Shown here one piece after another: positions 1 to 64,000 of a stretch of DNA of 64,000 nt. The stretch's first letter is position 1. The number at the start of each line of letters is the position of its first letter. The stretch is from Alphaproteobacteria bacterium (GTDB taxonomy: Bacteria; Pseudomonadota; Alphaproteobacteria; Puniceispirillales; Puniceispirillaceae), in assembly GCA_022425485.1 (NCBI GenBank), contig JAKMFL010000060.1:1-64000 (forward strand). Direction: 5' to 3'. The notes under the pieces are model-generated. The model had not been told where the DNA came from. It was given only the letters and a program-made list of their open reading frames with translations, and made no database searches. The position numbers and the translations under genes were made by a program.

Positions 1-441
1 ATACGTGATGCCTTGCAAAAACCAGATCTTTCGGCAGCTGAGGCGTTACTGGGCAGGCCTCATATCATTTCCGGGCTGGTAGCGGAAGGGGACAAAAGAG
101 GGCGCCAGCTAAACTTCCCAACCGCCAATATTGTTTTGGAGGATAAATTGGCTCCAGCTTTTGGTGTTTATGCGGTTACCGCGACAGTCGAGCAGGCAGA
201 TGGCCATGCAGCCTCTTATAAGGGTGTTGCAAATATAGGCAAGCGACCAACTGTGAATGACAGAGGCATTCTAGCTGAGGCGCATCTATTTGATTTTGAT
301 GAAGACATTTATGGTAGGCGGTTAAATCTATATGTGCAGCATTTTATCCGGCCAGAGCGGAAATTTGATGGATTAGAGGCACTTACAGCGCAAATTGGGA
401 AAGATGTGACTGCCGCGCGTGAAATCCTAGCTTCCTATTAG
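1..441 (+). CDS. ribF: RibF, riboflavin kinase C-terminal part (5' truncated)
   Basis: This is the last ~146 residues of the bifunctional riboflavin kinase/FAD synthetase, which converts riboflavin to FMN and then FAD in the cytoplasm. The frame is open from the first base, so the adenylyltransferase half lies outside the window. The kinase domain is recognisable by GDKRGRQLNFPTANI, which matches the family G-x3-GRxLGFPTAN flavin/ATP segment, and by VANIGKRPTV and the FDEDIYGRRL stretch. The order ribF-ileS-lspA is widely conserved and supports the call. The stop codon TAG at 439-441 lies inside an 11-bp tandem duplication. No start can be assigned here. Confidence 0.93.
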   Translation: MRDALQKPDLSAAEALLGRPHIISGLVAEGDKRGRQLNFPTANIVLEDKLAPAFGVYAVTATVEQADGHAASYKGVANIGKRPTVNDRGILAEAHLFDFDEDIYGRRLNLYVQHFIRPERKFDGLEALTAQIGKDVTAAREILASY

Positions 442-454
442 CCTCCTATTAGCC
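433..454. repeat. 11-bp tandem duplication across the ribF stop codon
   Basis: The unit TCCTATTAGCC occurs twice in direct succession (433-443 and 444-454). The first copy contains the ribF stop codon, so the duplication extends into the intergenic gap and creates a second in-phase-looking TAG. It is one of a series of short tandem duplications in this window. Confidence 0.85.
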
Positions 455-605
455 CTCTAGCTTTTGCGCTTTGGTTGAAACCATTGGACATTGCGCCCTT
501 CAGCTATTAAAAAATTGAGCGATATACGCAAATAAACAAGCAGAAAAGTAATGGGGCGGTTGCGCGGCAACAGCTTAAGCCAAATCGGCTCTGAGCAGAG
601 ATTGA

Positions 606-3401
606 ATGATGGATTATAAACAGACCGTATTTCTTCCGAAAACTGAATTTCCAATGCGTGGTGGCTTGCCCAAAAAAGAGCCTGAGATTATGGCGCATTG
701 GGAAAAGCTGGATTTGTATAAAAAACTGCGTGCAGAGCGCAAAGATGCGCCTAAATTCGTGCTGCATGACGGCCCGCCCTATGCTAATGGCCAGCTTCAT
801 ATTGGTCATGCGCTCAATAAGATTTTGAAAGATGTGATTAACCGTTCGCAATCCATGCTTGGTAAAAACGCAAATTATGTGCCGGGCTGGGATTGTCATG
901 GTCTGCCAATCGAATGGAAAATCGAAGAACAATACCGTAAAAAAGGCAAGGATAAGGATGAGGTGCCAATCGCTGAATTTCGTCAAGAATGCCGCGATTT
1001 TGCTGCCCATTGGCTGGACGTGCAGTCGCAAGAATTTCAGCGGTTAGGCATTTTGGGTGATTGGGAAAATCCCTACACGACAATGAAGTTTGAGGCTGAA
1101 TCCATCATCGCTGCTGAGATGGGCAAGTTTTTGATGAACGGAAGCTTGTATCGTGGTTCCAAGCCGGTCATGTGGTCGCCAGTTGAAAAGACAGCATTGG
1201 CAGAAGCAGAAGTTGAATATGCAGATCATAAATCTGTTACTATTTTTGCGCGTTTTGCCCTGAAAAACAGCCCTATTGAAGGGCTGGAAGGGGCGCATTT
1301 AATCATCTGGACAACGACGCCATGGACGATGCCGGGTAACCGCGCGATGGCTTGCGGTGCGGATATTGAATATAGCGCCCTTAAAATCACCGAAACAGGT
1401 GAAGATGCGCTTGCTAAGGTAGGGGATATCATCTGTCTTGCGGACGCGTTGCAAGCAGATGTGTTTGCCCAGACGGGCATTGTTTCAGCTGATATTGTAA
1501 AGCGTTTCAAAGGCGCAGAGATGGCAGGGGCAATAGCCGCACATCCAATGGCAGCAGAAGGGTACACGTATGAAGTGCCTGTATTGCTGGCGGATTATGT
1601 TACGACGGATCAGGGTACAGGCTTTGTGCATATTGCGCCGGGGCATGGCCCAGAAGATTTTGAACTTGCCCACCTAAAACATGGTATCGAAGTGCCAGAT
1701 ACTGTAGGCGAAGATGGTGTTATAGCTGAACATCTGCCCTTATTTGGCGGTATGCATGTGCTTCGTGACAATGCCCGTATTGCAGAGATTATGGCCGAAA
1801 AAGGCGGGCTTATAGGTATTGGCCAGTTGACCCATTCCTATCCGCATTCTTGGCGTTCGCACGCGCCGGTTATCTATCGGAATGCCGCGCAATGGTTTGT
1901 TTCTATGGGGGATAAAGATAGCCAGGGTAAAGGCTTGCGTGACACAGCCCTAGCGGCGCTTAACGTAACAGATTTCTATCCTGCCTCTGGCCAGAACCGG
2001 CTGACAGCAATGATTGCTAATCGTCCAGATTGGTGCCTGTCGCGCCAACGTGCATGGGGGGTGCCGATCCCCGTATTTTATCATAAAAAGACAGGGGAGC
2101 CGTTGCGGGATCAGGCCGTGGTAGACCGTATTGTTGCCGCTTTTGCAAAAGATGGCTGTGATGTGTGGTTTACCAAGCCAGCTTCAGAATTTTTGGGTTC
2201 AGAATATGATGAAAAGGACTATGTACAGGTCAAGGATATCGCGGATGTCTGGTTTGATTCAGGTTCAACCCATGCCTTTGTGCTAGAGGCGCGTGATGAT
2301 TTACAATCGCCTGCGGATCTTTATCTAGAAGGCTCTGACCAGCATCGCGGCTGGTTTCATTCCTCGCTCCTTGAAAGCTGCGGGACCCGCGGTCATGCCC
2401 CATATAAAGGGGTTTTAACGCATGGCTTTGTGCTAGATGAGCAAGGCCGGAAAATGTCTAAATCGCTTGGCAATGTTATTGCCCCGCAAAAAGTCATTGA
2501 ACAAAATGGCGCTGATATTCTGCGGCTTTGGGTGGTTAGCTCTGACTATTATGATGATTTGCGTATTGGCCCAGAGATTATCAAGAGACAAAGCGATCAT
2601 TATCGGCGTATCCGTAACACATTACGCTATCTGTTAGGGGCGGGTGCGGGTTTTGATGCTGCCCAAGAGGGGCTGGCACCACAAGAGATGCCAGAGCTGG
2701 AACGGTGGGTCTTACACCGCTTAACCGAACTAGATAAGGTGGTTAGACAAAAGACCGAAAGCTATGATTTTCATGCGATTTTCACCCAAATTCATGATTT
2801 CTGTAACGGCGATCTTTCTGCTTTCTATTTCGATATTCGTAAAGACACGCTTTATTGTGACAGCCCGGCTTCGATTGAGCGCCGTGCCTGCCGCACTGTC
2901 ATGGATGAGGTATTGCAATGCCTGATCAGCTGGGTTGCGCCCATATTATGCTTTACAGCGGATGAGGCTTGGATGGCGTATCGTGGTGATGAAAATGATT
3001 CCATCCATCTGCATGAATATGCAGCCCCTGCAAAAGCATGGCAAAACCCAGAGCTAGGCCAGAAATGGGCCGCTATTCGGGCACTCCGCTCGCAGATTAC
3101 AACGGCGTTAGAGGCGGCGCGTAATGATGGGCTTATCGGGGGCAGTCTTTCTGCAGATATCCGTGTGCAAACTTCTGCTGAGACAGCTGCGTTACTAGAA
3201 GGCCTTGATCTGGCCAGTCTGTGTATCACTTCATCAGCTGAACTGATAGCTGGTACGGGCGAGACAAAAATCGAAGTGCGCCGCGCTGATGGCGGTAAAT
3301 GCGCGCGTTGCTGGAAGCAGTTTTCAGAAATTCCAGAAGATAATGATAGCGATATCTGCACGCGTTGTCAGACAGTGGTTACCGAACAAGGTGCGGTGTA
3401 A
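606..3401 (+). CDS. ileS: Isoleucyl-tRNA synthetase
   Basis: Class I aminoacyl-tRNA synthetase of 931 residues that charges tRNA-Ile with isoleucine and edits misactivated valine. The HIGH signature is at about residues 65-68 (GQLHIGHAL), the WDCHGLPIEWK segment follows, and the KMSKS loop (GRKMSKSLGN) is near residue 616. The CP1 editing domain lies between them. A C-terminal zinc finger, CARCWK followed by CTRCQ, closes the protein, as in bacterial type 1 IleRS. Two consecutive ATG codons (606 and 609) could both serve as start. The stop TAA overlaps the next ATG as TAATG, indicating translational coupling to lspA. Length is normal for the family. Confidence 0.98.
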   Translation: MMDYKQTVFLPKTEFPMRGGLPKKEPEIMAHWEKLDLYKKLRAERKDAPKFVLHDGPPYANGQLHIGHALNKILKDVINRSQSMLGKNANYVPGWDCHGLPIEWKIEEQYRKKGKDKDEVPIAEFRQECRDFAAHWLDVQSQEFQRLGILGDWENPYTTMKFEAESIIAAEMGKFLMNGSLYRGSKPVMWSPVEKTALAEAEVEYADHKSVTIFARFALKNSPIEGLEGAHLIIWTTTPWTMPGNRAMACGADIEYSALKITETGEDALAKVGDIICLADALQADVFAQTGIVSADIVKRFKGAEMAGAIAAHPMAAEGYTYEVPVLLADYVTTDQGTGFVHIAPGHGPEDFELAHLKHGIEVPDTVGEDGVIAEHLPLFGGMHVLRDNARIAEIMAEKGGLIGIGQLTHSYPHSWRSHAPVIYRNAAQWFVSMGDKDSQGKGLRDTALAALNVTDFYPASGQNRLTAMIANRPDWCLSRQRAWGVPIPVFYHKKTGEPLRDQAVVDRIVAAFAKDGCDVWFTKPASEFLGSEYDEKDYVQVKDIADVWFDSGSTHAFVLEARDDLQSPADLYLEGSDQHRGWFHSSLLESCGTRGHAPYKGVLTHGFVLDEQGRKMSKSLGNVIAPQKVIEQNGADILRLWVVSSDYYDDLRIGPEIIKRQSDHYRRIRNTLRYLLGAGAGFDAAQEGLAPQEMPELERWVLHRLTELDKVVRQKTESYDFHAIFTQIHDFCNGDLSAFYFDIRKDTLYCDSPASIERRACRTVMDEVLQCLISWVAPILCFTADEAWMAYRGDENDSIHLHEYAAPAKAWQNPELGQKWAAIRALRSQITTALEAARNDGLIGGSLSADIRVQTSAETAALLEGLDLASLCITSSAELIAGTGETKIEVRRADGGKCARCWKQFSEIPEDNDSDICTRCQTVVTEQGAV

Positions 3402-3901
3402 TGGTATCTGTGCCCAGATTTGTATTTACCCGCAATTTTGTGCTGTTGTTACTGGCGGTTTTATGTGCAGACCAAATAAGCAAAAGCTGGGCGTTATCGG
3501 CGCTATTTGCTAATGGAAACCAGATTTTAGCTGCCCCGTTTTTAAATTTCACACCTGTCTGGAATCCCGGTATCAGCTTTGGAATGTTGGCTGATTTTCC
3601 TCAGGTGACCGGTTATGCTATTCCAGCTTTTGCGGTGTTGGTGGTGATATGGCTTTATTTTCAGCTAGACCAGCTAAGCGGTATTCAACGGCTGGGGGCT
3701 GGTTTAATTGCTGGCGGCGCACTAGGCAATGTTATAGACAGGTTACGCTTTGATAAGGTAGTTGATTTTATTGATGTTCATCTATTAGGGTATCATTGGC
3801 CTGCATTTAATATTGCGGATAGTGCGATATTCATTGGCGTTGTTGCATGGTTATATGGCATTATGAGCACACCCAAATCAGAGGGGGATACCCATGCGTA
3901 A
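3401..3901 (+). CDS. lspA: Lipoprotein signal peptidase (signal peptidase II)
   Basis: Inner-membrane aspartyl protease of 166 residues that cleaves signal peptides of diacylglyceryl-modified prolipoproteins. The conserved segments NVIDRLRF and FNIADSAIF carry the two catalytic aspartates, and four hydrophobic segments are visible. I start it at the ATG overlapping the ileS stop (TAATG). An earlier in-frame ATG at 3365 lies inside ileS and would add a non-hydrophobic tail, so it is less likely. The gene overlaps the next start, which encodes a lipoprotein that is a natural substrate. Confidence 0.96.
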   Translation: MVSVPRFVFTRNFVLLLLAVLCADQISKSWALSALFANGNQILAAPFLNFTPVWNPGISFGMLADFPQVTGYAIPAFAVLVVIWLYFQLDQLSGIQRLGAGLIAGGALGNVIDRLRFDKVVDFIDVHLLGYHWPAFNIADSAIFIGVVAWLYGIMSTPKSEGDTHA

Positions 3902-4427
3902 AATCAATTCATCTTCCAATTTTGCATTGGCATCGGCCTTATTGCTGATGGCAGGGCTAACTGGCTGTTCTGATTTCCGCCAAGCTATTGGTACGGAGAA
4001 ATCTTCACCTGATGAGTTTGAAGTTGTGGTGCGCCCGCCACTTTCCCTGCCCCCTGGCTTTGGTGCACGCCCGGCTGCGGAAAATAATGGCCAAGTAGCT
4101 GCGGTAAGCCCCGCGGTGCCAGCACAGGAATCTGAGCTACTGGTCTCGCGCTCGGGCAAGGCAACAGCGTTTGATGATGTCTTTGCTTTCGATAAAATTG
4201 AAGAAGATATCCGCACGAAAATTGACGAGGAAACAACCGGCGTCATTTATGAGCGCCGCCTGCCCTTGCAAGTATTGTTTGGTGGTCTTCCAAAGGTAGG
4301 GCCTGTGGTAGATACGATGGCAGAGGATGCCCGTATCCGGCGTAATAGGCTGCAAGAAAAGGCCCTGAATGACGGGGCAACACCCGCTATTGATCAAGTT
4401 CTGGGTGAACCTGTTTCGGTGGAATAG
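3894..4427 (+). CDS. DUF3035 family lipoprotein
   Basis: A 177-residue predicted lipoprotein. The N-terminus has positive charges, a hydrophobic stretch and a lipobox L-T-G-C with the lipidated Cys at residue 25. The mature part begins SDFRQAIG and contains a proline-rich P-P-L-S-L-P-P-G-F segment near residue 50, which is characteristic of alphaproteobacterial DUF3035 proteins usually found beside lspA. The biochemical role is unknown. A structural or accessory envelope role is only inference from the lipid anchor. It overlaps lspA by 8 bp and is followed 12 bp later by mutL, so the five genes from ribF probably share transcripts. Confidence 0.8.
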   Translation: MRKINSSSNFALASALLLMAGLTGCSDFRQAIGTEKSSPDEFEVVVRPPLSLPPGFGARPAAENNGQVAAVSPAVPAQESELLVSRSGKATAFDDVFAFDKIEEDIRTKIDEETTGVIYERRLPLQVLFGGLPKVGPVVDTMAEDARIRRNRLQEKALNDGATPAIDQVLGEPVSVE

Positions 4428-4439
4428 GCACCCTGTATT

Positions 4440-6305
4440 ATGCCGCCATTTCTTCGCTTGCTCCCCGAACAGCTGATTAACCAAATCGCTGCTGGCGAGG
4501 TTATTGAACGCCCGGCTAGCGCCCTAAAAGAACTGGTTGAAAACGCGATAGATGCTGGCGCAAGCCGGATCGATATCGCGCTTGATGAGGGCGGGCTAGC
4601 TGGACTTAGTGTTGCGGATAATGGCTGCGGAATGAGCAAGGCAGATATAGAGCTTGCTATCACCCGTCATGCTACCTCTAAATTGGCAGAAGATGACTTG
4701 TTGGCGATAGCCCATTTTGGCTTTCGGGGTGAGGCATTACCCTCTATTGCGTCTGTTGCGGTGGTGGATATCACCTCACGGCTCGAGGGGGAGGCACATG
4801 GCTGGCATCTGCATATTGCCCACGGCGCGCAAAACCAAGCCAAACCAGCTGCATCTGATATTGGCACGATGGTTGAGGTTTCTGATTTATTCGGCTCTAT
4901 TCCAGCGCGTCTTAAATTCCTGAAAACAAAAAAGACAGAAGCAGCACAATGTTTGGACGTTGTAAAAAGATTGGCGATGGCCTGTCATACGATTGCTTTT
5001 CATCTTTCAGATTCTGGTCGGAATATCTTAAACCTCTCTGCCCAGCCAGACAATGATGTGGGGCGTCAAGCGCGGCTTGCGGCGATTATTGGCACGAGCT
5101 TTGCCAGAGAGGCGGTACCAATAGAAGCAATGCGTGAGGATGTAATACTTCATGGGCTAGCAGGTCTGCCAACTATGAACCGGCCAACCACTGCCCAGAT
5201 GTATCTGTTTGTTAATAACCGGCCTGTCCGCGATAGACAGATTTTAGGGGCGGTACGCGCAGGCTATCAAGATATGCTGCCACGTGGCCGGCACCCGATT
5301 GTCACCCTATTTATTGACCTGCCGACGACAGAGGTGGATGTGAATGTCCACCCCGCCAAGGCAGAAGTGCGGTTTCGGGATAGCGCTAGGGTACGCGGGC
5401 TGATTGTGGGCGCACTATCTTCTGCTCTGCGTGAGGCAGGTATGCAGGCTACACATGAAGGGGGCGCGGAAGCGCTGCGCCACCTTAGCCAGCCAAGCTA
5501 TCCATCATCATCCAATTGGGCATCTGGCAGGGCATCTGGCAGCAATATCCAGCGCCCCTCTTATGGCCAATATAGCGCATCACCATCAGCTGGTATGCTT
5601 GGCAGCGCCGCCAATTTTCAATCACCCCTTCAAGCATCCCCCCCGCCTAACGCTGCTGGGTTTCTTTCTGAGGCTAGCCCGCAAGCACGCTATGAAGCGC
5701 CAACAGAGCAAGAAGAGCTTAGAAATTTTCCGCTGGGGGCGGCGCGCGCACAGCTACACAAAACCTATATTCTGGCTGAGACAGAAGATGGGGTGTGTTT
5801 GATAGACCAGCATGCGGCGCATGAAAGGCTGGTGATGGAACGCATGAAAGAACAACAGCTAGCGGGGCAAATCCCCAGCCAAGCCCTGTTGATCCCTGAA
5901 ATCGTCGAATTGCCCGCAGATCAGATAGAATCATTACTGCAATTAGAAGAAGCGTTGCAAAGCCTTGGTCTATATTTAGAAGGGTTTGGCGAAGGGGCGG
6001 TTTTGGTGCGTGAAATTCCGGCTTTGTTATCCGATGCGGCGATTAAACCGCTTATTGCGGATGTAGCCGAAGAGTTGGTGATGCTGGGCGGCTCCTCTGC
6101 GTTGGAGGACAAGTTAGGCCATGTGCTGGCTACCATGTCTTGTCATAATTCTGTTCGTGCAGGGCGGGTGCTAAATCAAGAAGAGATGAACGCGCTCTTG
6201 CGGCAAATGGAAGTAACGCCGGCAGCAGGTCAGTGCAATCATGGCAGGCCTACTTTTGTTACCCTCAGCCTTGCCGAACTTGAAAAGCTATTTGGGCGTC
6301 GCTAG
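4440..6305 (+). CDS. mutL: DNA mismatch repair protein MutL (endonuclease type)
   Basis: A 621-residue mismatch-repair matchmaker. The N-terminal GHKL ATPase has ENAIDAGA, DNGCGM, RHATSK and GFRGEAL in order within the first ~105 residues. A low-complexity linker rich in Ser, Ala, Gly and Pro covers about residues 335-430 and includes a duplicated ASGR/ASGS. The C-terminal domain has DQHAAHERLVME (about residues 457-468), matching the metal-dependent nicking endonuclease motif DQHA-x2-E-x4-E. SCHNSVRAGR and CNHGRP also occur there. It is therefore the strand-nicking type used by bacteria lacking MutH, unlike E. coli MutL. The gene ends 4 bp into the opposing rsmD. Confidence 0.97.
   Translation: MPPFLRLLPEQLINQIAAGEVIERPASALKELVENAIDAGASRIDIALDEGGLAGLSVADNGCGMSKADIELAITRHATSKLAEDDLLAIAHFGFRGEALPSIASVAVVDITSRLEGEAHGWHLHIAHGAQNQAKPAASDIGTMVEVSDLFGSIPARLKFLKTKKTEAAQCLDVVKRLAMACHTIAFHLSDSGRNILNLSAQPDNDVGRQARLAAIIGTSFAREAVPIEAMREDVILHGLAGLPTMNRPTTAQMYLFVNNRPVRDRQILGAVRAGYQDMLPRGRHPIVTLFIDLPTTEVDVNVHPAKAEVRFRDSARVRGLIVGALSSALREAGMQATHEGGAEALRHLSQPSYPSSSNWASGRASGSNIQRPSYGQYSASPSAGMLGSAANFQSPLQASPPPNAAGFLSEASPQARYEAPTEQEELRNFPLGAARAQLHKTYILAETEDGVCLIDQHAAHERLVMERMKEQQLAGQIPSQALLIPEIVELPADQIESLLQLEEALQSLGLYLEGFGEGAVLVREIPALLSDAAIKPLIADVAEELVMLGGSSALEDKLGHVLATMSCHNSVRAGRVLNQEEMNALLRQMEVTPAAGQCNHGRPTFVTLSLAELEKLFGRR
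5520..5543. repeat. In-frame 12-bp duplication in the MutL linker
   Basis: GCATCTGGCAGG (5520-5531) is followed by GCATCTGGCAGC (5532-5543). Each unit encodes A-S-G-R/S in the flexible linker, so the reading frame and presumably function are preserved. Confidence 0.8.
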
Positions 6306-6859
6306 CTGAGTTTGTAAAAACTTAAACGCGCAATGCCGTAATGGCGGCTATCTAGGAGGGCGAAATCACTACCGCTTAATTCTGGCTCTTTGCGCCGAGT
6401 TTCTACCGCGATTATCGTGTCTGCGCCTATGCCGCCAGCCTTGTTTAGCGCATCAAGGGCAGGCAGGCTAAGCCCGCTATCATAAGGGGCATCGCAGAAA
6501 ATTATATCTGCTACATCAAAGTGCCAGCTTGCTATCTGGCAGGCATCTGTGGTCAGAATATGCGTATCTTCAGCACAGTCTAATATCTCACAATTGCGAC
6601 GGATAACCCGCACAGCGCTAGGGTCTTTTTCAATGAAAACAGCTTTGCCTGCGCCTCTTGATAGGGCCTCTAGCCCAAGCGCACCAGAGCCAGCAAATAT
6701 ATCAATAACAAAGCCGCCCTCTAAGACGCAATCAAGGCGACCGCCTGCTAAGATGTTAAATAGAGCTTCTCTGGTACGCTGGGATGTGGGGCGCACGGAT
6801 GGGCTGTCACATGGCGAAAGGCGTGCGCCTTTTTTGCGGCCTGCTAGAATAGAAATCAT
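6302..6859 (-). CDS. rsmD: 16S rRNA (guanine966-N2)-methyltransferase RsmD
   Basis: A 185-residue Rossmann-fold SAM-dependent methyltransferase that modifies G966 of 16S rRNA during 30S assembly. Seen: the N-terminal R-x-TSQRTREALFNIL segment, the SAM-binding F-A-G-S-G-A-L-G-L-E motif, and motif IV, which reads CDAPYDSG rather than the usual DPPY. The Pro-to-Ala change at the second motif IV position is unusual but leaves D and PY in place. Its ATG overlaps the end of rluB by 4 bp, so the two rRNA-modification genes are coupled. It converges with mutL with a 4-bp overlap. Confidence 0.92.
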   Translation of the reverse strand: MISILAGRKKGARLSPCDSPSVRPTSQRTREALFNILAGGRLDCVLEGGFVIDIFAGSGALGLEALSRGAGKAVFIEKDPSAVRVIRRNCEILDCAEDTHILTTDACQIASWHFDVADIIFCDAPYDSGLSLPALDALNKAGGIGADTIIAVETRRKEPELSGSDFALLDSRHYGIARLSFYKLS

Positions 6860-7791
6860 GGTCGTCTGGGGCGTTGCTGCTTATGTTTATTTCTATTTGC
6901 TGATTTAGTATTCTTTACAGATTTAGAATCCTTTACAGATTTAGGATTCTGGCCAGCTGGCTTTGTCTTTAAGCGCAATTTCGGCGCATTCGCTGCCTGT
7001 TTTGCGTCCTTGGCATCACTCGCGTCCGATGCCAGGCCAAGCTGCTGGGCTAGGACAGATGGCTTTACTTCTTCCACTTGGCCTGCTTCTAACTTGCCCA
7101 GCAAGAAGGGGCCATAGGATAGGCGCAGAAGGCGGGTCACTGGATAACCCAGATACTCCATAATGTTGCGAACCTCGCGGTTGCGCCCTTCTTTAATGGC
7201 AATAGTTAGCCATGCATTGCTGTTTTTCTGGGTATCAAGCCGGGCAAGAACGGGGCCATATTGCACCCCGTCTATATTGACGCCTTCGGCAATTTCCTCA
7301 AGCTTCGCTTCTTCAACCCGGCCATAAACCCTGACCCGGTATTTGCGCGTCCATCCGGTTGCTGGCAGCTCTAGATGGCGGGCGAGCTCTCCATCATTGG
7401 TGAGCAGGAGAAGACCTTCAGAATCGATATCAAGCCGTCCAATGGAGATAACGCGCGGCAGGCTTTCGGGTAACTTCGTGAAAATCGTATCCCGTCCCTT
7501 TTCATCCTTGTTGGATACTACCAGACCACGCGGTTTGTGATAGCGCCAAAGGCGCGGCGGCTCAGCCGCGCTCAAACGAACATTATCTACTTCAATTATA
7601 TCGCTCTTCGTAACGGTGAAGGCTGGACTTTCCAACAGCACACCATTTACCTTCACTCTGCCATCAGCAATATAGACCTCTGCTTCTCGGCGAGAGCAAA
7701 TCCCAGCTCTGGCAATAACTTTGGCAATACGTTCTGGCTTCTCAGAAGGGGTGAGGCTAAAACCAGTAGATTTTTGTGGACGATTTTTCAT
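6856..7791 (-). CDS. rluB: 23S rRNA pseudouridine synthase, RluB/RsuA family
   Basis: A 311-residue pseudouridine synthase expected to modify helix 89 of 23S rRNA. An N-terminal S4 RNA-binding domain (about residues 20-65, with the segment IARAGICSRREAE) precedes the catalytic domain. The catalytic Asp is in GRLDIDSEGLLLLTNDG near residue 130, and the EGRNREVRNI motif follows. The C-terminal ~60 residues are a lysine-rich tail containing the repeat KSVKDS/KSVKNT/KSANRN, produced by an 18-bp tandem repeat at 6911-6946. The tail is dispensable-looking. RluB rather than RsuA or RluE is the best guess from the tail and context. Coupled to rsmD. Confidence 0.88.
   Translation of the reverse strand: MKNRPQKSTGFSLTPSEKPERIAKVIARAGICSRREAEVYIADGRVKVNGVLLESPAFTVTKSDIIEVDNVRLSAAEPPRLWRYHKPRGLVVSNKDEKGRDTIFTKLPESLPRVISIGRLDIDSEGLLLLTNDGELARHLELPATGWTRKYRVRVYGRVEEAKLEEIAEGVNIDGVQYGPVLARLDTQKNSNAWLTIAIKEGRNREVRNIMEYLGYPVTRLLRLSYGPFLLGKLEAGQVEEVKPSVLAQQLGLASDASDAKDAKQAANAPKLRLKTKPAGQNPKSVKDSKSVKNTKSANRNKHKQQRPRRP
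6901..6946. repeat. 18-bp tandem repeat encoding the rluB tail
   Basis: Two 18-bp units (6911-6928 and 6929-6946) plus a 9-bp partial copy before them (6901-6910) share the core CTTTACAGATTTAG. On the minus strand each unit encodes six residues of K-S-V-K-D/N-S/T type, so the repeat is in frame. Confidence 0.85.
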
Positions 7792-7886
7792 GGATTTGTT
7801 GTAAGCTACCCAGGATAAGATAGCAAATCTCAGATTAACTTACCCAAAAACAGATAGAGGCGGATATAAATACAATTTCAGATAAG

Positions 7887-8321
7887 GTGATGGCATATGC
7901 GCTCAAACTTGCCAAATCTGCGGGCCAAGCAGGCGAGGTGCCTGTCGCAGCTATCATCACAGATGCAAATGGTCAGATTATTGCTGAGGCCGCAAATGCA
8001 ATGCATCAGCTGAGCTGTGCAACCGCGCATGCTGAAATGCGTGTTATTGAACAAGCGATGCAAAAAACGGGTCTTGCCCGGCTACCAGCTTTTGACATCT
8101 GGGTAACGTTAGAGCCTTGCGCGATGTGTGCAGGTGCCATTAGTCATGCGCGTTTGCGGCGGCTATATTTTGGGGCTTATGATCCTAAAGGCGGCGCTGT
8201 TGAACATGGCCCTTGCTTGTTCAGTCAAAAAACGACCCATCACCAGCCTGAAATAATTGGCGGTATTCAGCAGACAGCCTGTGCAGATTTACTAAAGCAG
8301 TTTTTTGCAGAAAAGCGCTAA
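7887..8321 (+). CDS. tadA: tRNA-specific adenosine deaminase TadA
   Basis: Deaminates A34 to inosine in the tRNA-Arg(ACG) anticodon. The zinc site is complete: AHAEM (His48, Glu50 as proton shuttle) and PCAMC (Cys78, Cys81), followed by the typical GAYDPKGGAVEHG segment. It has 144 residues from the GTG at 7887. The ATG at 7890 is the next in-frame start. Neither has a well-spaced Shine-Dalgarno. An AGAGG at 7856-7860 instead sits 5 nt before an in-frame ATA at 7866, so a longer product beginning I/M-N-T-I-S-D-K is possible. The frame is closed at 7836. It converges with purD with a 4-bp overlap. Confidence 0.93.
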   Translation: MMAYALKLAKSAGQAGEVPVAAIITDANGQIIAEAANAMHQLSCATAHAEMRVIEQAMQKTGLARLPAFDIWVTLEPCAMCAGAISHARLRRLYFGAYDPKGGAVEHGPCLFSQKTTHHQPEIIGGIQQTACADLLKQFFAEKR

Positions 8322-9577
8322 TCAGCAGCGATATCGCTTCGGGTGAACCCTGCATCCCACTTTATCTCTGCTACCCCTTGATAGGCCTTTGTGCGCGCTT
8401 GCTCAACGCTAGTTCCAAGCGCAGTTACACATAAAACCCGCCCCCCATTGGCGATAATCTGGCCATCTTCATCTGTTGCGGTGCCAGCATGAAAGACCAG
8501 GCAGCCAGAGGCGCTTTCCAGTGTTTCAGCGCCAGTAATGACACTTCCCTTATCATAACTGCCCGGATACCCCTTTGCCGCCATTACCACCGTGACGGCA
8601 CTATCTTGTGCAAATTGCATGGCAAAGTTTTGCAAGCCCCCTTCGGTAGTTGTGTAAATTGCCGATAGCAGATCAGATTGCAGACGCGGCAGAATAACTT
8701 GTGCTTCAGGATCGCCAAATCGGCAGTTAAATTCGATCACTTGTGGGCCTTTGTCGGTGAGCATAAGGCCTGCATATAAAATGCCGCGATAGGGCATACC
8801 CTCATCTGTCATGCCGGTGGCGACGGGCTGTATTATCTCGTCCATTATTTGCTGACGCAGTGCATCGGTTTCAAATTTTGATGGGCTAACCGCGCCCATG
8901 CCGCCAGTATTGGGCCCTTTATCATTATCAAAAGCACGTTTATGGTCTTGGGCCGAGGCCAGCCAGATTGCCTGCTTGCCATCTAGCAGGGCAAAGGCTG
9001 AAAATTCAGGCCCGCTGATGCGTTCTTCTACAAGTATCTGCGCGCTCGCTTCCCCGAAACGCCCGCCTAGCATCTCATCAATGCTAAGGGCTGCCTCTTC
9101 TGTGGTATCGCAAACCGTCACCCCTTTACCTGCGGCCAGCCCATCTGCCTTGACCACACAACCGCCTGTAAGCGTGCCTGCAAACGCCTTTGCTGCGTCC
9201 GCATCCGTAAAATAGTTCCATTGCGGCTGCGGGATATTGTGAAGGTTACAAAATTCGCGTCCAAAGCGTTTTGAGCCTTCAAGCTGGGCTGCTGCCGCAG
9301 ATGGGCCAAAAGCCTTAATACCTTCTGCCTCCAAGCGATCGCTTAAGCCTTCTACAAGCGGAACCTCTGGGCCAATAACCACAATATCTGCTGCTTCTGT
9401 CTTAGCTAGCGTGACCAGCCCATCGATATCATCAGCAGCGACATTTGCAAGCTTGCCAAACGCGGCTGCACCGGGGTTGCCCGGCGTAATGACTAGCCTA
9501 TCACAAAGGGGGCTGTCTGAGATTGCCCATGCCAGCGCATGTTCACGCCCGCCGCTGCCAATAAGAAGAATATTCAT
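8318..9577 (-). CDS. purD: Phosphoribosylamine-glycine ligase (GAR synthetase)
   Basis: ATP-grasp enzyme of 419 residues catalysing the second step of de novo purine synthesis (5-phosphoribosylamine + glycine + ATP to GAR). The N-terminal IGSGGREHALAW, the central VVKADGLAAGKGV loop, the D-x-K-R-x-D-N-D-x-G-P-N-T-G-G-M-G segment and the ATP-grasp metal motif EFNCRFGDPEAQ are all present. Length is typical. The start ATG at 9577 gives MNILLIGSGGREHA, the standard PurD beginning. The upstream gap shared with xseA contains four copies of a 14-bp repeat. purH, another purine gene, is elsewhere in this window (51575-53170). Confidence 0.97.
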   Translation of the reverse strand: MNILLIGSGGREHALAWAISDSPLCDRLVITPGNPGAAAFGKLANVAADDIDGLVTLAKTEAADIVVIGPEVPLVEGLSDRLEAEGIKAFGPSAAAAQLEGSKRFGREFCNLHNIPQPQWNYFTDADAAKAFAGTLTGGCVVKADGLAAGKGVTVCDTTEEAALSIDEMLGGRFGEASAQILVEERISGPEFSAFALLDGKQAIWLASAQDHKRAFDNDKGPNTGGMGAVSPSKFETDALRQQIMDEIIQPVATGMTDEGMPYRGILYAGLMLTDKGPQVIEFNCRFGDPEAQVILPRLQSDLLSAIYTTTEGGLQNFAMQFAQDSAVTVVMAAKGYPGSYDKGSVITGAETLESASGCLVFHAGTATDEDGQIIANGGRVLCVTALGTSVEQARTKAYQGVAEIKWDAGFTRSDIAAD

Positions 9578-9596
9578 TAATGCCTCATCTTTTTTG

Positions 9597-9652
9597 CCCG
9601 ATATATTTTACCAGATATATTTTGCCCAATATATTTTGACCAATATATTTTG
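9597..9652. repeat. 14-bp AT-rich tandem repeat, four copies, between purD and xseA
   Basis: Units of consensus CCCRATATATTTTG run head to tail at 9597-9610, 9611-9624, 9625-9638 and 9639-9652, with the start of a fifth copy (CCAAATAG) after them. They fill the divergent intergenic gap. The ATATATTTT core makes the block very AT-rich. It could influence promoters for either gene, but no regulator can be named. Confidence 0.9.
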
Positions 9653-9701
9653 CCAAATAGTGACAAAATAGCTATTGGTTTTTCTAGCCTAACCTAACGT
9701 G

Positions 9702-11159
9702 ATGTACCATACTCTGCAAATGCCAAGCGAACAAACAGACGCAATTTCTAATTCCCCCTATCTGACCATTGAAGAGTTAAGCTCTGCGGTGAAGAAAACG
9801 ATTGAAGGGCGTTTTGAGTTTGTGCGCGTGCGTGGGGAAGTATCGCAATTACGGGTACCGGCCTCAGGGCATGTTTATTTTGCGCTTAAGGATGAAAAAA
9901 ATACCCTATCTTCGGTGATTTGGCGAGGCTCTGCTGCGCGTCTTTCTGTCCAGCCAGAAGAAGGCTTAGATGTCATCTGCTCTGGTAAGATGACTACCTT
10001 TGGCGGCCAGTCGCGCTATCAGCTGATTGTTAATGATGTTGAGATTGCCGGTGAAGGCGCACTTTTGAAGCAGCTAGAAGAACGGCGGCGTAAGCTAGCA
10101 GATGAAGGGCTGTTTGATGCTGCCCGTAAACGCCCGCTCCCTTCATTCCCTAGATCTATTGGCGTTGTAACCAGCCCAACAGGGGCGGTTATTCGTGACA
10201 TTTTGCATCGCTTGTCTGAGCGCTTTGGCGTGCGGGTGCTGGTTTGGGGGGTGAATGTGCAAGGCGCAGGGTCAGCTGAGCAAATTGCTGCTGCGATTGA
10301 AGGGTTTAACAAATTGCCCGAGACAGGCGAGGTGGCGCGTCCTGACCTGTTGATTGTGGCTAGAGGCGGCGGCTCAATCGAAGATTTATGGTCGTTTAAT
10401 GAGGAAATTGTGGTGCGTGCGGCGGCGGCGTCTGTCATACCGCTTATCTCTGCTGTTGGGCATGAGACAGATACAACTTTAATTGATTATGCATCTGATT
10501 TACGCGCACCAACCCCAACCGCCGCAGCAGAACTTGCCACCCCCGTCGCTGCTGATATCAAGGCTAGTTTAACCGATAGACAAGCAAGGCTAGAGCGTGC
10601 AGCTAGCCGCCAGATAGAGGCTGCCCAGCAGAGTTTGCGAGGTTTGCAACGCGGACTTTTGCATCCGCGTGAGCTTATCGCCCGTCACCAGCAATCGGTG
10701 GATATCGCTGCCTCTAGCGTGTATAATGGATCGCTGCGGCGATTGGAGGGGGCCGCCAGCCGCTTCTCTAGCATAGCAGAAAGGCTTGGCTCTCCTAGTC
10801 AGCGACTAGCACAGGTCAGCGAGCGTCTGCTCGTTTGCGGCAGTCAGCTTGATAATCTGATTGCACGCCAGTTTGATATAGGAACGCAAAAGCTTGCACA
10901 AAACAGCAGATTGCTAGAGGCAAATTCCTATCAGCGGGTGCTGGAACGTGGCTTTGCCCTTGTCACTGATGCAAGTGGCGCTGCTATTAAACGCAGTGCT
11001 GAGGCACCAAAGGGGGCGGAAATTGCCATTCAATTTGTGGATGGTGCGCGTCATGCCAGCCTTGATAGCGGCGACGCGCCAGCTAAAGAGCCGAAAAAAG
11101 ATACCGCTAAAAAGCCCCGCAAAAAAACCCGTTCACCAGACCAAAATGAGTTGTTTTAA
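9702..11159 (+). CDS. xseA: Exodeoxyribonuclease VII large subunit
   Basis: About 485 residues. XseA with XseB forms the single-strand-specific exonuclease VII used in mismatch repair and DNA damage processing. The N-terminal OB-fold starts at LTIEELSSAVKK and contains SGHVYFALKD. The catalytic region has IGVVTSPTGAVIRDI, the RGGGSIEDLWSFNEE motif near residue 221, and the SAVGHETD segment. A coiled-coil helical region follows, and the C-terminus is a lysine-rich tail. ATG 9702 is preferred. A GTG precedes it directly at 9699 and an ATG at 9720 also fits the family start. xseB is not in the window. Confidence 0.95.
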   Translation: MYHTLQMPSEQTDAISNSPYLTIEELSSAVKKTIEGRFEFVRVRGEVSQLRVPASGHVYFALKDEKNTLSSVIWRGSAARLSVQPEEGLDVICSGKMTTFGGQSRYQLIVNDVEIAGEGALLKQLEERRRKLADEGLFDAARKRPLPSFPRSIGVVTSPTGAVIRDILHRLSERFGVRVLVWGVNVQGAGSAEQIAAAIEGFNKLPETGEVARPDLLIVARGGGSIEDLWSFNEEIVVRAAAASVIPLISAVGHETDTTLIDYASDLRAPTPTAAAELATPVAADIKASLTDRQARLERAASRQIEAAQQSLRGLQRGLLHPRELIARHQQSVDIAASSVYNGSLRRLEGAASRFSSIAERLGSPSQRLAQVSERLLVCGSQLDNLIARQFDIGTQKLAQNSRLLEANSYQRVLERGFALVTDASGAAIKRSAEAPKGAEIAIQFVDGARHASLDSGDAPAKEPKKDTAKKPRKKTRSPDQNELF

Positions 11160-11181
11160 AATAGTTGCGCGAAACGGTAAT

Positions 11182-12141
11182 TTATTTCCTTAACGCTTTA
11201 CCCCAACGGCGATGTGGCCATAGCCATTGTTCGGGATTTGCGCGTATCCAAGCTTCAAAATTCTTGTTCATTTCAACAGCCGCAGCAAGAATTTCGGTAT
11301 CGCTTGCTGTTTTGGCGAGTTGGACAGGCGCGGATAATTTTACCTGTATCTGACAGCCATCATGGCGGATGGTCTGCGCATAATAAATCGGCACACCAGA
11401 CTTGGCAGCAATTTTAAAATGAGCGATAGCGGTTTTTGCTGGATGGCCAAAAAACGCCACCTCCTCTCCTTCCCGAAGCTGCTGATCTGCTAAAATCATC
11501 ATATAGCCGCCTTTGCGCACAGTAGATATCATGCCCATCGCTGCTTCACGGCCCTTCTGATAGATATCTGCTTCTGCAGTACTGGCCCGCCTATTGAGCA
11601 AGAAAGATATGTAAGGATTGTTCAAAGGACGGAAGATAAGCCCTGTCTTTAGCCCCAGATGCGGGCCTATCATCGCCAGCGCTTCCCAATTGCCCAAATG
11701 GGCGCCAATAATAAATCCGCCCTTTTTTTCTTGCCCGTTTTCTGGCCCGTTTTCTGGCCCGTCTATTGGGGCGTTTTCCCCATCATTTCCTTGCAGATGT
11801 TCTAGGCCGTGAAACTGGATATAGCCGCCCTTTAACATCGCTTCCAATTTGGGATACTCGCCAATATTACGACCTAAATTCTGCCACATACCTTTTAATA
11901 TTGTCGCACGCTCATCAGCGTTTAATGTTGGTATCGCCCATTGAAGTTGTTGCTCGGCACGCCGATGCCACGGCGTAAGGGGGCCAATAAGGGCAAACAG
12001 GCTTCCAAAAATAAAGCTAGCGCCGCGAATATTTAACAGCGCGATAAATCCAAGCACAACCGCTAAAAGCAGGGTTTCCGCTGGCCAGAGTATGAAGCGG
12101 TAAAATAGTCTAGCGGGCAGATTTCGATAGGATAGCGACAT
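11182..12141 (-). CDS. lpxL: Lipid A biosynthesis acyltransferase, LpxL/HtrB family
   Basis: A 319-residue inner-membrane acyltransferase that adds a secondary acyl chain to Kdo2-lipid IVA. An N-terminal hydrophobic anchor (about residues 15-55) precedes the catalytic H-x4-D/E motif HLGNWE (His148, Glu153). RPLNNP and a D-Q-Q-x-R-E-G-x-x-V-x-F-F-G-style segment follow, as in LpxL/LpxM. Just before the motif is a repeated insertion IDGP/ENGP/ENGQ (residues 126-137), encoded by three 12-bp units. It is the last gene of a minus-strand run DUF374-waaA-lpxK-lpxL with 3-bp spacing from lpxK, so it is co-transcribed with the rest of the Kdo-lipid A genes. Acyl specificity cannot be read. Confidence 0.9.
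   Translation of the reverse strand: MSLSYRNLPARLFYRFILWPAETLLLAVVLGFIALLNIRGASFIFGSLFALIGPLTPWHRRAEQQLQWAIPTLNADERATILKGMWQNLGRNIGEYPKLEAMLKGGYIQFHGLEHLQGNDGENAPIDGPENGPENGQEKKGGFIIGAHLGNWEALAMIGPHLGLKTGLIFRPLNNPYISFLLNRRASTAEADIYQKGREAAMGMISTVRKGGYMMILADQQLREGEEVAFFGHPAKTAIAHFKIAAKSGVPIYYAQTIRHDGCQIQVKLSAPVQLAKTASDTEILAAAVEMNKNFEAWIRANPEQWLWPHRRWGKALRK
11734..11769. repeat. In-frame 12-bp tandem repeat in lpxL
   Basis: Three units, CCCGTTTTCTGG at 11734-11745 and 11746-11757 and CCCGTCTATTGG at 11758-11769. They encode the tetrapeptides ENGP, ENGP and IDGP on the minus strand in a surface-type insertion before the catalytic motif. Confidence 0.88.
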
Positions 12142-12144
12142 TAG

Positions 12145-13152
12145 CTAGCCCTTCTCTTTGTGCAGATAGGGCACGAGGGTTTGCATTAATTGTTCGGCAT
12201 CGTCATCATCTAGCATCAGACTAACATCAAGAACGAATATCCGCTCTCGCCATTCTGGCGGCAAGCGCACCCAGTCTTTTTGTGTGGTAATGAGCTCTGC
12301 GCCTAATTGTGTGGCCTCTAGATATAGCCGGGTTAAATCTGCTTCGCTATAGGGATGATGGTCTGCAAAAGGAAGGGTTTTGACAAGAACAGCGCCACAT
12401 GCTTCAAGCGTGTCGAAAAAGCCTTGTGGCCGGCCAATCCCTGCAAAGGCGAGCAGGCTGCGCTGCTTAATCTCATCTGCTGTCTCAGGGTTGGGAAGCA
12501 AGCGCGGGGACAGGCAGGTTAATTTCTGTGGCAGGCGCTGTTTGAGGCCGGTTTTATCGCTGCCATTTATGACGGCCATATCCATAGATGGCAGGGCAGA
12601 TTTCAGGCTCTGACGAAGCGGGCCTGCAGGCAATATTCGGCCATTTCCTAGCCCAACCGCGCCATCAAAAACTGCTAGTGTTATATCCTTTTTCAGCCAT
12701 GGATTTTGCATTCCGTCATCCATGATAATGATATCGCTAGGCAGGTTTGCGGCGATAAAACGCGCCCCCGCAACGCGGTCTCGGCTGATGCAAACCAAGT
12801 TATTTTGGCTTAGCATCAAGGCTTCATCCCCAATATCAGCCGCGCTATGGGCATTAGGATCCGCGATGAGGGGCCCTTTTTGTTTTCCGCCATAACCTCT
12901 GGTTAAAATGCATACAGAATAGCCATAGCTTCCAAGAAGTTGGCATAAATAAGCGGTAAAGGGGGTTTTTCCAGTGCCGCCAACCGAAATATTGCCGATG
13001 CAAATAACAGGAAGCTGGGCCTTTTCAGGCTTAATCCACGCAAGCCTTGCCGCTGTTGCCCCGCGCCAAATCCAGCTCAAAGGCAGTAAGGCAGTAGAAA
13101 GGGCAGAGGAGAGGATTGTCTGATCATTCCAAAATTTTGGCGCTTTGTTCAT
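12145..13152 (-). CDS. lpxK: Tetraacyldisaccharide 4'-kinase
   Basis: A 335-residue membrane-associated kinase that phosphorylates the 4' position of the lipid A disaccharide to give lipid IVA. The P-loop is GNISVGGTGKTPF (about residues 53-65), following the short N-terminal membrane helix typical of LpxK. DDGMQNPWLKKD contains the conserved DDGxQ motif, and the C-terminus has TTQKDWVRLPPEW, matching the family TTEKDxVRLP. It lies between waaA and lpxL on the same strand with short gaps, so substrate and product enzymes are encoded together. ATG 13152 is the only good start. Confidence 0.95.
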   Translation of the reverse strand: MNKAPKFWNDQTILSSALSTALLPLSWIWRGATAARLAWIKPEKAQLPVICIGNISVGGTGKTPFTAYLCQLLGSYGYSVCILTRGYGGKQKGPLIADPNAHSAADIGDEALMLSQNNLVCISRDRVAGARFIAANLPSDIIIMDDGMQNPWLKKDITLAVFDGAVGLGNGRILPAGPLRQSLKSALPSMDMAVINGSDKTGLKQRLPQKLTCLSPRLLPNPETADEIKQRSLLAFAGIGRPQGFFDTLEACGAVLVKTLPFADHHPYSEADLTRLYLEATQLGAELITTQKDWVRLPPEWRERIFVLDVSLMLDDDDAEQLMQTLVPYLHKEKG

Positions 13153-13169
13153 GGTTTCGGCAATGGTTT

Positions 13170-14471
13170 CTAAGAGTGCTTATCCAAAAGATAGTCTGCC
13201 GTTTTTGCGGCTCTACTACAAGCCTCTGTTGTGATGGCGGCAATCTGTTTTTTATTTTTGGCAGTAATAAGCGTACGTCCCTTTCGCAAAGCCTCTAGCT
13301 TGTCAGCGAGTAATGAAGCTAGCTTGTTCTCATCACTAGCAAGTTCAATTAAACCAGCCTTGCTTAAGCTCTCAAAGGCATCCTTGTTTTTAAAGCGGGA
13401 AGGGCCAGCAAGAATAGGGGTTTCAAACAGCGCTATTTCAAGCGGGTTATGCCCGCCCTTATCTACAAAACTACCCCCAAGAATAATAATATCCGCAGCT
13501 TCATATAGGCTAGCCATTTCGCCTAGACTGTCACAGATAAAGATAGTGTCTTTCTGTTGGGGCGTATCGTCCTTACTGCGCTGTCCAGGCCGGCTCTTTG
13601 TGATGCTTTCTATTTTTTTGGCAATATCGTCGCCACGTTCAGGATGACGCGGTGCGATGATCAAGAAATGTGCCAACCCGTTATTATTTGCCTGCCTACT
13701 TGCGGCAAGGATAAGTTCCTCCTCGCCCTTATGGGTGCTGGCCGCAAGCAGGATAGGACGCGGTGCGGCGGCATCCGCTAGCATCCCCGCCAATGCCGCA
13801 TTTGGTATCAGGCTAGCGGGATTTAACTTTAACGAGCCGCCAATGTGAATGCGGGGCATTTGGCCTTTGTCACCAGCTAGGTGTCTAAATTTATCGGCTT
13901 GCTGCGCATCTACGGCAAAAATATCTTGCGGTGTGCTAAAAATAGTGCGGGCTAAAGGCGCTCTTTTTTGCCAAGCCTGATAGGCATTATCGGAAAGCTG
14001 GGCAGATGCAAAACATAGCGGAATGCCTCTAGCAGCAGTGGCGCAGATTAGGTTTGGCCAGAAATCGCTTTCTAGCATTACCGCATAATCTGGCTGCCAA
14101 TGATCTAAAAAACGTTCCACCCATTGCAGATGATCTAGCGGCTGATAGCTATGTAAAATCGCGCGATCACCCTGCTCGGCAATACGCCGCGCCGCAGTAG
14201 GGGTGTTGGTAGTAATCAAGATGTTCAAATCTGGCTGCTTTTCACGCAGGCAAGTTGCCAGTGTTAGGGCGGCAATGCTCTCACCAACCGAAACCGCATG
14301 TAGCCAGAAAAGCTGTCCTTTTGGGCGTTCTTGCGCATAGTGCCCATAGCGCTCTCTCAGCCTTTCTTTGTCTTCTCGGCCGCGCCATGCCCGGCTATGC
14401 AGATGCAAGATGGCAAAAGGCTTAACAAACGACCATAGACGATTATAGCTGGCAAGGGGGGAGGGCTGCAT
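13170..14471 (-). CDS. waaA: 3-deoxy-D-manno-octulosonic acid transferase
   Basis: GT30-family Kdo transferase of 433 residues, attaching Kdo from CMP-Kdo to lipid IVA at the inner membrane. The family segments WLHAVSVGE, the TTNTPTAARR region, the E-S-D-F-W-P-N-L motif and GGSFVDKGGHNPLE with the downstream G-P-x-x-x-K are all visible. The catalytic Glu of the family sits in HAVSVGE. The ATG at 14471 overlaps the stop of the upstream DUF374 gene as TGATG. A GTG lies one codon earlier (14474). Whether it adds one or two Kdo residues cannot be told from sequence alone. Confidence 0.95.
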   Translation of the reverse strand: MQPSPLASYNRLWSFVKPFAILHLHSRAWRGREDKERLRERYGHYAQERPKGQLFWLHAVSVGESIAALTLATCLREKQPDLNILITTNTPTAARRIAEQGDRAILHSYQPLDHLQWVERFLDHWQPDYAVMLESDFWPNLICATAARGIPLCFASAQLSDNAYQAWQKRAPLARTIFSTPQDIFAVDAQQADKFRHLAGDKGQMPRIHIGGSLKLNPASLIPNAALAGMLADAAAPRPILLAASTHKGEEELILAASRQANNNGLAHFLIIAPRHPERGDDIAKKIESITKSRPGQRSKDDTPQQKDTIFICDSLGEMASLYEAADIIILGGSFVDKGGHNPLEIALFETPILAGPSRFKNKDAFESLSKAGLIELASDENKLASLLADKLEALRKGRTLITAKNKKQIAAITTEACSRAAKTADYLLDKHS

Positions 14472-15271
14472 CACTTTTGGCCTGTCTGCGCATTATCGCA
14501 TGCCTCTACCAGCGCGTTTAGCTTATCTTCCAGCATTTGTCTCTGTGCTTCCAATGCATTTTTATCTTTTGTTTTTTCCAGCATTATCGCATCAGAATAT
14601 ATCAGATTGGCACGCCCAAGAGGTTTTGGAAAGCGCATTTTATCCCAGCTTGGCGCCCGCCATAATCTGTTACCTGACCAAGCAGCAAGGGTTATGGGTG
14701 CGCCGGTTAACTGGGATAGGCTGACGGGGCCCATTGATAAGGCTCGCCGTGGCCCGCGTGGGCCATCTGGCGTGATGACAACAGACCGTCCAGATTTTAT
14801 TTCACCGACAAGCTGGCGCAAACCAGAAGCCGCTTTGCGGTTACTGCTACCCCAAATGGGACGCAGGCCAAATAGGCGGGATGCGCCCGCCAATACGCGC
14901 CCATCAGGATGCGGCGATTGTAGCGCCGAGCAGCCGCTAGGCAGAAGAGGGCTCATCACAAATAAATGTTCATGCCAGAAAATAATAATTTGCGGCTGTG
15001 CCTTCATTCTTGTTCTTAGCGCTTTATGCCCTTGCTGATGCCATCGTCTTAGCCCCACCAATAGCGCCATCATCGCTGCCAGAAGCAAACTGATAACAAA
15101 AGAGCCTATGGTTGAACGAAGAGCAGATTTAAGCATGACCCCACCAGCATAAAAAAAAGCTATATCTGGGGCTAGCGGAAAGCGGATAAAGAGCAATTTT
15201 TCTAGCCGGCATGTCAGATACGCCTTCGCACCATAGAGAAAACCGGTTTTTGTGTCTATATCAGCGCTCAT
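14471..15271 (-). CDS. DUF374 lysophospholipid acyltransferase-family protein
   Basis: A 266-residue protein with the alphaproteobacterial DUF374 signature: FWHEHLFVMS, the SPHPDGRVLA segment (family form H-S-D-G) and ITPDGPRGPRR. The family resembles PlsC-type acyltransferases and is nearly always beside waaA, so a role in outer-membrane lipid assembly is likely but unproven. The start is uncertain. The family usually begins just before the membrane helix, which here corresponds to ATG 15136 (MLKSALRST), preceded by GGTGGGG. Starting at 15271 adds 45 residues I cannot match to the family. First gene of the lipid A run, overlapping waaA by 1 bp. Confidence 0.85.
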   Translation of the reverse strand: MSADIDTKTGFLYGAKAYLTCRLEKLLFIRFPLAPDIAFFYAGGVMLKSALRSTIGSFVISLLLAAMMALLVGLRRWHQQGHKALRTRMKAQPQIIIFWHEHLFVMSPLLPSGCSALQSPHPDGRVLAGASRLFGLRPIWGSSNRKAASGLRQLVGEIKSGRSVVITPDGPRGPRRALSMGPVSLSQLTGAPITLAAWSGNRLWRAPSWDKMRFPKPLGRANLIYSDAIMLEKTKDKNALEAQRQMLEDKLNALVEACDNAQTGQK

Positions 15272-15439
15272 TAGGGCAATATTTGTTTAAGGAGTAAAAA
15301 CAATTGCTATCTATTGCCCAGACTATAGATAGGCTATACACGGGCTATACAGGGGCGCGCTGGCCATGCTACTAAAGGGATGGATTTCTCACTATTTTTG
15401 TCTTTTAATTTTTTGTGTAGGCTTTTGGGTTAACGCGCT

Positions 15440-17224
15440 GTGATCAAACCATCAGACAGACAGATATTAAACCGGCTTTGGGCAGATTGGGTGCTGGTTT
15501 ATCGTGGGCGTCTTGGCCTTATCTTTTTGTTGATGGTAGTGGTGGCACTGGCCGGCGGGCTATATCCTGCGCTAATCAGCCATGTTTTTGACCTGTTAGC
15601 GGGCAAAACAGACAGTGGGGCGGCGCGTTTCGCTTTCCTGTCTTTGCCAGATGATCCGTTTATAGCCATACCTGCCCTTATCATTCTTGTTGCTTCTATC
15701 AAGGCAGGAGCGATGTATTTTCAGGTGTTGAGCGTCAATAGTCTTGCGCTACGTATTACCACAGACATACAGAAAGCGATGTCAGCGCATTTAATCACCT
15801 CAGACTTAGCTATCGTCACAGCAGAGCCTGCAGGGGCATTTATTTCGCGCATTATGAACGATTTGAATCTTGTTCGCGAAGCGCTGGTCAGGCTAGCAAA
15901 TAATCTGGTGCGTGATATCTTAACGATTATTGTAATGGTCGGGGTAATGGTGTGGTTTAGCTGGTTATTATCCTTGCTTGTTCTGGCTATTTATCCGCTA
16001 GCGATGCGTCCGATAGTGCGAATTGGCCGCAAACAGCGGGCGGCTTCTGGGGCATTGCAGGAGCATTTAGAAGAGGTTACGTCTTTGCTTGCTGAAACCT
16101 TGCAAGGTATACGGATGGTCAAAGCCTATCAGCGCGAGGGTGCTGAAAAAACCCGGGCAGGTCACGCCTTTGATATTCTATATGAAAAGCTGGTTGCCTT
16201 GCTGGCAGGGCGTGCGCGTATCGACCCTATCCTTGAAGTCTTAGGCGGGTTTGCAATAGCTGGCGTGATCGGTGTAGCCGCATGGCAGGTACAAATTGGC
16301 GCGATGCAGGTGGGTGACGTGGTAGGCTTTATCACCGCTTTGTTAATGCTGGTACAACCGGTGCGGGCTATCGGCACGCTAAATGCGGTCACCCAAGAAG
16401 GGATGGCAGCAGCAGCGCGTATATTCCAGCTGCTCGATAAGCAGAACAGCATTACCCAAAAGCCTGATGCGCCTGAATTAATCATAAGAAAGGGCCAGAT
16501 TAAGTTCAAAGATGTCAGCTTTTCTTACGGCGATGTGCCAGTATTAGAAAAGGTTAGCTTTGAGGTTGGCGCAGGCGAAACTATAGCTCTTGTGGGGCCT
16601 AGCGGGTCTGGTAAATCCTCTATTATTAATCTTCTGCCGCGCTTTTATGATGTGGCATCTGGCCAGATTATGATAGATGGGCAATCTATTTCAGAGGTAA
16701 CGACACAGAGCTTGCGCCAGCAGATGGCGCTGGTCTCCCAAGAAGCGATATTATTTGATGATACAGTTGCGGCCAATATTCGTTTTGGTCAGCCAGATGC
16801 AGATGAAGGCAAGGTTAAGGCCGCTGCAAAGGCCGCCGCAGCTGATGATTTTATTCAGCAATTAGAGGGCGGGTATCAGGCGCGTGTGGGGGCAACAGGA
16901 AACCTTTTGTCAGGCGGCCAACGCCAGCGCATTTCTATTGCGCGTGCCATGCTAAAAGATGCGCCAATTCTATTACTTGATGAAGCGACCAGTGCCCTAG
17001 ATGCGCAAAGTGAGAAACAAGTCCAACAAGCGTTGGAGCGTCTATCAGAGGGGCGTACGAGCTTGATAGTGGCGCATCGGCTAGCAACCATACGCAATGC
17101 GGATATGATATTAGTGCTGGAGGCAGGCAAGATTGTAGAGCGCGGCCGGCATGAAGAACTGCTGGCAAAAAAGGGCCTGTATGCTGAATTATGCGCCTTG
17201 CAGTCTCTGAGTAATGAAGAATAG
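15440..17224 (+). CDS. msbA: MsbA-like ABC exporter (permease-ATPase fusion)
   Basis: A 594-residue half-transporter with an N-terminal six-helix membrane domain (about residues 20-310) and a C-terminal nucleotide-binding domain. The latter has Walker A GPSGSGKSS (near 386), signature LLSGGQRQR (near 490), Walker B ILLLDEATSALD (near 515) and the switch VAHRLAT. It divergently faces the DUF374-waaA-lpxK-lpxL run, which supports lipid A flipping from inner to outer leaflet. Multidrug export cannot be excluded from sequence. The start is GTG 15440, and an in-frame stop at 15431 rules out anything longer. No obvious Shine-Dalgarno precedes it. The stop sits in a 16-bp tandem repeat. Confidence 0.85.
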   Translation: MIKPSDRQILNRLWADWVLVYRGRLGLIFLLMVVVALAGGLYPALISHVFDLLAGKTDSGAARFAFLSLPDDPFIAIPALIILVASIKAGAMYFQVLSVNSLALRITTDIQKAMSAHLITSDLAIVTAEPAGAFISRIMNDLNLVREALVRLANNLVRDILTIIVMVGVMVWFSWLLSLLVLAIYPLAMRPIVRIGRKQRAASGALQEHLEEVTSLLAETLQGIRMVKAYQREGAEKTRAGHAFDILYEKLVALLAGRARIDPILEVLGGFAIAGVIGVAAWQVQIGAMQVGDVVGFITALLMLVQPVRAIGTLNAVTQEGMAAAARIFQLLDKQNSITQKPDAPELIIRKGQIKFKDVSFSYGDVPVLEKVSFEVGAGETIALVGPSGSGKSSIINLLPRFYDVASGQIMIDGQSISEVTTQSLRQQMALVSQEAILFDDTVAANIRFGQPDADEGKVKAAAKAAAADDFIQQLEGGYQARVGATGNLLSGGQRQRISIARAMLKDAPILLLDEATSALDAQSEKQVQQALERLSEGRTSLIVAHRLATIRNADMILVLEAGKIVERGRHEELLAKKGLYAELCALQSLSNEE

Positions 17225-17257
17225 GACTAATCAAGAATAGGACTAATCAAGAATAGG
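17219..17257. repeat. 16-bp tandem repeat across the msbA stop codon
   Basis: GAATAGGACTAATCAA occurs at 17219-17234 and 17235-17250, with a partial third copy GAATAGG at 17251-17257. The TAG stop of the exporter gene is in the first copy and is repeated in each unit. Confidence 0.92.
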
Positions 17258-17280
17258 GCGGCCAACGATTAGCCCTATTC
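17251..17280. terminator. Hairpin between convergent msbA and phosphatase genes
   Basis: GAATAGGGC (17251-17259) and GCCCTATTC (17272-17280) form a perfect 9-bp inverted repeat with a 12-nt loop. The left arm begins in the partial third copy of the tandem repeat, and the right arm includes the stop codon of the convergent phosphatase gene. No T-run follows on either strand, so it may block readthrough or protect 3' ends rather than act as a classic intrinsic terminator. Confidence 0.5.
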
Positions 17281-17922
17281 GCGGCGTAAAATTCCGTCTA
17301 CCAGTTTTTCTGCCCAAGGGCGCGACATAAACTCAGCCTGCAATTTTTCAGGCTCATATACGGTGTCTACCCAGTCAAAAAAACCCACGCCTTCAGCTTC
17401 ATAAGGGGCATAGGCCTCAAGGAAACAATCTAGCAATCCCGTTTTGGCCTGCCGCACATGTAGATAGCGAAAGGAAAGCTGCTGCAGGGCTTCTGCAACC
17501 GGGCGCCCGCGATGGATTAAAAGATAAAGCGCTGCCATCAGACCAGCTCTGTCCGCCCCTGACTTACAATGCATCAGGGCTGGCATCTCAACGCTATTGA
17601 AAAGATCGCGGGCCGCATACAGCATCTGTTTATCAGGTGCCGCGCGCGAGCGTGCCGTAAAATCAACCAGCGTAATCCCTACTTTATTACAGGCTTCAGC
17701 CTCTAACCGCCACCCGCCATCATTGCGAGGGCCGCGCAGATTGATGATAGTTTTAACGCCTAAATCTGCGGCTTGCTCTACTCTTTTTGGGGTGGGCTGG
17801 TTACTGCGCCACATCTTATCATCAATGGCATGCAGATTGTGCCAAGCCAGACGCAATACCCCATGGTCTTTGAGCATAAGCTCTGTCCAGTCGCGTACAC
17901 CAGTAGGGGCTGGCACACTCAT
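17275..17922 (-). CDS. Dual-specificity/tyrosine phosphatase-like protein
   Basis: A 215-residue cytoplasmic protein with the cysteine-phosphatase active site HCKSGADRAG: catalytic Cys119 and Arg125 in C-x5-R, preceded by His118. An upstream segment M-W-R-S-N-Q-P-T-P-x-R, followed by L-G-V-K-T-I-I-N-L-R, matches the atypical DSP family found in proteobacteria. The general-acid Asp is not assigned with confidence. The substrate is unknown; phosphoprotein, phosphoinositide or sugar phosphates are all possible. It starts 3 bp after pmbA on the same strand, so the two are co-transcribed, though no functional link is known. Confidence 0.8.
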   Translation of the reverse strand: MSVPAPTGVRDWTELMLKDHGVLRLAWHNLHAIDDKMWRSNQPTPKRVEQAADLGVKTIINLRGPRNDGGWRLEAEACNKVGITLVDFTARSRAAPDKQMLYAARDLFNSVEMPALMHCKSGADRAGLMAALYLLIHRGRPVAEALQQLSFRYLHVRQAKTGLLDCFLEAYAPYEAEGVGFFDWVDTVYEPEKLQAEFMSRPWAEKLVDGILRRE

Positions 17923-17925
17923 CTG

Positions 17926-19269
17926 CTAGCTACCTGCAACCGTTAATGCACTTACAAATAATGAGGGCGCTGCAATAGATTGCCGCAGATCCAAATCGTT
18001 CGCAGGGGTCATATTCATGAAAATATCTTTTAAATTACCAGCAACGGTGGCTTCGGTTGCTGGCCATGCAAGTTTGCCATTTTCAATCCAAAAACCAGAG
18101 GCGCCACGGCTGTAATCGCCAGTCGTCATACTAACAGAACTGCCCATCATTTCGGTGATATAAAGACCTTGCTTGATGTCGGCTATCATATCATCTAGCT
18201 CGGTTTCGCCATTTTCCATGATGAAGTTAGATACAGACGGGCTAGGCGGCCCAGATAGAGAGCGCGACGCATTGCCTGTCGGCATAAGGCCAAGCTGGGC
18301 GGCTGTAGACAAAGTCAATAGCCAGCCATTCAGCACGCCATTTTCGACCATATATCGCTTTGTTACAGGCAGGGTTTCGCCATCAAATAGGCGTGAGCCC
18401 ATCCCCCTATTTAGAAGCGGGTTATCTAATATAGAGATAGACGAAGCTGCTATCGCTTCGCCAAGCTGGTCTTTGAGGAAGCTTGTGCCTCTAGCAATCG
18501 CCGCCCCATTAATGCCACTCGCAATATGTCCAGCGATAGAGCGGGAAACCCGTTTATCATAAATAACAGGAAAGCTGCCTGTTTGTGGCTTGCGTGCGCC
18601 AAGCCGGGCAAGAGTACGCTCAGCCGCACTTTTACCGATTTTTGTTGCTGCTTCTAAATCTTCAGCAAAAACAGCAGCGCTATAATCATAATCGCGTTCC
18701 ATCTGGCCATCATGTTCGGCGAGCACCACAGCAGATATCCCGAAGCTGGAGCGTTTATAAGCCGCCGTAAAGCCAGTGCTGGTGCCTATTAATATTTCAC
18801 TCATGCCAGTAGAGGCAGAGGCGCCGTCTGAATTACTGATACCGTTCGTGTCAAGGGCGGCAGCCTCACAAGTAAGCGCCATTTCGCTCAAAGCTTCGGT
18901 GCTGATGCTGGTATCATCAAACAGCTCAATGTCTGGTAAGGCGCGGGCCTGCTCTTCTGCATTCGCAAGTCGGGCATAGGGGTCTTCTGGCGCAATTTTG
19001 GCCATACTCACCGCACGCTGGGCTAGCTCTGTAATATTATCTGTATCTAGCTGTCCGGTAGACACGCTTGCAGAACGCTGGCCAACAAATACCCGCATAC
19101 CGACCTGATAATCTTCGGAACGCTCGGCTGATTCGACCTTGCCAAGCCGCACCTGAACATCTAGCCCATGCCCTCTAATAAAGCTTACATCTGCGCCATC
19201 TGCGCCGGCCTTTTGCGCGGCGTCTAGCATTTGATCTACAATTTTTTTGTCATCTGTTTCCATAAGCAT
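17926..19269 (-). CDS. pmbA: PmbA/TldE subunit of the TldD-TldE metalloprotease
   Basis: A 447-residue PmbA (TldE) protein. It pairs with TldD to form a heterodimeric metalloprotease that opens and degrades unfolded peptides and, in E. coli, processes microcin B17 and the antitoxin CcdA. Family features seen: the N-terminal AGADGADVSFIRG segment, the central PVIYDKRVSRSI, GETLPVTKRYMVENGVLNG, and the Gly-rich MTTGDYSRGASGFWIENG near the end. As expected for TldE, the HExxxH zinc motif of TldD is absent. The partner tldD is 6.5 kb away at 25766-27205. Starts at ATG 19269 or 19263 are both possible. Confidence 0.92.
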   Translation of the reverse strand: MLMETDDKKIVDQMLDAAQKAGADGADVSFIRGHGLDVQVRLGKVESAERSEDYQVGMRVFVGQRSASVSTGQLDTDNITELAQRAVSMAKIAPEDPYARLANAEEQARALPDIELFDDTSISTEALSEMALTCEAAALDTNGISNSDGASASTGMSEILIGTSTGFTAAYKRSSFGISAVVLAEHDGQMERDYDYSAAVFAEDLEAATKIGKSAAERTLARLGARKPQTGSFPVIYDKRVSRSIAGHIASGINGAAIARGTSFLKDQLGEAIAASSISILDNPLLNRGMGSRLFDGETLPVTKRYMVENGVLNGWLLTLSTAAQLGLMPTGNASRSLSGPPSPSVSNFIMENGETELDDMIADIKQGLYITEMMGSSVSMTTGDYSRGASGFWIENGKLAWPATEATVAGNLKDIFMNMTPANDLDLRQSIAAPSLFVSALTVAGS

Positions 19270-19342
19270 TCAAATAGTACGTCTGCGCCTTAGATGCAAC
19301 TGCTTGCCAGATGGTGAGGGGTAGTTTATCTACTGAATTATT

Positions 19343-20299
19343 ATGGCATATAAAATTTTTCTAGATGGGGGCGCGGGAACAACAGGTCTGCAAATCGCAG
19401 ATAGGCTAGCCTCTCGCACCGATATATCGCTGCTTGTTCTGGATGACGCCACGCGCAAAGATAAACAGGCGCGCAAAGCGGCTATGACAGAGGCAGATAT
19501 TTCTATTCTATGCCTGCCTGATGCGGCGGCGATAGAAGCTACTGCAATGGCAGCAGAGCTTGGCAGGGATGTTCGGCTTATAGATGCGTCCTCTGCCCAC
19601 CGTGTGCATCCTGATTTTGTTTATGGCTTTGCAGAAATGGCCACTGGGCAGGCAGATAAAATTGCCAATGCGCGTCTGGTTAGCAATCCGGGATGTTATC
19701 CAACCAGCTTTGTTGCTCTCGTGCGCCCGCTGATTGATGCTGGTCTATTAGCCCCAGAGGCTTTGCTGGCGGCAGCTTGTGTTAGCGGCTATAGCGGCGG
19801 CGGTAGAACCATGATTGAGCGCTATGAGGCCGGTGATGCGCCCGGGGATGCGCCCGCCTTTGGCATTTATGGATTAACGCTTGCCCATAAGCATTTGCCA
19901 GAAATGAAGGTGCATTCTGGTCTTGTTGATGCGCCTGTATTTCTGCCTTCGGTTGGCCAATTTCCGCAAGGCATGCTGGTAAATATTCCTTTGCATCAGG
20001 CACAATTTTCCAAAGCGGTGAGCGTGGCAGATTTAACGAGCTGTTATCGCGGCGCCTATGGTGACAGCGCCTTGATTAAGGTGGGTGATGCGGGTGGGCT
20101 GGATAAGCATAATTTTCTGGTAGCAGAGGCGCTTGCTGGACGCGACAATATGGAGATCTTCGTTTTTGCGGATGCAAGTGAAAGCCATTTTGTGCTTACT
20201 GCGCGCACCGATAATCTGGGCAAAGGGGCAGCAGGGGCGGCCGTCCAGAACATGAATTTGATGCTGGGGGTAGATATGCTCAGTGGCCTGCAAGTATAA
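19343..20299 (+). CDS. argC: N-acetyl-gamma-glutamyl-phosphate reductase (type 2)
   Basis: A 318-residue NADP-dependent reductase of arginine biosynthesis converting N-acetylglutamyl phosphate to the semialdehyde. The N-terminal dinucleotide motif is F-L-D-G-G-A-G-T-T-G-L-Q-I. The catalytic cysteine is Cys118 in SNPGCYPTSF, and the HKHLPEM segment supplies the active-site His. The length and the DGGAGTTG start fit the shorter ArgC type 2 family rather than the ~345-residue type 1. A small in-frame duplication gives GDAPGDAPA near residue 167. No other arg genes are nearby, so arginine genes are dispersed. Confidence 0.95.
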   Translation: MAYKIFLDGGAGTTGLQIADRLASRTDISLLVLDDATRKDKQARKAAMTEADISILCLPDAAAIEATAMAAELGRDVRLIDASSAHRVHPDFVYGFAEMATGQADKIANARLVSNPGCYPTSFVALVRPLIDAGLLAPEALLAAACVSGYSGGGRTMIERYEAGDAPGDAPAFGIYGLTLAHKHLPEMKVHSGLVDAPVFLPSVGQFPQGMLVNIPLHQAQFSKAVSVADLTSCYRGAYGDSALIKVGDAGGLDKHNFLVAEALAGRDNMEIFVFADASESHFVLTARTDNLGKGAAGAAVQNMNLMLGVDMLSGLQV

Positions 20300-20335
20300 A
20301 GCTTCTTGTTAATCGTCAATTTTTTTATAGATTAG

Positions 20336-21073
20336 ATGTTGAAAATTCCAAAAATGACGATGCGGCAGCGTGCCTTTGGCTATCCTTATGAGGCGCCAGA
20401 CGGTGCATATCTGCTGCGAGATGGTTACCAGCTAGATTTGCCAGAGACCTATGATTTCAGTGGCCGTATAGCGGTTTTATCTGTTGGCTCTAATCGCGCG
20501 CCTGCCCAGCTTTACCGAAAATTTGGTGAGCCGGCCGAGGTGCCCGTAACGCCTGTCGCGGTAAAAGATTGTGATATTGTGCATGTCGCAAACCTTGCCG
20601 ATTATGGCGCTGTGCCTTGTTCTGCTTTTCCCTCGCGCGGCACAATAATTACGCTGAATATTGCATGGCTCACATCCCAGCAGCTAGAGATCATGCATGC
20701 TACCGAAGCGCTAGGCGAGGCTTATGACTGGATAGAGTGGGATATGAGAGCTATCACGGCTCTCTCGCATCGCTTGCCAGCGCGTCTATTCGGCTATTCG
20801 GCTATCGCGGGCGCGTTTAATCTTAACGGTAATGGGCCGTTTGCATTGGAAAAGATTAACGCCCAAGATAGGCAATTTACCCCAGCCAGCCAGAAAGAAA
20901 TGCAAGACCAAATTTTTGCCGCACTGGGCGCTGATGCAGCAGACGTCTATCAATGGGTTGAGACTGTCCAATCAGATGCAGGATTGCGCCGCACCATCCG
21001 CAACCTTCTCGCAGAAAAAGCGATGCAGCCTGTAGGCCCGCCTTGGCAGAAAAGTGATGCGCTAGGAGGCTAG
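20336..21073 (+). CDS. Conserved hypothetical, possible gamma-glutamylcyclotransferase fold
   Basis: A 245-residue protein without a confident family name. Residues 45-62 read IAVLSVGSNRAPAQLYRK, and the GSN followed by a P-x-Q-L segment resembles the substrate loop (YGSN/YGSL) of gamma-glutamylcyclotransferase-like proteins. Residues 107-130 (L-N-I-A-W-L-T-S-Q-Q-L-E-I-M-H-A-T-E) resemble the later L-T-x-x-Q-L-x-x-x-D-x-x-E segment, with Glu124 in the place of the catalytic acid. This is pattern reading, not a proven match. There is no signal peptide or membrane segment. It follows argC by 36 bp. The 3' end carries a 17-bp tandem repeat that includes the stop codon. Confidence 0.6.
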   Translation: MLKIPKMTMRQRAFGYPYEAPDGAYLLRDGYQLDLPETYDFSGRIAVLSVGSNRAPAQLYRKFGEPAEVPVTPVAVKDCDIVHVANLADYGAVPCSAFPSRGTIITLNIAWLTSQQLEIMHATEALGEAYDWIEWDMRAITALSHRLPARLFGYSAIAGAFNLNGNGPFALEKINAQDRQFTPASQKEMQDQIFAALGADAADVYQWVETVQSDAGLRRTIRNLLAEKAMQPVGPPWQKSDALGG

Positions 21074-21130
21074 ATAATCTGGGAGGCTAAATAATTTGGG
21101 AGGCTAGATGATCTGGGGGCTAGATGACCT
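21064..21130. repeat. 17-bp tandem repeat, four copies, joining two convergent gene ends
   Basis: Units near GGGAGGCTAGATAATCT lie at 21064-21080, 21081-21097, 21098-21114 and 21115-21130 (the last one base short). The first copy contains the stop of the upstream gene (21071-21073) and the last overlaps the ubiA stop (complement of 21120-21122). The repeat therefore fills the whole convergent gap. Confidence 0.9.
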
Positions 21131-22058
21131 GTTGGGCGAGTAATGCGGCGGTCACAAGCAAGCCTGTATCGCGGTTGGATGTAAACAAGCGCAGCGCGGT
21201 ATCTGGCGCAGCTATATCGATTTGCAACGCTTGCCTGCCCAAATGCACCCCAGCTGCCAGCACGCCAAACAGCCAAATATCAGGGCCAGACAGGCTATAG
21301 AAGCCTAAAACCCAGCACGCTGTTGCGGCGCCATAGAACAGGGCAACACCAGCTTTAAGCCGCGCCCCAAGCGTTAACGCCGAAGATTTCACGCCTGTTG
21401 CACGGTCATCTGGCATATCCTGTATGGCATAGATAGTGTCATAGCCGATAACCCAAAACACTGTCCCGGCATAGACCAAGAACAGGCCGAAAGGGGGCAT
21501 GCCTGCCCAAAGAATAGATGCCGCCACGGGTATTCCCCAGCTAAAGGTTAGCCCCAATACAAGCTGCGGAAAGCCGAAGACGCGTTTGGCTAGCGGATAT
21601 AAGATGATCAAAGGGGCAGCTGATGCGCCCACTATCCATGTACGCAACGGCAATTGCACAAGCAACCCTAGCCCAAGTACAGTCAAAAAGACTAAAAAGG
21701 CAACGGCGCGGAAAGGGGTTATCTCGCCAGAAGCAAGCGGCCTGTCTTTGGTACGCGCCACTTGCTTATCAATATTTCTGTCCCATAGGTCATTTATCAC
21801 ACAGCCCGCTGCACGCATGATGATCGCCCCTATCATAAAGATCGCCATCAAGAAAAATGCCGTTTCCAAATTAGGGCTATAGCCTGCAATTATCCACCAG
21901 CCGGGCAATAGTAAAAGCCACCATCCGATAGGTCGGTCTAGCCGTGCAAGGCTGATATAAGGATGCATAGCTCTAGGCAGATAGCGCCACCCCCTTTGCA
22001 TGCGAATATCGCTTGCACTGGGTTGGGTTTTCTTCTGTTGCGGGGCTTTTTCAGTCAT
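21120..22058 (-). CDS. ubiA: 4-hydroxybenzoate polyprenyltransferase
   Basis: Integral membrane prenyltransferase of ubiquinone synthesis, about 312 residues from ATG 22058. The first Asp-rich motif is NDLWDRNID and the second is YDTIYAIQDMPDDRATGVKS, the arrangement of UbiA enzymes that bind polyprenyl diphosphate through magnesium. RPIGWWLLLLPGWW is the usual first membrane segment, and about eight hydrophobic helices are visible. I prefer 22058 (MTEKAPQQ). An ATG at 22121 would place the first codons inside a 23-bp intergenic duplication. Ubiquinone feeds the cytochrome oxidase branch whose genes lie downstream. Confidence 0.93.
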   Translation of the reverse strand: MTEKAPQQKKTQPSASDIRMQRGWRYLPRAMHPYISLARLDRPIGWWLLLLPGWWIIAGYSPNLETAFFLMAIFMIGAIIMRAAGCVINDLWDRNIDKQVARTKDRPLASGEITPFRAVAFLVFLTVLGLGLLVQLPLRTWIVGASAAPLIILYPLAKRVFGFPQLVLGLTFSWGIPVAASILWAGMPPFGLFLVYAGTVFWVIGYDTIYAIQDMPDDRATGVKSSALTLGARLKAGVALFYGAATACWVLGFYSLSGPDIWLFGVLAAGVHLGRQALQIDIAAPDTALRLFTSNRDTGLLVTAALLAQQVI

Positions 22059-22101
22059 GATTTTTACGACTACCTTAGCTAGCAAGGGATGTCTATTAAA
22101 C

Positions 22102-22147
22102 TTTTGCCAGAAGGCTCGCATAAGTTTTGCCAGAAGGCTCGCCGGAA
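22102..22147. repeat. 23-bp tandem duplication between ubiA and rsmE
   Basis: Two copies, 22102-22124 and 22125-22147, share the first 18 bases TTTTGCCAGAAGGCTCGC and differ in the last five. They lie in the divergent intergenic gap. The remainder of the gap, 22148-22227, shows nothing recognisable. Confidence 0.88.
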
Positions 22148-22227
22148 AAAAGGCGTTTCACTTTGTCTAACCCAAGGGCGGAAAAGCGCTTGCCTTCACA
22201 TAGGATTTCAGCCTAAATCTGATATTT

Positions 22228-22986
22228 ATGAATGCCAACTTGCCCACATTACGGTTATTTACCGACCAGCCCTTAATGCAAGGCACGACCATCCAGCTGG
22301 TTGGTGAGGCCGCACATTATCTCGCTAATGTAATGCGCCGACGCATTGGCGATAAGATTGAGCTGTTTAATGGTCTGGATAATAGCTTTATTGCTGATAT
22401 TATTGAGGTAAGCAAAAAGCGCGTTACCGCTATGTTGATTTCAGTTGCACGCCAGAGGGTATTACCCCCTGATATCTGGCTGCTATTTGCCCCAATAAAA
22501 CGCACCCGCCTTGATTTTATGGCGCAGAAAGCAACCGAACTTGGCGCACGCCAGATAGCGCCCGTTGATACTGATTTTTGTCAGGTTAAACGCGTTAAAA
22601 CAGATCGTTTGCGGGCCAACGCAATAGAGGCAGCAGAACAGACAGGCCGCCTTGATATTCCAGAAATTGGCGCGTTTGAAAGTTTAGAAGAACGCTTGAA
22701 AAACTGGCCAGAAGATAGAATTATCCTGTTTTGTGATGAGACGCTTGCCAGTGCAGATGAGAATCCTGATATGCTTGCAAATTTAAAGAATATAAAGGGA
22801 CGTAAAGCTGCGTTACTGATAGGGCCTGAAGGCGGATTTTCAGAAAATGAACGAACCCGAATTTTGCGCTGCCCCGAAGTGATACAAATGCGCCTTGGCC
22901 CGCGTATATTAAGAAGTGATACCGCCGCGCTTGCTGCGCTTAGCCTGTATCAGGCTGTTTGCGGGGATTGGCATCACAGCAATTGA
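22228..22986 (+). CDS. rsmE: 16S rRNA (uracil1498-N3)-methyltransferase RsmE
   Basis: A 252-residue SPOUT-fold methyltransferase that makes m3U1498 in 16S rRNA, probably as a dimer. An N-terminal PUA-like domain (RLFTDQPL through RRRIGDKIELFNG) is followed by the trefoil-knot SAM site GPEGGFSENE near residue 200 and the C-terminal LGPRILRSDTAALAAL signature. The family segment KATELGARQIAPV is present. ATG 22228 gives the usual short N-terminus. gshA follows 85 bp later on the same strand, a neighbourhood common in alphaproteobacteria. Confidence 0.94.
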   Translation: MNANLPTLRLFTDQPLMQGTTIQLVGEAAHYLANVMRRRIGDKIELFNGLDNSFIADIIEVSKKRVTAMLISVARQRVLPPDIWLLFAPIKRTRLDFMAQKATELGARQIAPVDTDFCQVKRVKTDRLRANAIEAAEQTGRLDIPEIGAFESLEERLKNWPEDRIILFCDETLASADENPDMLANLKNIKGRKAALLIGPEGGFSENERTRILRCPEVIQMRLGPRILRSDTAALAALSLYQAVCGDWHHSN

Positions 22987-23071
22987 GTGTCCTTAATGTC
23001 AAAATAGCTTTCATTACAAGGCGCTTCACCAAAAAAGAAATCCTAACCGGCTAGACCCAAGAGATAAATTA

Positions 23072-24436
23072 ATGAACGAAAATGGCACTGCACAGCCGGT
23101 AACTGACCGCGCGCAACTCATCGAATGGTTTGCTGAAAGAGGCAAGCCTAAATCGGCATGGCGGATTGGCACGGAACATGAAAAATTTCTTTTCCGCAAG
23201 GACAGCTTTAAGCCTGTAGCCTATGAAGGAGGGCAGGGTGTAGGCGAGCTTTTGCGCCTGCTCGAAGAGCAATATGATATGCAGCCCATTATCGAAAAAG
23301 GGCTTATTATTGGTCTGAAAAGCGATGATGGCGGTTCGATAACTTTAGAGCCAGGCGGCCAGCTAGAGTTATCTGGCGCCCCGTTGAAAAGTTTACATGA
23401 GACATGCGCTGAAACAGGTGCGCATCTGCGTCAGATGCGTGAAATCACCCAGCAGCTAGAGCTATGTATGCTGGGGGTGGGATTCCAGCCCCTTTGGCAG
23501 CGACGTGATATCTCATGGATGCCCAAGGGGCGGTATAAAATTATGCGCGAATATATGCCCAAACGTGGCCAGCTAGGCTTGGATATGATGCTGCGTTCCT
23601 GCACTGTTCAGGTCAATTTGGATTATGAAGATGAACGCGATATGGTGCGCAAGTTCAGAACTTCTCTTGCATTGCAACCTATTGCCACTGCGTTGTTTGC
23701 AAACTCTCCTTTTAAAGATGGCCAGCCATCTGGGCTAAAATCTACCAGAGCAGAAGCTTGGACAGACACAGACCCCGACAGGTGCGGGGTGCCGGGTTTT
23801 GTGTTTGATGATGATTTTGGCTATGCAAGATGGGTGGACTACATATTGGATGTGCCTATGTATTTCTTGCATCGCGGTGAGGATTATTTGGATGTCTCCG
23901 GCCTGTCCTTTAGAGATTTTATGGCGGGTAGTTTACCCGGTTTTGAAGGGCAATTTCCTTCTATGGCCGATTTTGAAGATCATGTGACTACCGCTTTTCC
24001 AGAAGTGCGCTTGAAAGGCTATCTTGAAATGCGGGGCGCTGATGGTGGCAGTTGGGGAAATATTTGTGCCCTGCCTGCCTTGTGGGTTGGCTTATTATAT
24101 GATGATGGAGCGTTGGATGCAGCAGAATCCCTTATCAAGGGGATAACAGCAAGCGATGTTGAGGCGGCACGCATGGCGGTTGCAAAAGACGGGTTGCAAG
24201 CTGAAATGGCGGGGCGTTCAGTTCACAAAATTGCCCATGAGGTGCTTGAAATCGCTGAGGCAGGTCTGAAATCGCGCAAGCTTTTAGATAGCAAAGGCGA
24301 AGATGAGCGTAAATATCTTGCGCCATTGCAGGAAATTGTGAAAAGCGGGAAAACATATGCTGATGAGATGCTGGATAAATATTATTCAGCGTGGGACGAG
24401 GATATAACGCATATTTTCAAGGAATATCACTATTAA
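23072..24436 (+). CDS. gshA: Glutamate-cysteine ligase
   Basis: A 454-residue enzyme catalysing the first step of glutathione synthesis (Glu + Cys + ATP). It belongs to the GCS2 class shared by alphaproteobacteria and plants rather than the E. coli GshA class. Supporting segments are WRIGTEHEKF near residue 31, SITLEPGGQLELSGAP, the MREYMPKRG region, MLRSCTVQVNLDY and EMRGADGGSW. The C-terminal IFKEYHY is typical. The ATG is preceded by AAGAGATAA. A weak 7-bp inverted repeat TTAAAGC/GCTTTAA overlaps the stop (24433-24458). Glutathione synthetase is not in the window. Confidence 0.95.
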   Translation: MNENGTAQPVTDRAQLIEWFAERGKPKSAWRIGTEHEKFLFRKDSFKPVAYEGGQGVGELLRLLEEQYDMQPIIEKGLIIGLKSDDGGSITLEPGGQLELSGAPLKSLHETCAETGAHLRQMREITQQLELCMLGVGFQPLWQRRDISWMPKGRYKIMREYMPKRGQLGLDMMLRSCTVQVNLDYEDERDMVRKFRTSLALQPIATALFANSPFKDGQPSGLKSTRAEAWTDTDPDRCGVPGFVFDDDFGYARWVDYILDVPMYFLHRGEDYLDVSGLSFRDFMAGSLPGFEGQFPSMADFEDHVTTAFPEVRLKGYLEMRGADGGSWGNICALPALWVGLLYDDGALDAAESLIKGITASDVEAARMAVAKDGLQAEMAGRSVHKIAHEVLEIAEAGLKSRKLLDSKGEDERKYLAPLQEIVKSGKTYADEMLDKYYSAWDEDITHIFKEYHY

Positions 24437-24533
24437 AGCTTGCTCTGCTGGGCTTTAACGATTTAGGCCGATTATTTCGGGCAACAAAAATTCCCTCCTG
24501 AGGCGGACGAGCTCAAGCACCTGAAAGAACGCG

Positions 24534-25763
24534 ATGTTTGCACTGCTACTGATCACCTTTGTCAATTTTGTTGGGATAGGTGCGCTTATTCCTATTCTGC
24601 CTTATACGGTTATTGAAAATCTGGGATATTCAGAAACAGTAATGACCGCGCTTTTGGCCAGTTTCGCGCTGGCTATGTTCATTGCCAACCCCATTTTAGG
24701 GCGTCTATCTGATAAGGTGGGGCGCCAGCCTGTTTTATTGATATCTCTGATTATTGGGACGGCTGCGCATCTATGGTTTGCCCTGAGCAATGATATATTA
24801 TCGATGTTTGTCGCGCGGATTATTGCTGGTTTATCAGCAGGGAATATCGGGGTTATTCAGGCGATTATTGCGGATAATTCTAAACCAGAGGCACGCGCGC
24901 GTATCATGGGCTTTCTGGGGGCAGCGATTGGCTCTGGCTTTGTTCTAGGGCCTGCAATTGGCGGATTGCTTGGTGGTCTTGGAGACGGGCCTGTGCATCA
25001 GGTGCCGTTCTTGGTAGCGGCTTTATTTTCTTTTATTGCCGTATGTTTGGCGATGCGTCTGAAATTACAATCGGTGCATTCTGCTGCTGATTCTGTTACT
25101 GATTCTCCTACTGATTCCACTATTGATTCTGGCAGGCAGGGTTTTTTCCGGCTGTTTAAGTCTATGTTATCCAGCCCCATTGGTCTGTTCGCGCTGGCTT
25201 TTTTCTGCCTCAACCTTGCCTTTGCTCAAGTCGAAGCTTCTTATGTATTACTGGTGCGCGACCTGCTTGATTTTGGGCCGCGTCAAACGGGCTGGCTGTT
25301 TACCTATATCGGGGTATGTATCATCATTGTGCAGGGCGGTTTAATCGGTAAATTGACGAACGCTTTTGGCGAGATGCGTGTGGTAGTTGCCGGCGTTACT
25401 GTGCTGGCGGCCGGTCAGCTTGTAACCACAATAATTGCTGGCGGGGCTAGCCCTTTTGGTAATTCTTTGTTTTTGGCGATACTGGTTTCCACCAGCTTTG
25501 TCTGTGTAGGCTTTGCGCTTACCAACCCTACTTTATCTGCGGCATCTTCGTATGCGGCGCGCTCAGGCCAGATGGGGGGTGCGCTAGGTTTGGTACAGGG
25601 GTTTGGCTCAATGGGGCAGGTGATTGGCCTTAGCATAGCTGGCCCTTTATATCAGGCAGGGACTGGCCGACTATCTTTCGGTTTTGGCTTTGTTGTTACG
25701 TGTTTATTGCTGGTTGTGGTCTGGCAGATTAAATCCCGCCAGCCCAACTCGGCCACAAAATAG
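24534..25763 (+). CDS. MFS transporter, TCR/Tet-like
   Basis: A 409-residue protein with about 12 membrane helices of the major facilitator superfamily. The signature between helices 2 and 3, GRLSDKVGRQPVLL, and the motif G-F-V-L-G-P-A-I-G-G-L-L-G-G in helix 5 place it with drug:proton antiporters of the TetA-like group. Substrate is unknown; being Tet-like does not imply tetracycline resistance. The central cytoplasmic loop (near residues 185-200) contains SVTDSPTDSTIDS, encoded by an in-frame 12-bp repeat. An upstream in-frame stop at 24522 fixes ATG 24534. It ends 2 bp from the convergent tldD stop. Confidence 0.85.
   Translation: MFALLLITFVNFVGIGALIPILPYTVIENLGYSETVMTALLASFALAMFIANPILGRLSDKVGRQPVLLISLIIGTAAHLWFALSNDILSMFVARIIAGLSAGNIGVIQAIIADNSKPEARARIMGFLGAAIGSGFVLGPAIGGLLGGLGDGPVHQVPFLVAALFSFIAVCLAMRLKLQSVHSAADSVTDSPTDSTIDSGRQGFFRLFKSMLSSPIGLFALAFFCLNLAFAQVEASYVLLVRDLLDFGPRQTGWLFTYIGVCIIIVQGGLIGKLTNAFGEMRVVVAGVTVLAAGQLVTTIIAGGASPFGNSLFLAILVSTSFVCVGFALTNPTLSAASSYAARSGQMGGALGLVQGFGSMGQVIGLSIAGPLYQAGTGRLSFGFGFVVTCLLLVVVWQIKSRQPNSATK
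25089..25133. repeat. In-frame 12-bp repeat in the MFS transporter loop
   Basis: GATTCTGTTACT, GATTCTCCTACT and GATTCCACTATT (25089-25124) plus GATTCTGGC encode D-S-V-T, D-S-P-T, D-S-T-I, D-S. The repeat lies in the hydrophilic loop between the two halves of the transporter. Confidence 0.88.
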
Positions 25764-25765
25764 GG

Positions 25766-27205
25766 CTAGGCCGCCTCTGTGCCGCCAACCGTGATGCCGC
25801 CCATTTTCAAGGTAGGCTGGCCCACCCCAACCGGCACAGACTGGCCAGCTTTGCCGCACGTCCCCACGCCTCTATCCAGCGCCATATCATTGCCGATCAT
25901 GGTGATTTTGGACATCGCGTCTGGGCCACTACCAATGAGGGTTGCCCCTTTCACTGGTGCGCCGATTTTGCCATTTTCCACCAGATAGGCCTCAGAGGCA
26001 GCAAAAACAAACTTGCCAGAGGTGATATCTACTTGGCCGCCGCCAAAATTCACTGCATACAGGCCTTTTTTCATAGAGGAGACGATCTCTTCAGGGTCAT
26101 GCGCCCCATTTTCCATAAATGTATTGGTCATTCGTGGCATAGGTAAATGGGCATAGGATTCGCGTCTACCATTTCCTGTTGCAGAAACTTCCATCAAACG
26201 CGCATTTTGCCTATCTTGCATATAGCCTTTTAAAATGCCGTCCTCTATCAACACATTACGCGCAGAAGAGGTGCCTTCATCATCAATCGTAATAGAGCCA
26301 CGACGGTCTATCATGGTGCCGTCATCTACCACTGTTACCCCTTTGGCAGCGACCTGCTCGCCAATGCGGCCGGAAAATACAGATGTGCCTTTGCGGTTAA
26401 AATCGCCCTCTAGCCCATGCCCCACAGCTTCGTGAAGCATAACACCGGGCCAGCCTGCCCCAAGCACAATTTCCATCTCACCAGCGGGAGCCGAGACCGA
26501 ATCAAGGTTTAACAGCGCAATGCGTAACGCTTCTGCTACCTCTGTCTGCCACACGCTATCATCCAGATAGCGGGCAAACATAAAGCGCCCGCCACTGCCG
26601 CTAGAGCCTGTTTCCATGCGTCCATTTTGTTCCACAACAATAGCCACATTCATGCGCACAAGTGGGCGAATATCTGCATAGCACGAACTGTCTGGGCGCA
26701 TGATTTGTACCGCCTGCCAAGAGCCAGCAATGCTTGCACTTACCTGCCGGACGCGCGGGTCTGCTGCGCGGGCATAAGCATCAATCTTCTGCAACAGCGC
26801 AACCTTATCGGCGAACGGGGTTTCGGCAAGCGGATTTAAATCACTGTAAAGAGCCTTATTATGACCTGCCTCTGGGGCAAGAGCCAATTGACCAGCATGA
26901 CCAGAAGCCACAGATGATACGGTTTCAGCCGCACGGCGCAGCGCGTTCTCGGACAGCTCTCCAGCATGGGCAAACGCATCTGCTTCGCCAGCGATAGCAC
27001 GCAGGCCAAATCCAGCGCTTTGGTCATAGGTAGCTGCCTTTAGCCTGCCATCATCAAAGGACAGCATCTCAGAATGGCGCATCTCAAGAAACAAGTCGCC
27101 ATCATCTGCGCCGCTAAGACAATTTGTAACAATCTCGCGTGTTCTATCTTTATCAAGTCCGGTTTGCCCAAAAAACAGGGCATCTGTCTGGTCGATAAGT
27201 GTCAT
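25766..27205 (-). CDS. tldD: TldD subunit of the TldD-TldE metalloprotease
   Basis: A 479-residue catalytic partner of PmbA/TldE. The zinc motif HEAVGH is at residues 258-263 (H-E-x3-H), preceded by the family segment LGAGWPGVMLHEA. The further metal-ligand Cys is in the C-terminal GVGTCGKAGQ. Other typical parts are FNRKGTSVFSGR, ATGNGRRESYAHLPMPRMTN and GGGQVDITSGKFVF. All catalytic residues seem intact, so with pmbA at 17926-19269 a functional heterodimer is expected. It converges with the MFS gene. The 323-bp region upstream also serves the divergent cytochrome oxidase operon. Confidence 0.95.
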   Translation of the reverse strand: MTLIDQTDALFFGQTGLDKDRTREIVTNCLSGADDGDLFLEMRHSEMLSFDDGRLKAATYDQSAGFGLRAIAGEADAFAHAGELSENALRRAAETVSSVASGHAGQLALAPEAGHNKALYSDLNPLAETPFADKVALLQKIDAYARAADPRVRQVSASIAGSWQAVQIMRPDSSCYADIRPLVRMNVAIVVEQNGRMETGSSGSGGRFMFARYLDDSVWQTEVAEALRIALLNLDSVSAPAGEMEIVLGAGWPGVMLHEAVGHGLEGDFNRKGTSVFSGRIGEQVAAKGVTVVDDGTMIDRRGSITIDDEGTSSARNVLIEDGILKGYMQDRQNARLMEVSATGNGRRESYAHLPMPRMTNTFMENGAHDPEEIVSSMKKGLYAVNFGGGQVDITSGKFVFAASEAYLVENGKIGAPVKGATLIGSGPDAMSKITMIGNDMALDRGVGTCGKAGQSVPVGVGQPTLKMGGITVGGTEAA

Positions 27206-27528
27206 AGCGGTGCCTTTTTGATTTGCGGCACGTCTTTAACCAAAAACACGCCTGATAATGTCCTGTTATGATAATGGTCAGTTTAGCGCTTTCTTTCAAG
27301 TAGGGCGCGTGAAAAGAAGTCGTTTGCGCTATGAATCTTGGGGGAACTTTGCGCCCTGCAAAAAAAACGCGCGACAGGCCGTCGCAGTGGCTTTTCATGT
27401 GCATAAAAAACCGTTAGAAGGGTGGGAGTAATATCAACTGATCGATCCGGCCGGTCTGCTTTTCTTATTTTGATGCGGCGCCCGGGTTAATCCGGTCAAC
27501 TGATCCTTACGTCGAAGGGGGAAAAAAG
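27206..27528. promoter_or_regulatory. Gene-free divergent region between tldD and the cytochrome oxidase operon
   Basis: These 323 bp contain no credible gene. Seen: two copies of TCAACTGATC (27434-27443 and 27496-27505), a CCGGCCGG palindrome at 27447-27454 next to the first copy, and a strong Shine-Dalgarno GAAGGGGGA close before the ctaC start. The two repeats could mark a regulator site for the oxidase operon. No sigma or regulator consensus could be assigned. Confidence 0.4.
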
Positions 27529-28365
27529 ATGAATTTGCGCAGCCTTCTATCTGCCGCCATGTCGGTTATGATGGCTTTCGGTTTACTGTTTGCGAGTACA
27601 GCGTTTGCTGCTGAACCTCAGCCTTGGCAGCTAGGCCTACAAGATCCAGCCGGCTCTATTGCTGAAAAAGCAACCAGCTTGCATAATATGTTGCTGATTA
27701 TTATCACAGCTATCTCTTTGTTCGTGCTGGCGTTGCTGGTGTATGTTTGTGTGCGTTTTCGCCGTTCTGCAAACCCCAACCCATCAAAAACATCGCATAA
27801 CACCGTTATTGAGATTTTATGGACAGTTGTGCCGGTGCTGATTCTGGTGGTGATTGCCGTGCCTTCTTTTCAGCTTCTATATTACATGGACAAGACTAAA
27901 GATACCGAGATGGTAATTAAGGTCACTGGGAATCAGTGGTACTGGAATTATGAATATCCAGATGAAGGGGTCTCTTTTGACAGCTATCTTGTTGATGAAG
28001 AAGACCTTGGGGAGAATGAAATTCGCTTGCTAAGTGTTGATAACCCAATGGTTGTCCCAGCAGGCACGCGCATCAAGCTTTTGGTAACCGGTAATGATGT
28101 GATGCATTCTTTCTTTGTCCCGTCGCTCGCCGTGCAGATTTATTCTATTGCTGGCCGCATTAACGAGGCATGGATTGATGTACCAGAAGGTACAAAAAAA
28201 TATTATGGGCAGTGTAATCAGATTTGCGGCGTAAACCACGCCTATATGCCAATTGTTGTTCAGGCATTGAATGAGGCTGATTACGCTGAATGGCTGTTGA
28301 ATGCCAAAGAAGAGTTTGCTTCCGCAGAAGTGCCAAGCATGACTCTTATGGCTTCAGCTAACTAG
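27529..28365 (+). CDS. ctaC: Cytochrome c oxidase subunit II (CuA subunit)
   Basis: A 278-residue aa3-oxidase subunit II. A cleavable signal peptide ends near A-F-A-A (residue 28), two membrane helices follow (about 52-75 and 95-117), then a periplasmic cupredoxin domain. The aromatic electron-entry patch is QWYWNYEY. The CuA ligands are His193, Cys229, Cys233, His237 and Met240 in GQCNQICGVNHAYM. The residue usually Glu in C-S-E-I-C is Gln231 here. Its backbone carbonyl is the CuA ligand, but its side chain normally helps bind magnesium. First gene of the oxidase operon with a strong Shine-Dalgarno. Confidence 0.97.
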   Translation: MNLRSLLSAAMSVMMAFGLLFASTAFAAEPQPWQLGLQDPAGSIAEKATSLHNMLLIIITAISLFVLALLVYVCVRFRRSANPNPSKTSHNTVIEILWTVVPVLILVVIAVPSFQLLYYMDKTKDTEMVIKVTGNQWYWNYEYPDEGVSFDSYLVDEEDLGENEIRLLSVDNPMVVPAGTRIKLLVTGNDVMHSFFVPSLAVQIYSIAGRINEAWIDVPEGTKKYYGQCNQICGVNHAYMPIVVQALNEADYAEWLLNAKEEFASAEVPSMTLMASAN

Positions 28366-28392
28366 TTTTTATTTGTGAGAGCAGGGAGATAA

Positions 28393-29988
<1,596 letters not shown>

Positions 29989-30026
29989 GGCATAGCCAAG
30001 GTAGCGATAAACAGGGATAAAACCTT

Positions 30027-30944
30027 ATGACACAGCAAATCATACAGGCCGAAACACAGCTGACTGTTGCAGAAAAACCTGCGACAGTCGGCGAGTTTTT
30101 CCAACTGATGAAGCCCCGTGTCATGAGCCTTGTTATCTTCACTGGTTTTGCAGGCATGTTTCTAGCGCCGGGGTCTATGCATCCTTTGCTAGCAGCAATT
30201 GCGCTGTTTGCTATAGCTGCGGGTGCTGGCGCGTCTGGGGCTATTAACCAATGGTATGACCGCGATATTGATGCAGTGATGAGCCGAACTCGCGGCCGGC
30301 CTATTCCAGCTGGACGGGTAGAGCCAGCAGAGGCGCTTGCTCTTGGGATTGTTATTTCCTTTTTGTCCGTGCTTCTTCTTACTATGGCGAGTAATCTTCT
30401 GGCAGGAGGTTTGCTGGCCTTTACCATCTTTTTCTATGCGGTGATTTACACCGTTTGGCTAAAGCGTAGTACGGCACAAAACATCGTTATTGGCGGGGCA
30501 GCAGGGGCTTTGCCGCCAATGGTTGGATGGGCTGCGGTAACCGGCAGTATATCCATCGAGCCTATCGCGCTTTTTGCTTTGATTTTTGTATGGACACCGC
30601 CCCATTTCTGGGCATTGGCGCTGGTAAAGAATGATGATTACCGCGATGCTGGCGTGCCTATGTTGCCTGTGGTTGCTGGTAAGGCAGAAACCCGCAAACA
30701 GATTTTAATCTATGCGCTGGTTTTAGCGCCCACCGGTCTTGTGCCTTATGCGCTGGCAATGACCAGTATCGGCTATGGCATTGTTGCAGCTGTTATGGGC
30801 GGCTATTTTGTGTACCTCTCTTTCAAGCTCTATCGCCAGCCTAGCGATGCGGCAGCGTGGAAGCTGTTTAAGTTTTCAATTTTCTATTTATTTCTTTTGT
30901 TCGCAGCCCTGATTATCGATCGGGTAGCGAGTGGACTATTTTAA
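30027..30944 (+). CDS. ctaB: Protoheme IX farnesyltransferase (heme O synthase)
   Basis: A 305-residue UbiA-superfamily membrane enzyme that farnesylates heme b to heme o for the oxidase. The first Asp motif N-Q-W-Y-D-R-D-I-D-A-V-M-x-R-T is followed by R-G-R-P-I-P-A-G-R, and the second region reads FVWTPPHFWALAL...DYRDAGVPMLP. About nine helices are visible. Its position directly after ctaD is standard in alphaproteobacteria. The next step, heme a synthase (CtaA), is not encoded in this window. Confidence 0.96.
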   Translation: MTQQIIQAETQLTVAEKPATVGEFFQLMKPRVMSLVIFTGFAGMFLAPGSMHPLLAAIALFAIAAGAGASGAINQWYDRDIDAVMSRTRGRPIPAGRVEPAEALALGIVISFLSVLLLTMASNLLAGGLLAFTIFFYAVIYTVWLKRSTAQNIVIGGAAGALPPMVGWAAVTGSISIEPIALFALIFVWTPPHFWALALVKNDDYRDAGVPMLPVVAGKAETRKQILIYALVLAPTGLVPYALAMTSIGYGIVAAVMGGYFVYLSFKLYRQPSDAAAWKLFKFSIFYLFLLFAALIIDRVASGLF

Positions 30945-30973
30945 GCGTTTAGCAGATTTTGGATTAGGATAAA

Positions 30974-31108
30974 ATGAGCCAGAAAGACCCAAAAACAGGC
31001 AAAGAAATGCAGCAGATGCGCCGCAAACGTAATCTTTCGGTGCTCGGGCTGATCTTTGGATTTGCGGTGCTGATTTATCTGGTCACCATATTGCGGATGG
31101 AAGGCTAA
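30974..31108 (+). CDS. Small CoxF-like membrane protein (44 residues)
   Basis: A small gene of 44 codons beginning MSQKDPKTGKEMQQMRRKR, with a charged N-terminus, one membrane helix (about residues 21-40) and a short tail RMEG. A gene of this size and topology sits between ctaB and ctaG in many alphaproteobacterial oxidase operons (often called CoxF or CtaF) and probably aids assembly. Its molecular role is not established. The start ATG is preceded by AGGAT, and ctaG begins 6 bp after its stop, both supporting translation. Confidence 0.85.
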   Translation: MSQKDPKTGKEMQQMRRKRNLSVLGLIFGFAVLIYLVTILRMEG

Positions 31109-31114
31109 GGTTTT

Positions 31115-31684
31115 ATGAACGAGCTTGCCTCTGATAAAATCTATGAAGCGGCTACAGGCTATCGAAATCGTCGTTTATTGGCGATATTGGCGCTGGTTGT
31201 TGCCGGAATGGTCGGTTTAGCTTTTGCATCAGTACCGCTTTATCGCCTGTTTTGTCAGGTTACGGGTTTTGGCGGAACTACACAGGTTGCCGATGCGGCG
31301 CCATCGCAAGCGGCAACGGGTCTGCCGCCTGTGTCTGTGCGGTTTGATGCTAATGTTAGCCCAGCCCTGAAATGGAAATTTGTTCCTGTTAGTGCGCCGG
31401 TTAGTTTAGTTCCGGGTGAGCAGACGACGATTTTATATCGTGCAACAAATATTGGCACCGCACCTTCGACTGGCACCGCAACCTTTAACGTAACGCCGCA
31501 AAAAGCAGGGCCCTATTTTATGAAAATAGAATGTTTCTGCTTTACCGAACAGACGTTGCAGCCGGGCGAATCAATGGAAATGCCGGTGTCTTTTTTCGTG
31601 GATAGCGAAATTGGAACAGATACGAATACAATGGATGTGGACGAAATTGTCCTGTCCTATACTTTTTTTGAGGCAAGAACGTGA
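31115..31684 (+). CDS. ctaG: Cytochrome c oxidase assembly protein CtaG (Cox11)
   Basis: A 189-residue copper chaperone that delivers copper to the CuB site of subunit I. One N-terminal membrane helix (about 21-43) ends in the conserved A-S-V-P-L-Y-R-L-F-C-Q-V-T-G-F-G-G, followed by a periplasmic immunoglobulin-like domain. The copper-binding C-F-C-F motif (Cys140, Cys142) is intact in IECFCFTEQTL. The further conserved Cys47 near the membrane is also present. Start ATG follows an AAGG. Confidence 0.97.
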   Translation: MNELASDKIYEAATGYRNRRLLAILALVVAGMVGLAFASVPLYRLFCQVTGFGGTTQVADAAPSQAATGLPPVSVRFDANVSPALKWKFVPVSAPVSLVPGEQTTILYRATNIGTAPSTGTATFNVTPQKAGPYFMKIECFCFTEQTLQPGESMEMPVSFFVDSEIGTDTNTMDVDEIVLSYTFFEART

Positions 31685-31756
31685 AAAAGGGCGTTCTATA
31701 GAGTTTAATTTGATCTGCCAGTCGGAGGGGACAGGCTTTTTCTTGAGGAGAAGAAT

Positions 31757-32542
31757 ATGAGTGGATCACAACAACATCCTTATCATCTGGTAGAACCCAG
31801 CCCATGGCCTGCGGTAGGTTCTGCTGCTGCGTTTATTACGGCCATTGGCGGGGTAATGTTTATGCATGAGCGTGCCTATGGCGAGCATGTGCTGGGCATA
31901 GGCCTTGCTTTGGTATTGATGACCATGTTTATGTGGTGGCGCGATGTCGTGCGTGAGGCTGAATATCAAGGTCATCATACACCCATTGTTCAGGTCGGTA
32001 TGCGCTATGGCATGATGCTGTTTATCGCCTCAGAGGTGATGTTCTTTGTTGCCTTTTTCTGGGCATTCTTTGACCGTTCTTTCTATCCGGCTGGGGGTGT
32101 TTGGCCGCCTGAGGGTATTGAGACCTTTAACCCGTTTGACCTGCCTTTAATTAATACGTTGGTGTTGTTGCTTAGCGGTTGCACGGTAACATGGTCGCAC
32201 CATGCGCTGCTTCAAAATAATCGCCGTGACTTTATCACTGGTCTTGTTCTAACAGTGGTTCTAGGCGTGTTATTTACTGGCTTGCAGGCTTTGGAATATA
32301 GCCATGCACCCTTTGGCTTTACAGATGGTATTTATCCATCTGTCTTTTATATGGCCACAGGCTTTCATGGCTTCCATGTTTTAGTAGGCACCTTGTTCTT
32401 AGCCGTTTGTTTGATCCGCGGTCTGAGAGGGCATTTCACCGCAGAGCAGCATTTTGGTTTTGAAGCAGCAGCTTGGTACTGGCATTTCGTTGATGTTGTC
32501 TGGCTATTCTTGTTTGTAGCTGTTTACTGGTGGGGTGGTTGA
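31757..32542 (+). CDS. ctaE: Cytochrome c oxidase subunit III
   Basis: A 261-residue, seven-helix subunit III of the aa3 oxidase. Hallmarks are HPYHLVEPSPWP at the N-terminus, WWRDVVREAEYQGHHT, the helix III Glu in SEVMFFVAFFWAFF, and the C-terminal H-F-V-D-V-V-W-L-F-L-F segment. A GAGGAGAAG Shine-Dalgarno precedes the ATG. A stem-loop terminator 50 bp after the stop probably ends most oxidase transcripts, although SURF1 follows. Confidence 0.97.
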   Translation: MSGSQQHPYHLVEPSPWPAVGSAAAFITAIGGVMFMHERAYGEHVLGIGLALVLMTMFMWWRDVVREAEYQGHHTPIVQVGMRYGMMLFIASEVMFFVAFFWAFFDRSFYPAGGVWPPEGIETFNPFDLPLINTLVLLLSGCTVTWSHHALLQNNRRDFITGLVLTVVLGVLFTGLQALEYSHAPFGFTDGIYPSVFYMATGFHGFHVLVGTLFLAVCLIRGLRGHFTAEQHFGFEAAAWYWHFVDVVWLFLFVAVYWWGG

Positions 32543-32550
32543 TAGACCAT

Positions 32551-32574
32551 CTTATGATGCCTCTTATGATGCCT
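32551..32574. repeat. 12-bp exact tandem duplication after ctaE
   Basis: CTTATGATGCCT occurs at 32551-32562 and again at 32563-32574, exactly, eight bases after the ctaE stop codon and before the terminator hairpin. Confidence 0.9.
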
Positions 32575-32592
32575 AAGACATAGAAAATTTAT

Positions 32593-32636
32593 AAATCGGC
32601 CTCAGCACTTGCAGTTGCAGGCCGATTTTCTTATTG
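32593..32636 (+). terminator. Intrinsic-terminator-like hairpin after ctaE
   Basis: AAATCGGCCT (32593-32602) and AGGCCGATTT (32619-32628) make a perfect 10-bp stem with a 16-nt loop, followed by TCTTATT. The T-run is modest, so termination may be partial, letting some transcription into SURF1. The hairpin argues against a SURF1 start at the ATG at 32609, which is inside the loop. Confidence 0.7.
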
Positions 32637-32686
32637 TGCGCTTGCGATTGCACATCCCCTCACACCTAAATTGTCAGGTTTTGCCG

Positions 32687-33409
32687 ATGTATTTCAGACC
32701 TTTTTTATGGCTTACGCTATTCAGCATCCCCGCATTGTTGGTTTTGCTGGCACTCGGCCTTTGGCAATTAGACCGGCTAGCATGGAAAACAGAGCTCATA
32801 AATAATTTTAATGCCCGTGCAAATGCTCCGGCTATTTTACCGCCTGAAAATGATGCCTCTCTTGCGGCAATAGAGTTTCATAATTTGCAGCTTACTGGAC
32901 GCTACCTTCATGATATGGAACGGTATCTGACGGGGCGCACCTATGAAGGCAATGCAGGTTTTCATGTGATTACCCCGTTTCGCACAAATGCTGGAAAGCT
33001 GATATTTGTTAATCGGGGCTGGGTGTCAGAAGCTTATCGCAACCCGGATAAGCGGCCATTTTCGGTCGAAGATAAAGAGGTCTCTATTCGGGCTGTTTTG
33101 CGGCTGCCACAGCAAAAGGGCTATTTTGTGCCAGAGAATGAGCCGGATAGAGGGTTCTGGTTCACTTTGAAGCCAAATGAGCTCGCAACCCATCTGGGCT
33201 TTAGCGAGGCTATTACGAGCTATTATGCTGATCAGATAAGAGAAGGCGATGTGTTGACACTGCCGATTGCGGCAACCATGCATATTGAGGTACGCAACAC
33301 GCATTTAAATTATGCGCTAACATGGTTTGGAATCGCTTTGTCCTTGATCGGTGTTTATTTTGCCTATCATATAAATGCTGGCAGGTTTGGCTTTCGCAAA
33401 AGCCCCTAA
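32687..33409 (+). CDS. SURF1 family oxidase assembly protein
   Basis: About 240 residues. SURF1 proteins have one helix at each end with a periplasmic domain between and assist heme a insertion into subunit I. Seen: the N-terminal helix (FLWLTLFSIPALLVLLALGLW) followed by Q-L-D-R-L-x-W-K, the central G-R-Y-L-H-D-M-E segment and I-F-V-N-R-G-W-V, and the C-terminal helix starting N-Y-A-L-T-W-F-G. I use ATG 32687 because the upstream ATG at 32609 falls in the terminator loop and adds a non-family extension. The position after ctaE is standard in this class. Confidence 0.92.
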   Translation: MYFRPFLWLTLFSIPALLVLLALGLWQLDRLAWKTELINNFNARANAPAILPPENDASLAAIEFHNLQLTGRYLHDMERYLTGRTYEGNAGFHVITPFRTNAGKLIFVNRGWVSEAYRNPDKRPFSVEDKEVSIRAVLRLPQQKGYFVPENEPDRGFWFTLKPNELATHLGFSEAITSYYADQIREGDVLTLPIAATMHIEVRNTHLNYALTWFGIALSLIGVYFAYHINAGRFGFRKSP

Positions 33410-33428
33410 ATGAGTGAGGCAACGCAAG

Positions 33429-34835
33429 ATGGAATATATTAGTACCAGAGGCAAAGATGGCCCGCTTAGTTTTGAAAATGCCCTGTTAAACGGGTTGGCG
33501 CGCGATGGCGGGCTGTATCTGCCTACCAGCTGGCCATCCTTTAGCGCGTCTGAAATACGGGCTATGCGCGGCAAGCCTTATGTGGAAATCGCTGGCCAAA
33601 TCATGTCGCGCTTTACCGATGGCGAGCTGCATGAAGATCAAATAACAAAGATGGCAGCAGATGCCTATCGCAGCTTTACGCATAAAGAAATTGCGCCCCT
33701 AAAAGCCATGGAGCAGGATATTCACGTTCTAGAGCTGTTTTATGGGCCAACAATCGCATTTAAAGATTATGCAATGCAGTTTCTATCGCGGGCGTTTGAT
33801 GCCGCGTTAAGCCGCCAGAATAGACAGGCTGTAATTCTGGGTGCAACCAGTGGTGATACAGGTTCTGCGGCGCTAGAAGCCTTTCGCGGGCGTGAGGCGG
33901 TAGATGTTTTTATTCTATTCCCAGAGGGGCGCGTATCGCCAGTTCAGCAAAAACAGATGACCTCTGTGCGTGACGCTGGTGTGCATGCTATCGCCGTTAA
34001 GGGGGATTTTGATGATTGTCAGGCGCTGGTTAAGGCCTGTTTTAATGATGCAGCTTTCCGCGATCAAGTGGGACTATCGGCTGTAAATTCTATCAACTGG
34101 GCGCGTTTGATGCCTCAGATTGTCTATTACTTTACCTCTGCTTTGGCCGTTGGCGCACCAGATAAGCCTGTCGCGTTTTCAGTGCCTACGGGAAATTTTG
34201 GGAATGTTTTTGCAGGGTGGGTTGCCATGCAAATGGGCTTGCCTGTGGAACGCTTTATCGTCTCATCAAACCGTAATGATATCCTAACACGGTTTTTTGA
34301 AAATGGTGTGATGGAGCGGCGGGATGTGCATCCCTCGCTTAGCCCTTCTATGGATATTCAAGTCTCTTCTAACTTTGAGCGGTTGCTTTTTGAATTGCTG
34401 GGCCGTGATGGAAAAGCAGTAGCAGATGCGATGCAAAATTTTGCTGAAATGGGCCGCTTTTCAGTAGAAGATAAGGTGCTGCAATCAGCCTTACAGGTCT
34501 TTTCTGGCTATTGCTTGGATGATACGGGCACCACGGCAGAGATAAAGCGCTGCTTTGATATGCATAACTATTTGATTGACCCGCATAGCGCGGTGGGGCT
34601 GGCAGCTGCACGAAATGCACGCGCGGAAAATTTGGTTGATAAAGATACCCCTATCATAAGCCTTGCTTGTGCGCATCCCGCAAAATTCCCTGATGCAGTA
34701 CATCATGCAAGCGGCCAGATGCCTGCCTTGCCAGCTGGACTGGCTGACCTGATGAGCCGTGAGGAACAAATGCTGAAGGTACCAAATGACATGGCTGCGG
34801 TGCAAAAGCTGGTTCTGGAACATAGGCGCGGCTGA
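33429..34835 (+). CDS. thrC: Threonine synthase
   Basis: A 468-residue PLP enzyme converting O-phosphohomoserine to threonine. The start MEYISTRG is the classic ThrC beginning, and GAGG lies 9 bp before the ATG. The in-frame GTG at 33414 is less likely. The PLP lysine is Lys112 in TIAFKDYAMQF, and ATSGDTGSAALEAF and SVPTGNFGNVFAG are the phosphate-binding and substrate loops. Homoserine kinase (thrB) is in the window at 39948-40913, so the last two steps of threonine synthesis are near but unlinked. The stop overlaps the next start as TGATG. The alphaproteobacterial order SURF1-thrC-M16 peptidase is intact. Confidence 0.97.
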   Translation: MEYISTRGKDGPLSFENALLNGLARDGGLYLPTSWPSFSASEIRAMRGKPYVEIAGQIMSRFTDGELHEDQITKMAADAYRSFTHKEIAPLKAMEQDIHVLELFYGPTIAFKDYAMQFLSRAFDAALSRQNRQAVILGATSGDTGSAALEAFRGREAVDVFILFPEGRVSPVQQKQMTSVRDAGVHAIAVKGDFDDCQALVKACFNDAAFRDQVGLSAVNSINWARLMPQIVYYFTSALAVGAPDKPVAFSVPTGNFGNVFAGWVAMQMGLPVERFIVSSNRNDILTRFFENGVMERRDVHPSLSPSMDIQVSSNFERLLFELLGRDGKAVADAMQNFAEMGRFSVEDKVLQSALQVFSGYCLDDTGTTAEIKRCFDMHNYLIDPHSAVGLAAARNARAENLVDKDTPIISLACAHPAKFPDAVHHASGQMPALPAGLADLMSREEQMLKVPNDMAAVQKLVLEHRRG

Positions 34836-36097
34836 TGGCAATTATCGAAACAAGCCAGATAGCAAATGGATTAACGCTAGCCAGCGTTGGTATGCCTTCT
34901 TCGCACTCTATCTCGATTGGGGTCTGGGTAGGGGTAGGGGCGCGTGATGAGCAGGAAAACGAAATCGGTATTGCCCATTTCCTAGAGCATATGGCCTTTA
35001 AGGGCACGAAGAGCCGGAGCGCACTTTCCATTGCTAAGGATATTGAAGATGTGGGCGGTTTTATCAATGCGCATACTGCACGCGAAGAAACAGCCTATTA
35101 TATAAATCTTCTGCCAGAGCATCTTGAGATGGGCTTTGATATCCTGAGCGATATTTTGCTGAACTCAATCTTGCCTTCTGAAGAGATTGAGCGTGAGCGC
35201 GGCGTTATCATACAAGAGATTGGCCAGAGTATAGATGCACCTGATGACCATGTTTTTGAGTGCTTTTCACGCAGCTGTTACGGCCAACATACATTGGGGA
35301 ACTCTATTTTAGGCACAACCGATAGTGTATCGTCCTTTAGAGCACCAGAACTCGCTGGCTTTATGCAACGTCATTACGGGGCAGAGCAGATGATTATTTC
35401 TGTGGCTGGGCCAGTTAGCCATACGCAGGTTACGTCCCTTGCCAACCGCTATTTTGGTGCGCTTGGAAGGGCTAGCAACCCAACCCGTCACCCACCAGAA
35501 TTTTTATCCACACGCCATGTTGCTAGCCGTGATTTGGAACAATGCCATACAGTGTTTGGATTTCAAGCGCCTGATGCTTGTTCTGAATGGCGTTATCCGC
35601 TGATGGTTCTGACAAATCTATATGGCGGGGGAATGTCCTCGCGCTTGTTCCAGCAGGTCAGAGAAGAGCGTGGTTTATGCTACTCTATATTCTCTTTCGC
35701 GCAGATGTTTACCGATACTGGAATGTTTGGGGTGTACGCAGGCACCTCAGATAAAACTGTGGACGAGATGATGGAAGTATCGCTTACGGCCCTAAAAGCC
35801 TGCCAGCATGATTTAAGCCAAGAAGAAATTGACCGTTCCAAACAGCAATTACGGGCAGCGGTCTTGATGCGCCGGGACTCTGTTTCGTCTATGATGGATG
35901 TTACCGCCCGACATCTTGCTTTGTATGGCCGCGTGTTTGAACGCGATGAAATGCTGGCCGCTATTGATAAGGTAAGCCGAAACAAAGTTGCAGAATTGGC
36001 AGAGATGATAATCGCTGGGCCCCCGCCGTCGCTTTCTGTTGTTGGCCCTGCTGCTAGCGAGATGCAGATCAGGGATATGCAAGCGATTTTGGCCTAA
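34835..36097 (+). CDS. M16 family zinc peptidase (processing-peptidase-like)
   Basis: A 420-residue member of the M16B family related to the mitochondrial processing peptidase beta subunit. The inverted zinc motif H-F-L-E-H (His48, Glu51, His52) and the distal Glu in RERGVIIQEI (near 128) are present, so it should be catalytic. No signal peptide is seen, indicating a cytoplasmic peptidase. Its natural substrate in bacteria is unknown. It overlaps thrC by 1 bp, implying translational coupling. It converges with the yqgE-type gene. Confidence 0.93.
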   Translation: MAIIETSQIANGLTLASVGMPSSHSISIGVWVGVGARDEQENEIGIAHFLEHMAFKGTKSRSALSIAKDIEDVGGFINAHTAREETAYYINLLPEHLEMGFDILSDILLNSILPSEEIERERGVIIQEIGQSIDAPDDHVFECFSRSCYGQHTLGNSILGTTDSVSSFRAPELAGFMQRHYGAEQMIISVAGPVSHTQVTSLANRYFGALGRASNPTRHPPEFLSTRHVASRDLEQCHTVFGFQAPDACSEWRYPLMVLTNLYGGGMSSRLFQQVREERGLCYSIFSFAQMFTDTGMFGVYAGTSDKTVDEMMEVSLTALKACQHDLSQEEIDRSKQQLRAAVLMRRDSVSSMMDVTARHLALYGRVFERDEMLAAIDKVSRNKVAELAEMIIAGPPPSLSVVGPAASEMQIRDMQAILA

Positions 36098-36140
36098 ATT
36101 TTAGCCCAGATATTGCTCTGGCTGGTAAATTATAATTTAG

Positions 36141-36719
36141 TTATGCAGAACCGCTTTGCGGCGAGAGCGATCCAGCATTAATGCCCATTGCCATAAAGGT
36201 TTTATCCCAAATATGCGCATCATCTGTACTAAACAGCATTTCTGCAGATGCGGGCAGATGAAACCACATGCTTTGCTTCATTTCTTCTTCTAGCTGCCCT
36301 GCTGACCAGCCAGCATAGCCAAGCAGGATTTTGGCATGCATGGGCCCTAACCCGCGTGTGATTTCTGTTATCATATCGACATGCATGGACAAACAGATAT
36401 TATCGCGCACCAATACAGAATTGGGCATCATCTGATCGTCCGTATGCAAGATATAGCCCCGTTGTGGCTCAACAGGCCCACCAATATAGACAGGGGCATT
36501 TGGATCAAAACGTGGCTGGTCAAGTTTTAGCTGGTCACTAAGGGTGGAAATTGTGACCTCTTCACTTGGCTGATTGATAATAAACCCCATCGCCGCAGTC
36601 TCATCATGCTGACAGATAAATAACGCCCGCTTTCGAAAGCGCGGGTCAGTCATTTGTGGTGTTGCCACCAGTAACTGCCCAGCCAGTGTTTTTGAATAAT
36701 CAAAAGAATCTTTCGCCAT
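36141..36719 (-). CDS. YqgE/AlgH family protein (UPF0301)
   Basis: A 192-residue cytoplasmic protein of the YqgE/AlgH family. Typical segments are L-A-G-Q-L-L-V-A-T-P-Q-M, DETAAMGFIINQP, V-Y-I-G-G-P-V-E-P-Q-R-G-Y-I-L-H and L-L-G-Y-A-G-W-S-A-G-Q-L-E-E-E. AlgH was first linked to alginate regulation in Pseudomonas, but the biochemical function is unknown. It is transcribed alone here. Length matches the family. Confidence 0.92.
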   Translation of the reverse strand: MAKDSFDYSKTLAGQLLVATPQMTDPRFRKRALFICQHDETAAMGFIINQPSEEVTISTLSDQLKLDQPRFDPNAPVYIGGPVEPQRGYILHTDDQMMPNSVLVRDNICLSMHVDMITEITRGLGPMHAKILLGYAGWSAGQLEEEMKQSMWFHLPASAEMLFSTDDAHIWDKTFMAMGINAGSLSPQSGSA

Positions 36720-36872
36720 AAAGCGCTCCTGCAGGGAATAACCTTACACACATAATTCAGATCATACGCGCTTTAATGATATGCAGGGCAATAATTTTTG
36801 CAAACTATGTGGATCTAATTGCCCCTATTCTGCCTATATTATAATGCAGATTAGCCTTAATTACGCTAAAAC

Positions 36873-38891
36873 ATGAAGAAATTGCTAAATTTAAACGTCT
36901 GGAAAACCCTCTTGTGTAGAGCCTTGCTAAAACCTCTAAAATTATGGCTAAAATCAGGGCTGGCATTTTGGCTTGCCAGATTTTTTACCAGATTTTTTGC
37001 CGGATGCTTTGCTGTGCTTTTTTTTAGTGTTCCATCATTTGCGCAAGAACGCGGCGTCGTTGTTGAAACGCCAGAGGCGCAGTTCAGGCTAGTCTCCGCA
37101 CTAGCCACGACAGGCACGATGCGTGATATCCCCCTAGGTCTGAAAGTTCAGTTAAAAGAGGGGTGGAAAATTTATTGGCGCAGCCCCGGCGACGCTGGTT
37201 TACCGCCAGAATTAACGCTTGCCTCTCAGAACAGCTCGGAGGCGCAGAAATTACAGATGGATTTTCCAGTGCCAACGCGCTTTTCGCTATTTGGTCTGGA
37301 CACCTATGGCTATAGTGATGAGGTGATCTTTCCGGTACGTTTGCGCGGCCATGAGGCTGGCAGCCCATTAGATTTGCGCGCAAATGTAAATGCACTTGTT
37401 TGTGCAGATATTTGTATTCCTGTTGGCGGCGCCCTTCGCCTTACCCTGCCGAGTGGGGCGTTGCGCACCAGTTCTGATGCGCTTGAAATTGCGCGTTTCA
37501 GCTCTCTTGTGCCAAAAATAATCCGTGGCGGGGAGGGCCAGATTGCCAGCCTATCTTTTGCCCAAGATCTTGACCGTCTTATTTTGGATTTAGGGGCCTC
37601 TGTGCCGCGCCTTAAAGATGCGTTTGTCGAAGCGCCGGTAAATGGTCTTAGCTTTGCAGCCCCGCAAGAGATTGCTCCCAATCGATATCAGATTGCGGTT
37701 TCTGGAACGGGTGATAGTGCAGGCCTATTAGGTCAGCCGCTAAGTTTGACCTTGAAAACAGCTACCCAATTCTGGCAGATAGATATCCCGGCTTTAGCGC
37801 TTGCAAAGAGCGCTGCCAACATGGCTGTACCCTCTATCTTATTTATTTTGCTAGCCGCTTTTGCGGGTGGGCTAATATTGAATATTATGCCATGTGTTTT
37901 GCCTGTCTTATCTCTTAAACTTGCTTCTATCCTGTCGATGGGCGGGGCCAACCCCGCACAGATACGCCTAAGGCTGCTGGCAGGGGCAGGCGGTATCTTA
38001 ACAAGCTTTGCTTTGCTGGCGCTTATGTTGGTGGGGCTAAAGCTGGCAGGGGGCCGTCTTGGCTGGGGAATACAGTTTCAAAATCCGTGGTTTCTGGGTG
38101 TTATGATTGTGGTTATGGCTATATTTACCCTCAGCCTTTTGGATAGGGTTCGCTTGCCTGTGCCTGCTTTTGCTAGCCGCATTAAGGGGCAGGGGCTATT
38201 TGGCGATTTTGCTAGTGGCTTTATGGCAACGATATTAGCCACCCCATGCTCTGCGCCGCTGGTGGGTACAGCCATTAGTTTTGCGCTAGCGGCATCGGCG
38301 CCGCAATTATTTTTAGTTATGCTGGTGATGGGGCTAGGATTAGCTGCGCCTTGGCTGGTATTCGCCGTATTTCCTGCGTTTATCGCTTCTCTGCCCCGAC
38401 CCGGTTCTTGGATGAAATGGGTGAAGCCTGTATTGGCCTCAGGGTTAGTAGCGACCATCATCTGGCTAGGGTGGTTATTTGCCGGCGCGGTAGGTATCCC
38501 TTCGGCTATCATTGGGCCAAATTCTACTCAGACAGCCTCTCAGGCAGCTAGATGGCAGGTATGGCAGCCACAAGCTATAAAAGACAGCCTAGAAGCTGGT
38601 CAGCCTGTTTTTGTCGATGTTACCGCTGACTGGTGCATTACCTGTAAAGTGAATAAGGCATTGGTGTTAAATACCGATAAAATGATGCAGAGTTTTGATG
38701 TGCATAATGTGAGGCTATTACAAGCAGATTGGACATTGCCAGACCCAGATATCGCGGATTACCTTGCTAGCTTTGGCCGCTTTGGTATTCCTTTTAACAT
38801 CTTGTATTATCCAGATGGACGTATGCCGGTAATATTTGATGAGCTGCTAAGTTCAGAAAAGATTAACGGGGCACTGGACAAGTTGAACTAA
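36873..38891 (+). CDS. ScsB/DsbD-type thiol:disulfide interchange protein
   Basis: A 672-residue inner-membrane electron carrier moving reducing power from cytoplasmic thioredoxin to periplasmic thiol proteins. An unusually long N-terminus with signal peptide (cleavage near V-P-S-F-A-Q) precedes a periplasmic immunoglobulin-like domain with Cys177/Cys181 (VCADIC). Eight helices follow, with the paired cysteines near 342 (IMPCVLP) and 459 (TPCSAP). A C-terminal thioredoxin-like domain has WCITC (588/591). The N-domain type fits ScsB rather than E. coli DsbD. A peroxiredoxin gene follows, a likely redox partner only by proximity. The signal region contains a 12-bp tandem repeat. Confidence 0.9.
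   Translation: MKKLLNLNVWKTLLCRALLKPLKLWLKSGLAFWLARFFTRFFAGCFAVLFFSVPSFAQERGVVVETPEAQFRLVSALATTGTMRDIPLGLKVQLKEGWKIYWRSPGDAGLPPELTLASQNSSEAQKLQMDFPVPTRFSLFGLDTYGYSDEVIFPVRLRGHEAGSPLDLRANVNALVCADICIPVGGALRLTLPSGALRTSSDALEIARFSSLVPKIIRGGEGQIASLSFAQDLDRLILDLGASVPRLKDAFVEAPVNGLSFAAPQEIAPNRYQIAVSGTGDSAGLLGQPLSLTLKTATQFWQIDIPALALAKSAANMAVPSILFILLAAFAGGLILNIMPCVLPVLSLKLASILSMGGANPAQIRLRLLAGAGGILTSFALLALMLVGLKLAGGRLGWGIQFQNPWFLGVMIVVMAIFTLSLLDRVRLPVPAFASRIKGQGLFGDFASGFMATILATPCSAPLVGTAISFALAASAPQLFLVMLVMGLGLAAPWLVFAVFPAFIASLPRPGSWMKWVKPVLASGLVATIIWLGWLFAGAVGIPSAIIGPNSTQTASQAARWQVWQPQAIKDSLEAGQPVFVDVTADWCITCKVNKALVLNTDKMMQSFDVHNVRLLQADWTLPDPDIADYLASFGRFGIPFNILYYPDGRMPVIFDELLSSEKINGALDKLN
36975..37010. 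repeat. In-frame 12-bp repeat in the ScsB signal region
   Basis: GCCAGATTTTTT, ACCAGATTTTTT and GCCGGATGCTTT at 36975-36986, 36987-36998 and 36999-37010. They encode A-R-F-F, T-R-F-F and A-G-C-F, extending the hydrophobic/basic N-terminus without breaking frame. Confidence 0.75.
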
Positions 38892-38965
38892 TAAGCCTAT
38901 TTCGACTGAATAGATAGGCAAAATCAATTGCTTGGCATAGTGAAAAACCATAAAGGTCTAAAAAA

Positions 38966-39448
38966 ATGTTACCTGAAGCTGGAATGAAAATCCCCGCTGT
39001 TACTATCCGCACAAAGTCCGAAGAAGGTGTGGAGGAGCTAGAGACAGCGACGTATTTTGCGGGTCGTAAGATCGTGATGTTTGCGGTGCCAGGTGCGTTT
39101 ACGCCAACCTGTTCTGCAAAACATTTACCAAATTTTCTAGACCATCTTGATAGTCTAAAAGCCGCAGGCTTTGATGCGATTGCGTGTTTGTCTATCAATG
39201 ATGCACATGTCATGAAAGCGTGGTCAGATATGAATGATGCGGCAGGTAAAATTGATATGCTGGCGGATGTGCGGGCTGCGTTTTCGCGTGCATTAGGGAT
39301 TACCGCAGATTTTGGTGATGTGCTGGCTGAACGCACCCAGCGAAGTGCTTTTGTGGTAGAAGATGGCACTATCACCCATGTCTTTATTGAAGAGCCGGGT
39401 ATGTTTGAGGTGTCAAGCGCAGAGCATGTGCTGGCAGCGATTGCCTAA
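38966..39448 (+). CDS. Peroxiredoxin, Prx5/PrxII type
   Basis: A 160-residue thiol peroxidase reducing hydrogen peroxide and organic peroxides. The peroxidatic Cys is Cys49 in VPGAFTPTCSAKHLP, the exact Prx5-family site. Cys74 (AIACLSIND) is a possible resolving residue as in some PrxII proteins. R-S-A-F-V-V-E-D-G carries the conserved catalytic Arg. Electron donor is probably glutathione/glutaredoxin; gshA is in this window. No signal peptide, so cytoplasmic. The ATG follows a purine-rich stretch. Confidence 0.93.
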   Translation: MLPEAGMKIPAVTIRTKSEEGVEELETATYFAGRKIVMFAVPGAFTPTCSAKHLPNFLDHLDSLKAAGFDAIACLSINDAHVMKAWSDMNDAAGKIDMLADVRAAFSRALGITADFGDVLAERTQRSAFVVEDGTITHVFIEEPGMFEVSSAEHVLAAIA

Positions 39449-39476
39449 TTTTTCAAATGGGCGTGTATTGGGTTTT

Positions 39477-39929
39477 TTATGAGGCCGCAATTTTGGCAGC
39501 TTCAATGCTGGCTAATGCATCACAGCGTTCATTCATGGGATGTCCAGAATGGCCTTTGACCCATTCCCAACTGGTGTGATGCGTCTGACATAAGCTATCC
39601 AGCTGTTCCCATAATTCTTTATTCGCAACAGGTTTTTTTGCGGCTGTACGCCAATTATTCAATTTCCATTTCGGCAACCAGTCCTGAATGCCGTTCATCA
39701 CATATTTACTGTCCGTGACGATATGAATGCGCACAGGGCGCTTCAATGCGGCAAGTCCATTAATGACAGCCATAAGCTCCATTTGGTTGTTTGTGGTATC
39801 AGCTTGGCCGCCAGATAGCTCCTTAACTTCGTCCTGCCATTGCAAGATAGCCCCCCATCCGCCGGGCCCCGGATTGCCTAAGCATGCGCCGTCTGTATAT
39901 AGATAAACACTGGCTTGTGTTTGGCTCAT
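39477..39929 (-). CDS. rnhA: Ribonuclease HI
   Basis: A 150-residue enzyme that cuts the RNA strand of RNA-DNA hybrids. The catalytic carboxylates are Asp13 ([16 protein letters not shown]), Glu51 ([10 protein letters not shown]), Asp73 (VTDSKYV) and Asp137 (NERCDALA), with His127 in VKGHSGHP. Length is standard and all residues are intact. It starts 18 bp after thrB on the same strand, and the minus run ispH-thrB-rnhA is a common alphaproteobacterial arrangement. Confidence 0.97.
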
Positions 39930-39947
39930 CTAACGCCTCTATCGCCC

Positions 39948-40913
39948 TTAACGCCACAAACCATAAGATTCTGGGCCCTTTGCATGTTGATGAAAACGCA
40001 AGCGTGACCAAAATTCCATAGGGTTTAAAGGCTTTACTAGCGCATCAGCAGGTGTATTAATCCAATCATAAAGGCGGGTTAGAAAAAACCGTAAGGCCGC
40101 GCCCTGATTCAGGACAGGCAGCGCATTCTTTTCTGCTTGCTTCAGGCTTCTAACCTGCTCATAGCCATGTAATAACGCGCCAGATTTGGTAACATTAAAG
40201 CTGCCATCTGCATCAAAACACCAGCTGTTCAGACAGACCGCAATGTCATAGGCATATAAATCCTGACAAGCGAAATAGAAATCTATAATGCCGGTTAGCG
40301 CATCGCCAACAAACAGAACATTATTGGGAAACATATCTGCATGAATATGACCTGCTGGCAGGTTTGAAGGCCAGTTTTGTAAAATACTATCAAGACTAGA
40401 GGCAGCTAGGTCTAGGATGTTATCAGGCATGTCTGGCAAATCGCCGTCAATGGACGCCAGCAGCGGTGACCAACCCTTTGGCCCAAGCGCGTTTTTACGC
40501 ACCCCATCAAAGCCTTCTGAAGTGGTGTGAAACTCTGCTAATGCGCGTCCCAATGCCCTGCATTTTGCGGCGTTTGGAAAACGCTGGGAGGTGCCGTCAA
40601 GAAAAGTGACAATAGCTGCGGGGCGTCCGCATAGATTTTGTAATATCTGTCCAGACTTATCCGCAACTGGAACAGGGCAGTTTAGCCCCCCACGCGAGAG
40701 ATGCTGCATCAGGCCGATGAAAAAAGGTAAATCATCTGCATTTACCCGCTTCTCATATAGGGTGAGGATAAAATGTGCCCGGTCGGTGCGCAGCAGGTAA
40801 TTAGAGTTCTCAACACCCTCAGCAATGCCAGCAAAACTTAGCAAATTGCCCAGATCATATAGCTCTAAAAAGGCGGCAAGCGCCTCATCATCTATTTGCG
40901 TATAAACTGCTAT
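39948..40913 (-). CDS. thrB: Homoserine kinase ThrB, apparent ATA start
   Basis: A 321-residue choline-kinase-fold enzyme phosphorylating homoserine. Motifs: [32 protein letters not shown], catalytic [13 protein letters not shown] and the following IIDFYF. Family members begin M-A-V-Y-T-Q-V-x-D-E. Here the matching residues A-V-Y-T-Q-I-D-D-E are encoded directly after an ATA codon at 40913-40911, 7 nt downstream of GAGG, and ATA overlaps the ispH stop TAG. No ATG, GTG or TTG occurs in frame until TTG 40844, which would remove 23 conserved residues. Initiation at AUA is thus the best reading, with sequence error as the alternative. Confidence 0.85.
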
Positions 40914-41875
40914 GATGCCACCTCTTGCTTTGAGAGGATGGAGGGCAGCTTGAAATGCATATTTTCCTGAATAAAGTTCTGATGGGTGATGGTTATATTA
41001 TAGCGTGCCTGCAAGGCTTCAATAACTTCATCTACCAGAATTTCAGGAGCAGAAGCGCCCGCAGAAAGACCAATAATCGAAGCTTTGTCTAAGGCAGTGA
41101 AATCAAGCTTAGTTGCATCCGCAACAAGCTTAGCCGCCGCAACGCCAGCTTTCAGGCCTGTTTCTACCAGCCGTTTGGAATTAGAGGAGTTTTGTGCGCC
41201 AATAACCAGCAGATAATCAATATCAGAGGCCAATGCCTTTACCGCATTTTGGCGGTTTGTTGTGGCATAGCAGATATCTTCCCCTTTGGGGCCTGAAATT
41301 TCTGGAAAGCGATGCTGCAGCACCGTTATAATTTCAGCTGTTTCATCAGCAGACAAGGTTGTTTGCGTGGCAAAGGCAAGGTCTGTGTTCTCTGGCGGGG
41401 TAAAAGCTAGCGCATCTTCCGGGGTTTCAATCAGCGTCATCTCTCCGCTTTCGACCTGACCCATTGTGCCGATAACCTCTGGATGGCCAGCATGACCAAT
41501 AAGCAGGATATGGCGCCCACGCTTCACATGCTTTCCAGCCTCTAAATGCACCTTTGTAACCAATGGGCAGGTGGCATCAATGGCCAACATATTCAGCTCA
41601 TCAGCCCGCTTATGTACCGCGCGTGCAACCCCATGCGCAGAGAAGATAACATGGCCACCTTCTGGCACTTCATCTAGCTCTTTTACGAAAACAGCGCCTT
41701 TTTGTGCTAGGTCATCTACCACCCGTTTATTATGCACAATTTCATGTCTGACATAGATAGGCGCCCCAAACTTCTCCAACGCACCTTCTACTATTTTAAT
41801 CGCACGCTCAACGCCTGCGCAGAATCCCCTTGGAGAGGCTAGAATTAGGGTTTTAGAATTATCTTTGCTCATCAT
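40910..41875 (-). CDS. ispH: 4-hydroxy-3-methylbut-2-enyl diphosphate reductase
   Basis: Iron-sulfur enzyme of the last step of the MEP isoprenoid pathway, giving IPP and DMAPP. The three cluster cysteines are in [23 protein letters not shown] and [10 protein letters not shown]. The active-site Glu/His segments VRHEIVHNK and GHAGHPEV are present, as is QNSSNSKRL. About 321 residues from ATG 41875. A second ATG follows at once (41872), and a GTG at 41893 is less likely. The stop overlaps the proposed ATA start of thrB. Confidence 0.96.
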
Positions 41876-42050
41876 AAAGATTGTCTTTGGCACTTCGAGG
41901 AAAATAACTAACGCTGGCGAGCGTTTAGCACGGCTCGCTTTTGTCCTATATGAGTAGCAGAAGTTTGTTTACACTGCTATATAAGAGTTTCATATAGGCT
42001 AGCATTGCTGGTTTTTGTTGTTTGAATAATAGGATGGATTGGGCTTTAAG

Positions 42051-42539
42051 ATGAATAAATTATCCTCTGCCATAGCTTTATCGCGTACAGGTATGGGGGC
42101 CGGTGTTATCGCATTGCTTAGCGCGTGTGCTAGCTTCAGCCCGGTTACATATGATTGCTCAAATCTAGTTTCTGCACCGGAAGTTGGCGCGCGTATTGTC
42201 ATGGCGACCGAAACAGGCCAGCCCGCAACGGCGCGGCTAAATGGGGTCACCGCTATATGCGTTGATGATGAAGAGATGGTTGATATCGAACTCGCTATTG
42301 GGCTGAAAGTTAATCGCAGCTTGCAAGAGGGCGGGGAAGCAGCCCTGCTAGAGGTACCCTTCATTGCGGCCATTATTGATGGACAGGAAACAGTTGCCGC
42401 GCATGAAAGCTTTAGTTTCAGAATGGCATTTGGTGATGAGATTGATGTGCTCTATCCTTTAGTCCGCCAAGATATCAGCCTGCCAAAAGATGGACGATTG
42501 GTTATATCTCTCGTTCCAGAGGCTATAGAGCTAAATTAG
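42051..42539 (+). CDS. Predicted lipoprotein of unknown function
   Basis: A 162-residue protein I do not recognise. The N-terminus has the layout of a lipoprotein signal: Lys3, then a hydrophobic stretch ending L-L-S-A-C-A-S-F, with the lipidated Cys about residue 26. The mature part is mostly beta-like and ends V-I-S-L-V-P-E-A-I-E-L-N. ATG 42051 is preferred over the in-frame TTG at 42039. It is monocistronic, converging with the ATP synthase Fo operon across a shared bidirectional hairpin, and has no obvious functional link to it. Confidence 0.7.
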   Translation: MNKLSSAIALSRTGMGAGVIALLSACASFSPVTYDCSNLVSAPEVGARIVMATETGQPATARLNGVTAICVDDEEMVDIELAIGLKVNRSLQEGGEAALLEVPFIAAIIDGQETVAAHESFSFRMAFGDEIDVLYPLVRQDISLPKDGRLVISLVPEAIELN

Positions 42540-42571
42540 AAGATTTTTAAATTGTAAAATTAAGCCAAAAT

Positions 42572-42610
42572 AAAACCGCCACTGAAATAATCGGGGGCGG
42601 TTTTTTCTTA
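42572..42610. terminator. Bidirectional intrinsic terminator
   Basis: AAAACCGCC (42572-42580) pairs with GGCGGTTTT (42596-42604), a 9-bp stem with a 15-nt loop. On the plus strand the stem runs into TTTTTTCTT. On the minus strand it runs into TTTTATTTT. It therefore suits both the lipoprotein gene (+) and the Fo operon (-) that converge on it. Confidence 0.85.
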
Positions 42611-42627
42611 GCTTTTGGCTAATGATT

Positions 42628-43107
42628 TTACTTATGTGCAGCGATTTGCTCAACAGATTGGTCAATCAGGTTAAGCGCGGTTTTTTCATCCAGCTTATCG
42701 GTGATAATTTCACGAGCAGCTTGCGCGGCAAGCTGTGCTGTTTTCGCTTTAATCTCATTTACCATTGCGGTTTCAGAAGCCTTGATTTTTTCAGCTGCTT
42801 GCGCTTCACGGCGGGCAATATTTTCCTCAGCTTTTGCGGCTGCGCTTTCACGTATCCGCTTTGCCGCTGAATTCGCATTTGCAATAATCGTTTTAGCTTC
42901 TTCTTCTGCTTCTTTTTTCAAGCTTTTGAAGCTATCTAGTTGGGCTTTGGCTTCTTTGCGAAGCGCGTCTGCTTGTTCTAGCTCTTCACGAATTTTATCT
43001 GCTCGTGCATCAAGCATTTCACGCAACGCCGCCCCAGCCTTTTTCCAGACCAGAATGACAAAGATAGCAAAACCAAGTGCAACCCAAGCGCCTTCATCAA
43101 AATGCAT
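42628..43107 (-). CDS. atpF: ATP synthase Fo subunit b
   Basis: A 159-residue peripheral-stalk subunit: one short N-terminal membrane helix (about residues 8-24) and a long, charged, Ala/Glu/Lys-rich coiled coil. The downstream gene of an alphaproteobacterial b'/b pair, it forms a heterodimer with b' linking Fo to F1 through the delta subunit. ATG follows immediately after the b' stop (TAAATG). Last gene of the operon, ending at the bidirectional terminator. The F1 genes are not in this window, the usual split arrangement in this class. Confidence 0.93.
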   Translation of the reverse strand: MHFDEGAWVALGFAIFVILVWKKAGAALREMLDARADKIREELEQADALRKEAKAQLDSFKSLKKEAEEEAKTIIANANSAAKRIRESAAAKAEENIARREAQAAEKIKASETAMVNEIKAKTAQLAAQAAREIITDKLDEKTALNLIDQSVEQIAAHK

Positions 43108-43716
43108 TTACGCCTCCTGCCCTGCGCCTGCTTTGGTCAGCTTGGAAACTGACTTAGTGGCCTCAGCTTTGGTTACTTTCATGCCCGTTACCGCCAGCAC
43201 CGCATCTTGGGTAACTTCACTTGCCACATCATTGATGCTTGCTAATGCTTCATCACGGATTTTTGCAAGTTTTGTCTCCGCAGTCTTTGTCTTTTTAGCG
43301 AGCTTAGCGGTGAGTTCTGCCTCAGCAGCCTCAGCACTCTCTTTTGCTTCTGACATGGCCTTTGATGCGGCTTCTGCACCCTTGGCGCGGGCTTCATCAA
43401 GCGAAGCTTCATAGGCAGACCGCATCTCTTGTGCTTCTGCCTCTGCCTCTTTGGCACGGGCCAGATCATTCTGGATAGTTTTGCCGCGTTGCTCCAGAAC
43501 CCCGCCAATGCGTGGGGTAATCAGCCTAGACATAATCACATAACCAACCCCAAATGTCACAATCAGCCAAAAGAGCTGATTAGGCCATGTGGTGATGTCA
43601 AGTTGCGGCAAGCCTTTCGCGTCGCCAGCCGCCAATACAGGCAAGCTGCCTGATAGCGACATGAGGAGCGCGGAGCCCATTATTTTTCTGGTTACGATAT
43701 TTCTGAAATTCATCAT
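43108..43716 (-). CDS. ATP synthase Fo subunit b' with signal-peptide-like N-terminus
   Basis: About 202 residues from ATG 43716 (MMNFRNIVTRK). Residues 1-30 look like a cleavable signal (basic start, hydrophobic core, end near L-P-V-L-A-A-G). Then comes the b' hallmark G-L-P-Q-L-D-I-T-T-W-P-N-Q-L-F-W-L-I, the membrane helix and a long Ala/Glu/Lys coiled coil. The frame is open further upstream to 43806 but that part resembles intergenic sequence. Such N-termini are known in several alphaproteobacterial b' subunits. It pairs with the adjacent subunit b. Confidence 0.9.
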   Translation of the reverse strand: MMNFRNIVTRKIMGSALLMSLSGSLPVLAAGDAKGLPQLDITTWPNQLFWLIVTFGVGYVIMSRLITPRIGGVLEQRGKTIQNDLARAKEAEAEAQEMRSAYEASLDEARAKGAEAASKAMSEAKESAEAAEAELTAKLAKKTKTAETKLAKIRDEALASINDVASEVTQDAVLAVTGMKVTKAEATKSVSKLTKAGAGQEA

Positions 43717-43840
43717 TGCCTGTACCAGCGTTATCCAGATTAATTGTCTTGCTAACGGGATATCAGCATGACCAGCATAGCTTAAAGAGCCACACTTGAA
43801 ACGCATGCTGATATCTAAATTCTACTGTGCTCTGCTGAAC

Positions 43841-44068
43841 TTAAAGAGCAAACAGCATCAGCAATGCAACAACCAGTGCGAACAGCGCAATCGCTTCTGT
43901 AAGGGCAAACCCTAGAATGCCAATACCGAAAACTGTATCACGCGCAGCAGGGTTGCGAGCGATAGAGCTAACAAGGGAAGAAAAGATACTTCCGATACCC
44001 ACACCAACCCCAGCCAGAGCAATAACAGCTAGACCAGCACCAATCATCTTTGCAGCTTCGACGTCCAT
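43841..44068 (-). CDS. atpE: ATP synthase Fo subunit c
   Basis: A 75-residue hairpin proteolipid forming the rotor ring. Helix 1 carries [17 protein letters not shown], the polar loop is A-R-N-P-A-A-R, and helix 2 has the ion-binding Glu58 in [14 protein letters not shown]. The surroundings lack the Gln/Ser-rich signature of sodium-binding rings, so it is a proton type. Gap to atpB is 101 bp, wider than elsewhere in the operon, allowing differential expression of this high-copy subunit. Confidence 0.98.
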
Positions 44069-44169
44069 CTTTTTTTCCTTCCATTTGATTCAGAGAACTA
44101 AGTTGCTAACTTTTGGCCGTTTGGCCTTTTGAAGACCGCACGACCGAAACCTATTAAAACGCGAAAAAT

Positions 44170-44913
44170 CTAGTGCAGATGTAACGCGTCATTCAAATAC
44201 ATACAAGTCAAAATCGTGAACACATAAGCCTGTAACACCGCTACCAGAATTTCCAGCCCTGTCAGCCCAACAATGGCGACGAGTGGCAAGATGGAACCAG
44301 CGACAAAAACTCCGCCAGCACTGGCGATCATTACGGCTAGCCCGCCAAATACTTTCAGCATGGTGTGCCCTGCGAGCATATTCGCGAATAATCTGACAGA
44401 TAAGCTAACCGGGCGCACGAAGTAAGAGATAACCTCGATTAAAACAAGAAAGGGGATTAAGACTTTCGGCGCACCAGCGGGCACGAAAAAGCTAAAGAAA
44501 TGCAAGCCATGTTTAAATAGTGCAATTAAGGTAACCCCAATGAAAATAAACATCGCCATCGCAAAAGTGACGATAATTTGTGAGGTTGTGGTGTAGCTAT
44601 AAGGGATAAGGCCAAGCAGGTTCGAGAATAGAACAAATACAAACAGGGTAAAAACGAACGGGAAATAAGGGCGACCCTCACTGCCAACATTGCTACGCAC
44701 CATGTCTGAGACAAATTCATAGAGCATTTCAGCTAAACCTTGCATCCGTCCGGGCACCGTTGCCGCAGGTGCCATTGCAAAGTACAAAAACGCCGAGCTA
44801 ACCAATACAGCGAGTACCATAAACAAAGAAGAGTTAGTGAACTGGATGTCAAATCCGAACAGATTCAGCGCGAACAGCACTTTAATTGCAAATTGTTCAA
44901 CAGGTGAATGCAC
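44170..44913 (-). CDS. atpB: ATP synthase Fo subunit a
   Basis: A 247-residue membrane stator subunit forming the two proton half-channels. The essential Arg is Arg174 in RPVSLSVRLFANMLAGH. The N-terminal H-S-P-V-E-Q-F segment is typical of alphaproteobacterial subunit a, and Q-A-Y-V-F-T-I-L-T lies near the end. Five to six helices are visible. It begins directly where atpI stops, so the two are co-translated or nearly so. Confidence 0.98.
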   Translation of the reverse strand: MHSPVEQFAIKVLFALNLFGFDIQFTNSSLFMVLAVLVSSAFLYFAMAPAATVPGRMQGLAEMLYEFVSDMVRSNVGSEGRPYFPFVFTLFVFVLFSNLLGLIPYSYTTTSQIIVTFAMAMFIFIGVTLIALFKHGLHFFSFFVPAGAPKVLIPFLVLIEVISYFVRPVSLSVRLFANMLAGHTMLKVFGGLAVMIASAGGVFVAGSILPLVAIVGLTGLEILVAVLQAYVFTILTCMYLNDALHLH

Positions 44914-45300
44914 CTAATCACTCCTGCTTTTCTCGTCAGGTGCCTGCTCCTCAGAGCTGACCTGCCGCTTCTCATCAAAAAATCCAGCAGCCATACCGCG
45001 ACCGGTAAGCGCCCTCCAGACATTCATCATCCCAGCTGCTGCACCTAGAAAAAACATCACCACCATTAAAATCGGTGTTGTGTCCAGCCACTGGTCTAAC
45101 GCCCATCCAATCCCTGTGCCCACAACCAGACCTGCTACCAGTTCCGTTGTCACGCGGCCAGCCATAGCTAGACCGTTTGACGACATCGCGGCTCGATTAT
45201 TATTAAGCCGCGCTGGCTCCTGACGTTCTTCTAGCTGGCGGATCCGCTCAGACAAGCTAGCAGCTTTTGCCTTCTTGTCTGATGTGTCCTTCTTTGCCAT
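44914..45300 (-). CDS. atpI: ATP synthase protein I (AtpI)
   Basis: A 128-residue small membrane protein heading the Fo operon. The charged N-terminal helix (S-L-S-E-R-I-R-Q-L-E-E-R) precedes two membrane segments, the first being VAGLVVGTGIGWALDQWLDT with the family's G-x-G-x-x-G-x-x-L-D pattern. AtpI assists c-ring assembly or metal uptake in some bacteria; the exact role here is inferred from family. The 196-bp region between it and smc contains nothing I can assign beyond a near-palindrome GGGAATTTCCC at about 45354. Confidence 0.88.
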   Translation of the reverse strand: MAKKDTSDKKAKAASLSERIRQLEERQEPARLNNNRAAMSSNGLAMAGRVTTELVAGLVVGTGIGWALDQWLDTTPILMVVMFFLGAAAGMMNVWRALTGRGMAAGFFDEKRQVSSEEQAPDEKSRSD

Positions 45301-45496
45301 GCCGGAACATTCCAGAAGTCTGTTTGCGGGCGCTGTTCAATCCCTCTAAAATGGGGAATTTCCCAGACCCAAAGATCGCGCACAAACTAGGCTGGTATGG
45401 GCTGTTTTGTCAAGGGATAGATGTGCGAAACACGCATTCATTTTATCAGGTGTGTCACCGCGTCGCAGCTGGGTAAAATTTGGCTTGCTAATCTGC

Positions 45497-48400
45497 TCAG
45501 GCAATCAGGCTATCGCGCAGCTCTTCAGCTGTTTGTAAATCCACAGAAACTAGGCGCGAAACCCCTTTTTGTTCCATCGTTACGCCAAAAAGCCTGTCCA
45601 TTCTGGCCATGGTCATCCGGTGGTGGGTTACGACCAGAAACCGCGTTTGTGTCTGCTCAGCGATGTTGCGCAATAGATCACAGAATCGTGCAACATTCGT
45701 ATCATCTAGCGGCGCATCCACTTCATCCAAAATACAAATAGGCGCTGGATTCGTTAAAAATACCGCAAAAATGATAGCCAGTGCGGTCAATGCCTGCTCG
45801 CCGCCTGAAAGCAGAGACAAGGATTGCATCTTTTTGCCCGGTGGGCTGGCTAAGATATCAAGGCCAGCTTGCAAAGGGTCATCAGAGCCGGTCAGTTGCA
45901 ATTCTGCATGCCCGCCGCCAAACAAAGTGGTAAATAGCTGGGTGAAATGCTTATTTACTGCGGCAAAGCTCTCCATCAAGCGGGCGCGGCCTTCACGGTT
46001 TAGCGTGGCAATAGCACTGCGAAGTTTGGCAATTGCCTCGGCCAAATCATCAAGCTCTGTTTGCAGCGTGGTTACCCGCTCATCAAGCTCCGCCATCTCC
46101 ACCTCAGCGCGTAAATTGACAGGCCCAATTTGGTCGCGCTCATTATTTAGCCGGTTGACCGCCATTTCCAGTTTTTCCAGCGGCTCTGCCTGTATCTCGC
46201 CTTCGCTGATTTCTGATAGCGCATATAGCGCCTCTGGCTGGCAATCTAGCTTTTCTTTTATTCGCTCTATTAGCAGGGCTTGCTCAGATTGCAGACGTTC
46301 TGCTAATGCCTCAGCCCGGATCAAGCTCTCACGGGTTTGCGATAAATGGCGCTCTGCCTCGCGCCCATTTGCATCTGCTTCAGACAGGGCTGCCTCTGCG
46401 GATCTTAACGCATCGCTTTTTTCTTCTCGCAAGGCTTCTTCTGCGTCTAATTGCGTGGCGAGTTGATGTTTTCGTGCTTCTAGCGTCGCTGGCCGTTCAG
46501 CTAGCGTCTCGCGCTCTTCTCTGGCTTGCTGAGCGCGCATCGCCATTTCCTGTTTGCGCTTATCGGTATCCGCGAGGCGCGTTTGCCAGTCTGCGACTTG
46601 GTTTTCGATAGTTTGTGTGCGCTGCTGGGCGCTGCGTAAATTCTGGCGAAGTTCGCTCTCAATGCTCAGCGCTTCATCAAATTCAGTACGCGCTGTCGTG
46701 GCGGCAAGTTGGGCGGCTTCAGCGCTTGCGGTTAGGGCGTCTATATCTAGCTCTAACCATTCATTATCCTTTAGCGCGTCTAAGTCTGTCTGCGCATTTT
46801 GCTGGGCAGCTTCTAGATCGCTTGCGCGTGTGCGGGCAGTGGTTAGCGCCATAGAAGCACTATCATATTTGCGCCGCGCGGCCTCTGCCATGCTGCCAGC
46901 TTGCCGGCTATCCTCTTGCAGACTGCGATAACGCTCTAAGCATTCTTGATGCGCTTCATGCGCCTCATCCAAGGCGCGTTGTTTATCCGCAAAGCTGACT
47001 TTAGCTCCATCTTCTTCTGTGCTGAGATGGGTTAAGCGCTGACGCTGGCGAATCCGTTCTGCTTCACTGCTCGCTTCCCCTTTACGAATAAGCCCATCCC
47101 AGCGCCATAATGTGCCTTCTTTGCTGACCAACGCTTGTCCGGGCTTAAGGTTAGGTTGAGCAGCCTTCCCTTCAGCTTCTGCTATCACAGAAACGCCTGT
47201 TAGCGCGCGCTCTAGGGCCTGCGCCCCTGAAACGAAATTCGCTATCGGGGTTCCAAAGTGCGGGGTGGCAGGGCGCTCGCCTGCCTCCAAATCACGGCGC
47301 CAATAACCCTGCTCTCCTTTATCGAAAGGAAGGGCTAAATCTGCGCCTAAAATCACAGATAGCGCGAGCTCCATTCCCTCTGCTACCTTAAGACTGTCAC
47401 CAGCAGGCGTGCCATTAGCTTGTGCATTTTCAAGCAGCAGATAGCTCAGCGCGTCAATTTCAGCTGTTATTCTGGCAAGACTAGCATCTGCCTCATTTCG
47501 CTTCAGTGCGCAGCTATCCCGCAGGGAAGTTTTTTCGGCCAGCTCATTTTCACAATTTTTCAAGCTTGCGGCTAATTTTACCGCTTCTTCCTCTTGTGTG
47601 TTTTTTTCTATCTCTGCTTGGCTTGCTTGCGCCCCCAGCATTTCCAGATTTAGTTTGCCCAGTTCCAGTGTAGCGACCTCTAGGCGGCGGTCTAACTCTG
47701 CCTGCCGTTTGGTTAGCTGGTTTCTGGTCTGTTCAGCAGATTGCAATTTAGAATGCGATTCGGCCGCCTTTTGCTCTGCTTGCTGGCTTATTTGGCGCTT
47801 CTCTTCTTTTGCTTTTTCAGCAGCTTCTAGGCGGGGGGTATCGTGCGTATGCTGGTTAACTAGTTTATCGCGCTCTTCGCTGAGGCCTTTTAGGGCCGTG
47901 GCGGCATCATCATGCAAACTTGTCTCGCGCTCAGCATCGCTTGTAATTTGGGCTATTTGCCGGTCTAGGCGTTGGAGGGCTTCGGTGATGCGCATCGCCT
48001 CGCGGTCACATTCGCCAAGCTCAATACGCAGATTTTGAACCTTTGCTGCTTGCTCTGCTTCTGCATTTCGCAAAGGCGGTAAAGTGGCGGCTAACTCTGC
48101 CTGCTTGGTAGCTGCCTGCGCAGATAAGCCTGTAACTTCCTCAACCTTTTGCTGCTGGCGTGCAAGATCACCTGCTGCTTTTTCGCGTTCGGCCTCTCCT
48201 GATTGCCACCTCGCTAGCGCAAGTTTGGCTTCGGCTTTACGTATCCGGTCAGCAACGGAGCGATAGCGTGCCGCTTGGCGGGCCTGTTTGGCAAGCTGTT
48301 GACGCTGTTCGGCAAGCTGGGCAACCATATCCTCGATGCGCTCTAGATTATTTTCCGTATTGCGCAAGCGTAATTCTGCCTCATGGCGTCTTTGATGCAG

Positions 48401-48916
48401 ACCTTTGATGTTTGCCGCTTCCTCGATAAGAGAGCGTCTATCTTCAGGCTTCGCGCCAACAATTGCCCCTATTCGCCCTTGCGAGACGATACCGGCCGAG
48501 CGAGCACCTGTGGCAGAATCAGCAAATAAAAGCTGGACATCGCGGGCTCTGGCGGGCTTTCCATTAATCTGGAAGCTCGACCCTTTGCCGCGCTCTACTT
48601 TTCGGGTTATCTCCAGCTCATCAAACTGATTATATTCGGCAGGCGCTTTTTTCATCTGGTTATCTAGAAATAGCGTGATTTCAGCCAGATTGCGTGAAGG
48701 GCGATTATCGGTACCGGCAAAGATGATGTCATCAAGCTCAGTGCCCCGCATTTGCCTAGCAGAGCTCTCTCCCATGACAAAGCGCAGCCCTTCAACAATA
48801 TTTGACTTACCGCACCCATTTGGCCCGACAACACCGGTCAAACCAGTTTCAATATCCATCTCTGCTTTTTCAGCAAAGGATTTGAAACCTGCCATGGAAA
48901 GGGAGCGGAAAATCAT
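45497..48916 (-). CDS. smc: Chromosome segregation protein SMC
   Basis: A 1139-residue condensin ATPase. Walker A is GPNGCGKSN (31-39), the signature LLSGGEQALTALA is near 1035, and Walker B PICILDEVDAPLDD near 1060. Two long coiled coils rich in Ala, Glu, Gln and Arg flank a hinge around residues 500-620. With ScpA/ScpB it loops and segregates DNA. Length is normal. The long plus-strand open frames inside it are codon-bias shadows. It follows the DsbA-like and dciA genes in the conserved alphaproteobacterial order mutY-dciA-dsbA-smc, with mutY inverted relative to the other three. Confidence 0.97.
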   Translation of the reverse strand: MIFRSLSMAGFKSFAEKAEMDIETGLTGVVGPNGCGKSNIVEGLRFVMGESSARQMRGTELDDIIFAGTDNRPSRNLAEITLFLDNQMKKAPAEYNQFDELEITRKVERGKGSSFQINGKPARARDVQLLFADSATGARSAGIVSQGRIGAIVGAKPEDRRSLIEEAANIKGLHQRRHEAELRLRNTENNLERIEDMVAQLAEQRQQLAKQARQAARYRSVADRIRKAEAKLALARWQSGEAEREKAAGDLARQQQKVEEVTGLSAQAATKQAELAATLPPLRNAEAEQAAKVQNLRIELGECDREAMRITEALQRLDRQIAQITSDAERETSLHDDAATALKGLSEERDKLVNQHTHDTPRLEAAEKAKEEKRQISQQAEQKAAESHSKLQSAEQTRNQLTKRQAELDRRLEVATLELGKLNLEMLGAQASQAEIEKNTQEEEAVKLAASLKNCENELAEKTSLRDSCALKRNEADASLARITAEIDALSYLLLENAQANGTPAGDSLKVAEGMELALSVILGADLALPFDKGEQGYWRRDLEAGERPATPHFGTPIANFVSGAQALERALTGVSVIAEAEGKAAQPNLKPGQALVSKEGTLWRWDGLIRKGEASSEAERIRQRQRLTHLSTEEDGAKVSFADKQRALDEAHEAHQECLERYRSLQEDSRQAGSMAEAARRKYDSASMALTTARTRASDLEAAQQNAQTDLDALKDNEWLELDIDALTASAEAAQLAATTARTEFDEALSIESELRQNLRSAQQRTQTIENQVADWQTRLADTDKRKQEMAMRAQQAREERETLAERPATLEARKHQLATQLDAEEALREEKSDALRSAEAALSEADANGREAERHLSQTRESLIRAEALAERLQSEQALLIERIKEKLDCQPEALYALSEISEGEIQAEPLEKLEMAVNRLNNERDQIGPVNLRAEVEMAELDERVTTLQTELDDLAEAIAKLRSAIATLNREGRARLMESFAAVNKHFTQLFTTLFGGGHAELQLTGSDDPLQAGLDILASPPGKKMQSLSLLSGGEQALTALAIIFAVFLTNPAPICILDEVDAPLDDTNVARFCDLLRNIAEQTQTRFLVVTHHRMTMARMDRLFGVTMEQKGVSRLVSVDLQTAEELRDSLIA

Positions 48917-48943
48917 AAAGGGCGCGGTCCTGAATTATCGCTA

Positions 48944-49594
48944 TCAGATGCCAAAGGCATTCAATTCAGCTAAAAACTCATCATAGGACAAAGCGCCGCT
49001 GAAAGTCTTTTCACCGTTAATAACAAAGCTTGGAGTAGATTGAATTTGATGATCACGAACCGCCTCTTGTCGAAGCTCGACAATGGCTTCGAGATAGTCT
49101 CTGCTATTCATTATTTCATCATAATCTTGCGAAGAAATACCAGCGAATTTGGCATATTGTTTCAGCTTGGCAACGGGGTCTGCGTCTCTAACCCATCTTT
49201 CTTGCTGGTCAAGCAATACATCAACCATCTTAAAATAGCTGGCATTCGGCAATACGCGGCAAAGTGCATGTGCCTGCAACGCCAGCTGGTCTAGGGGGAA
49301 AGGCTGCATTTCAAAGCGAATAACACCGGGGGTAATCAGCTTTTCTTTCACCTCTGGGAAGGTGTTGCGGTGAAAGCTGCCGCAATGCCCGCAGGTCATA
49401 GAAAAATATTCAGAAACGGTAACCGCAGCATTCTCATTGCCTAAAAAGCGGGTTTCGCGTGCCCGCTCTGGCGAGATATCGAGTTTTGCCTGCGCCGAAA
49501 TGGGCAAGCTGGCACTAACCAATACACCGCCCAATATGCCGCCAGTAGCTTGCAGAAAAAATCGTCTATCTCTTTTTTTAGGGGCTGGTTTCAT
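48944..49594 (-). CDS. DsbA-like thioredoxin-fold protein, probable Tat export
   Basis: A 216-residue periplasmic DsbA/DsbG-type protein from ATG 49594. The leader KKRDRRFFLQATGG is a good twin-arginine signal, followed by a hydrophobic core and A-Q-A cleavage site. The active site is TCGHCGSFH (C-x2-C), and the cis-Pro loop is in Q-S-T-P-S-F-V-I-N-G. It resembles the BdbD/DsbA family beside smc in alphaproteobacteria. Whether it acts as oxidase or isomerase is not clear. The frame is open to 49735 but that part is not family-like. The 206 bp upstream hold only an imperfect repeat of TTATGAAC. Confidence 0.9.
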   Translation of the reverse strand: MKPAPKKRDRRFFLQATGGILGGVLVSASLPISAQAKLDISPERARETRFLGNENAAVTVSEYFSMTCGHCGSFHRNTFPEVKEKLITPGVIRFEMQPFPLDQLALQAHALCRVLPNASYFKMVDVLLDQQERWVRDADPVAKLKQYAKFAGISSQDYDEIMNSRDYLEAIVELRQEAVRDHQIQSTPSFVINGEKTFSGALSYDEFLAELNAFGI

Positions 49595-49800
49595 AAATGG
49601 GCTCTCTTTTATCAACATTTGTTTTATGAACATCTCTGTTATGAACGAAGGAAAAACAGCTTCAGATTGTCTCCGCCATGCCAGCCTGACCACATCTTCA
49701 CTATAAACAAAACAACAATGGCTGCAATATGGCAAAGGGGGCAGGCCAATATCAAGTAAAGAAATGCAATACGGGTTATTTTACAGATTTATTTTTTACA

Positions 49801-50301
49801 TCAGTTAATGGTTCGACCAAGCCGGATAAGGGCAGCACGTAATTCTGGGTTCTTGATATTTGCCGTCGCTTTTTCCAGTCTGGCTAGGGCAAGCTTGTCA
49901 GCTTTACCTTTTTCTTCGAACATGGGCGCCGCTTGACGCCTGGCGGGCAAGCTTCTGGGGCTCTGCAAATCTTGCCTGATTCTTAGCCGGCTAACAGCCG
50001 CAAAGCCGCAAAAGCTATTAACGCGCTTGCAAATCTCTTGGCTCATCATCTGGATTTGTGGGCCTCTGCCACTTGCCACAGACAAGGTAAGGGTTGCATC
50101 AATACGGCTATTTGCCGGAAAGGTGATATCAGATGGCAAGCACCATTGATGCGCGTCACCTGCGATATCTGGCCATCCTGCAATAATCTTTGTCAGGACT
50201 AGGCCGCGTTTTCGCATTGCAGGGGCGATAAGCCCCTCGGTTAGGCCAGATAATTTTCGTAAATGCCGGCCTTTGCGATAAGGTGATTTCGGGTTTTTCA
50301 T
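49801..50301 (-). CDS. DciA-like protein (DUF721)
   Basis: A 166-residue cytoplasmic protein of the DUF721 family. DciA proteins load or support the replicative helicase in bacteria that lack DnaC/DnaI. The N-terminal LTEGLIAPAMRKRGLVLTKIIAGWPDIAG is the family core (helices before a K-H-like fold) and contains the W-x-x-I-x-G pattern. The C-terminal third is charged and low in complexity. ATG 50301 (MKNPKSPY) fits the family. An open extension to 50382 runs into tandem repeats and is rejected. Confidence 0.82.
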   Translation of the reverse strand: MKNPKSPYRKGRHLRKLSGLTEGLIAPAMRKRGLVLTKIIAGWPDIAGDAHQWCLPSDITFPANSRIDATLTLSVASGRGPQIQMMSQEICKRVNSFCGFAAVSRLRIRQDLQSPRSLPARRQAAPMFEEKGKADKLALARLEKATANIKNPELRAALIRLGRTIN

Positions 50302-50343
50302 GTTTAAATCTTTATCATGACAGCCAAGATTTGACCATAATAA

Positions 50344-50397
50344 CAAAAGAGCTTGGAATAGCAAAAGAGCTTGGAATGGCAAAAGAGCTTGGAAATT
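50344..50397. repeat. 18-bp tandem repeat, three copies, dciA-mutY gap
   Basis: CAAAAGAGCTTGGAATAG and two near copies at 50344-50361, 50362-50379 and 50380-50397. They lie upstream of dciA in the divergent gap shared with mutY. Confidence 0.9.
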
Positions 50398-50440
50398 GCT
50401 GAATAGAGGATTATGTCATGCACTGCCGCTTATATCTGGT

Positions 50441-50488
50441 AAAATGCTAAATGGGCAAAATACTAAATGGGCAAAATGCTAAACAGGC
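50441..50488. repeat. 16-bp tandem repeat, three copies, just before mutY
   Basis: AAAATGCTAAATGGGC, AAAATACTAAATGGGC and AAAATGCTAAACAGGC at 50441-50456, 50457-50472 and 50473-50488. The last copy ends 9 bp before the mutY ATG, so the array probably lies in the mutY leader. Confidence 0.9.
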
Positions 50489-50497
50489 AGCAAGCTT

Positions 50498-51556
50498 ATG
50501 ACTAAGATTTCACTTCTTTCCCAATTTGATAGCTTTCCAGCATCAACCTTATTTAGCTGGTATGACACGCATGCGCGCAGCTTGCCTTGGCGGGCGATAA
50601 GTCCTGAAATGGCCCCAGCCTATCATGTATTTCTATCTGAATTGATGCTCCAACAAACGGGTGTGACCACGGTCATTCCCTATTTCAACCAGTTTATTAC
50701 GCGCTGGCCGGATATTCATGCATTAGCGGGTGCGGATGATGATGCGGTATTGGCGGCATGGGCAGGGCTAGGATATTATGCGCGGGCGCGCAACATGCTA
50801 AAGGCAGCTCGCCAGATTGTCTCCAGCTATGCGGGTAGTTTTCCTGAAACGCCAGAAGATTTGCAAAAACTGCCCGGTATTGGCCCTTATACCGCAGGCG
50901 CGATTGCTGCCATTGCTTTTGCGCGGCCCGCGATTGTTCTGGATGGGAATATAGAGCGTATTCTGGTTCGCTATGCTGGCATTGATGAAGAGGTGCGGGC
51001 AGTAAAGCCGGCTTTAAAAGAGATTTATCAACATATTTGCCCAGAAAAGCGGCGTCCAGACTTTCCGCAAGCGTTAATGGATGTTGGTGCTGGTGTTTGC
51101 CAGCCACGTCGCACGAATTGTGGGCATTGCCCCTTACGCACAGGCTGCAAGGCCGCGACGCTTAAAGACCCGGCAAGTTTGCCTGTTCGGCCACAGAAAA
51201 AAGCTAAACCGGTAAGGCAGGGGGCTGTCTATATAATCCGCAATCAAAGAGGCGAGGTTCTGCTGGGCAAACGGCCAGATAAAGGCCTATTGGGCGGTAT
51301 GCTGACCTTCCCCTCGCATGGCTGGGATGGAAGTGCCTGTCCAGAATGGCTAGCTGATGGCATGTCTGGCTTCCATTGGCGCAAAGAACAGTTTGAAATC
51401 CGCCATGTTTTCACCCATTTCACGGCTATTATCACTGTTTATGACGGCAAAATAGAGCCGGGCGTAAAGGTACCAGACGGCTACAGCTGGCAGCTATGTT
51501 CACCAGATAAATTGCCTTCGTTAATGGCAAAATGCTATCAGGCGGCTCAGATATAG
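50498..51556 (+). CDS. mutY: A/G-specific adenine DNA glycosylase MutY
   Basis: A 352-residue repair glycosylase removing adenine opposite 8-oxoguanine. The catalytic Glu48 is in SELMLQQTGV, the helix-hairpin-helix is LPGIGPYTAGAI, the catalytic Asp is in VLDGNIERIL, and the iron-sulfur loop is C-Q-P-R-R-T-N-C-G-H-C-P-L-R-T-G-C. A C-terminal NUDIX-like domain (GEVLLGKRPDKGLLGGM) recognises 8-oxoG. Its leader contains 16-bp tandem repeats. Together with mutL and xseA it adds to a repair-rich window. Confidence 0.97.
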   Translation: MTKISLLSQFDSFPASTLFSWYDTHARSLPWRAISPEMAPAYHVFLSELMLQQTGVTTVIPYFNQFITRWPDIHALAGADDDAVLAAWAGLGYYARARNMLKAARQIVSSYAGSFPETPEDLQKLPGIGPYTAGAIAAIAFARPAIVLDGNIERILVRYAGIDEEVRAVKPALKEIYQHICPEKRRPDFPQALMDVGAGVCQPRRTNCGHCPLRTGCKAATLKDPASLPVRPQKKAKPVRQGAVYIIRNQRGEVLLGKRPDKGLLGGMLTFPSHGWDGSACPEWLADGMSGFHWRKEQFEIRHVFTHFTAIITVYDGKIEPGVKVPDGYSWQLCSPDKLPSLMAKCYQAAQI

Positions 51557-51574
51557 CCTAGCTAGCTTTTAGGT

Positions 51575-53170
51575 TTAGTGGTTGAAATGGCGCATGCCCG
51601 TAAAGGCCATAGCAATACCTGCCGCATCAGCTGCTGCGATAACCTCGGCATCTCGCATCGAGCCACCGGGCTGGATAACCGCTTTTGCGCCAGCTTCAAT
51701 AGCGGTTAATAATCCGTCTGCAAAGGGGAAGAAGGCGTCTGATGCAACTACAGAGCCTTGTGTGCGCGCCGTCTCCCAGCCATGTTTTTCTGCCATATCT
51801 TGCGCTTTTTGTGCGGCAATACGGCAGCTATCAACCCGGCTCATCTGGCCAGCGCCAATCCCTGCCGATACGCCATCTCTTACATATACAATCGCGTTAG
51901 ATTTTACATGTTTAGCAATTTTCCAAGCGATGAGCATATCTTCAATTTGCGCATCGCTCGGCTTTATTTGGGTTACGAATTGCAAATCATCACGGGTAAT
52001 TTGCCCATTATCTCGGCTCTGTACCAGATATCCGCCTAGAACTGATTTCACCGCTAGCTCAGACGCGGCTGGGTCTGGCAGGTTTGCTGTTAGCAATAGC
52101 CGCAAATTGCTCTTGCTAGCAAGAGCTTCACGCGCTGCATCATCTGCATCAGGGGCTATCACTACTTCGGTAAAAATAGAGGCTATTTCGCTGGCTAGCT
52201 TGCCATCAAGCCTGCGATTACAGGCAACAATTCCGCCAAAGGCACTGACCGGGTCTGCCTCTAGGGCACGTTGCCATGCGCTAAGGGGGTCACCCGCCAC
52301 CGCGACACCGCAAGGGTTAGCATGTTTGATTATTGCAATGGCAGGCGCATCAAATTCAGACACCAGCCGCAAGGCAGCATCTGTATCATTAACATTATTA
52401 TAGGATAGGGCTTTGCCTTGTATCTGCTGCGCGGATAATACCGAGGGGGTATTTGCATCTGTTTGATAAATGCCTGCCTCTTGGTGCGGGTTCTCGCCAT
52501 AGCGCAGGCTTAAAATCTTCGGCACAGACAAAGATAGAATCTCTGGCATCTCGGCGCTTTCTTCGCGCGTATTTTGGCTTAATAGCCAGTCTGCTATCAT
52601 CTGGTCATAGCTAGCTGTCATAGCAAAAGCTTTGCGGGCGAGTTCTTGGCGCAGTTCGGCTGGAATGCTTTGTGCGGTCTCTAGCTGTGTGGCTACCGTT
52701 TCATAATCTGCTGGGTCGCTAACAATACTCACAAAGGCATGGTTTTTAGCAGATGCCCTGACCATCGCTGGTCCGCCAATATCAATATTCTCAATACAGC
52801 TTTCGAAATCAGCGCCAGAGCGCAATGTTTCTGCAAATGGATAGAGATTTATCACGACCAAATCGATCATAGAAATATCATGCAATGCAGCTGCATCTGC
52901 GTGTGTTTTATCATCACGCTTAGCCAGCAAGCCCCCGTGAATTTTAGGATGCAGGGTTTTCACGCGCCCATCCATAATCTCTGGGAATCCGGTAACTTCA
53001 GATACGTCTATTACCTCTAATCCTGCATCACGCAGTGCCTTTGCTGTCCCTCCGGTTGAAAGCAGGGTAATGCCAAGTCCAGCAAGGCGGGTTGCAAATT
53101 CTGCTAAACCGCTTTTATCTGAAACGGAAAGAAGGGCTGTTTTTACCGCTACTGGAGATGAGCTAGGCAT
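51575..53170 (-). CDS. purH: Bifunctional AICAR transformylase/IMP cyclohydrolase
   Basis: A 531-residue enzyme performing the last two steps of IMP synthesis. The N-terminal IMP cyclohydrolase (MGS-like) domain contains [36 protein letters not shown]. The C-terminal transformylase carries [10 protein letters not shown], the catalytic KHANPCGVA and [24 protein letters not shown]. All parts and the length are standard. It follows the heparinase-family gene on the same strand with 126 bp between, as in many alphaproteobacteria. Confidence 0.98.
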
Positions 53171-53296
53171 AATCTATTTATCCTCTTTTATGTATGCTGG
53201 GCGCAATTAAAGCTGGTTTTTATGAAGGTGTAACGCGCCTCTTATCGCGCAACCTGCTCCAGAATACAAGTCAGCCTGCACTTGCCATTTCCGCGC

Positions 53297-54949
53297 TTAG
53301 GACGAATGGCGGGTAAACGCCCAATTAATAGTCAAATTGCCTTTGGTTTGTATCTGATTGGCCGGGCCACGTAAGACAATTTGTTGGCAAGAGCTGCGCC
53401 TGTTTTTGTCGAGATAAACAGACCTGTCTAGGGCGGTCTCTGCGCCACGGCATTTAAACAGCCAGCCTGCTTTTTGGTTATGGACTTTCAGCAGGATTTG
53501 TTTTGATTTTACCCGCGCCGCGCTAACTTGCGGATGCAAATGAAAACGGATAATGACCTCTACTGGTATTTGTCCGGGCGCACCAGAATAATGAAGTTGA
53601 TCGCACCCGCGTAGATTGTTGCCATCCCGCGATAAAAATAGCTGTCTTGTGTGCAAGATACCGTGACTTTCGAGGTAGCCATCATGCGTAGCCTGCATCA
53701 AAAAGCCACCATCTGCGGGGCCGATGTCAAAATTTATCGTGCGGGTTTCTTTATGCTGATTATCCAGCCCATCAAGGGTTAGAGCCGTATGGGCGGCGGT
53801 TTGACTAAAGGCCGTCCGCAAGCGTGGCTCTGCGGCTCCTTGCCCTGTATTCACAATGAAAGGGGCATTGCCAACACTAAATTCAAAGGCAAGGCGGCTG
53901 GCTGCATGATGCAGGCTATCTTTATATCGCCCTTTGAAAGTGGGGGCATCACTTGTCTTGCCTGTATCAATTATAAGCGTGCTTCGCGCTGCAGATATTC
54001 TGGCAAAACCAGTATCCGGGGCATGCTGGGCAATGCGTCCTTTGGCATTGCACCGGCTTAAAACTTGGTCAATATCTTCAGCAGAAGACAGGCCAGCAAA
54101 ATGGAAATGCGAAAAATGGCCAGACCCATCACGCCATAATTTTGTCATTGCCGCCATTTTCTGAATGAGATCGTCAAGAATAGGCATATCGGTGATGCCA
54201 AGCGGACTGGTTACACTGCGGCATTCTATCAGCAATTTCAAAAGGTCTAGGTGAATTTCAGCTTGGCGAGAGCGATGCCCTCCATCTGGATTGATTTGGC
54301 CTCTAACCTTTGATATTGTTAAGTCAAACAGAGCGGTGATTTCGCGCTTTCGGCGCACATCACCCGCTTCTGGGATCTGCACAAGCTGGCTCAAGATCAA
54401 GCCTTTCAGTGCTGTTAGCTGATCAAGCGGGGCATAAAGGCGTTGCCAGTCGAGTGCAAGACAACGTTGTTGCAGGGCGATTGCGGCGGCAAATTGTGTC
54501 TGGAAAGCTTCATCAGCGGACGCGCCAAACCAGCCAAAGGTAAAGATGAGATTTGCCAGCCTTGCGCCCAAGATATCAGGCCGCCATGCCATTGCTGACC
54601 AATGGCGGTGGCCATGCATCCATCTAGCTATCATATTGCGGGCGGTAATGCGTGCATCTGCACCGCCATAATCACGCAAATCGCGCACCCAATCGAAGCG
54701 GGCAAACGTCTCAGAATCAGCTGCAAAGGGCGTCATTCCCTGCAAAATAGCGGCCCCTATTTTAGCATCCCCGCGCCATAAATCAGGAATAACAGGCAGC
54801 GGGAGTTGCGGCGGTTTGCTGCGAAGTTGCCAGCTAAACAGGCGTGACTGGCGATATAAAATTTCGAGCCGGCCAATTTTCCAGATATCAGATTCTGTTA
54901 GCACGCTCTGTTCAGATGGGTCAGAGTGCATTGCCTTGGCATCCATCAA
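53297..54949 (-). CDS. Heparinase II/III family protein
   Basis: A 550-residue protein of the alginate-lyase/heparinase II/III-like family found beside rsmB and purH in many alphaproteobacteria. The N-terminal alpha-helical part includes F-D-W-V-R-D-L-R-D-Y and RNMIARWM. The central G-Q-I-N-P-D-G-G-H-x-S-R-Q-A and the D-G-S-G-H-F-x-H-F-H segment, followed by beta-rich sequence with H-A-A-S-R-L-A-F-E, match the family. Substrate is unknown, possibly a cell-envelope glycan. No clear signal peptide is visible, so location is uncertain. The start at 54949 has two ATG choices in close succession. Confidence 0.82.
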   Translation of the reverse strand: MMDAKAMHSDPSEQSVLTESDIWKIGRLEILYRQSRLFSWQLRSKPPQLPLPVIPDLWRGDAKIGAAILQGMTPFAADSETFARFDWVRDLRDYGGADARITARNMIARWMHGHRHWSAMAWRPDILGARLANLIFTFGWFGASADEAFQTQFAAAIALQQRCLALDWQRLYAPLDQLTALKGLILSQLVQIPEAGDVRRKREITALFDLTISKVRGQINPDGGHRSRQAEIHLDLLKLLIECRSVTSPLGITDMPILDDLIQKMAAMTKLWRDGSGHFSHFHFAGLSSAEDIDQVLSRCNAKGRIAQHAPDTGFARISAARSTLIIDTGKTSDAPTFKGRYKDSLHHAASRLAFEFSVGNAPFIVNTGQGAAEPRLRTAFSQTAAHTALTLDGLDNQHKETRTINFDIGPADGGFLMQATHDGYLESHGILHTRQLFLSRDGNNLRGCDQLHYSGAPGQIPVEVIIRFHLHPQVSAARVKSKQILLKVHNQKAGWLFKCRGAETALDRSVYLDKNRRSSCQQIVLRGPANQIQTKGNLTINWAFTRHSS

Positions 54950-54997
54950 AGCAGGTTCCTGTCATCACACGGAGGGGTTAAAATGGCTAATAGTTAT

Positions 54998-56479
54998 TTA
55001 TGCCGCAGAAGGCGCTAATCTGGCAATGAAAAATCCATCATTCCCTAGCCATGTTGTATCCTTGTTCAGTTCTGATTCCACTAAACAATTTGGCAATATG
55101 CGTGCCCAGCCCTCTGGTGTTAAGGCGGTTGCAAACGGGCCGAGTTCAGCCGCAGTAAAGGGCAGGGTTCTGCCAAGCCCATATTGTATGATGGCGCCGA
55201 CGACCTCCTCGCCCTCTTCTGGCTCTAAAGAGCAGGTAGCATATAGCACGCTTCCCTCTGGCTTTAACCAGCTTAAGCAATTTTTCAGCATCTGGATTTG
55301 TATTTCCTGAAGACGGGCAAGCTCCGGGCGTTCGGCGCGAACTAGAATATCTGGGCGCCGCCGTATCGTGCCTGTGGCAGAACAGGGGGCATCTAGCAAA
55401 ATCATATCAATATCATTATGCTGGGCGGTGCGGCCAAAATCATCATCCAGAATGTCAGCTGTCTTAATAGCTGCTTGCATATTCAGCCTTTTCAAATTGG
55501 CACGAAGCCGGTCAATGCGCGGTGTCTCTTTATCCACGGCTGTCACCTTTGCGCCTTTGGCAATAAGCTGGGCTGTTTTACCGCCGGGTGCCGCGCATAA
55601 ATCCCAGATATTTTTCCCCGCAACATCTCCCATCAGATGAACGGGCAGGGCAGCCGCCGCATCTTGAACCCACCAATTGCCAGCGTCATAATCTGGCATA
55701 TTGCGAATATCCCCATCAAAACTGCATCTAATGGTCTGTTGGGTAAGGGGGCTGCCTTCCAGCTTTTCTGCGAGGGCGGCAACATCGCCAGTGCCAGAGA
55801 TATCTAGGGGCGGGGTTTGCGCGGCAAGCTCGGCAATGGCTGCGGTCTGCTCTGTGCCCCAATTTTTTTGCCAACTCGCTCGTAACGCGGCGGGCAGATT
55901 GTCAATCGCGGTGGTTTTTGAGCGCACTATTTCCTTCTCACGAATAGTGCGTCGCAACACCGCATTCACGAGCCCTGATTGCCGCTCAAAACCGATTTTC
56001 TTAACCAGTTCTACAGCCGTATCAGTGGCAGCATGCTGGCTCAATTCAAGGAAAAGAAGCTGGGTTAGCCCAATTTTTAGAACCAGTTGAACAGGCTCAG
56101 CTGTCTGATCTGAAATCATCTTTTGCAAAAGGGCGGTTAGCTGGCCATGTCGGCGCAGACAAGTTGCCACAATAAGCCTGACCAGCCCTTTGTCACGCGC
56201 CTCTAGCCCCTTAAATCCCTCGCTATTGGCAAAGGCGGCTTCCAGCATTTGCTGACGCCCTATTATCGCCTCTAGGATATTAAAGGCGATAAGGCGGCTA
56301 TCTGCTGAATTTTGGATTTCTTGACCAGATTTAGCACCAGATTTTGCCCCAAATTTCTCGGGGTGTTTCTGCTTCGGGGCAGCATTTGGGTTGGGACGCT
56401 GTTTTCTGCGCTTTTTAGCCCCGGCTTTTTTCAAGGCCCCTGCTTTTAGAGACAATGTAGGTCTGGTATCTTTTTCCAT
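54998..56479 (-). CDS. rsmB: 16S rRNA (cytosine967-C5)-methyltransferase RsmB
   Basis: About 493 residues. NusB-like N-terminal RNA-binding domain (about 60-200) followed by a SAM methyltransferase domain. The SAM motif is LCAAPGGKTAQL, and the two catalytic cysteines are in LDAPCSATGTIRRRPDI and YATCSLEPEEGEEV. A lysine-rich N-terminal extension of ~60 residues contains KFGAKSGAKSGQE, encoded by an in-frame 12-bp repeat (56325-56360). ATG 56479 is preferred; a TTG at 56488 adds three residues. Transcribed towards the heparinase-family gene and purH. Confidence 0.95.
   Translation of the reverse strand: MEKDTRPTLSLKAGALKKAGAKKRRKQRPNPNAAPKQKHPEKFGAKSGAKSGQEIQNSADSRLIAFNILEAIIGRQQMLEAAFANSEGFKGLEARDKGLVRLIVATCLRRHGQLTALLQKMISDQTAEPVQLVLKIGLTQLLFLELSQHAATDTAVELVKKIGFERQSGLVNAVLRRTIREKEIVRSKTTAIDNLPAALRASWQKNWGTEQTAAIAELAAQTPPLDISGTGDVAALAEKLEGSPLTQQTIRCSFDGDIRNMPDYDAGNWWVQDAAAALPVHLMGDVAGKNIWDLCAAPGGKTAQLIAKGAKVTAVDKETPRIDRLRANLKRLNMQAAIKTADILDDDFGRTAQHNDIDMILLDAPCSATGTIRRRPDILVRAERPELARLQEIQIQMLKNCLSWLKPEGSVLYATCSLEPEEGEEVVGAIIQYGLGRTLPFTAAELGPFATALTPEGWARILPNCLVESELNKDTTWLGNDGFFIARLAPSAA
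56325..56360. repeat. In-frame 12-bp repeat in the rsmB N-terminal tail
   Basis: CCAGATTTAGCA, CCAGATTTTGCC and CCAAATTTCTCG at 56325-56336, 56337-56348 and 56349-56360, encoding A-K-S-G, A-K-S-G and E-K-F-G on the minus strand in the basic N-terminal extension. Confidence 0.8.
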
Positions 56480-56556
56480 GTCGGGCAATAGACCAGAGCG
56501 ATGGTTTCTTGTCTATAAGAAACGCATATGAAAACAGATATAGCAAAACATCTATT

Positions 56557-56616
56557 AATAAGCCAGTGAATAAGCCGGTGAATAAGCTGGTGAATAAGCC
56601 AGTAAATAAGCTGGTG
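56557..56616. repeat. 12-bp tandem repeat, five copies, rsmB-DUF1674 gap
   Basis: Five units of AATAAGCYRGTR run from 56557 to 56616 in the divergent gap. They would encode N-K-P/L-V repeats in one plus-strand frame, but that frame has no other gene-like property. This is the highest copy number array in the window. Confidence 0.92.
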
Positions 56617-56754
56617 TATATAATGGCAAATGTCTTAATTTCCCTTTTAGGGGATTGTTTTTGGGGGGCGGGGTTTTTATCTGATAAGATGTAGGGATAT
56701 GTTATCGTAGCTTAAAAAACATCTGCGCTTGCCAGTATGAGAAAGGCAAAGACG

Positions 56755-56940
56755 ATGAGTAAACAAAAAAAAGACGCTGAAAAAGACAATTTAGCAGAGG
56801 CAACACCTGCTCCTGCTTCTGATACGAGTATGTCTGATGCGGGCTCGCCAGATAAGACCATAGAGCGCGGCGGCCCAAAAGGTCCAGAGCCAACACGTTT
56901 TGGCGATTGGGAAAATAATGGCAGATGTACTGATTTTTAA
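56755..56940 (+). CDS. DUF1674 protein, SDHAF4-like succinate dehydrogenase assembly factor
   Basis: A 61-residue protein from ATG 56755 (MSKQKKDAEK); an in-frame start at 56737 adds six residues. The C-terminal signature GGPKGPEPTRFGDWENNGRC-T-D-F is the DUF1674 motif of mitochondrial SDHAF4/Sdh8, which binds flavinated SdhA and promotes complex II assembly. The N-terminal half is charged and likely disordered. The sdh genes are not in the window. It is followed 38 bp later by DUF1491, as in other alphaproteobacteria. Confidence 0.88.
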   Translation: MSKQKKDAEKDNLAEATPAPASDTSMSDAGSPDKTIERGGPKGPEPTRFGDWENNGRCTDF

Positions 56941-56977
56941 AAGAGAGAAAAATGATGTTTGAAGCAGGCAGAAAATA

Positions 56978-57301
56978 ATGCCGCGTCTGACCACCGATAT
57001 CATTGTTGCGGCTGGGCTGCGCCAAGCTGCCAGCATGGGTATCTTTGCGGCCATTCTTCGGAAAGGTGATGAGCGTGCAGGTGCACTCTTTGTTGAGGTG
57101 GAAAAAAGCGCAACCGAAGCACGCTTGCTAGCGCGTCAATTAAACTATGATAATGAATATGAGTGGGTCTGTATTACCGGTGAGGGATGGGTGAGCAGCA
57201 GGACAGTTCAAGAACGGCTTACGCGCGAGACAGAATATGACCCAGATTGTTGGATTGTCTCTGTGCAAGATAGCGAAGGGCGCAATATTTTCACCCTCTG
57301 A
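56978..57301 (+). CDS. DUF1491 family protein
   Basis: A 107-residue protein of unknown function. The family features seen are M-P-R-L-T-T-D-I-I-V-A-A-G-L-R, the R-K-G-D-E-R-A-G segment and the ending E-Y-D-P-D-C-W-I-V. No signal or membrane segment. It is restricted mainly to alphaproteobacteria and sits after DUF1674 here. A functional link to succinate dehydrogenase assembly would be speculation. The ATG follows an AATA stretch with a weak Shine-Dalgarno. Confidence 0.85.
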   Translation: MPRLTTDIIVAAGLRQAASMGIFAAILRKGDERAGALFVEVEKSATEARLLARQLNYDNEYEWVCITGEGWVSSRTVQERLTRETEYDPDCWIVSVQDSEGRNIFTL

Positions 57302-57303
57302 TG

Positions 57304-57346
57304 TTCTGGCACATAACTTTCTGGCAAATAACGTTCTTGCAAAACG
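57304..57346. repeat. 15-bp degenerate tandem repeat after DUF1491
   Basis: TTCTGGCACATAACT (57304-57318), TTCTGGCAAATAACG (57319-57333) and a shorter TTCTTGCAAAACG follow directly on the DUF1491 stop codon. Confidence 0.75.
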
Positions 57347-57450
57347 TAAAGATAAGGGCTGTTAACACCCTGCTTCCATGTTATCTTATGTTCTGGGAAC
57401 TGCTTTGGGCTTCTGTTTCGGGTCGGGCCCTTAATCACCTTCCCTTATTT

Positions 57451-57486
57451 ATCTTTGATGATTTTTTTATCCTTGATGATTTTTTG
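57451..57486. repeat. 18-bp tandem duplication before the HisD-family gene
   Basis: ATCTTTGATGATTTTTTT (57451-57468) and ATCCTTGATGATTTTTTG (57469-57486). The array lies 28 bp before the ATG at 57514, probably in the leader. Confidence 0.85.
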
Positions 57487-57513
57487 TAACTGACGAATTG
57501 AAATTTGAAACCC

Positions 57514-58851
57514 ATGACTAAATCTATCGCTATTCATAAACTGCAAGATTATAGCGCCGCGCAAATCGCCACCTTGCAAAGCCGCACCGAAGATGATCTA
57601 GGCCCCTATATGGATGCTGTGAGGCCGGTCATTGATGCGGTGCGCGACAAAGGTGATGCCGCGCTGGTTCATTATGCAAAAGCTTTTGATAATGCAGATC
57701 TGAATAATAAATCGCTATTGGCGAGCAAAGCAGAAATTGATGCTGCTTTTGATAAGCTGGATGCAAAGCTTGTAGATGCGTTGGAATATGCTGCTGATAA
57801 TATTCGCCGCTTCCATGAAAAGCAAAAACCAGAAGCAGATTGGCGTATGGAAATCCGGCCAGGAATAGAGGTAGGGGAGCGCGCCTACCCAATAGATAAG
57901 GTGGCGCTTTATTCGCCGCGCGGAAAAGGATGTTTTCCCTCCGTAACCTTAATGACAGCGATACCAGCTGTCGTGGCCGGCGTGCCGGAGCCAGTGATTC
58001 TAACGCCGCCAAGCGCTGATGGGGATATTGACCCGGCAACACTCGTAGCAGCAAGGCTTGCAGGGGTTGAAAAAATAGCCAAAGCTGGCGGTGCACAGGC
58101 AGTTGCCGCCGCCGCCTTTGGTACGGCATCTATCCCAAAATGCCGCAAGATTGAAGGGCCGGGCAGCCCGTATTTTGTTGCTGCAAAAAGAGTTTTGGCT
58201 GGCAAGATCGGATCGCGCTTACCCGCTGGCCCAAGTGAGGTGATTATTCTTAGTGATGAGACAGTTGACCCACGCCTAGCGGCGCTAGACATCCTGATAG
58301 AGTGCGAACATGGCGCAGATTCCTCCGGCTTCCTTGTTACTTGCTCAGAGACATTTGCACATGCGGTAGCCGCCGCTTTGCCAGCATATTTGGCACAAAT
58401 GTCTGCTGAACGGCAGGCCTATGCACTGGCAGTATTGTCAGGTATGAATGGCGGTATCGTGCTGGCAGAAAATGACCAGCAAGCTTATGATTTCATTAAT
58501 GAATATGCGCCTGAACATTGCCAAATTCTGTCTCGCGAGGCAGATAGACACCTGCCTTATATCCAGACAGCATCTGAAATCCTGTTAGGGGAATATGCCG
58601 CTGGATCGCTTGCAAATTATATGATGGGCCCGAATTGTGTGCTGCCTACATCTGGGGCAGCGCATGCGCATGCACCGCTTGGCGTGCATGATTTTATGCG
58701 CACCGCATCTATTGGCCGCGTAGATGCTGTTGGCTTTGCAGAAATGGCACCAAAAACAGAGGTTTTTGCCCGCTATGAAGGGTTTGACGCCCATGCAAAT
58801 GCTGTATCAGATCTGCGCTTGCCCCTCATTAAAGGGCATAATAATAAATAA
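57514..58851 (+). CDS. Histidinol dehydrogenase-family oxidoreductase (paralogue)
   Basis: A 445-residue HisD-fold dehydrogenase. General HisD features are Y-S-P-R-G, A-G-G-A-Q-A-V-A-A-A-A-F-G-T, E-G-P-G-S-P-Y, A-G-P-S-E-V-I-I-L and the catalytic N-E-Y-A-P-E-H (Glu334, His335). Aligned by eye to E. coli HisD, two of the four zinc ligands differ: Gln259 is Glu263 and Asp360 is Asn368. His262 (His266) and His419 (His427) are kept, and N-H-V-L-P-T reads N-C-V-L-P-T. It is not among his genes. It may therefore oxidise a different alcohol. HisD function itself remains possible if no other copy exists. ATG 57514 preferred over TTG 57505. Confidence 0.75.
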   Translation: MTKSIAIHKLQDYSAAQIATLQSRTEDDLGPYMDAVRPVIDAVRDKGDAALVHYAKAFDNADLNNKSLLASKAEIDAAFDKLDAKLVDALEYAADNIRRFHEKQKPEADWRMEIRPGIEVGERAYPIDKVALYSPRGKGCFPSVTLMTAIPAVVAGVPEPVILTPPSADGDIDPATLVAARLAGVEKIAKAGGAQAVAAAAFGTASIPKCRKIEGPGSPYFVAAKRVLAGKIGSRLPAGPSEVIILSDETVDPRLAALDILIECEHGADSSGFLVTCSETFAHAVAAALPAYLAQMSAERQAYALAVLSGMNGGIVLAENDQQAYDFINEYAPEHCQILSREADRHLPYIQTASEILLGEYAAGSLANYMMGPNCVLPTSGAAHAHAPLGVHDFMRTASIGRVDAVGFAEMAPKTEVFARYEGFDAHANAVSDLRLPLIKGHNNK

Positions 58852-58865
58852 TCCCCTCCGCAATA

Positions 58866-59912
58866 TTAATAGGGCATGGGATGGGCTTTATGGGCGGCGT
58901 CAATCTCGTCAACCACCTCTTTGCTTAGCGTTAGATCAGCACCTGCTATAATATGTTCTAGCTGTTCTTGGGTGGTAGCACCAAAGATTACCGATCCCAT
59001 AAAGGGGCGCATCATTGCCCACGAAAGGGCCATATGCACAGGGTCTATCCCATATTTTTTCGCAATATTAAGATAGGCGTCAATGGCTGGCCAGACACGC
59101 GGCGTGATGCGGCCACCAAGCCCGGGGGTGGCGTTCATCCGCGCACCTATCGGCAGGGCTTCCCCGCCCTTATATTTGCCGGTCAGAAGGCCAGCCGCAA
59201 GCGGTGAGAAGGCCAGCAAATCCACTTGTTCATGATGGCAAAGCTCAGCAAGGTCTAAATCAAACAGCCGGCACAGCAAGCTATATTCATTCTGGATGCA
59301 CAGCACGCGTGGGTGGTTTGATGCCTTGGCAGCTTGCAGCCATACAGATGTTCCCCATGCGCTTTCATTCGATAGGCCAAAATAGCGAATTTTACCTGCC
59401 TTTACCTGCTTGTCTATCTCATCCAACACTTCTTCAACATGCTCAAGAAAGGCAGTGCTGTCCTGTCCAGTTGGGTCATAATGCCAGTTTTTGCGAAACA
59501 TATAAGAGCCGCGATTTGGCCAATGTAGCTGATAAATATCGATATAGTCGGTATTCATAGAGGCAAGCGAATTATCTAATGCGGTGCGGATGGTTGTTGG
59601 CGTAATGGGCGCGCCTTCGCGCACAAATTTATGACCCTCGCCAGTTACTTTGGTCGCGATAACCATCTCGCCGCGGCGTTTTTTAATGCCTGGCCAATTG
59701 CCTATCACCCGCTCAGTATCGCCAGAGGTTTCTGCACGCATCGGGTTAGTTGGATACATCTCGGCCGTGTCGATAAGATTGATGCCATGGGCAAGGGCGG
59801 TATCTATTTGGCGCCAGCCTTCTTCTGGCGTGGTCTGCTCTCCCCATGTCATAGAACCTAAACAGAGTTTGCTAACCTCTAGCGATGAGTAGCCCAGTTT
59901 TTTAGTTTGCAC
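58866..59912 (-). CDS. Aldo/keto reductase, Tas-like
   Basis: A 348-residue NADP-dependent aldo/keto reductase. The catalytic tetrad is Asp48 and Tyr53 (NLIDTAEMYP), Lys88 (IATKVTG) and His130 (IYQLHWPN). The long H-W-P-N-R-G-S-Y loop is typical of the Tas/YdbC-like branch. V-I-F-G-A-T-T-Q-E-Q-L near the C-terminus binds the nicotinamide cofactor phosphate. Substrate unknown. It converges with the HisD-family gene with only 14 bp between stops. Confidence 0.9.
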   Translation of the reverse strand: MQTKKLGYSSLEVSKLCLGSMTWGEQTTPEEGWRQIDTALAHGINLIDTAEMYPTNPMRAETSGDTERVIGNWPGIKKRRGEMVIATKVTGEGHKFVREGAPITPTTIRTALDNSLASMNTDYIDIYQLHWPNRGSYMFRKNWHYDPTGQDSTAFLEHVEEVLDEIDKQVKAGKIRYFGLSNESAWGTSVWLQAAKASNHPRVLCIQNEYSLLCRLFDLDLAELCHHEQVDLLAFSPLAAGLLTGKYKGGEALPIGARMNATPGLGGRITPRVWPAIDAYLNIAKKYGIDPVHMALSWAMMRPFMGSVIFGATTQEQLEHIIAGADLTLSKEVVDEIDAAHKAHPMPY

Positions 59913-59954
59913 GCCAACCTCTTCTTTTATCTGACAAAACGCTGTATTTTACAG

Positions 59955-59990
59955 AAACCTAAGAACCCTTAGAAACTTAAGAACCCTAAC
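59955..59990. repeat. 18-bp tandem duplication upstream of the aldo/keto reductase
   Basis: AAACCTAAGAACCCTTAG (59955-59972) and AAACTTAAGAACCCTAAC (59973-59990) in the 200-bp divergent gap before dusA. The remaining gap has no recognisable element. Confidence 0.85.
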
Positions 59991-60112
59991 GCCCCGCATG
60001 CGCATTTGCCAAGTGTGCAGTTAGCGCTGGTTGCAGAAATTGAGCCAAGCTGATATCTTGCTTCCCGATAGATAGCTGGTTTTTTTGGCTGTGATGAAGG
60101 CGCAAAAACAAG

Positions 60113-61141
60113 ATGTTCAAAACTCCATCCTTTAAAGAAGACGGGCTCGATCGGCGTCTTTGTGTTGCGCCGATGATGGATTGGACAGACAGGCATTGCC
60201 GTTATTTTCATAGGCTGTTATCGCCAAATGCGCTGCTCTTTACCGAAATGGTCACAGCAGAAGCAATATTGCATGCTGGTGCAGACAGGTTTTGTGCCTA
60301 CCACCCATCTGAACATCCGCTAGCCCTGCAACTTGGTGGCTCAGAGCCAGATAGGCTAGCGGCGGCAACTAGGGCGGTGCGTGATTTTAGGTTCGATGAA
60401 ATAAACTTGAATGTTGGCTGCCCTTCGCCGCGTGTAAAGGCGGGGTGTTTCGGTGCTAGCTTGATGGCGGAGCCAAAGCTGGTTGCAGAATGTGTTCGGG
60501 CTATGCAGGGCGAGACAGACCGCCCAGTTACCGTCAAATGCCGCATTGGCATTGATGATATGGATGTGATGGAAGGGCTAAATCAGTTTGTGGATGCCCA
60601 AGCTGAGGCCGGGGTTAAAATTATCTATCTGCATGCAAGAAAAGCGTGGCTAAACGGGCTTAGCCCAAAGGAAAATAGGGAAGTGCCGCCCCTAGATTAC
60701 GGGCGTGCTGGCAAGCTGGCTGCTGATTATCCAGATTTGGATATTATTTTAAATGGCGGGTTGGAAACATTGGAAGACATCCAAAGCGCGGCAGCAGCAG
60801 GGCTGTTTTCTGGGGTCATGATAGGCAGGTCAGCCTATAAAACCCCGCGCCAATTAGGCACGATATCCTCTGCCTTATTCGGCCATGATATGCGCCCTTT
60901 ATTAGATATCGCCCAGCAGATGAGCGATTATGCAGAAAAAGAGATTGAAAAGGGTGTGCGCCTGCACAATATAACCCGTCATATGCTGGGTCTGTTTACC
61001 GGATTAAGAGGCGCGCGCACTTGGCGGCGCACCCTTGGTGAGCAGGCACGTGATAATCCAAAAGCCGCAGCGCTTATCGTGCAAACGGCGCAAACTTGTC
61101 TTGCTTTGCAGGATGAAAATTCTAACAGAAAGGTTGCTTAA
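60113..61141 (+). CDS. dusA: tRNA-dihydrouridine(20/20a) synthase DusA
   Basis: A 342-residue FMN-dependent enzyme reducing U20/U20a in the tRNA D-loop. The start region R-L-C-V-A-P-M-M-D-W-T-D-R-H-C-R is typical. The catalytic Cys103 is in NLNVGCPSPRVKAGCFGASLM, and I-Y-L-H-A-R-K-A-W-L-N-G-L-S-P-K-E-N-R distinguishes the DusA subgroup. The flavin phosphate site is I-L-N-G-G-L-E-T...V-M-I-G-R-S-A-Y. ATG 60113 is preceded by AACAAG only, a weak Shine-Dalgarno. Confidence 0.95.
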   Translation: MFKTPSFKEDGLDRRLCVAPMMDWTDRHCRYFHRLLSPNALLFTEMVTAEAILHAGADRFCAYHPSEHPLALQLGGSEPDRLAAATRAVRDFRFDEINLNVGCPSPRVKAGCFGASLMAEPKLVAECVRAMQGETDRPVTVKCRIGIDDMDVMEGLNQFVDAQAEAGVKIIYLHARKAWLNGLSPKENREVPPLDYGRAGKLAADYPDLDIILNGGLETLEDIQSAAAAGLFSGVMIGRSAYKTPRQLGTISSALFGHDMRPLLDIAQQMSDYAEKEIEKGVRLHNITRHMLGLFTGLRGARTWRRTLGEQARDNPKAAALIVQTAQTCLALQDENSNRKVA

Positions 61142-61151
61142 CAGCGTCATT

Positions 61152-61715
61152 ATGACTTCTGATAGCCCGAACCCATCGCCTAAAAAAAATCGCCCTATTT
61201 TGGAATATGGCCCGCTTATCCTGTTTTTTATTACCAACTATTTTGCTGGTATTATGTGGGGGACGGGCGTTCTGGTTATTGCAACCGTGATTGCGCTTAG
61301 CCTGTCTTGGCTTTGGGATCGTAAAATACCCATGATGGCGCTTTTTGGCGGCATTGCGGTAGCTTTCTTTGGCGGTCTGACCATCTTTTTCAATGACCCG
61401 GTATTTATTAAAATTAAGCCAACCGTTATCAGCCTGCTTATTGCTGCGGTCTTGGCAGGGGGGCAGCTTATTGGGCGAAACCCTTTAAAGGCAATGCTTT
61501 CTGGCCAGTTGCAGCTTTCTTCTGTTGGTTGGCAGCAGGTTACTTGGATTTGGGTGGTGATGTTCGTTGTTTCTGCGGGCGCAAACGAGATTGCATGGCG
61601 TACCCTCTCAGATGATGGCTGGGTTACCTTTAAGGCGTTTGGGCTAACTGGAATTTCGATGCTATTTGCGCTGATGACTATCCCGATTATGAAAAAACAT
61701 GGCAATCTAGGCTAG
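61152..61715 (+). CDS. yciB: YciB/septation protein A family membrane protein
   Basis: A 187-residue, five-helix inner-membrane protein. The family pattern is I-L-E-Y-G-P-L-I-L-F-F, the second segment A-T-V-I-A-L, then K-I-K-P-T-V-I-S-L-L, W-x-x-x-F-V-V-S-A-G-A-N-E and the terminal K-A-F-G. In enterobacteria YciB affects envelope synthesis and septation. Here only the family role can be given. I use ATG 61152, 10 bp after the dusA stop, because the earlier in-frame start at 61035 lies inside dusA. Confidence 0.9.
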   Translation: MTSDSPNPSPKKNRPILEYGPLILFFITNYFAGIMWGTGVLVIATVIALSLSWLWDRKIPMMALFGGIAVAFFGGLTIFFNDPVFIKIKPTVISLLIAAVLAGGQLIGRNPLKAMLSGQLQLSSVGWQQVTWIWVVMFVVSAGANEIAWRTLSDDGWVTFKAFGLTGISMLFALMTIPIMKKHGNLG

Positions 61716-61732
61716 CCTAAACCTCTCCTTAT

Positions 61733-62635
61733 TTAAGTTGATAAGCGAGAGAGGATGTTTTTTGACAGAGACAGAAAAGTTTTTATATATAATTTTTCAC
61801 TATCGCGGCGGCGTACAGCGGCATATAGCTTCCGGCTTGTGCCTTTCTTCGTAAGCCTCTTTTGGGTTAGATGATCTGTCTCGCGCGAGCTTTGCAATAC
61901 CCAGTCTGGCAAAACGCTTACCCCCTTATTGGCACTGACCAGCAATAAAATGACCGATGTTAGTTCAATTTGCCGGATACTTAACGGCTCGATACCAGCA
62001 GGTAATAATAGCAGATTAAATAAGTCTAAGCGTTCTTTTGGAACTGGATAGGTGATGATATTCTGGTCGGCAAAATCCTCTGCATCAATATAGGGGCGTT
62101 TTGATAAGAGGTGGTTTCTTGAAGCAATAAAAATGGGCTCATAGGTGAATAGTTCGTGAAATTCAATGCCGGCTAGTTCTTCAGGGTCTGCTGAAATCAC
62201 CAAATCCACCTCCTCATTTTGTAAAGCTTCTATCGCTTTGAAAGCAAGGCCAGGCTTGATATCTACATCAACATTGCTGTGATGGTCGCGAAACAGATTC
62301 AAAACAGGGAACAGCCATTCAAAACAGGCATGACATTCGATCGCGATAAACATTCTGCCTGTTTGGCCAGACCGCAAATCAACAAATCGGGATTTTAGCT
62401 TATCCACTTCCGATAAAATGCGTTCAGCCGCTTCTATCAATTCCAGTCCCTCTGGCGATAGTTTTAACGGGCGGGTTTCTGGGACGAATAACTCTACCCC
62501 TATTTGCTCTCTGATATAGCGTAATTGATGCGATATCGCTGATTGCGTCATATTAAGCTGTTCTGTGGCACGTTGTAAGGAGCCTGTCTTGTGAATAGCT
62601 AGGATGGTGCGAAGATGTTTAAGTTCTATATTCAT
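61733..62635 (-). CDS. metR: MetR-type LysR regulator
   Basis: A 300-residue LysR-family activator. The N-terminal winged helix-turn-helix is at about residues 3-60 (L-R-T-I-L-A-I-H-K-T-G-S-L-Q-R-A). The effector domain has the MetR-specific IECHACFEWLFPVL near residue 97 and TYPVPKERLDLFNLLLLPAG near 194. MetR activates methionine/C1 genes with homocysteine as coeffector. It is divergent from metF, with a perfect TGAA-N5-TTCA site between them, so regulation of metF and autoregulation are very likely. Confidence 0.9.
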   Translation of the reverse strand: MNIELKHLRTILAIHKTGSLQRATEQLNMTQSAISHQLRYIREQIGVELFVPETRPLKLSPEGLELIEAAERILSEVDKLKSRFVDLRSGQTGRMFIAIECHACFEWLFPVLNLFRDHHSNVDVDIKPGLAFKAIEALQNEEVDLVISADPEELAGIEFHELFTYEPIFIASRNHLLSKRPYIDAEDFADQNIITYPVPKERLDLFNLLLLPAGIEPLSIRQIELTSVILLLVSANKGVSVLPDWVLQSSRETDHLTQKRLTKKGTSRKLYAAVRRRDSEKLYIKTFLSLSKNILSRLST

Positions 62636-62664
62636 TAATATTTTTCATAAACTATATGTGAATT

Positions 62665-62679
62665 ATGAATTAGATTCAT
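62665..62679. promoter_or_regulatory. MetR operator (TGAA-N5-TTCA) between metR and metF
   Basis: ATGAATTAGATTCAT is a perfect 5+5-bp inverted repeat with a 5-nt spacer, matching the MetR consensus TGAA-N5-TTCA. Extra half-sites lie close by (TTCA at 62645-62648 and TGAA at 62659-62662), as expected for LysR-type binding and autoregulation. The site is 51-65 bp before the metF ATG. Confidence 0.8.
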
Positions 62680-62729
62680 ATTAACGATTTCTTTAAGTAA
62701 AGGGAATAGGGTTTTTAAAGGAAATCGAC

Positions 62730-63695
62730 ATGCACGGCCAATCTCAGCCAAATGGAGTTTCAATAAACGGCATTTATCCGCTAAATGACGGCGGTGAGGT
62801 TCAGGTAAAGCCGGGCAGAAAAGCAAAATTGTCATTTGAAGTTTTCCCCGCTAAAACACAAGAAGCCGTTGCGGATCTGCTGGCAGAATTGCGTTGTCTT
62901 TCGGTCTATAATCCAGAGTTTATTTCAGTCACCTACGGGGCAGGGGGTAGTGCGCGTGAAGGCACAATCCAGACATCCAAAGCAATACAAGAAGAACTTT
63001 CAACAGATGTAATGGCGCATCTTACTTTTTCAAATCAAGGGCGCGGTGATGTGCTGGCGGTTGCCGACCGATTAAAAGATATAGGCATTAAACAAATATT
63101 GGCACTTCGCGGAGATGATGTTGGCAAGGCTGATACGCCTATTTCTGTGCCGTTTGGCGGCTCGATTGAATTTATAAAAGGTCTTGCGGATAGGGGATGG
63201 CAGAATATCCGGGTTGCGGCCTATCCAGATATGCATAAGGACGCGAAAAGTGCTGATGCCGATTTTGACTGGTTGCTGGCCAAATTTGATGCTGGCGCAT
63301 CCGAAGCGATAACCCAATTCTTTTTTGATGCGGAAAGCTTTTTTCGGTTGAGAGATAGGCTTGATAAATTCGGCCTCGCGGACAGGCTTATACCGGGCAT
63401 TCTAGCCTTTGATGATATATCTAAAATGCTTGGTTTTGCAGGGCATTGCGGGGTGTGTATTCCTCCAGCTTTGACAACGGAGCTTGAGAAAAGCGCGCGA
63501 ACAGACTTGTCTGCAGCGCACAGCCTTTCTGTTTTGCTAGATTTATGGCTACGATTGAGCGCACAAGGGGTAGATAGATACCATATCTATACCCTAAATA
63601 AAGCCCAGCCTACGCAAACATTATTGGAATTGCTTGGCATACCAAAGCACCCAGATGCTTTGCCTTCTTGTCATAAGCAAACAATAATGTCTTAG
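62730..63695 (+). CDS. metF: Methylenetetrahydrofolate reductase
   Basis: A 321-residue FAD-dependent TIM-barrel enzyme making 5-methyl-THF for methionine synthesis, or running in reverse when methyl groups are oxidised. Family marks are L-S-F-E-V-F-P-A-K-T (catalytic Glu), F-I-S-V-T-Y-G-A-G-G-S, A-H-L-T-F, I-L-A-L-R-G-D, and A-I-T-Q-F-F-F-D. The N-terminus is ~30 residues longer than E. coli MetF. AAGGAA precedes the ATG. With metR divergent and a probable corrinoid gene downstream, it may belong to a B12-dependent methyl-transfer module. Confidence 0.95.
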   Translation: MHGQSQPNGVSINGIYPLNDGGEVQVKPGRKAKLSFEVFPAKTQEAVADLLAELRCLSVYNPEFISVTYGAGGSAREGTIQTSKAIQEELSTDVMAHLTFSNQGRGDVLAVADRLKDIGIKQILALRGDDVGKADTPISVPFGGSIEFIKGLADRGWQNIRVAAYPDMHKDAKSADADFDWLLAKFDAGASEAITQFFFDAESFFRLRDRLDKFGLADRLIPGILAFDDISKMLGFAGHCGVCIPPALTTELEKSARTDLSAAHSLSVLLDLWLRLSAQGVDRYHIYTLNKAQPTQTLLELLGIPKHPDALPSCHKQTIMS

Positions 63696-63893
63696 CTGGA
63701 AAATAACACGCTACCCTAGTAATGAGGCCTTGCGACAAAAAATGCGCTCAAGAAGTTCTTATCAATTGGCGAAATAACTTTAAATCACTCTAAAATGTCG
63801 CAACTATTATAATTAAAGTCGTTGTAAAAAACCGCTAGATTGGTTCCCCGCCTTAATGATTCGGATAGTGTTCTTTTTTAGGCTTATAGAAAC

Positions 63894-63923
63894 TTCGGCT
63901 GCGACGTTAAAATTAAAGCCGAA
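63894..63923 (+). promoter_or_regulatory. Stem-loop in the leader of the last gene, possible regulatory RNA
   Basis: TTCGGCT (63894-63900) and AGCCGAA (63917-63923) form a perfect 7-bp stem with a 16-nt loop, ending 30 nt before the ATG at 63954. Downstream are a GU-rich stretch and the Shine-Dalgarno AAAGGGAG. The layout recalls small pseudoknot S-adenosylmethionine riboswitches (SAM-II/SAM-V), but I could not match their conserved core by eye, so this is only a candidate. The rest of 63696-63893 shows nothing I can assign. Confidence 0.3.
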
Positions 63924-63953
63924 TATTTGTTGGTGGTGTAAAGGGAGTCTGAA

Positions 63954-64000
63954 ATGTCCGATGAAGATGAAATTATCTTATCTGAACTAGATGATGATGA
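63954..64000 (+). CDS. Probable corrinoid (B12-binding) methyltransferase protein, 3' truncated
   Basis: Only 15 codons are in the window: M-S-D-E-D-E-I-I-L-S-E-L-D-D-D. A well-spaced AAAGGGAG precedes the ATG. From memory, this acidic start matches alphaproteobacterial cognate corrinoid proteins (split MetH/MtbC-like, B12-binding domain), which are often adjacent to metF-type genes. The identification rests on these few residues and context, so it is tentative. Confidence 0.45.
   Translation, partial: MSDEDEIILSELDDD

What the first reader, a model, noticed from the sequence alone, without database searches (positions are those of the whole stretch)
57514..58851. HisD-family enzyme with an altered zinc site
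By eye alignment with E. coli HisD, the catalytic Glu-His pair (Y-A-P-E-H) and the zinc ligands His262 and His419 are retained. Gln259 becomes Glu (I-E-C-E-H) and Asp360 becomes Asn (A-N-Y), and the N-H-V-L-P-T signature reads N-C-V-L-P-T. The gene is away from his genes, beside an aldo/keto reductase and DUF1491. It may use another metal or substrate, as known for HisD paralogues such as sulfopropanediol dehydrogenase.
Basis: partly seen in the sequence, partly recalled or inferred. Interest (0 to 1): 0.5.

Follow-up and report, generated by a model that had tools for sequence, protein, structure and literature searches.

The report
Histidine enzyme with swapped zinc ligands
A marine SAR116 bacterium carries a histidinol dehydrogenase in which two of the four textbook zinc-holding residues have traded places, and comparative genomics suggests that this odd form has taken over the last step of histidine synthesis from the ordinary enzyme more than once.

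Summary
In detail: against E. coli HisD the protein has Glu for Gln259, Asn for Asp360, Cys for His367; His262, His419, Glu326-His327 and Glu414 are kept. The reading as a sulfopropanediol-type paralogue is not supported. The genome has three HisD-family genes; the other two are HpsN-like Q/D proteins, one an evident HpsN. The window gene is the only candidate HisD in a genome with hisG, B, H, A, F, E, and the hisG-UPF0262 site, which holds hisD in relatives, is empty. E/N and Q/D proteins split at one tree branch and no mixed pair was seen in 198 distinct rows. Of 61 related genomes 24 have only E/N, 33 only canonical, none both, 4 neither. In three other families an E/N gene is the genome's only full-length HisD-family gene and lies with his genes. 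Best reading: a histidinol dehydrogenase with carboxylate and carboxamide metal ligands swapped, which replaced the canonical gene. Activity and metal are untested. E/N genes also occur in catabolic-looking clusters, so a catabolic role is the main rival.

The parts
57514..58851 (+). HisD-family gene of the E259/N360 type (445 aa)
58165..58167 (+). Ser218 codon (E. coli Asn211, an NAD contact; Ser in 110 of 112 E/N sequences)
   Evidence: NAD contact from PMC5585171 passages
58300..58302 (+). Glu263 codon (E. coli zinc ligand Gln259)
58309..58311 (+). His266 codon (E. coli zinc ligand His262, kept)
58513..58518 (+). Glu334-His335 codons (E. coli catalytic Glu326-His327, kept)
58615..58617 (+). 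Asn368 codon (E. coli zinc ligand Asp360)
58636..58638 (+). Cys375 codon (E. coli His367; C/A/N/H in the E/N group)
58777..58779 (+). Glu422 codon (E. coli Glu414; the equivalent Medicago Glu455 holds the imidazole from the partner subunit; kept)
   Evidence: contact from PMC5585171 passages; equivalence by motif
58792..58794 (+). His427 codon (E. coli zinc ligand His419 of the partner subunit, kept)
56978..57301 (+). DUF1491 gene, upstream neighbour in all 20 f1 SAR116 loci compared; neighbour only, no role claimed
58866..59912 (-). aldo/keto reductase, convergent neighbour, seen beside hisD in 2 of 20 f1 SAR116 loci (the two closest); no role claimed

Best explanation
The gene encodes this SAR116 bacterium's histidinol dehydrogenase for histidine synthesis. 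It belongs to a distinct HisD clade in which the axial Gln and the equatorial Asp of the zinc site have been exchanged for Glu and Asn, so that the metal still sees two His, one carboxylate and one carboxamide, with unchanged total charge, in swapped places. The Glu-His pair and the Glu that holds the imidazole are kept, so the four-electron, NAD-dependent oxidation of histidinol would run as in HisD. The lineage acquired this gene from the broad E/N family, and the canonical hisD was lost from its place between hisG and UPF0262. Shown: the swap, the single branch between E/N and Q/D, the absence of canonical hisD from this draft genome, the close hisG-UPF0262 junction, the either/or pattern in relatives, and E/N genes lying with his genes in other families. 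Inferred: order of events, activity on histidinol, metal identity, ligand geometry.
For: Only non-HpsN-like HisD of a 99.86% complete draft that has hisG, hisB, hisH, hisA, hisF, hisE. MurA-DUF2948-hisG-UPF0262-Maf is syntenic with canonical-type relatives, which carry hisD there; here hisG and UPF0262 are 5 bp apart. 61 relatives: 24 E/N only, 33 canonical only, 0 both, 4 neither (61-83% complete); of the 38 further family hits in the 24 E/N genomes, 37 read as HpsN-like and one is an N-terminal fragment without the columns. Two separate acquisitions inside the order (AU p = 5.6e-5 against one). Class-wide, of 278 genomes with hisB: 15 of 19 E/N carriers lack canonical HisD by the profile cut-off, against 19 of 259 non-carriers, Fisher p = 2.3e-12; PF00815 then found canonical-type Q/D genes in 9 of these 19, C-terminal parts in 2, only HpsN-like genes in 2, none in 6. 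In f139, f164 and f38 (7 genomes) the E/N gene, the only full-length PF00815 gene, lies with hisB, hisH and hisF. Purifying selection. Fold as HisD, Z 40.6 to 5vld.
Against: In the tree the SAR116 f1 proteins nest among Rhizobiales and Granulosicoccaceae proteins; of 72 non-f1 loci compared, ABC-transporter ATPase-type ORFs are near in 37 and gamma-glutamyltranspeptidase-type ORFs in 16, which looks catabolic. 14 of 47 E/N-carrying genomes also have canonical HisD. Two f88 genomes (94% complete) and G246 (81%) have an E/N gene but no hisB. The his-cluster E/N genes may be a clade of their own (one clade not rejected, p = 0.149), so their function need not carry over. The window gene is not with his genes. 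The associations are not corrected for phylogeny: the 15 E/N carriers without canonical HisD fall in 7 families, and one (G261) is only 74% complete. The emptied hisG site was read in one E/N genome. hisC, hisI, hisZ and the phosphatase were not looked for.
Confidence: 0.74

Rival explanations
1. It is a catabolic dehydrogenase for another amino alcohol or diol, kept in SAR116 for that role; histidine is obtained from outside or its last step is done by something else.
For: Its nearest non-SAR116 relatives often lie near transporter genes; plasmid E/N genes of four species sit with a solute-binding protein and permease genes and an alcohol dehydrogenase, and variously hisC-like, SDR, hutC-like and alpha-hydroxy acid oxidase genes; f88 has E/N without hisB; 14 of 47 E/N genomes also have canonical hisD.
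Against: In SAR116 f1 it sits among housekeeping genes: RsmB, DUF1491, DusA and IspZ all present in 16 of 20 loci; three of the other four are short contigs and L085 lacks DusA and IspZ within 8 kb. Its presence tracks absence of canonical hisD while hisG, B, H, A, F, E remain in the window's genome. HpsN-like paralogues occur in canonical-type genomes as well, and CpHpsN showed no activity on histidinol (PMC11382572 passages).
Confidence: 0.18
2. It is bifunctional: it makes histidine and also oxidises a catabolic substrate, an enzyme recruited from catabolism that kept both roles.
For: The clade holds both members lying with his genes and members near transporters; position 367 varies within it.
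Against: No catabolic partner genes recognised beside the window gene.
Confidence: 0.06
3. A canonical hisD exists but is missing from the assembly, and the window gene is redundant.
For: The genome is a 90-contig draft.
Against: 99.86% completeness; the site where relatives keep hisD is intact on one contig and lacks it; no canonical hisD was found in any of the 24 E/N genomes of the order.
Confidence: 0.02

Closest known systems
Histidinol dehydrogenase HisD (E. coli 1kae, Medicago 5vld, Brucella 4g07; PF00815, TIGR00069)
   Same: Fold, length, Glu326-His327, His262, His419, Ser237, Tyr361, Glu414; presence in a genome with his genes; in other families the same clade lies with his genes.
   Different: Gln259 to Glu, Asp360 to Asn, His367 to Cys, Asn211 to Ser, Gly133 to Arg, Ala136 to Gly, Leu416 to Phe. 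All 11 distinct HisD-family sequences listed in the PDB have Gln259, and Asp360 except an engineered D352A mutant of HpsN.
(R)-DHPS / sulfopropanediol 3-dehydrogenase HpsN
   Same: PF00815 fold, catalytic Glu-His.
   Different: HpsN keeps Gln/Asp ligands and has GRY[AS]H and Lys after Asp; the window protein has RGKGC and Tyr. The genome's evident HpsN is another gene, L001.
Sinorhizobium meliloti pSymA hisD and similar plasmid-borne hisD genes
   Same: Same E/N ligand pair and signature residues; about 51% identical to the window protein.
   Different: Ala at 367; beside transporter, alcohol dehydrogenase and hutC-like genes. That this gene is SMa0398 (listed as hisD2 in PMC2912261) and that S. 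meliloti also has a chromosomal canonical hisD are recalled, not tested. The passage seen reports only expression in a tolC mutant.

Membership tests
HisD (histidinol dehydrogenase) | PF00815 / TIGR00069 match above the curated cut-off | tested here: met
   431.4 and 411.6 bits; TIGR00069 is also passed by HpsN-like proteins at 434.6 and 426.1 bits, so it does not settle function
HisD (histidinol dehydrogenase) | HisD fold | tested here: met
   AlphaFold2 mean pLDDT 87.7; VIA-align Z 40.6, 375 residues, rmsd 2.2 to 5vld; the 374-386 loop is under pLDDT 50
HisD (histidinol dehydrogenase) | Zinc ligands Gln259, His262, Asp360, His419 | tested here: not met
   E, H, N, H: two of four replaced, reciprocally. 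It may work like a HisD but is a variant outside the strict ligand definition
HisD (histidinol dehydrogenase) | Catalytic Glu326-His327 and substrate Glu414 | tested here: met
   present in the window protein and in 112 of 112 distinct E/N rows
HisD (histidinol dehydrogenase) | Serves histidine synthesis in the organism | tested here: inconclusive
   only candidate in a genome with his genes; either/or with canonical hisD; E/N genes with his genes elsewhere; no activity data
HisD (histidinol dehydrogenase) | Oxidises L-histidinol to histidine with NAD+ | not testable with these tools
   needs assay or complementation
HpsN (DHPS 3-dehydrogenase) | GRY[AS]H motif with sulfonate-binding His126 | tested here: not met
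   window protein has RGKGC at these columns; motif from PMC11382572 passages
HpsN (DHPS 3-dehydrogenase) | Lys after the zinc Asp (Lys353) | tested here: not met
   Tyr369 in the window protein, Lys in L001; the 27 HpsN-like rows were sorted by this Lys and Thr237, so their count proves nothing more
HpsN (DHPS 3-dehydrogenase) | hpsO/hpsP (SDR, zinc ADH) beside the gene | tested here: not met
   neighbours are DUF1491, aldo/keto reductase, DusA, IspZ

The most novel reading that the evidence does not exclude
The E/N clade is a second solution to the HisD metal site in which the fixed and the mobile ligand trade roles. In Medicago HisD Asp is bound with and without substrate and Gln joins only with substrate; here the Glu would be fixed and the Asn would switch. 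This shifts metal preference (for example towards Mn or Co), so that lineages such as surface-ocean SAR116 repeatedly replaced the zinc HisD by an E/N enzyme of catabolic origin to make histidine with little zinc.
Probability: 0.1. Interest if true: 0.75.

Novelty: new variant of a known kind. Interest (0 to 1): 0.55.

Why it matters
HisD is a textbook zinc enzyme, named as an antibiotic and herbicide target (PMC5585171 abstract and passages), and its four ligands are treated as fixed. A clade with a reciprocal ligand swap, with no mixed intermediate in the sequences read here, is a natural double-mutant experiment on how a metal site can be rewired, and its members appear to replace the ordinary enzyme in several lineages. 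Practically, TIGR00069 calls HisD, HpsN and this clade by one name, so automatic annotation hides the difference, and inhibitor design based on Q/D structures may mislead for these bacteria.

Tried and rejected
HpsN/sulfopropanediol reading: rejected on motif, Lys, neighbours and ligands. Ligands conserved at shifted positions: rejected by alignment. Azospirillum hisD as genetic proof (PMC5764234 and PMC7311316 passages): dropped, because the best Azospirillum plasmid-record matches are 69-72% identical to a canonical HisD, while none of the 16 best matches to an E/N protein is Azospirillum; their ligands were not read. Cys375 as a new metal ligand: unlikely, since Ala, Asn or His stand there in 60 of 112 E/N rows and the Medicago His408 touches substrate through its backbone carbonyl (PMC5585171 passages; equivalence to E. 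coli His367 by motif). Use of the predicted model for metal geometry: not possible; single chain, His419 comes from the partner, loop 374-386 under pLDDT 50, coordinates not at hand. Aldehyde dehydrogenases appear in the structure list at Z about 12 and were not pursued.

Literature: searches for HisD ligand variants, HisD paralogues, displacement, SAR116/Nitratireductor HisD and S. meliloti hisD (listings seen, capped) showed nothing on an E/N-type HisD; the library holds open-licence papers only. The Barbosa 2002 paper was not held. A term search of the main text of the SAR116 papers PMC12262181 and PMC8547437 gave no 'histidine'. No paper was read whole.

Limits: the 80 genome-contig loci are the best 80 of 384. 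The E/N set was fetched by likeness to the window protein and comes mostly from Alphaproteobacteria, so mixed ligand pairs elsewhere are not excluded. In one search the groups are defined by the ligand pair itself; rows with more than 120 gaps over the E. coli columns and identical rows were dropped, partial genes among them (in one search one partial gene, L276, aligned badly at 259, and three others lacked one or both ligand columns). In one search one of 40 handles was not held; all 47 were searched. The transporter-cluster description rests on 20 representative proteins typed by Pfam, two of which had no match; ORF calling in these GC-rich loci was mechanical.

Full report
Observation. The gene at 57514-58851 + is intact, matches PF00815 with 431.4 bits and TIGR00069 with 411.6 bits, and evolves under purifying selection, dN/dS about 0.04 against a 96% identical relative. 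Aligned with E. coli K-12 HisD and 71 other relatives, it has Glu263 for Gln259, His266 for His262, Asn368 for Asp360 and His427 for His419; the catalytic pair is Glu334-His335, E. coli Glu414 is Glu422, and Cys375 stands for His367.

Place in the genome. The window lies in contig C66 of a 1.99 Mb draft, 90 contigs, 99.86% complete. The genome holds three PF00815 genes. L001 matches the Cupriavidus HpsN structure with 579 bits, carries GRYAH, and lies beside a DctM-type TRAP transporter gene and a zinc-type alcohol dehydrogenase gene. L002 is a second Q/D, Thr237, Lys361 protein beside a short-chain dehydrogenase. hisB, hisH, hisA, hisF and hisE lie together in C77, about 80 kb or more from L002, and hisG lies in C62. 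hisC, hisI, hisZ and the phosphatase were not sought.

The missing canonical gene. In three SAR116 relatives read (L236, L237, L239) the order is MurA, DUF2948, hisG, hisD, then UPF0262 (no match in L237) and Maf; L238 has MurA, DUF2948, hisG, hisD, Maf; L234 and L235, of the window's own family, have MurA, DUF2948, hisD, UPF0262, Maf with hisG elsewhere, and L233 the same without a UPF0262 match. In the window's genome the site reads MurA, DUF2948, hisG, UPF0262, a low-molecular-weight-phosphatase-like gene (named by eye), a small gene, Maf, with 5 bp between hisG and UPF0262 as called and no hisD. So the canonical gene is absent from that place, not hidden by an assembly gap there. This junction was read in one E/N genome only.

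Either/or in relatives. In 61 genomes of the order I read the ligands of all 24 E/N genes and all 33 canonical-type genes found. 24 genomes have E/N and no canonical gene, 33 the reverse, none both, and 4 neither; those four are 61-83% complete and hold only HpsN-like genes. The 24 E/N genomes have 38 further family hits: 37 are HpsN-like (Thr237, and Lys361 where that column is present), one is an N-terminal fragment without these columns. In canonical-type genomes only 8 of the further hits were read, all HpsN-like. The E/N carriers belong to seven genera of the window's family and one genus of another family. Over 136 genomes of the order 27 carry E/N. The tree puts the two SAR116 groups in different parts of the E/N clade, and holding them together is rejected (AU p = 5.6e-5). 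RsmB, DUF1491, hisD, DusA and IspZ stand together in 16 of 20 f1 loci.

Class-wide pattern. In 385 alphaproteobacterial genomes drawn evenly, 22 carry E/N at E 1e-86, 253 carry canonical HisD by a canonical-only profile at E 1e-140, and 278 carry hisB. Of the 278: E/N without canonical 15, both 4, canonical only 240, neither 19 (Fisher p = 2.3e-12, not corrected for phylogeny; the 15 fall in 7 families). A PF00815 search of the 19 found Q/D genes of canonical type in 9, C-terminal parts with Asp360 in 2, only HpsN-like genes in 2 and nothing in 6. Of the 22 carriers, 3 have no hisB (G219, G333 and the 81% complete G246). In 47 genomes chosen because they carry E/N, 14 also have canonical HisD (597 bits or more) and 33 have nothing above 419 bits, among them 6 of 6 Nitratireductor, Ahrensia sp. 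R2A130, Aestuariivirga sp. YIM B02566 and two uncultured Granulosicoccus genomes. hisB was checked in only one of the six Nitratireductor genomes, where it is present.

E/N genes with his genes. In f139 (three genomes), f164 (one) and f38 (three) the E/N gene is the only PF00815 gene, apart from a remnant in G169, and lies with hisB, hisH, hisF and, variously, hisA and hisG within the 16-19 kb stretches read. This is the strongest sign that E/N enzymes can serve histidine synthesis. These genes may form one clade (AU test does not reject it, p = 0.149), so the inference to SAR116 is not automatic.

The clade. On a 69-row tree built without columns 259, 360 and 367, 51 E/N and 18 Q/D rows are split by one branch with 100/100 support. 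Among 198 distinct full rows there are 112 E/N, 59 canonical Q/D and 27 HpsN-like Q/D, and no mixed pair (groups named by these residues). Further marks of E/N are Ser for Asn211 (110 of 112), Gly for Ala136 (111 of 112), Arg for Gly133 (98%) and Phe for Leu416; position 367 is C 52, A 44, N 8, H 8. All 11 distinct HisD-family sequences listed in the PDB have Gln259, and Asp360 except an engineered mutant, so no E/N structure was found there.

How it likely works. In Medicago HisD the zinc is held by His302, Asp401 and His460 of the partner; Gln299 joins when histidinol binds, displacing water; the histidinol oxygen touches His368 and the backbone carbonyl of His408; Glu455 of the partner holds the imidazole (PMC5585171 passages). 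In HpsN the Asp is the mobile ligand and its Ala mutant showed no activity (PMC11382572 passages). In the window protein both His ligands, the Glu-His pair and the partner Glu are kept, and one carboxylate and one carboxamide remain, in exchanged positions. The simplest reading is a working site with the same charge in which Glu263 is the anionic ligand and Asn368 the neutral one. Loss of the His367 side chain is tolerable if only its backbone is used, which fits the C/A/N/H variety. Ser for Asn211 alters a known NAD contact, so cofactor binding may differ too. Metal identity, geometry and activity are inferences. The predicted fold agrees with HisD but says nothing on the metal.

Rival. Relatives outside SAR116 often stand near transporter genes: of 72 loci compared, ABC ATPase-type ORFs in 37 and gamma-glutamyltranspeptidase-type ORFs in 16 (one member of each typed). 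Plasmid-borne E/N genes of S. meliloti, Phyllobacterium, Agrobacterium and Pacificitalea stand with a solute-binding protein, permeases and an alcohol dehydrogenase gene and, variously, hisC-like, hutC-like, SDR and alpha-hydroxy acid oxidase genes. In one S. meliloti study SMa0398 (hisD2) and SMa0387 (hisC3) are listed at -10.6 and -11.4 in a tolC mutant along with nitrogen-assimilation genes (PMC2912261 passage; unit not seen, probably fold). A catabolic origin is therefore plausible, and a catabolic role in SAR116 cannot be excluded; the housekeeping neighbourhood, the either/or pattern and the emptied hisG site speak against it.

Novelty. Literature searches showed no description of an E/N-type HisD in the open-licence library. 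TIGR00069 does not separate HisD, HpsN and E/N proteins. I file it as a new variant of a known kind: it appears to work like HisD but fails the strict four-ligand definition.

Noticed in passing
L001 1465-2760 (G000:C27): A likely true HpsN (GRYAH motif, 579 bits to CpHpsN) beside a DctM-type TRAP transporter gene and a zinc-type alcohol dehydrogenase gene: predicted use of dihydroxypropanesulfonate by this SAR116 genome. A Rap1a-domain gene follows.
   Followed up: partly
L002 1453-2814 (G000:C77): A second Q/D, Thr237/Lys361 HisD-family protein without the GRY[AS]H motif (it reads GGKFPM), beside a short-chain dehydrogenase; similar proteins recur in E/N-type and canonical-type SAR116 genomes; substrate unknown.
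   Followed up: partly
L285 411-11135; L286 1-10781; L287 1899-9122; L288 1-11637: E/N hisD genes on plasmids of S. meliloti, Pacificitalea, Phyllobacterium and Agrobacterium lie with transporter and alcohol dehydrogenase genes and, variously, hisC-like, SDR, hutC-like and alpha-hydroxy acid oxidase genes: an uncharacterised catabolic cluster, perhaps for a histidinol-like compound.
   Followed up: partly
L129 6325-7989 and 15 other loci: ORFs of a gamma-glutamyltranspeptidase cluster beside E/N hisD in 16 of 72 loci (one member typed).
   Followed up: no
L222, L223 (G219, G333, family f88): Small genomes with an E/N hisD as only PF00815 gene but no hisB found: the E/N enzyme does something else there, or the pathway is reduced or incomplete in the assembly.
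   Followed up: no
L219 (G169:C14:18743-18973): A short HisD remnant with one in-frame stop lies about 1.7 kb after the E/N hisD near his genes, a possible partial duplicate.
   Followed up: no
TIGR00069 (NCBIfam): The HisD model of type equivalog_domain scores two HpsN-like proteins (434.6, 426.1 bits) above its cut-off of 243.8, so it cannot tell the functions apart.
   Followed up: yes
window 61733-63695: A MetR-like LysR regulator gene divergent from a MetF-like methylenetetrahydrofolate reductase gene, both below the NCBIfam equivalog cut-offs of their best models.
   Followed up: no
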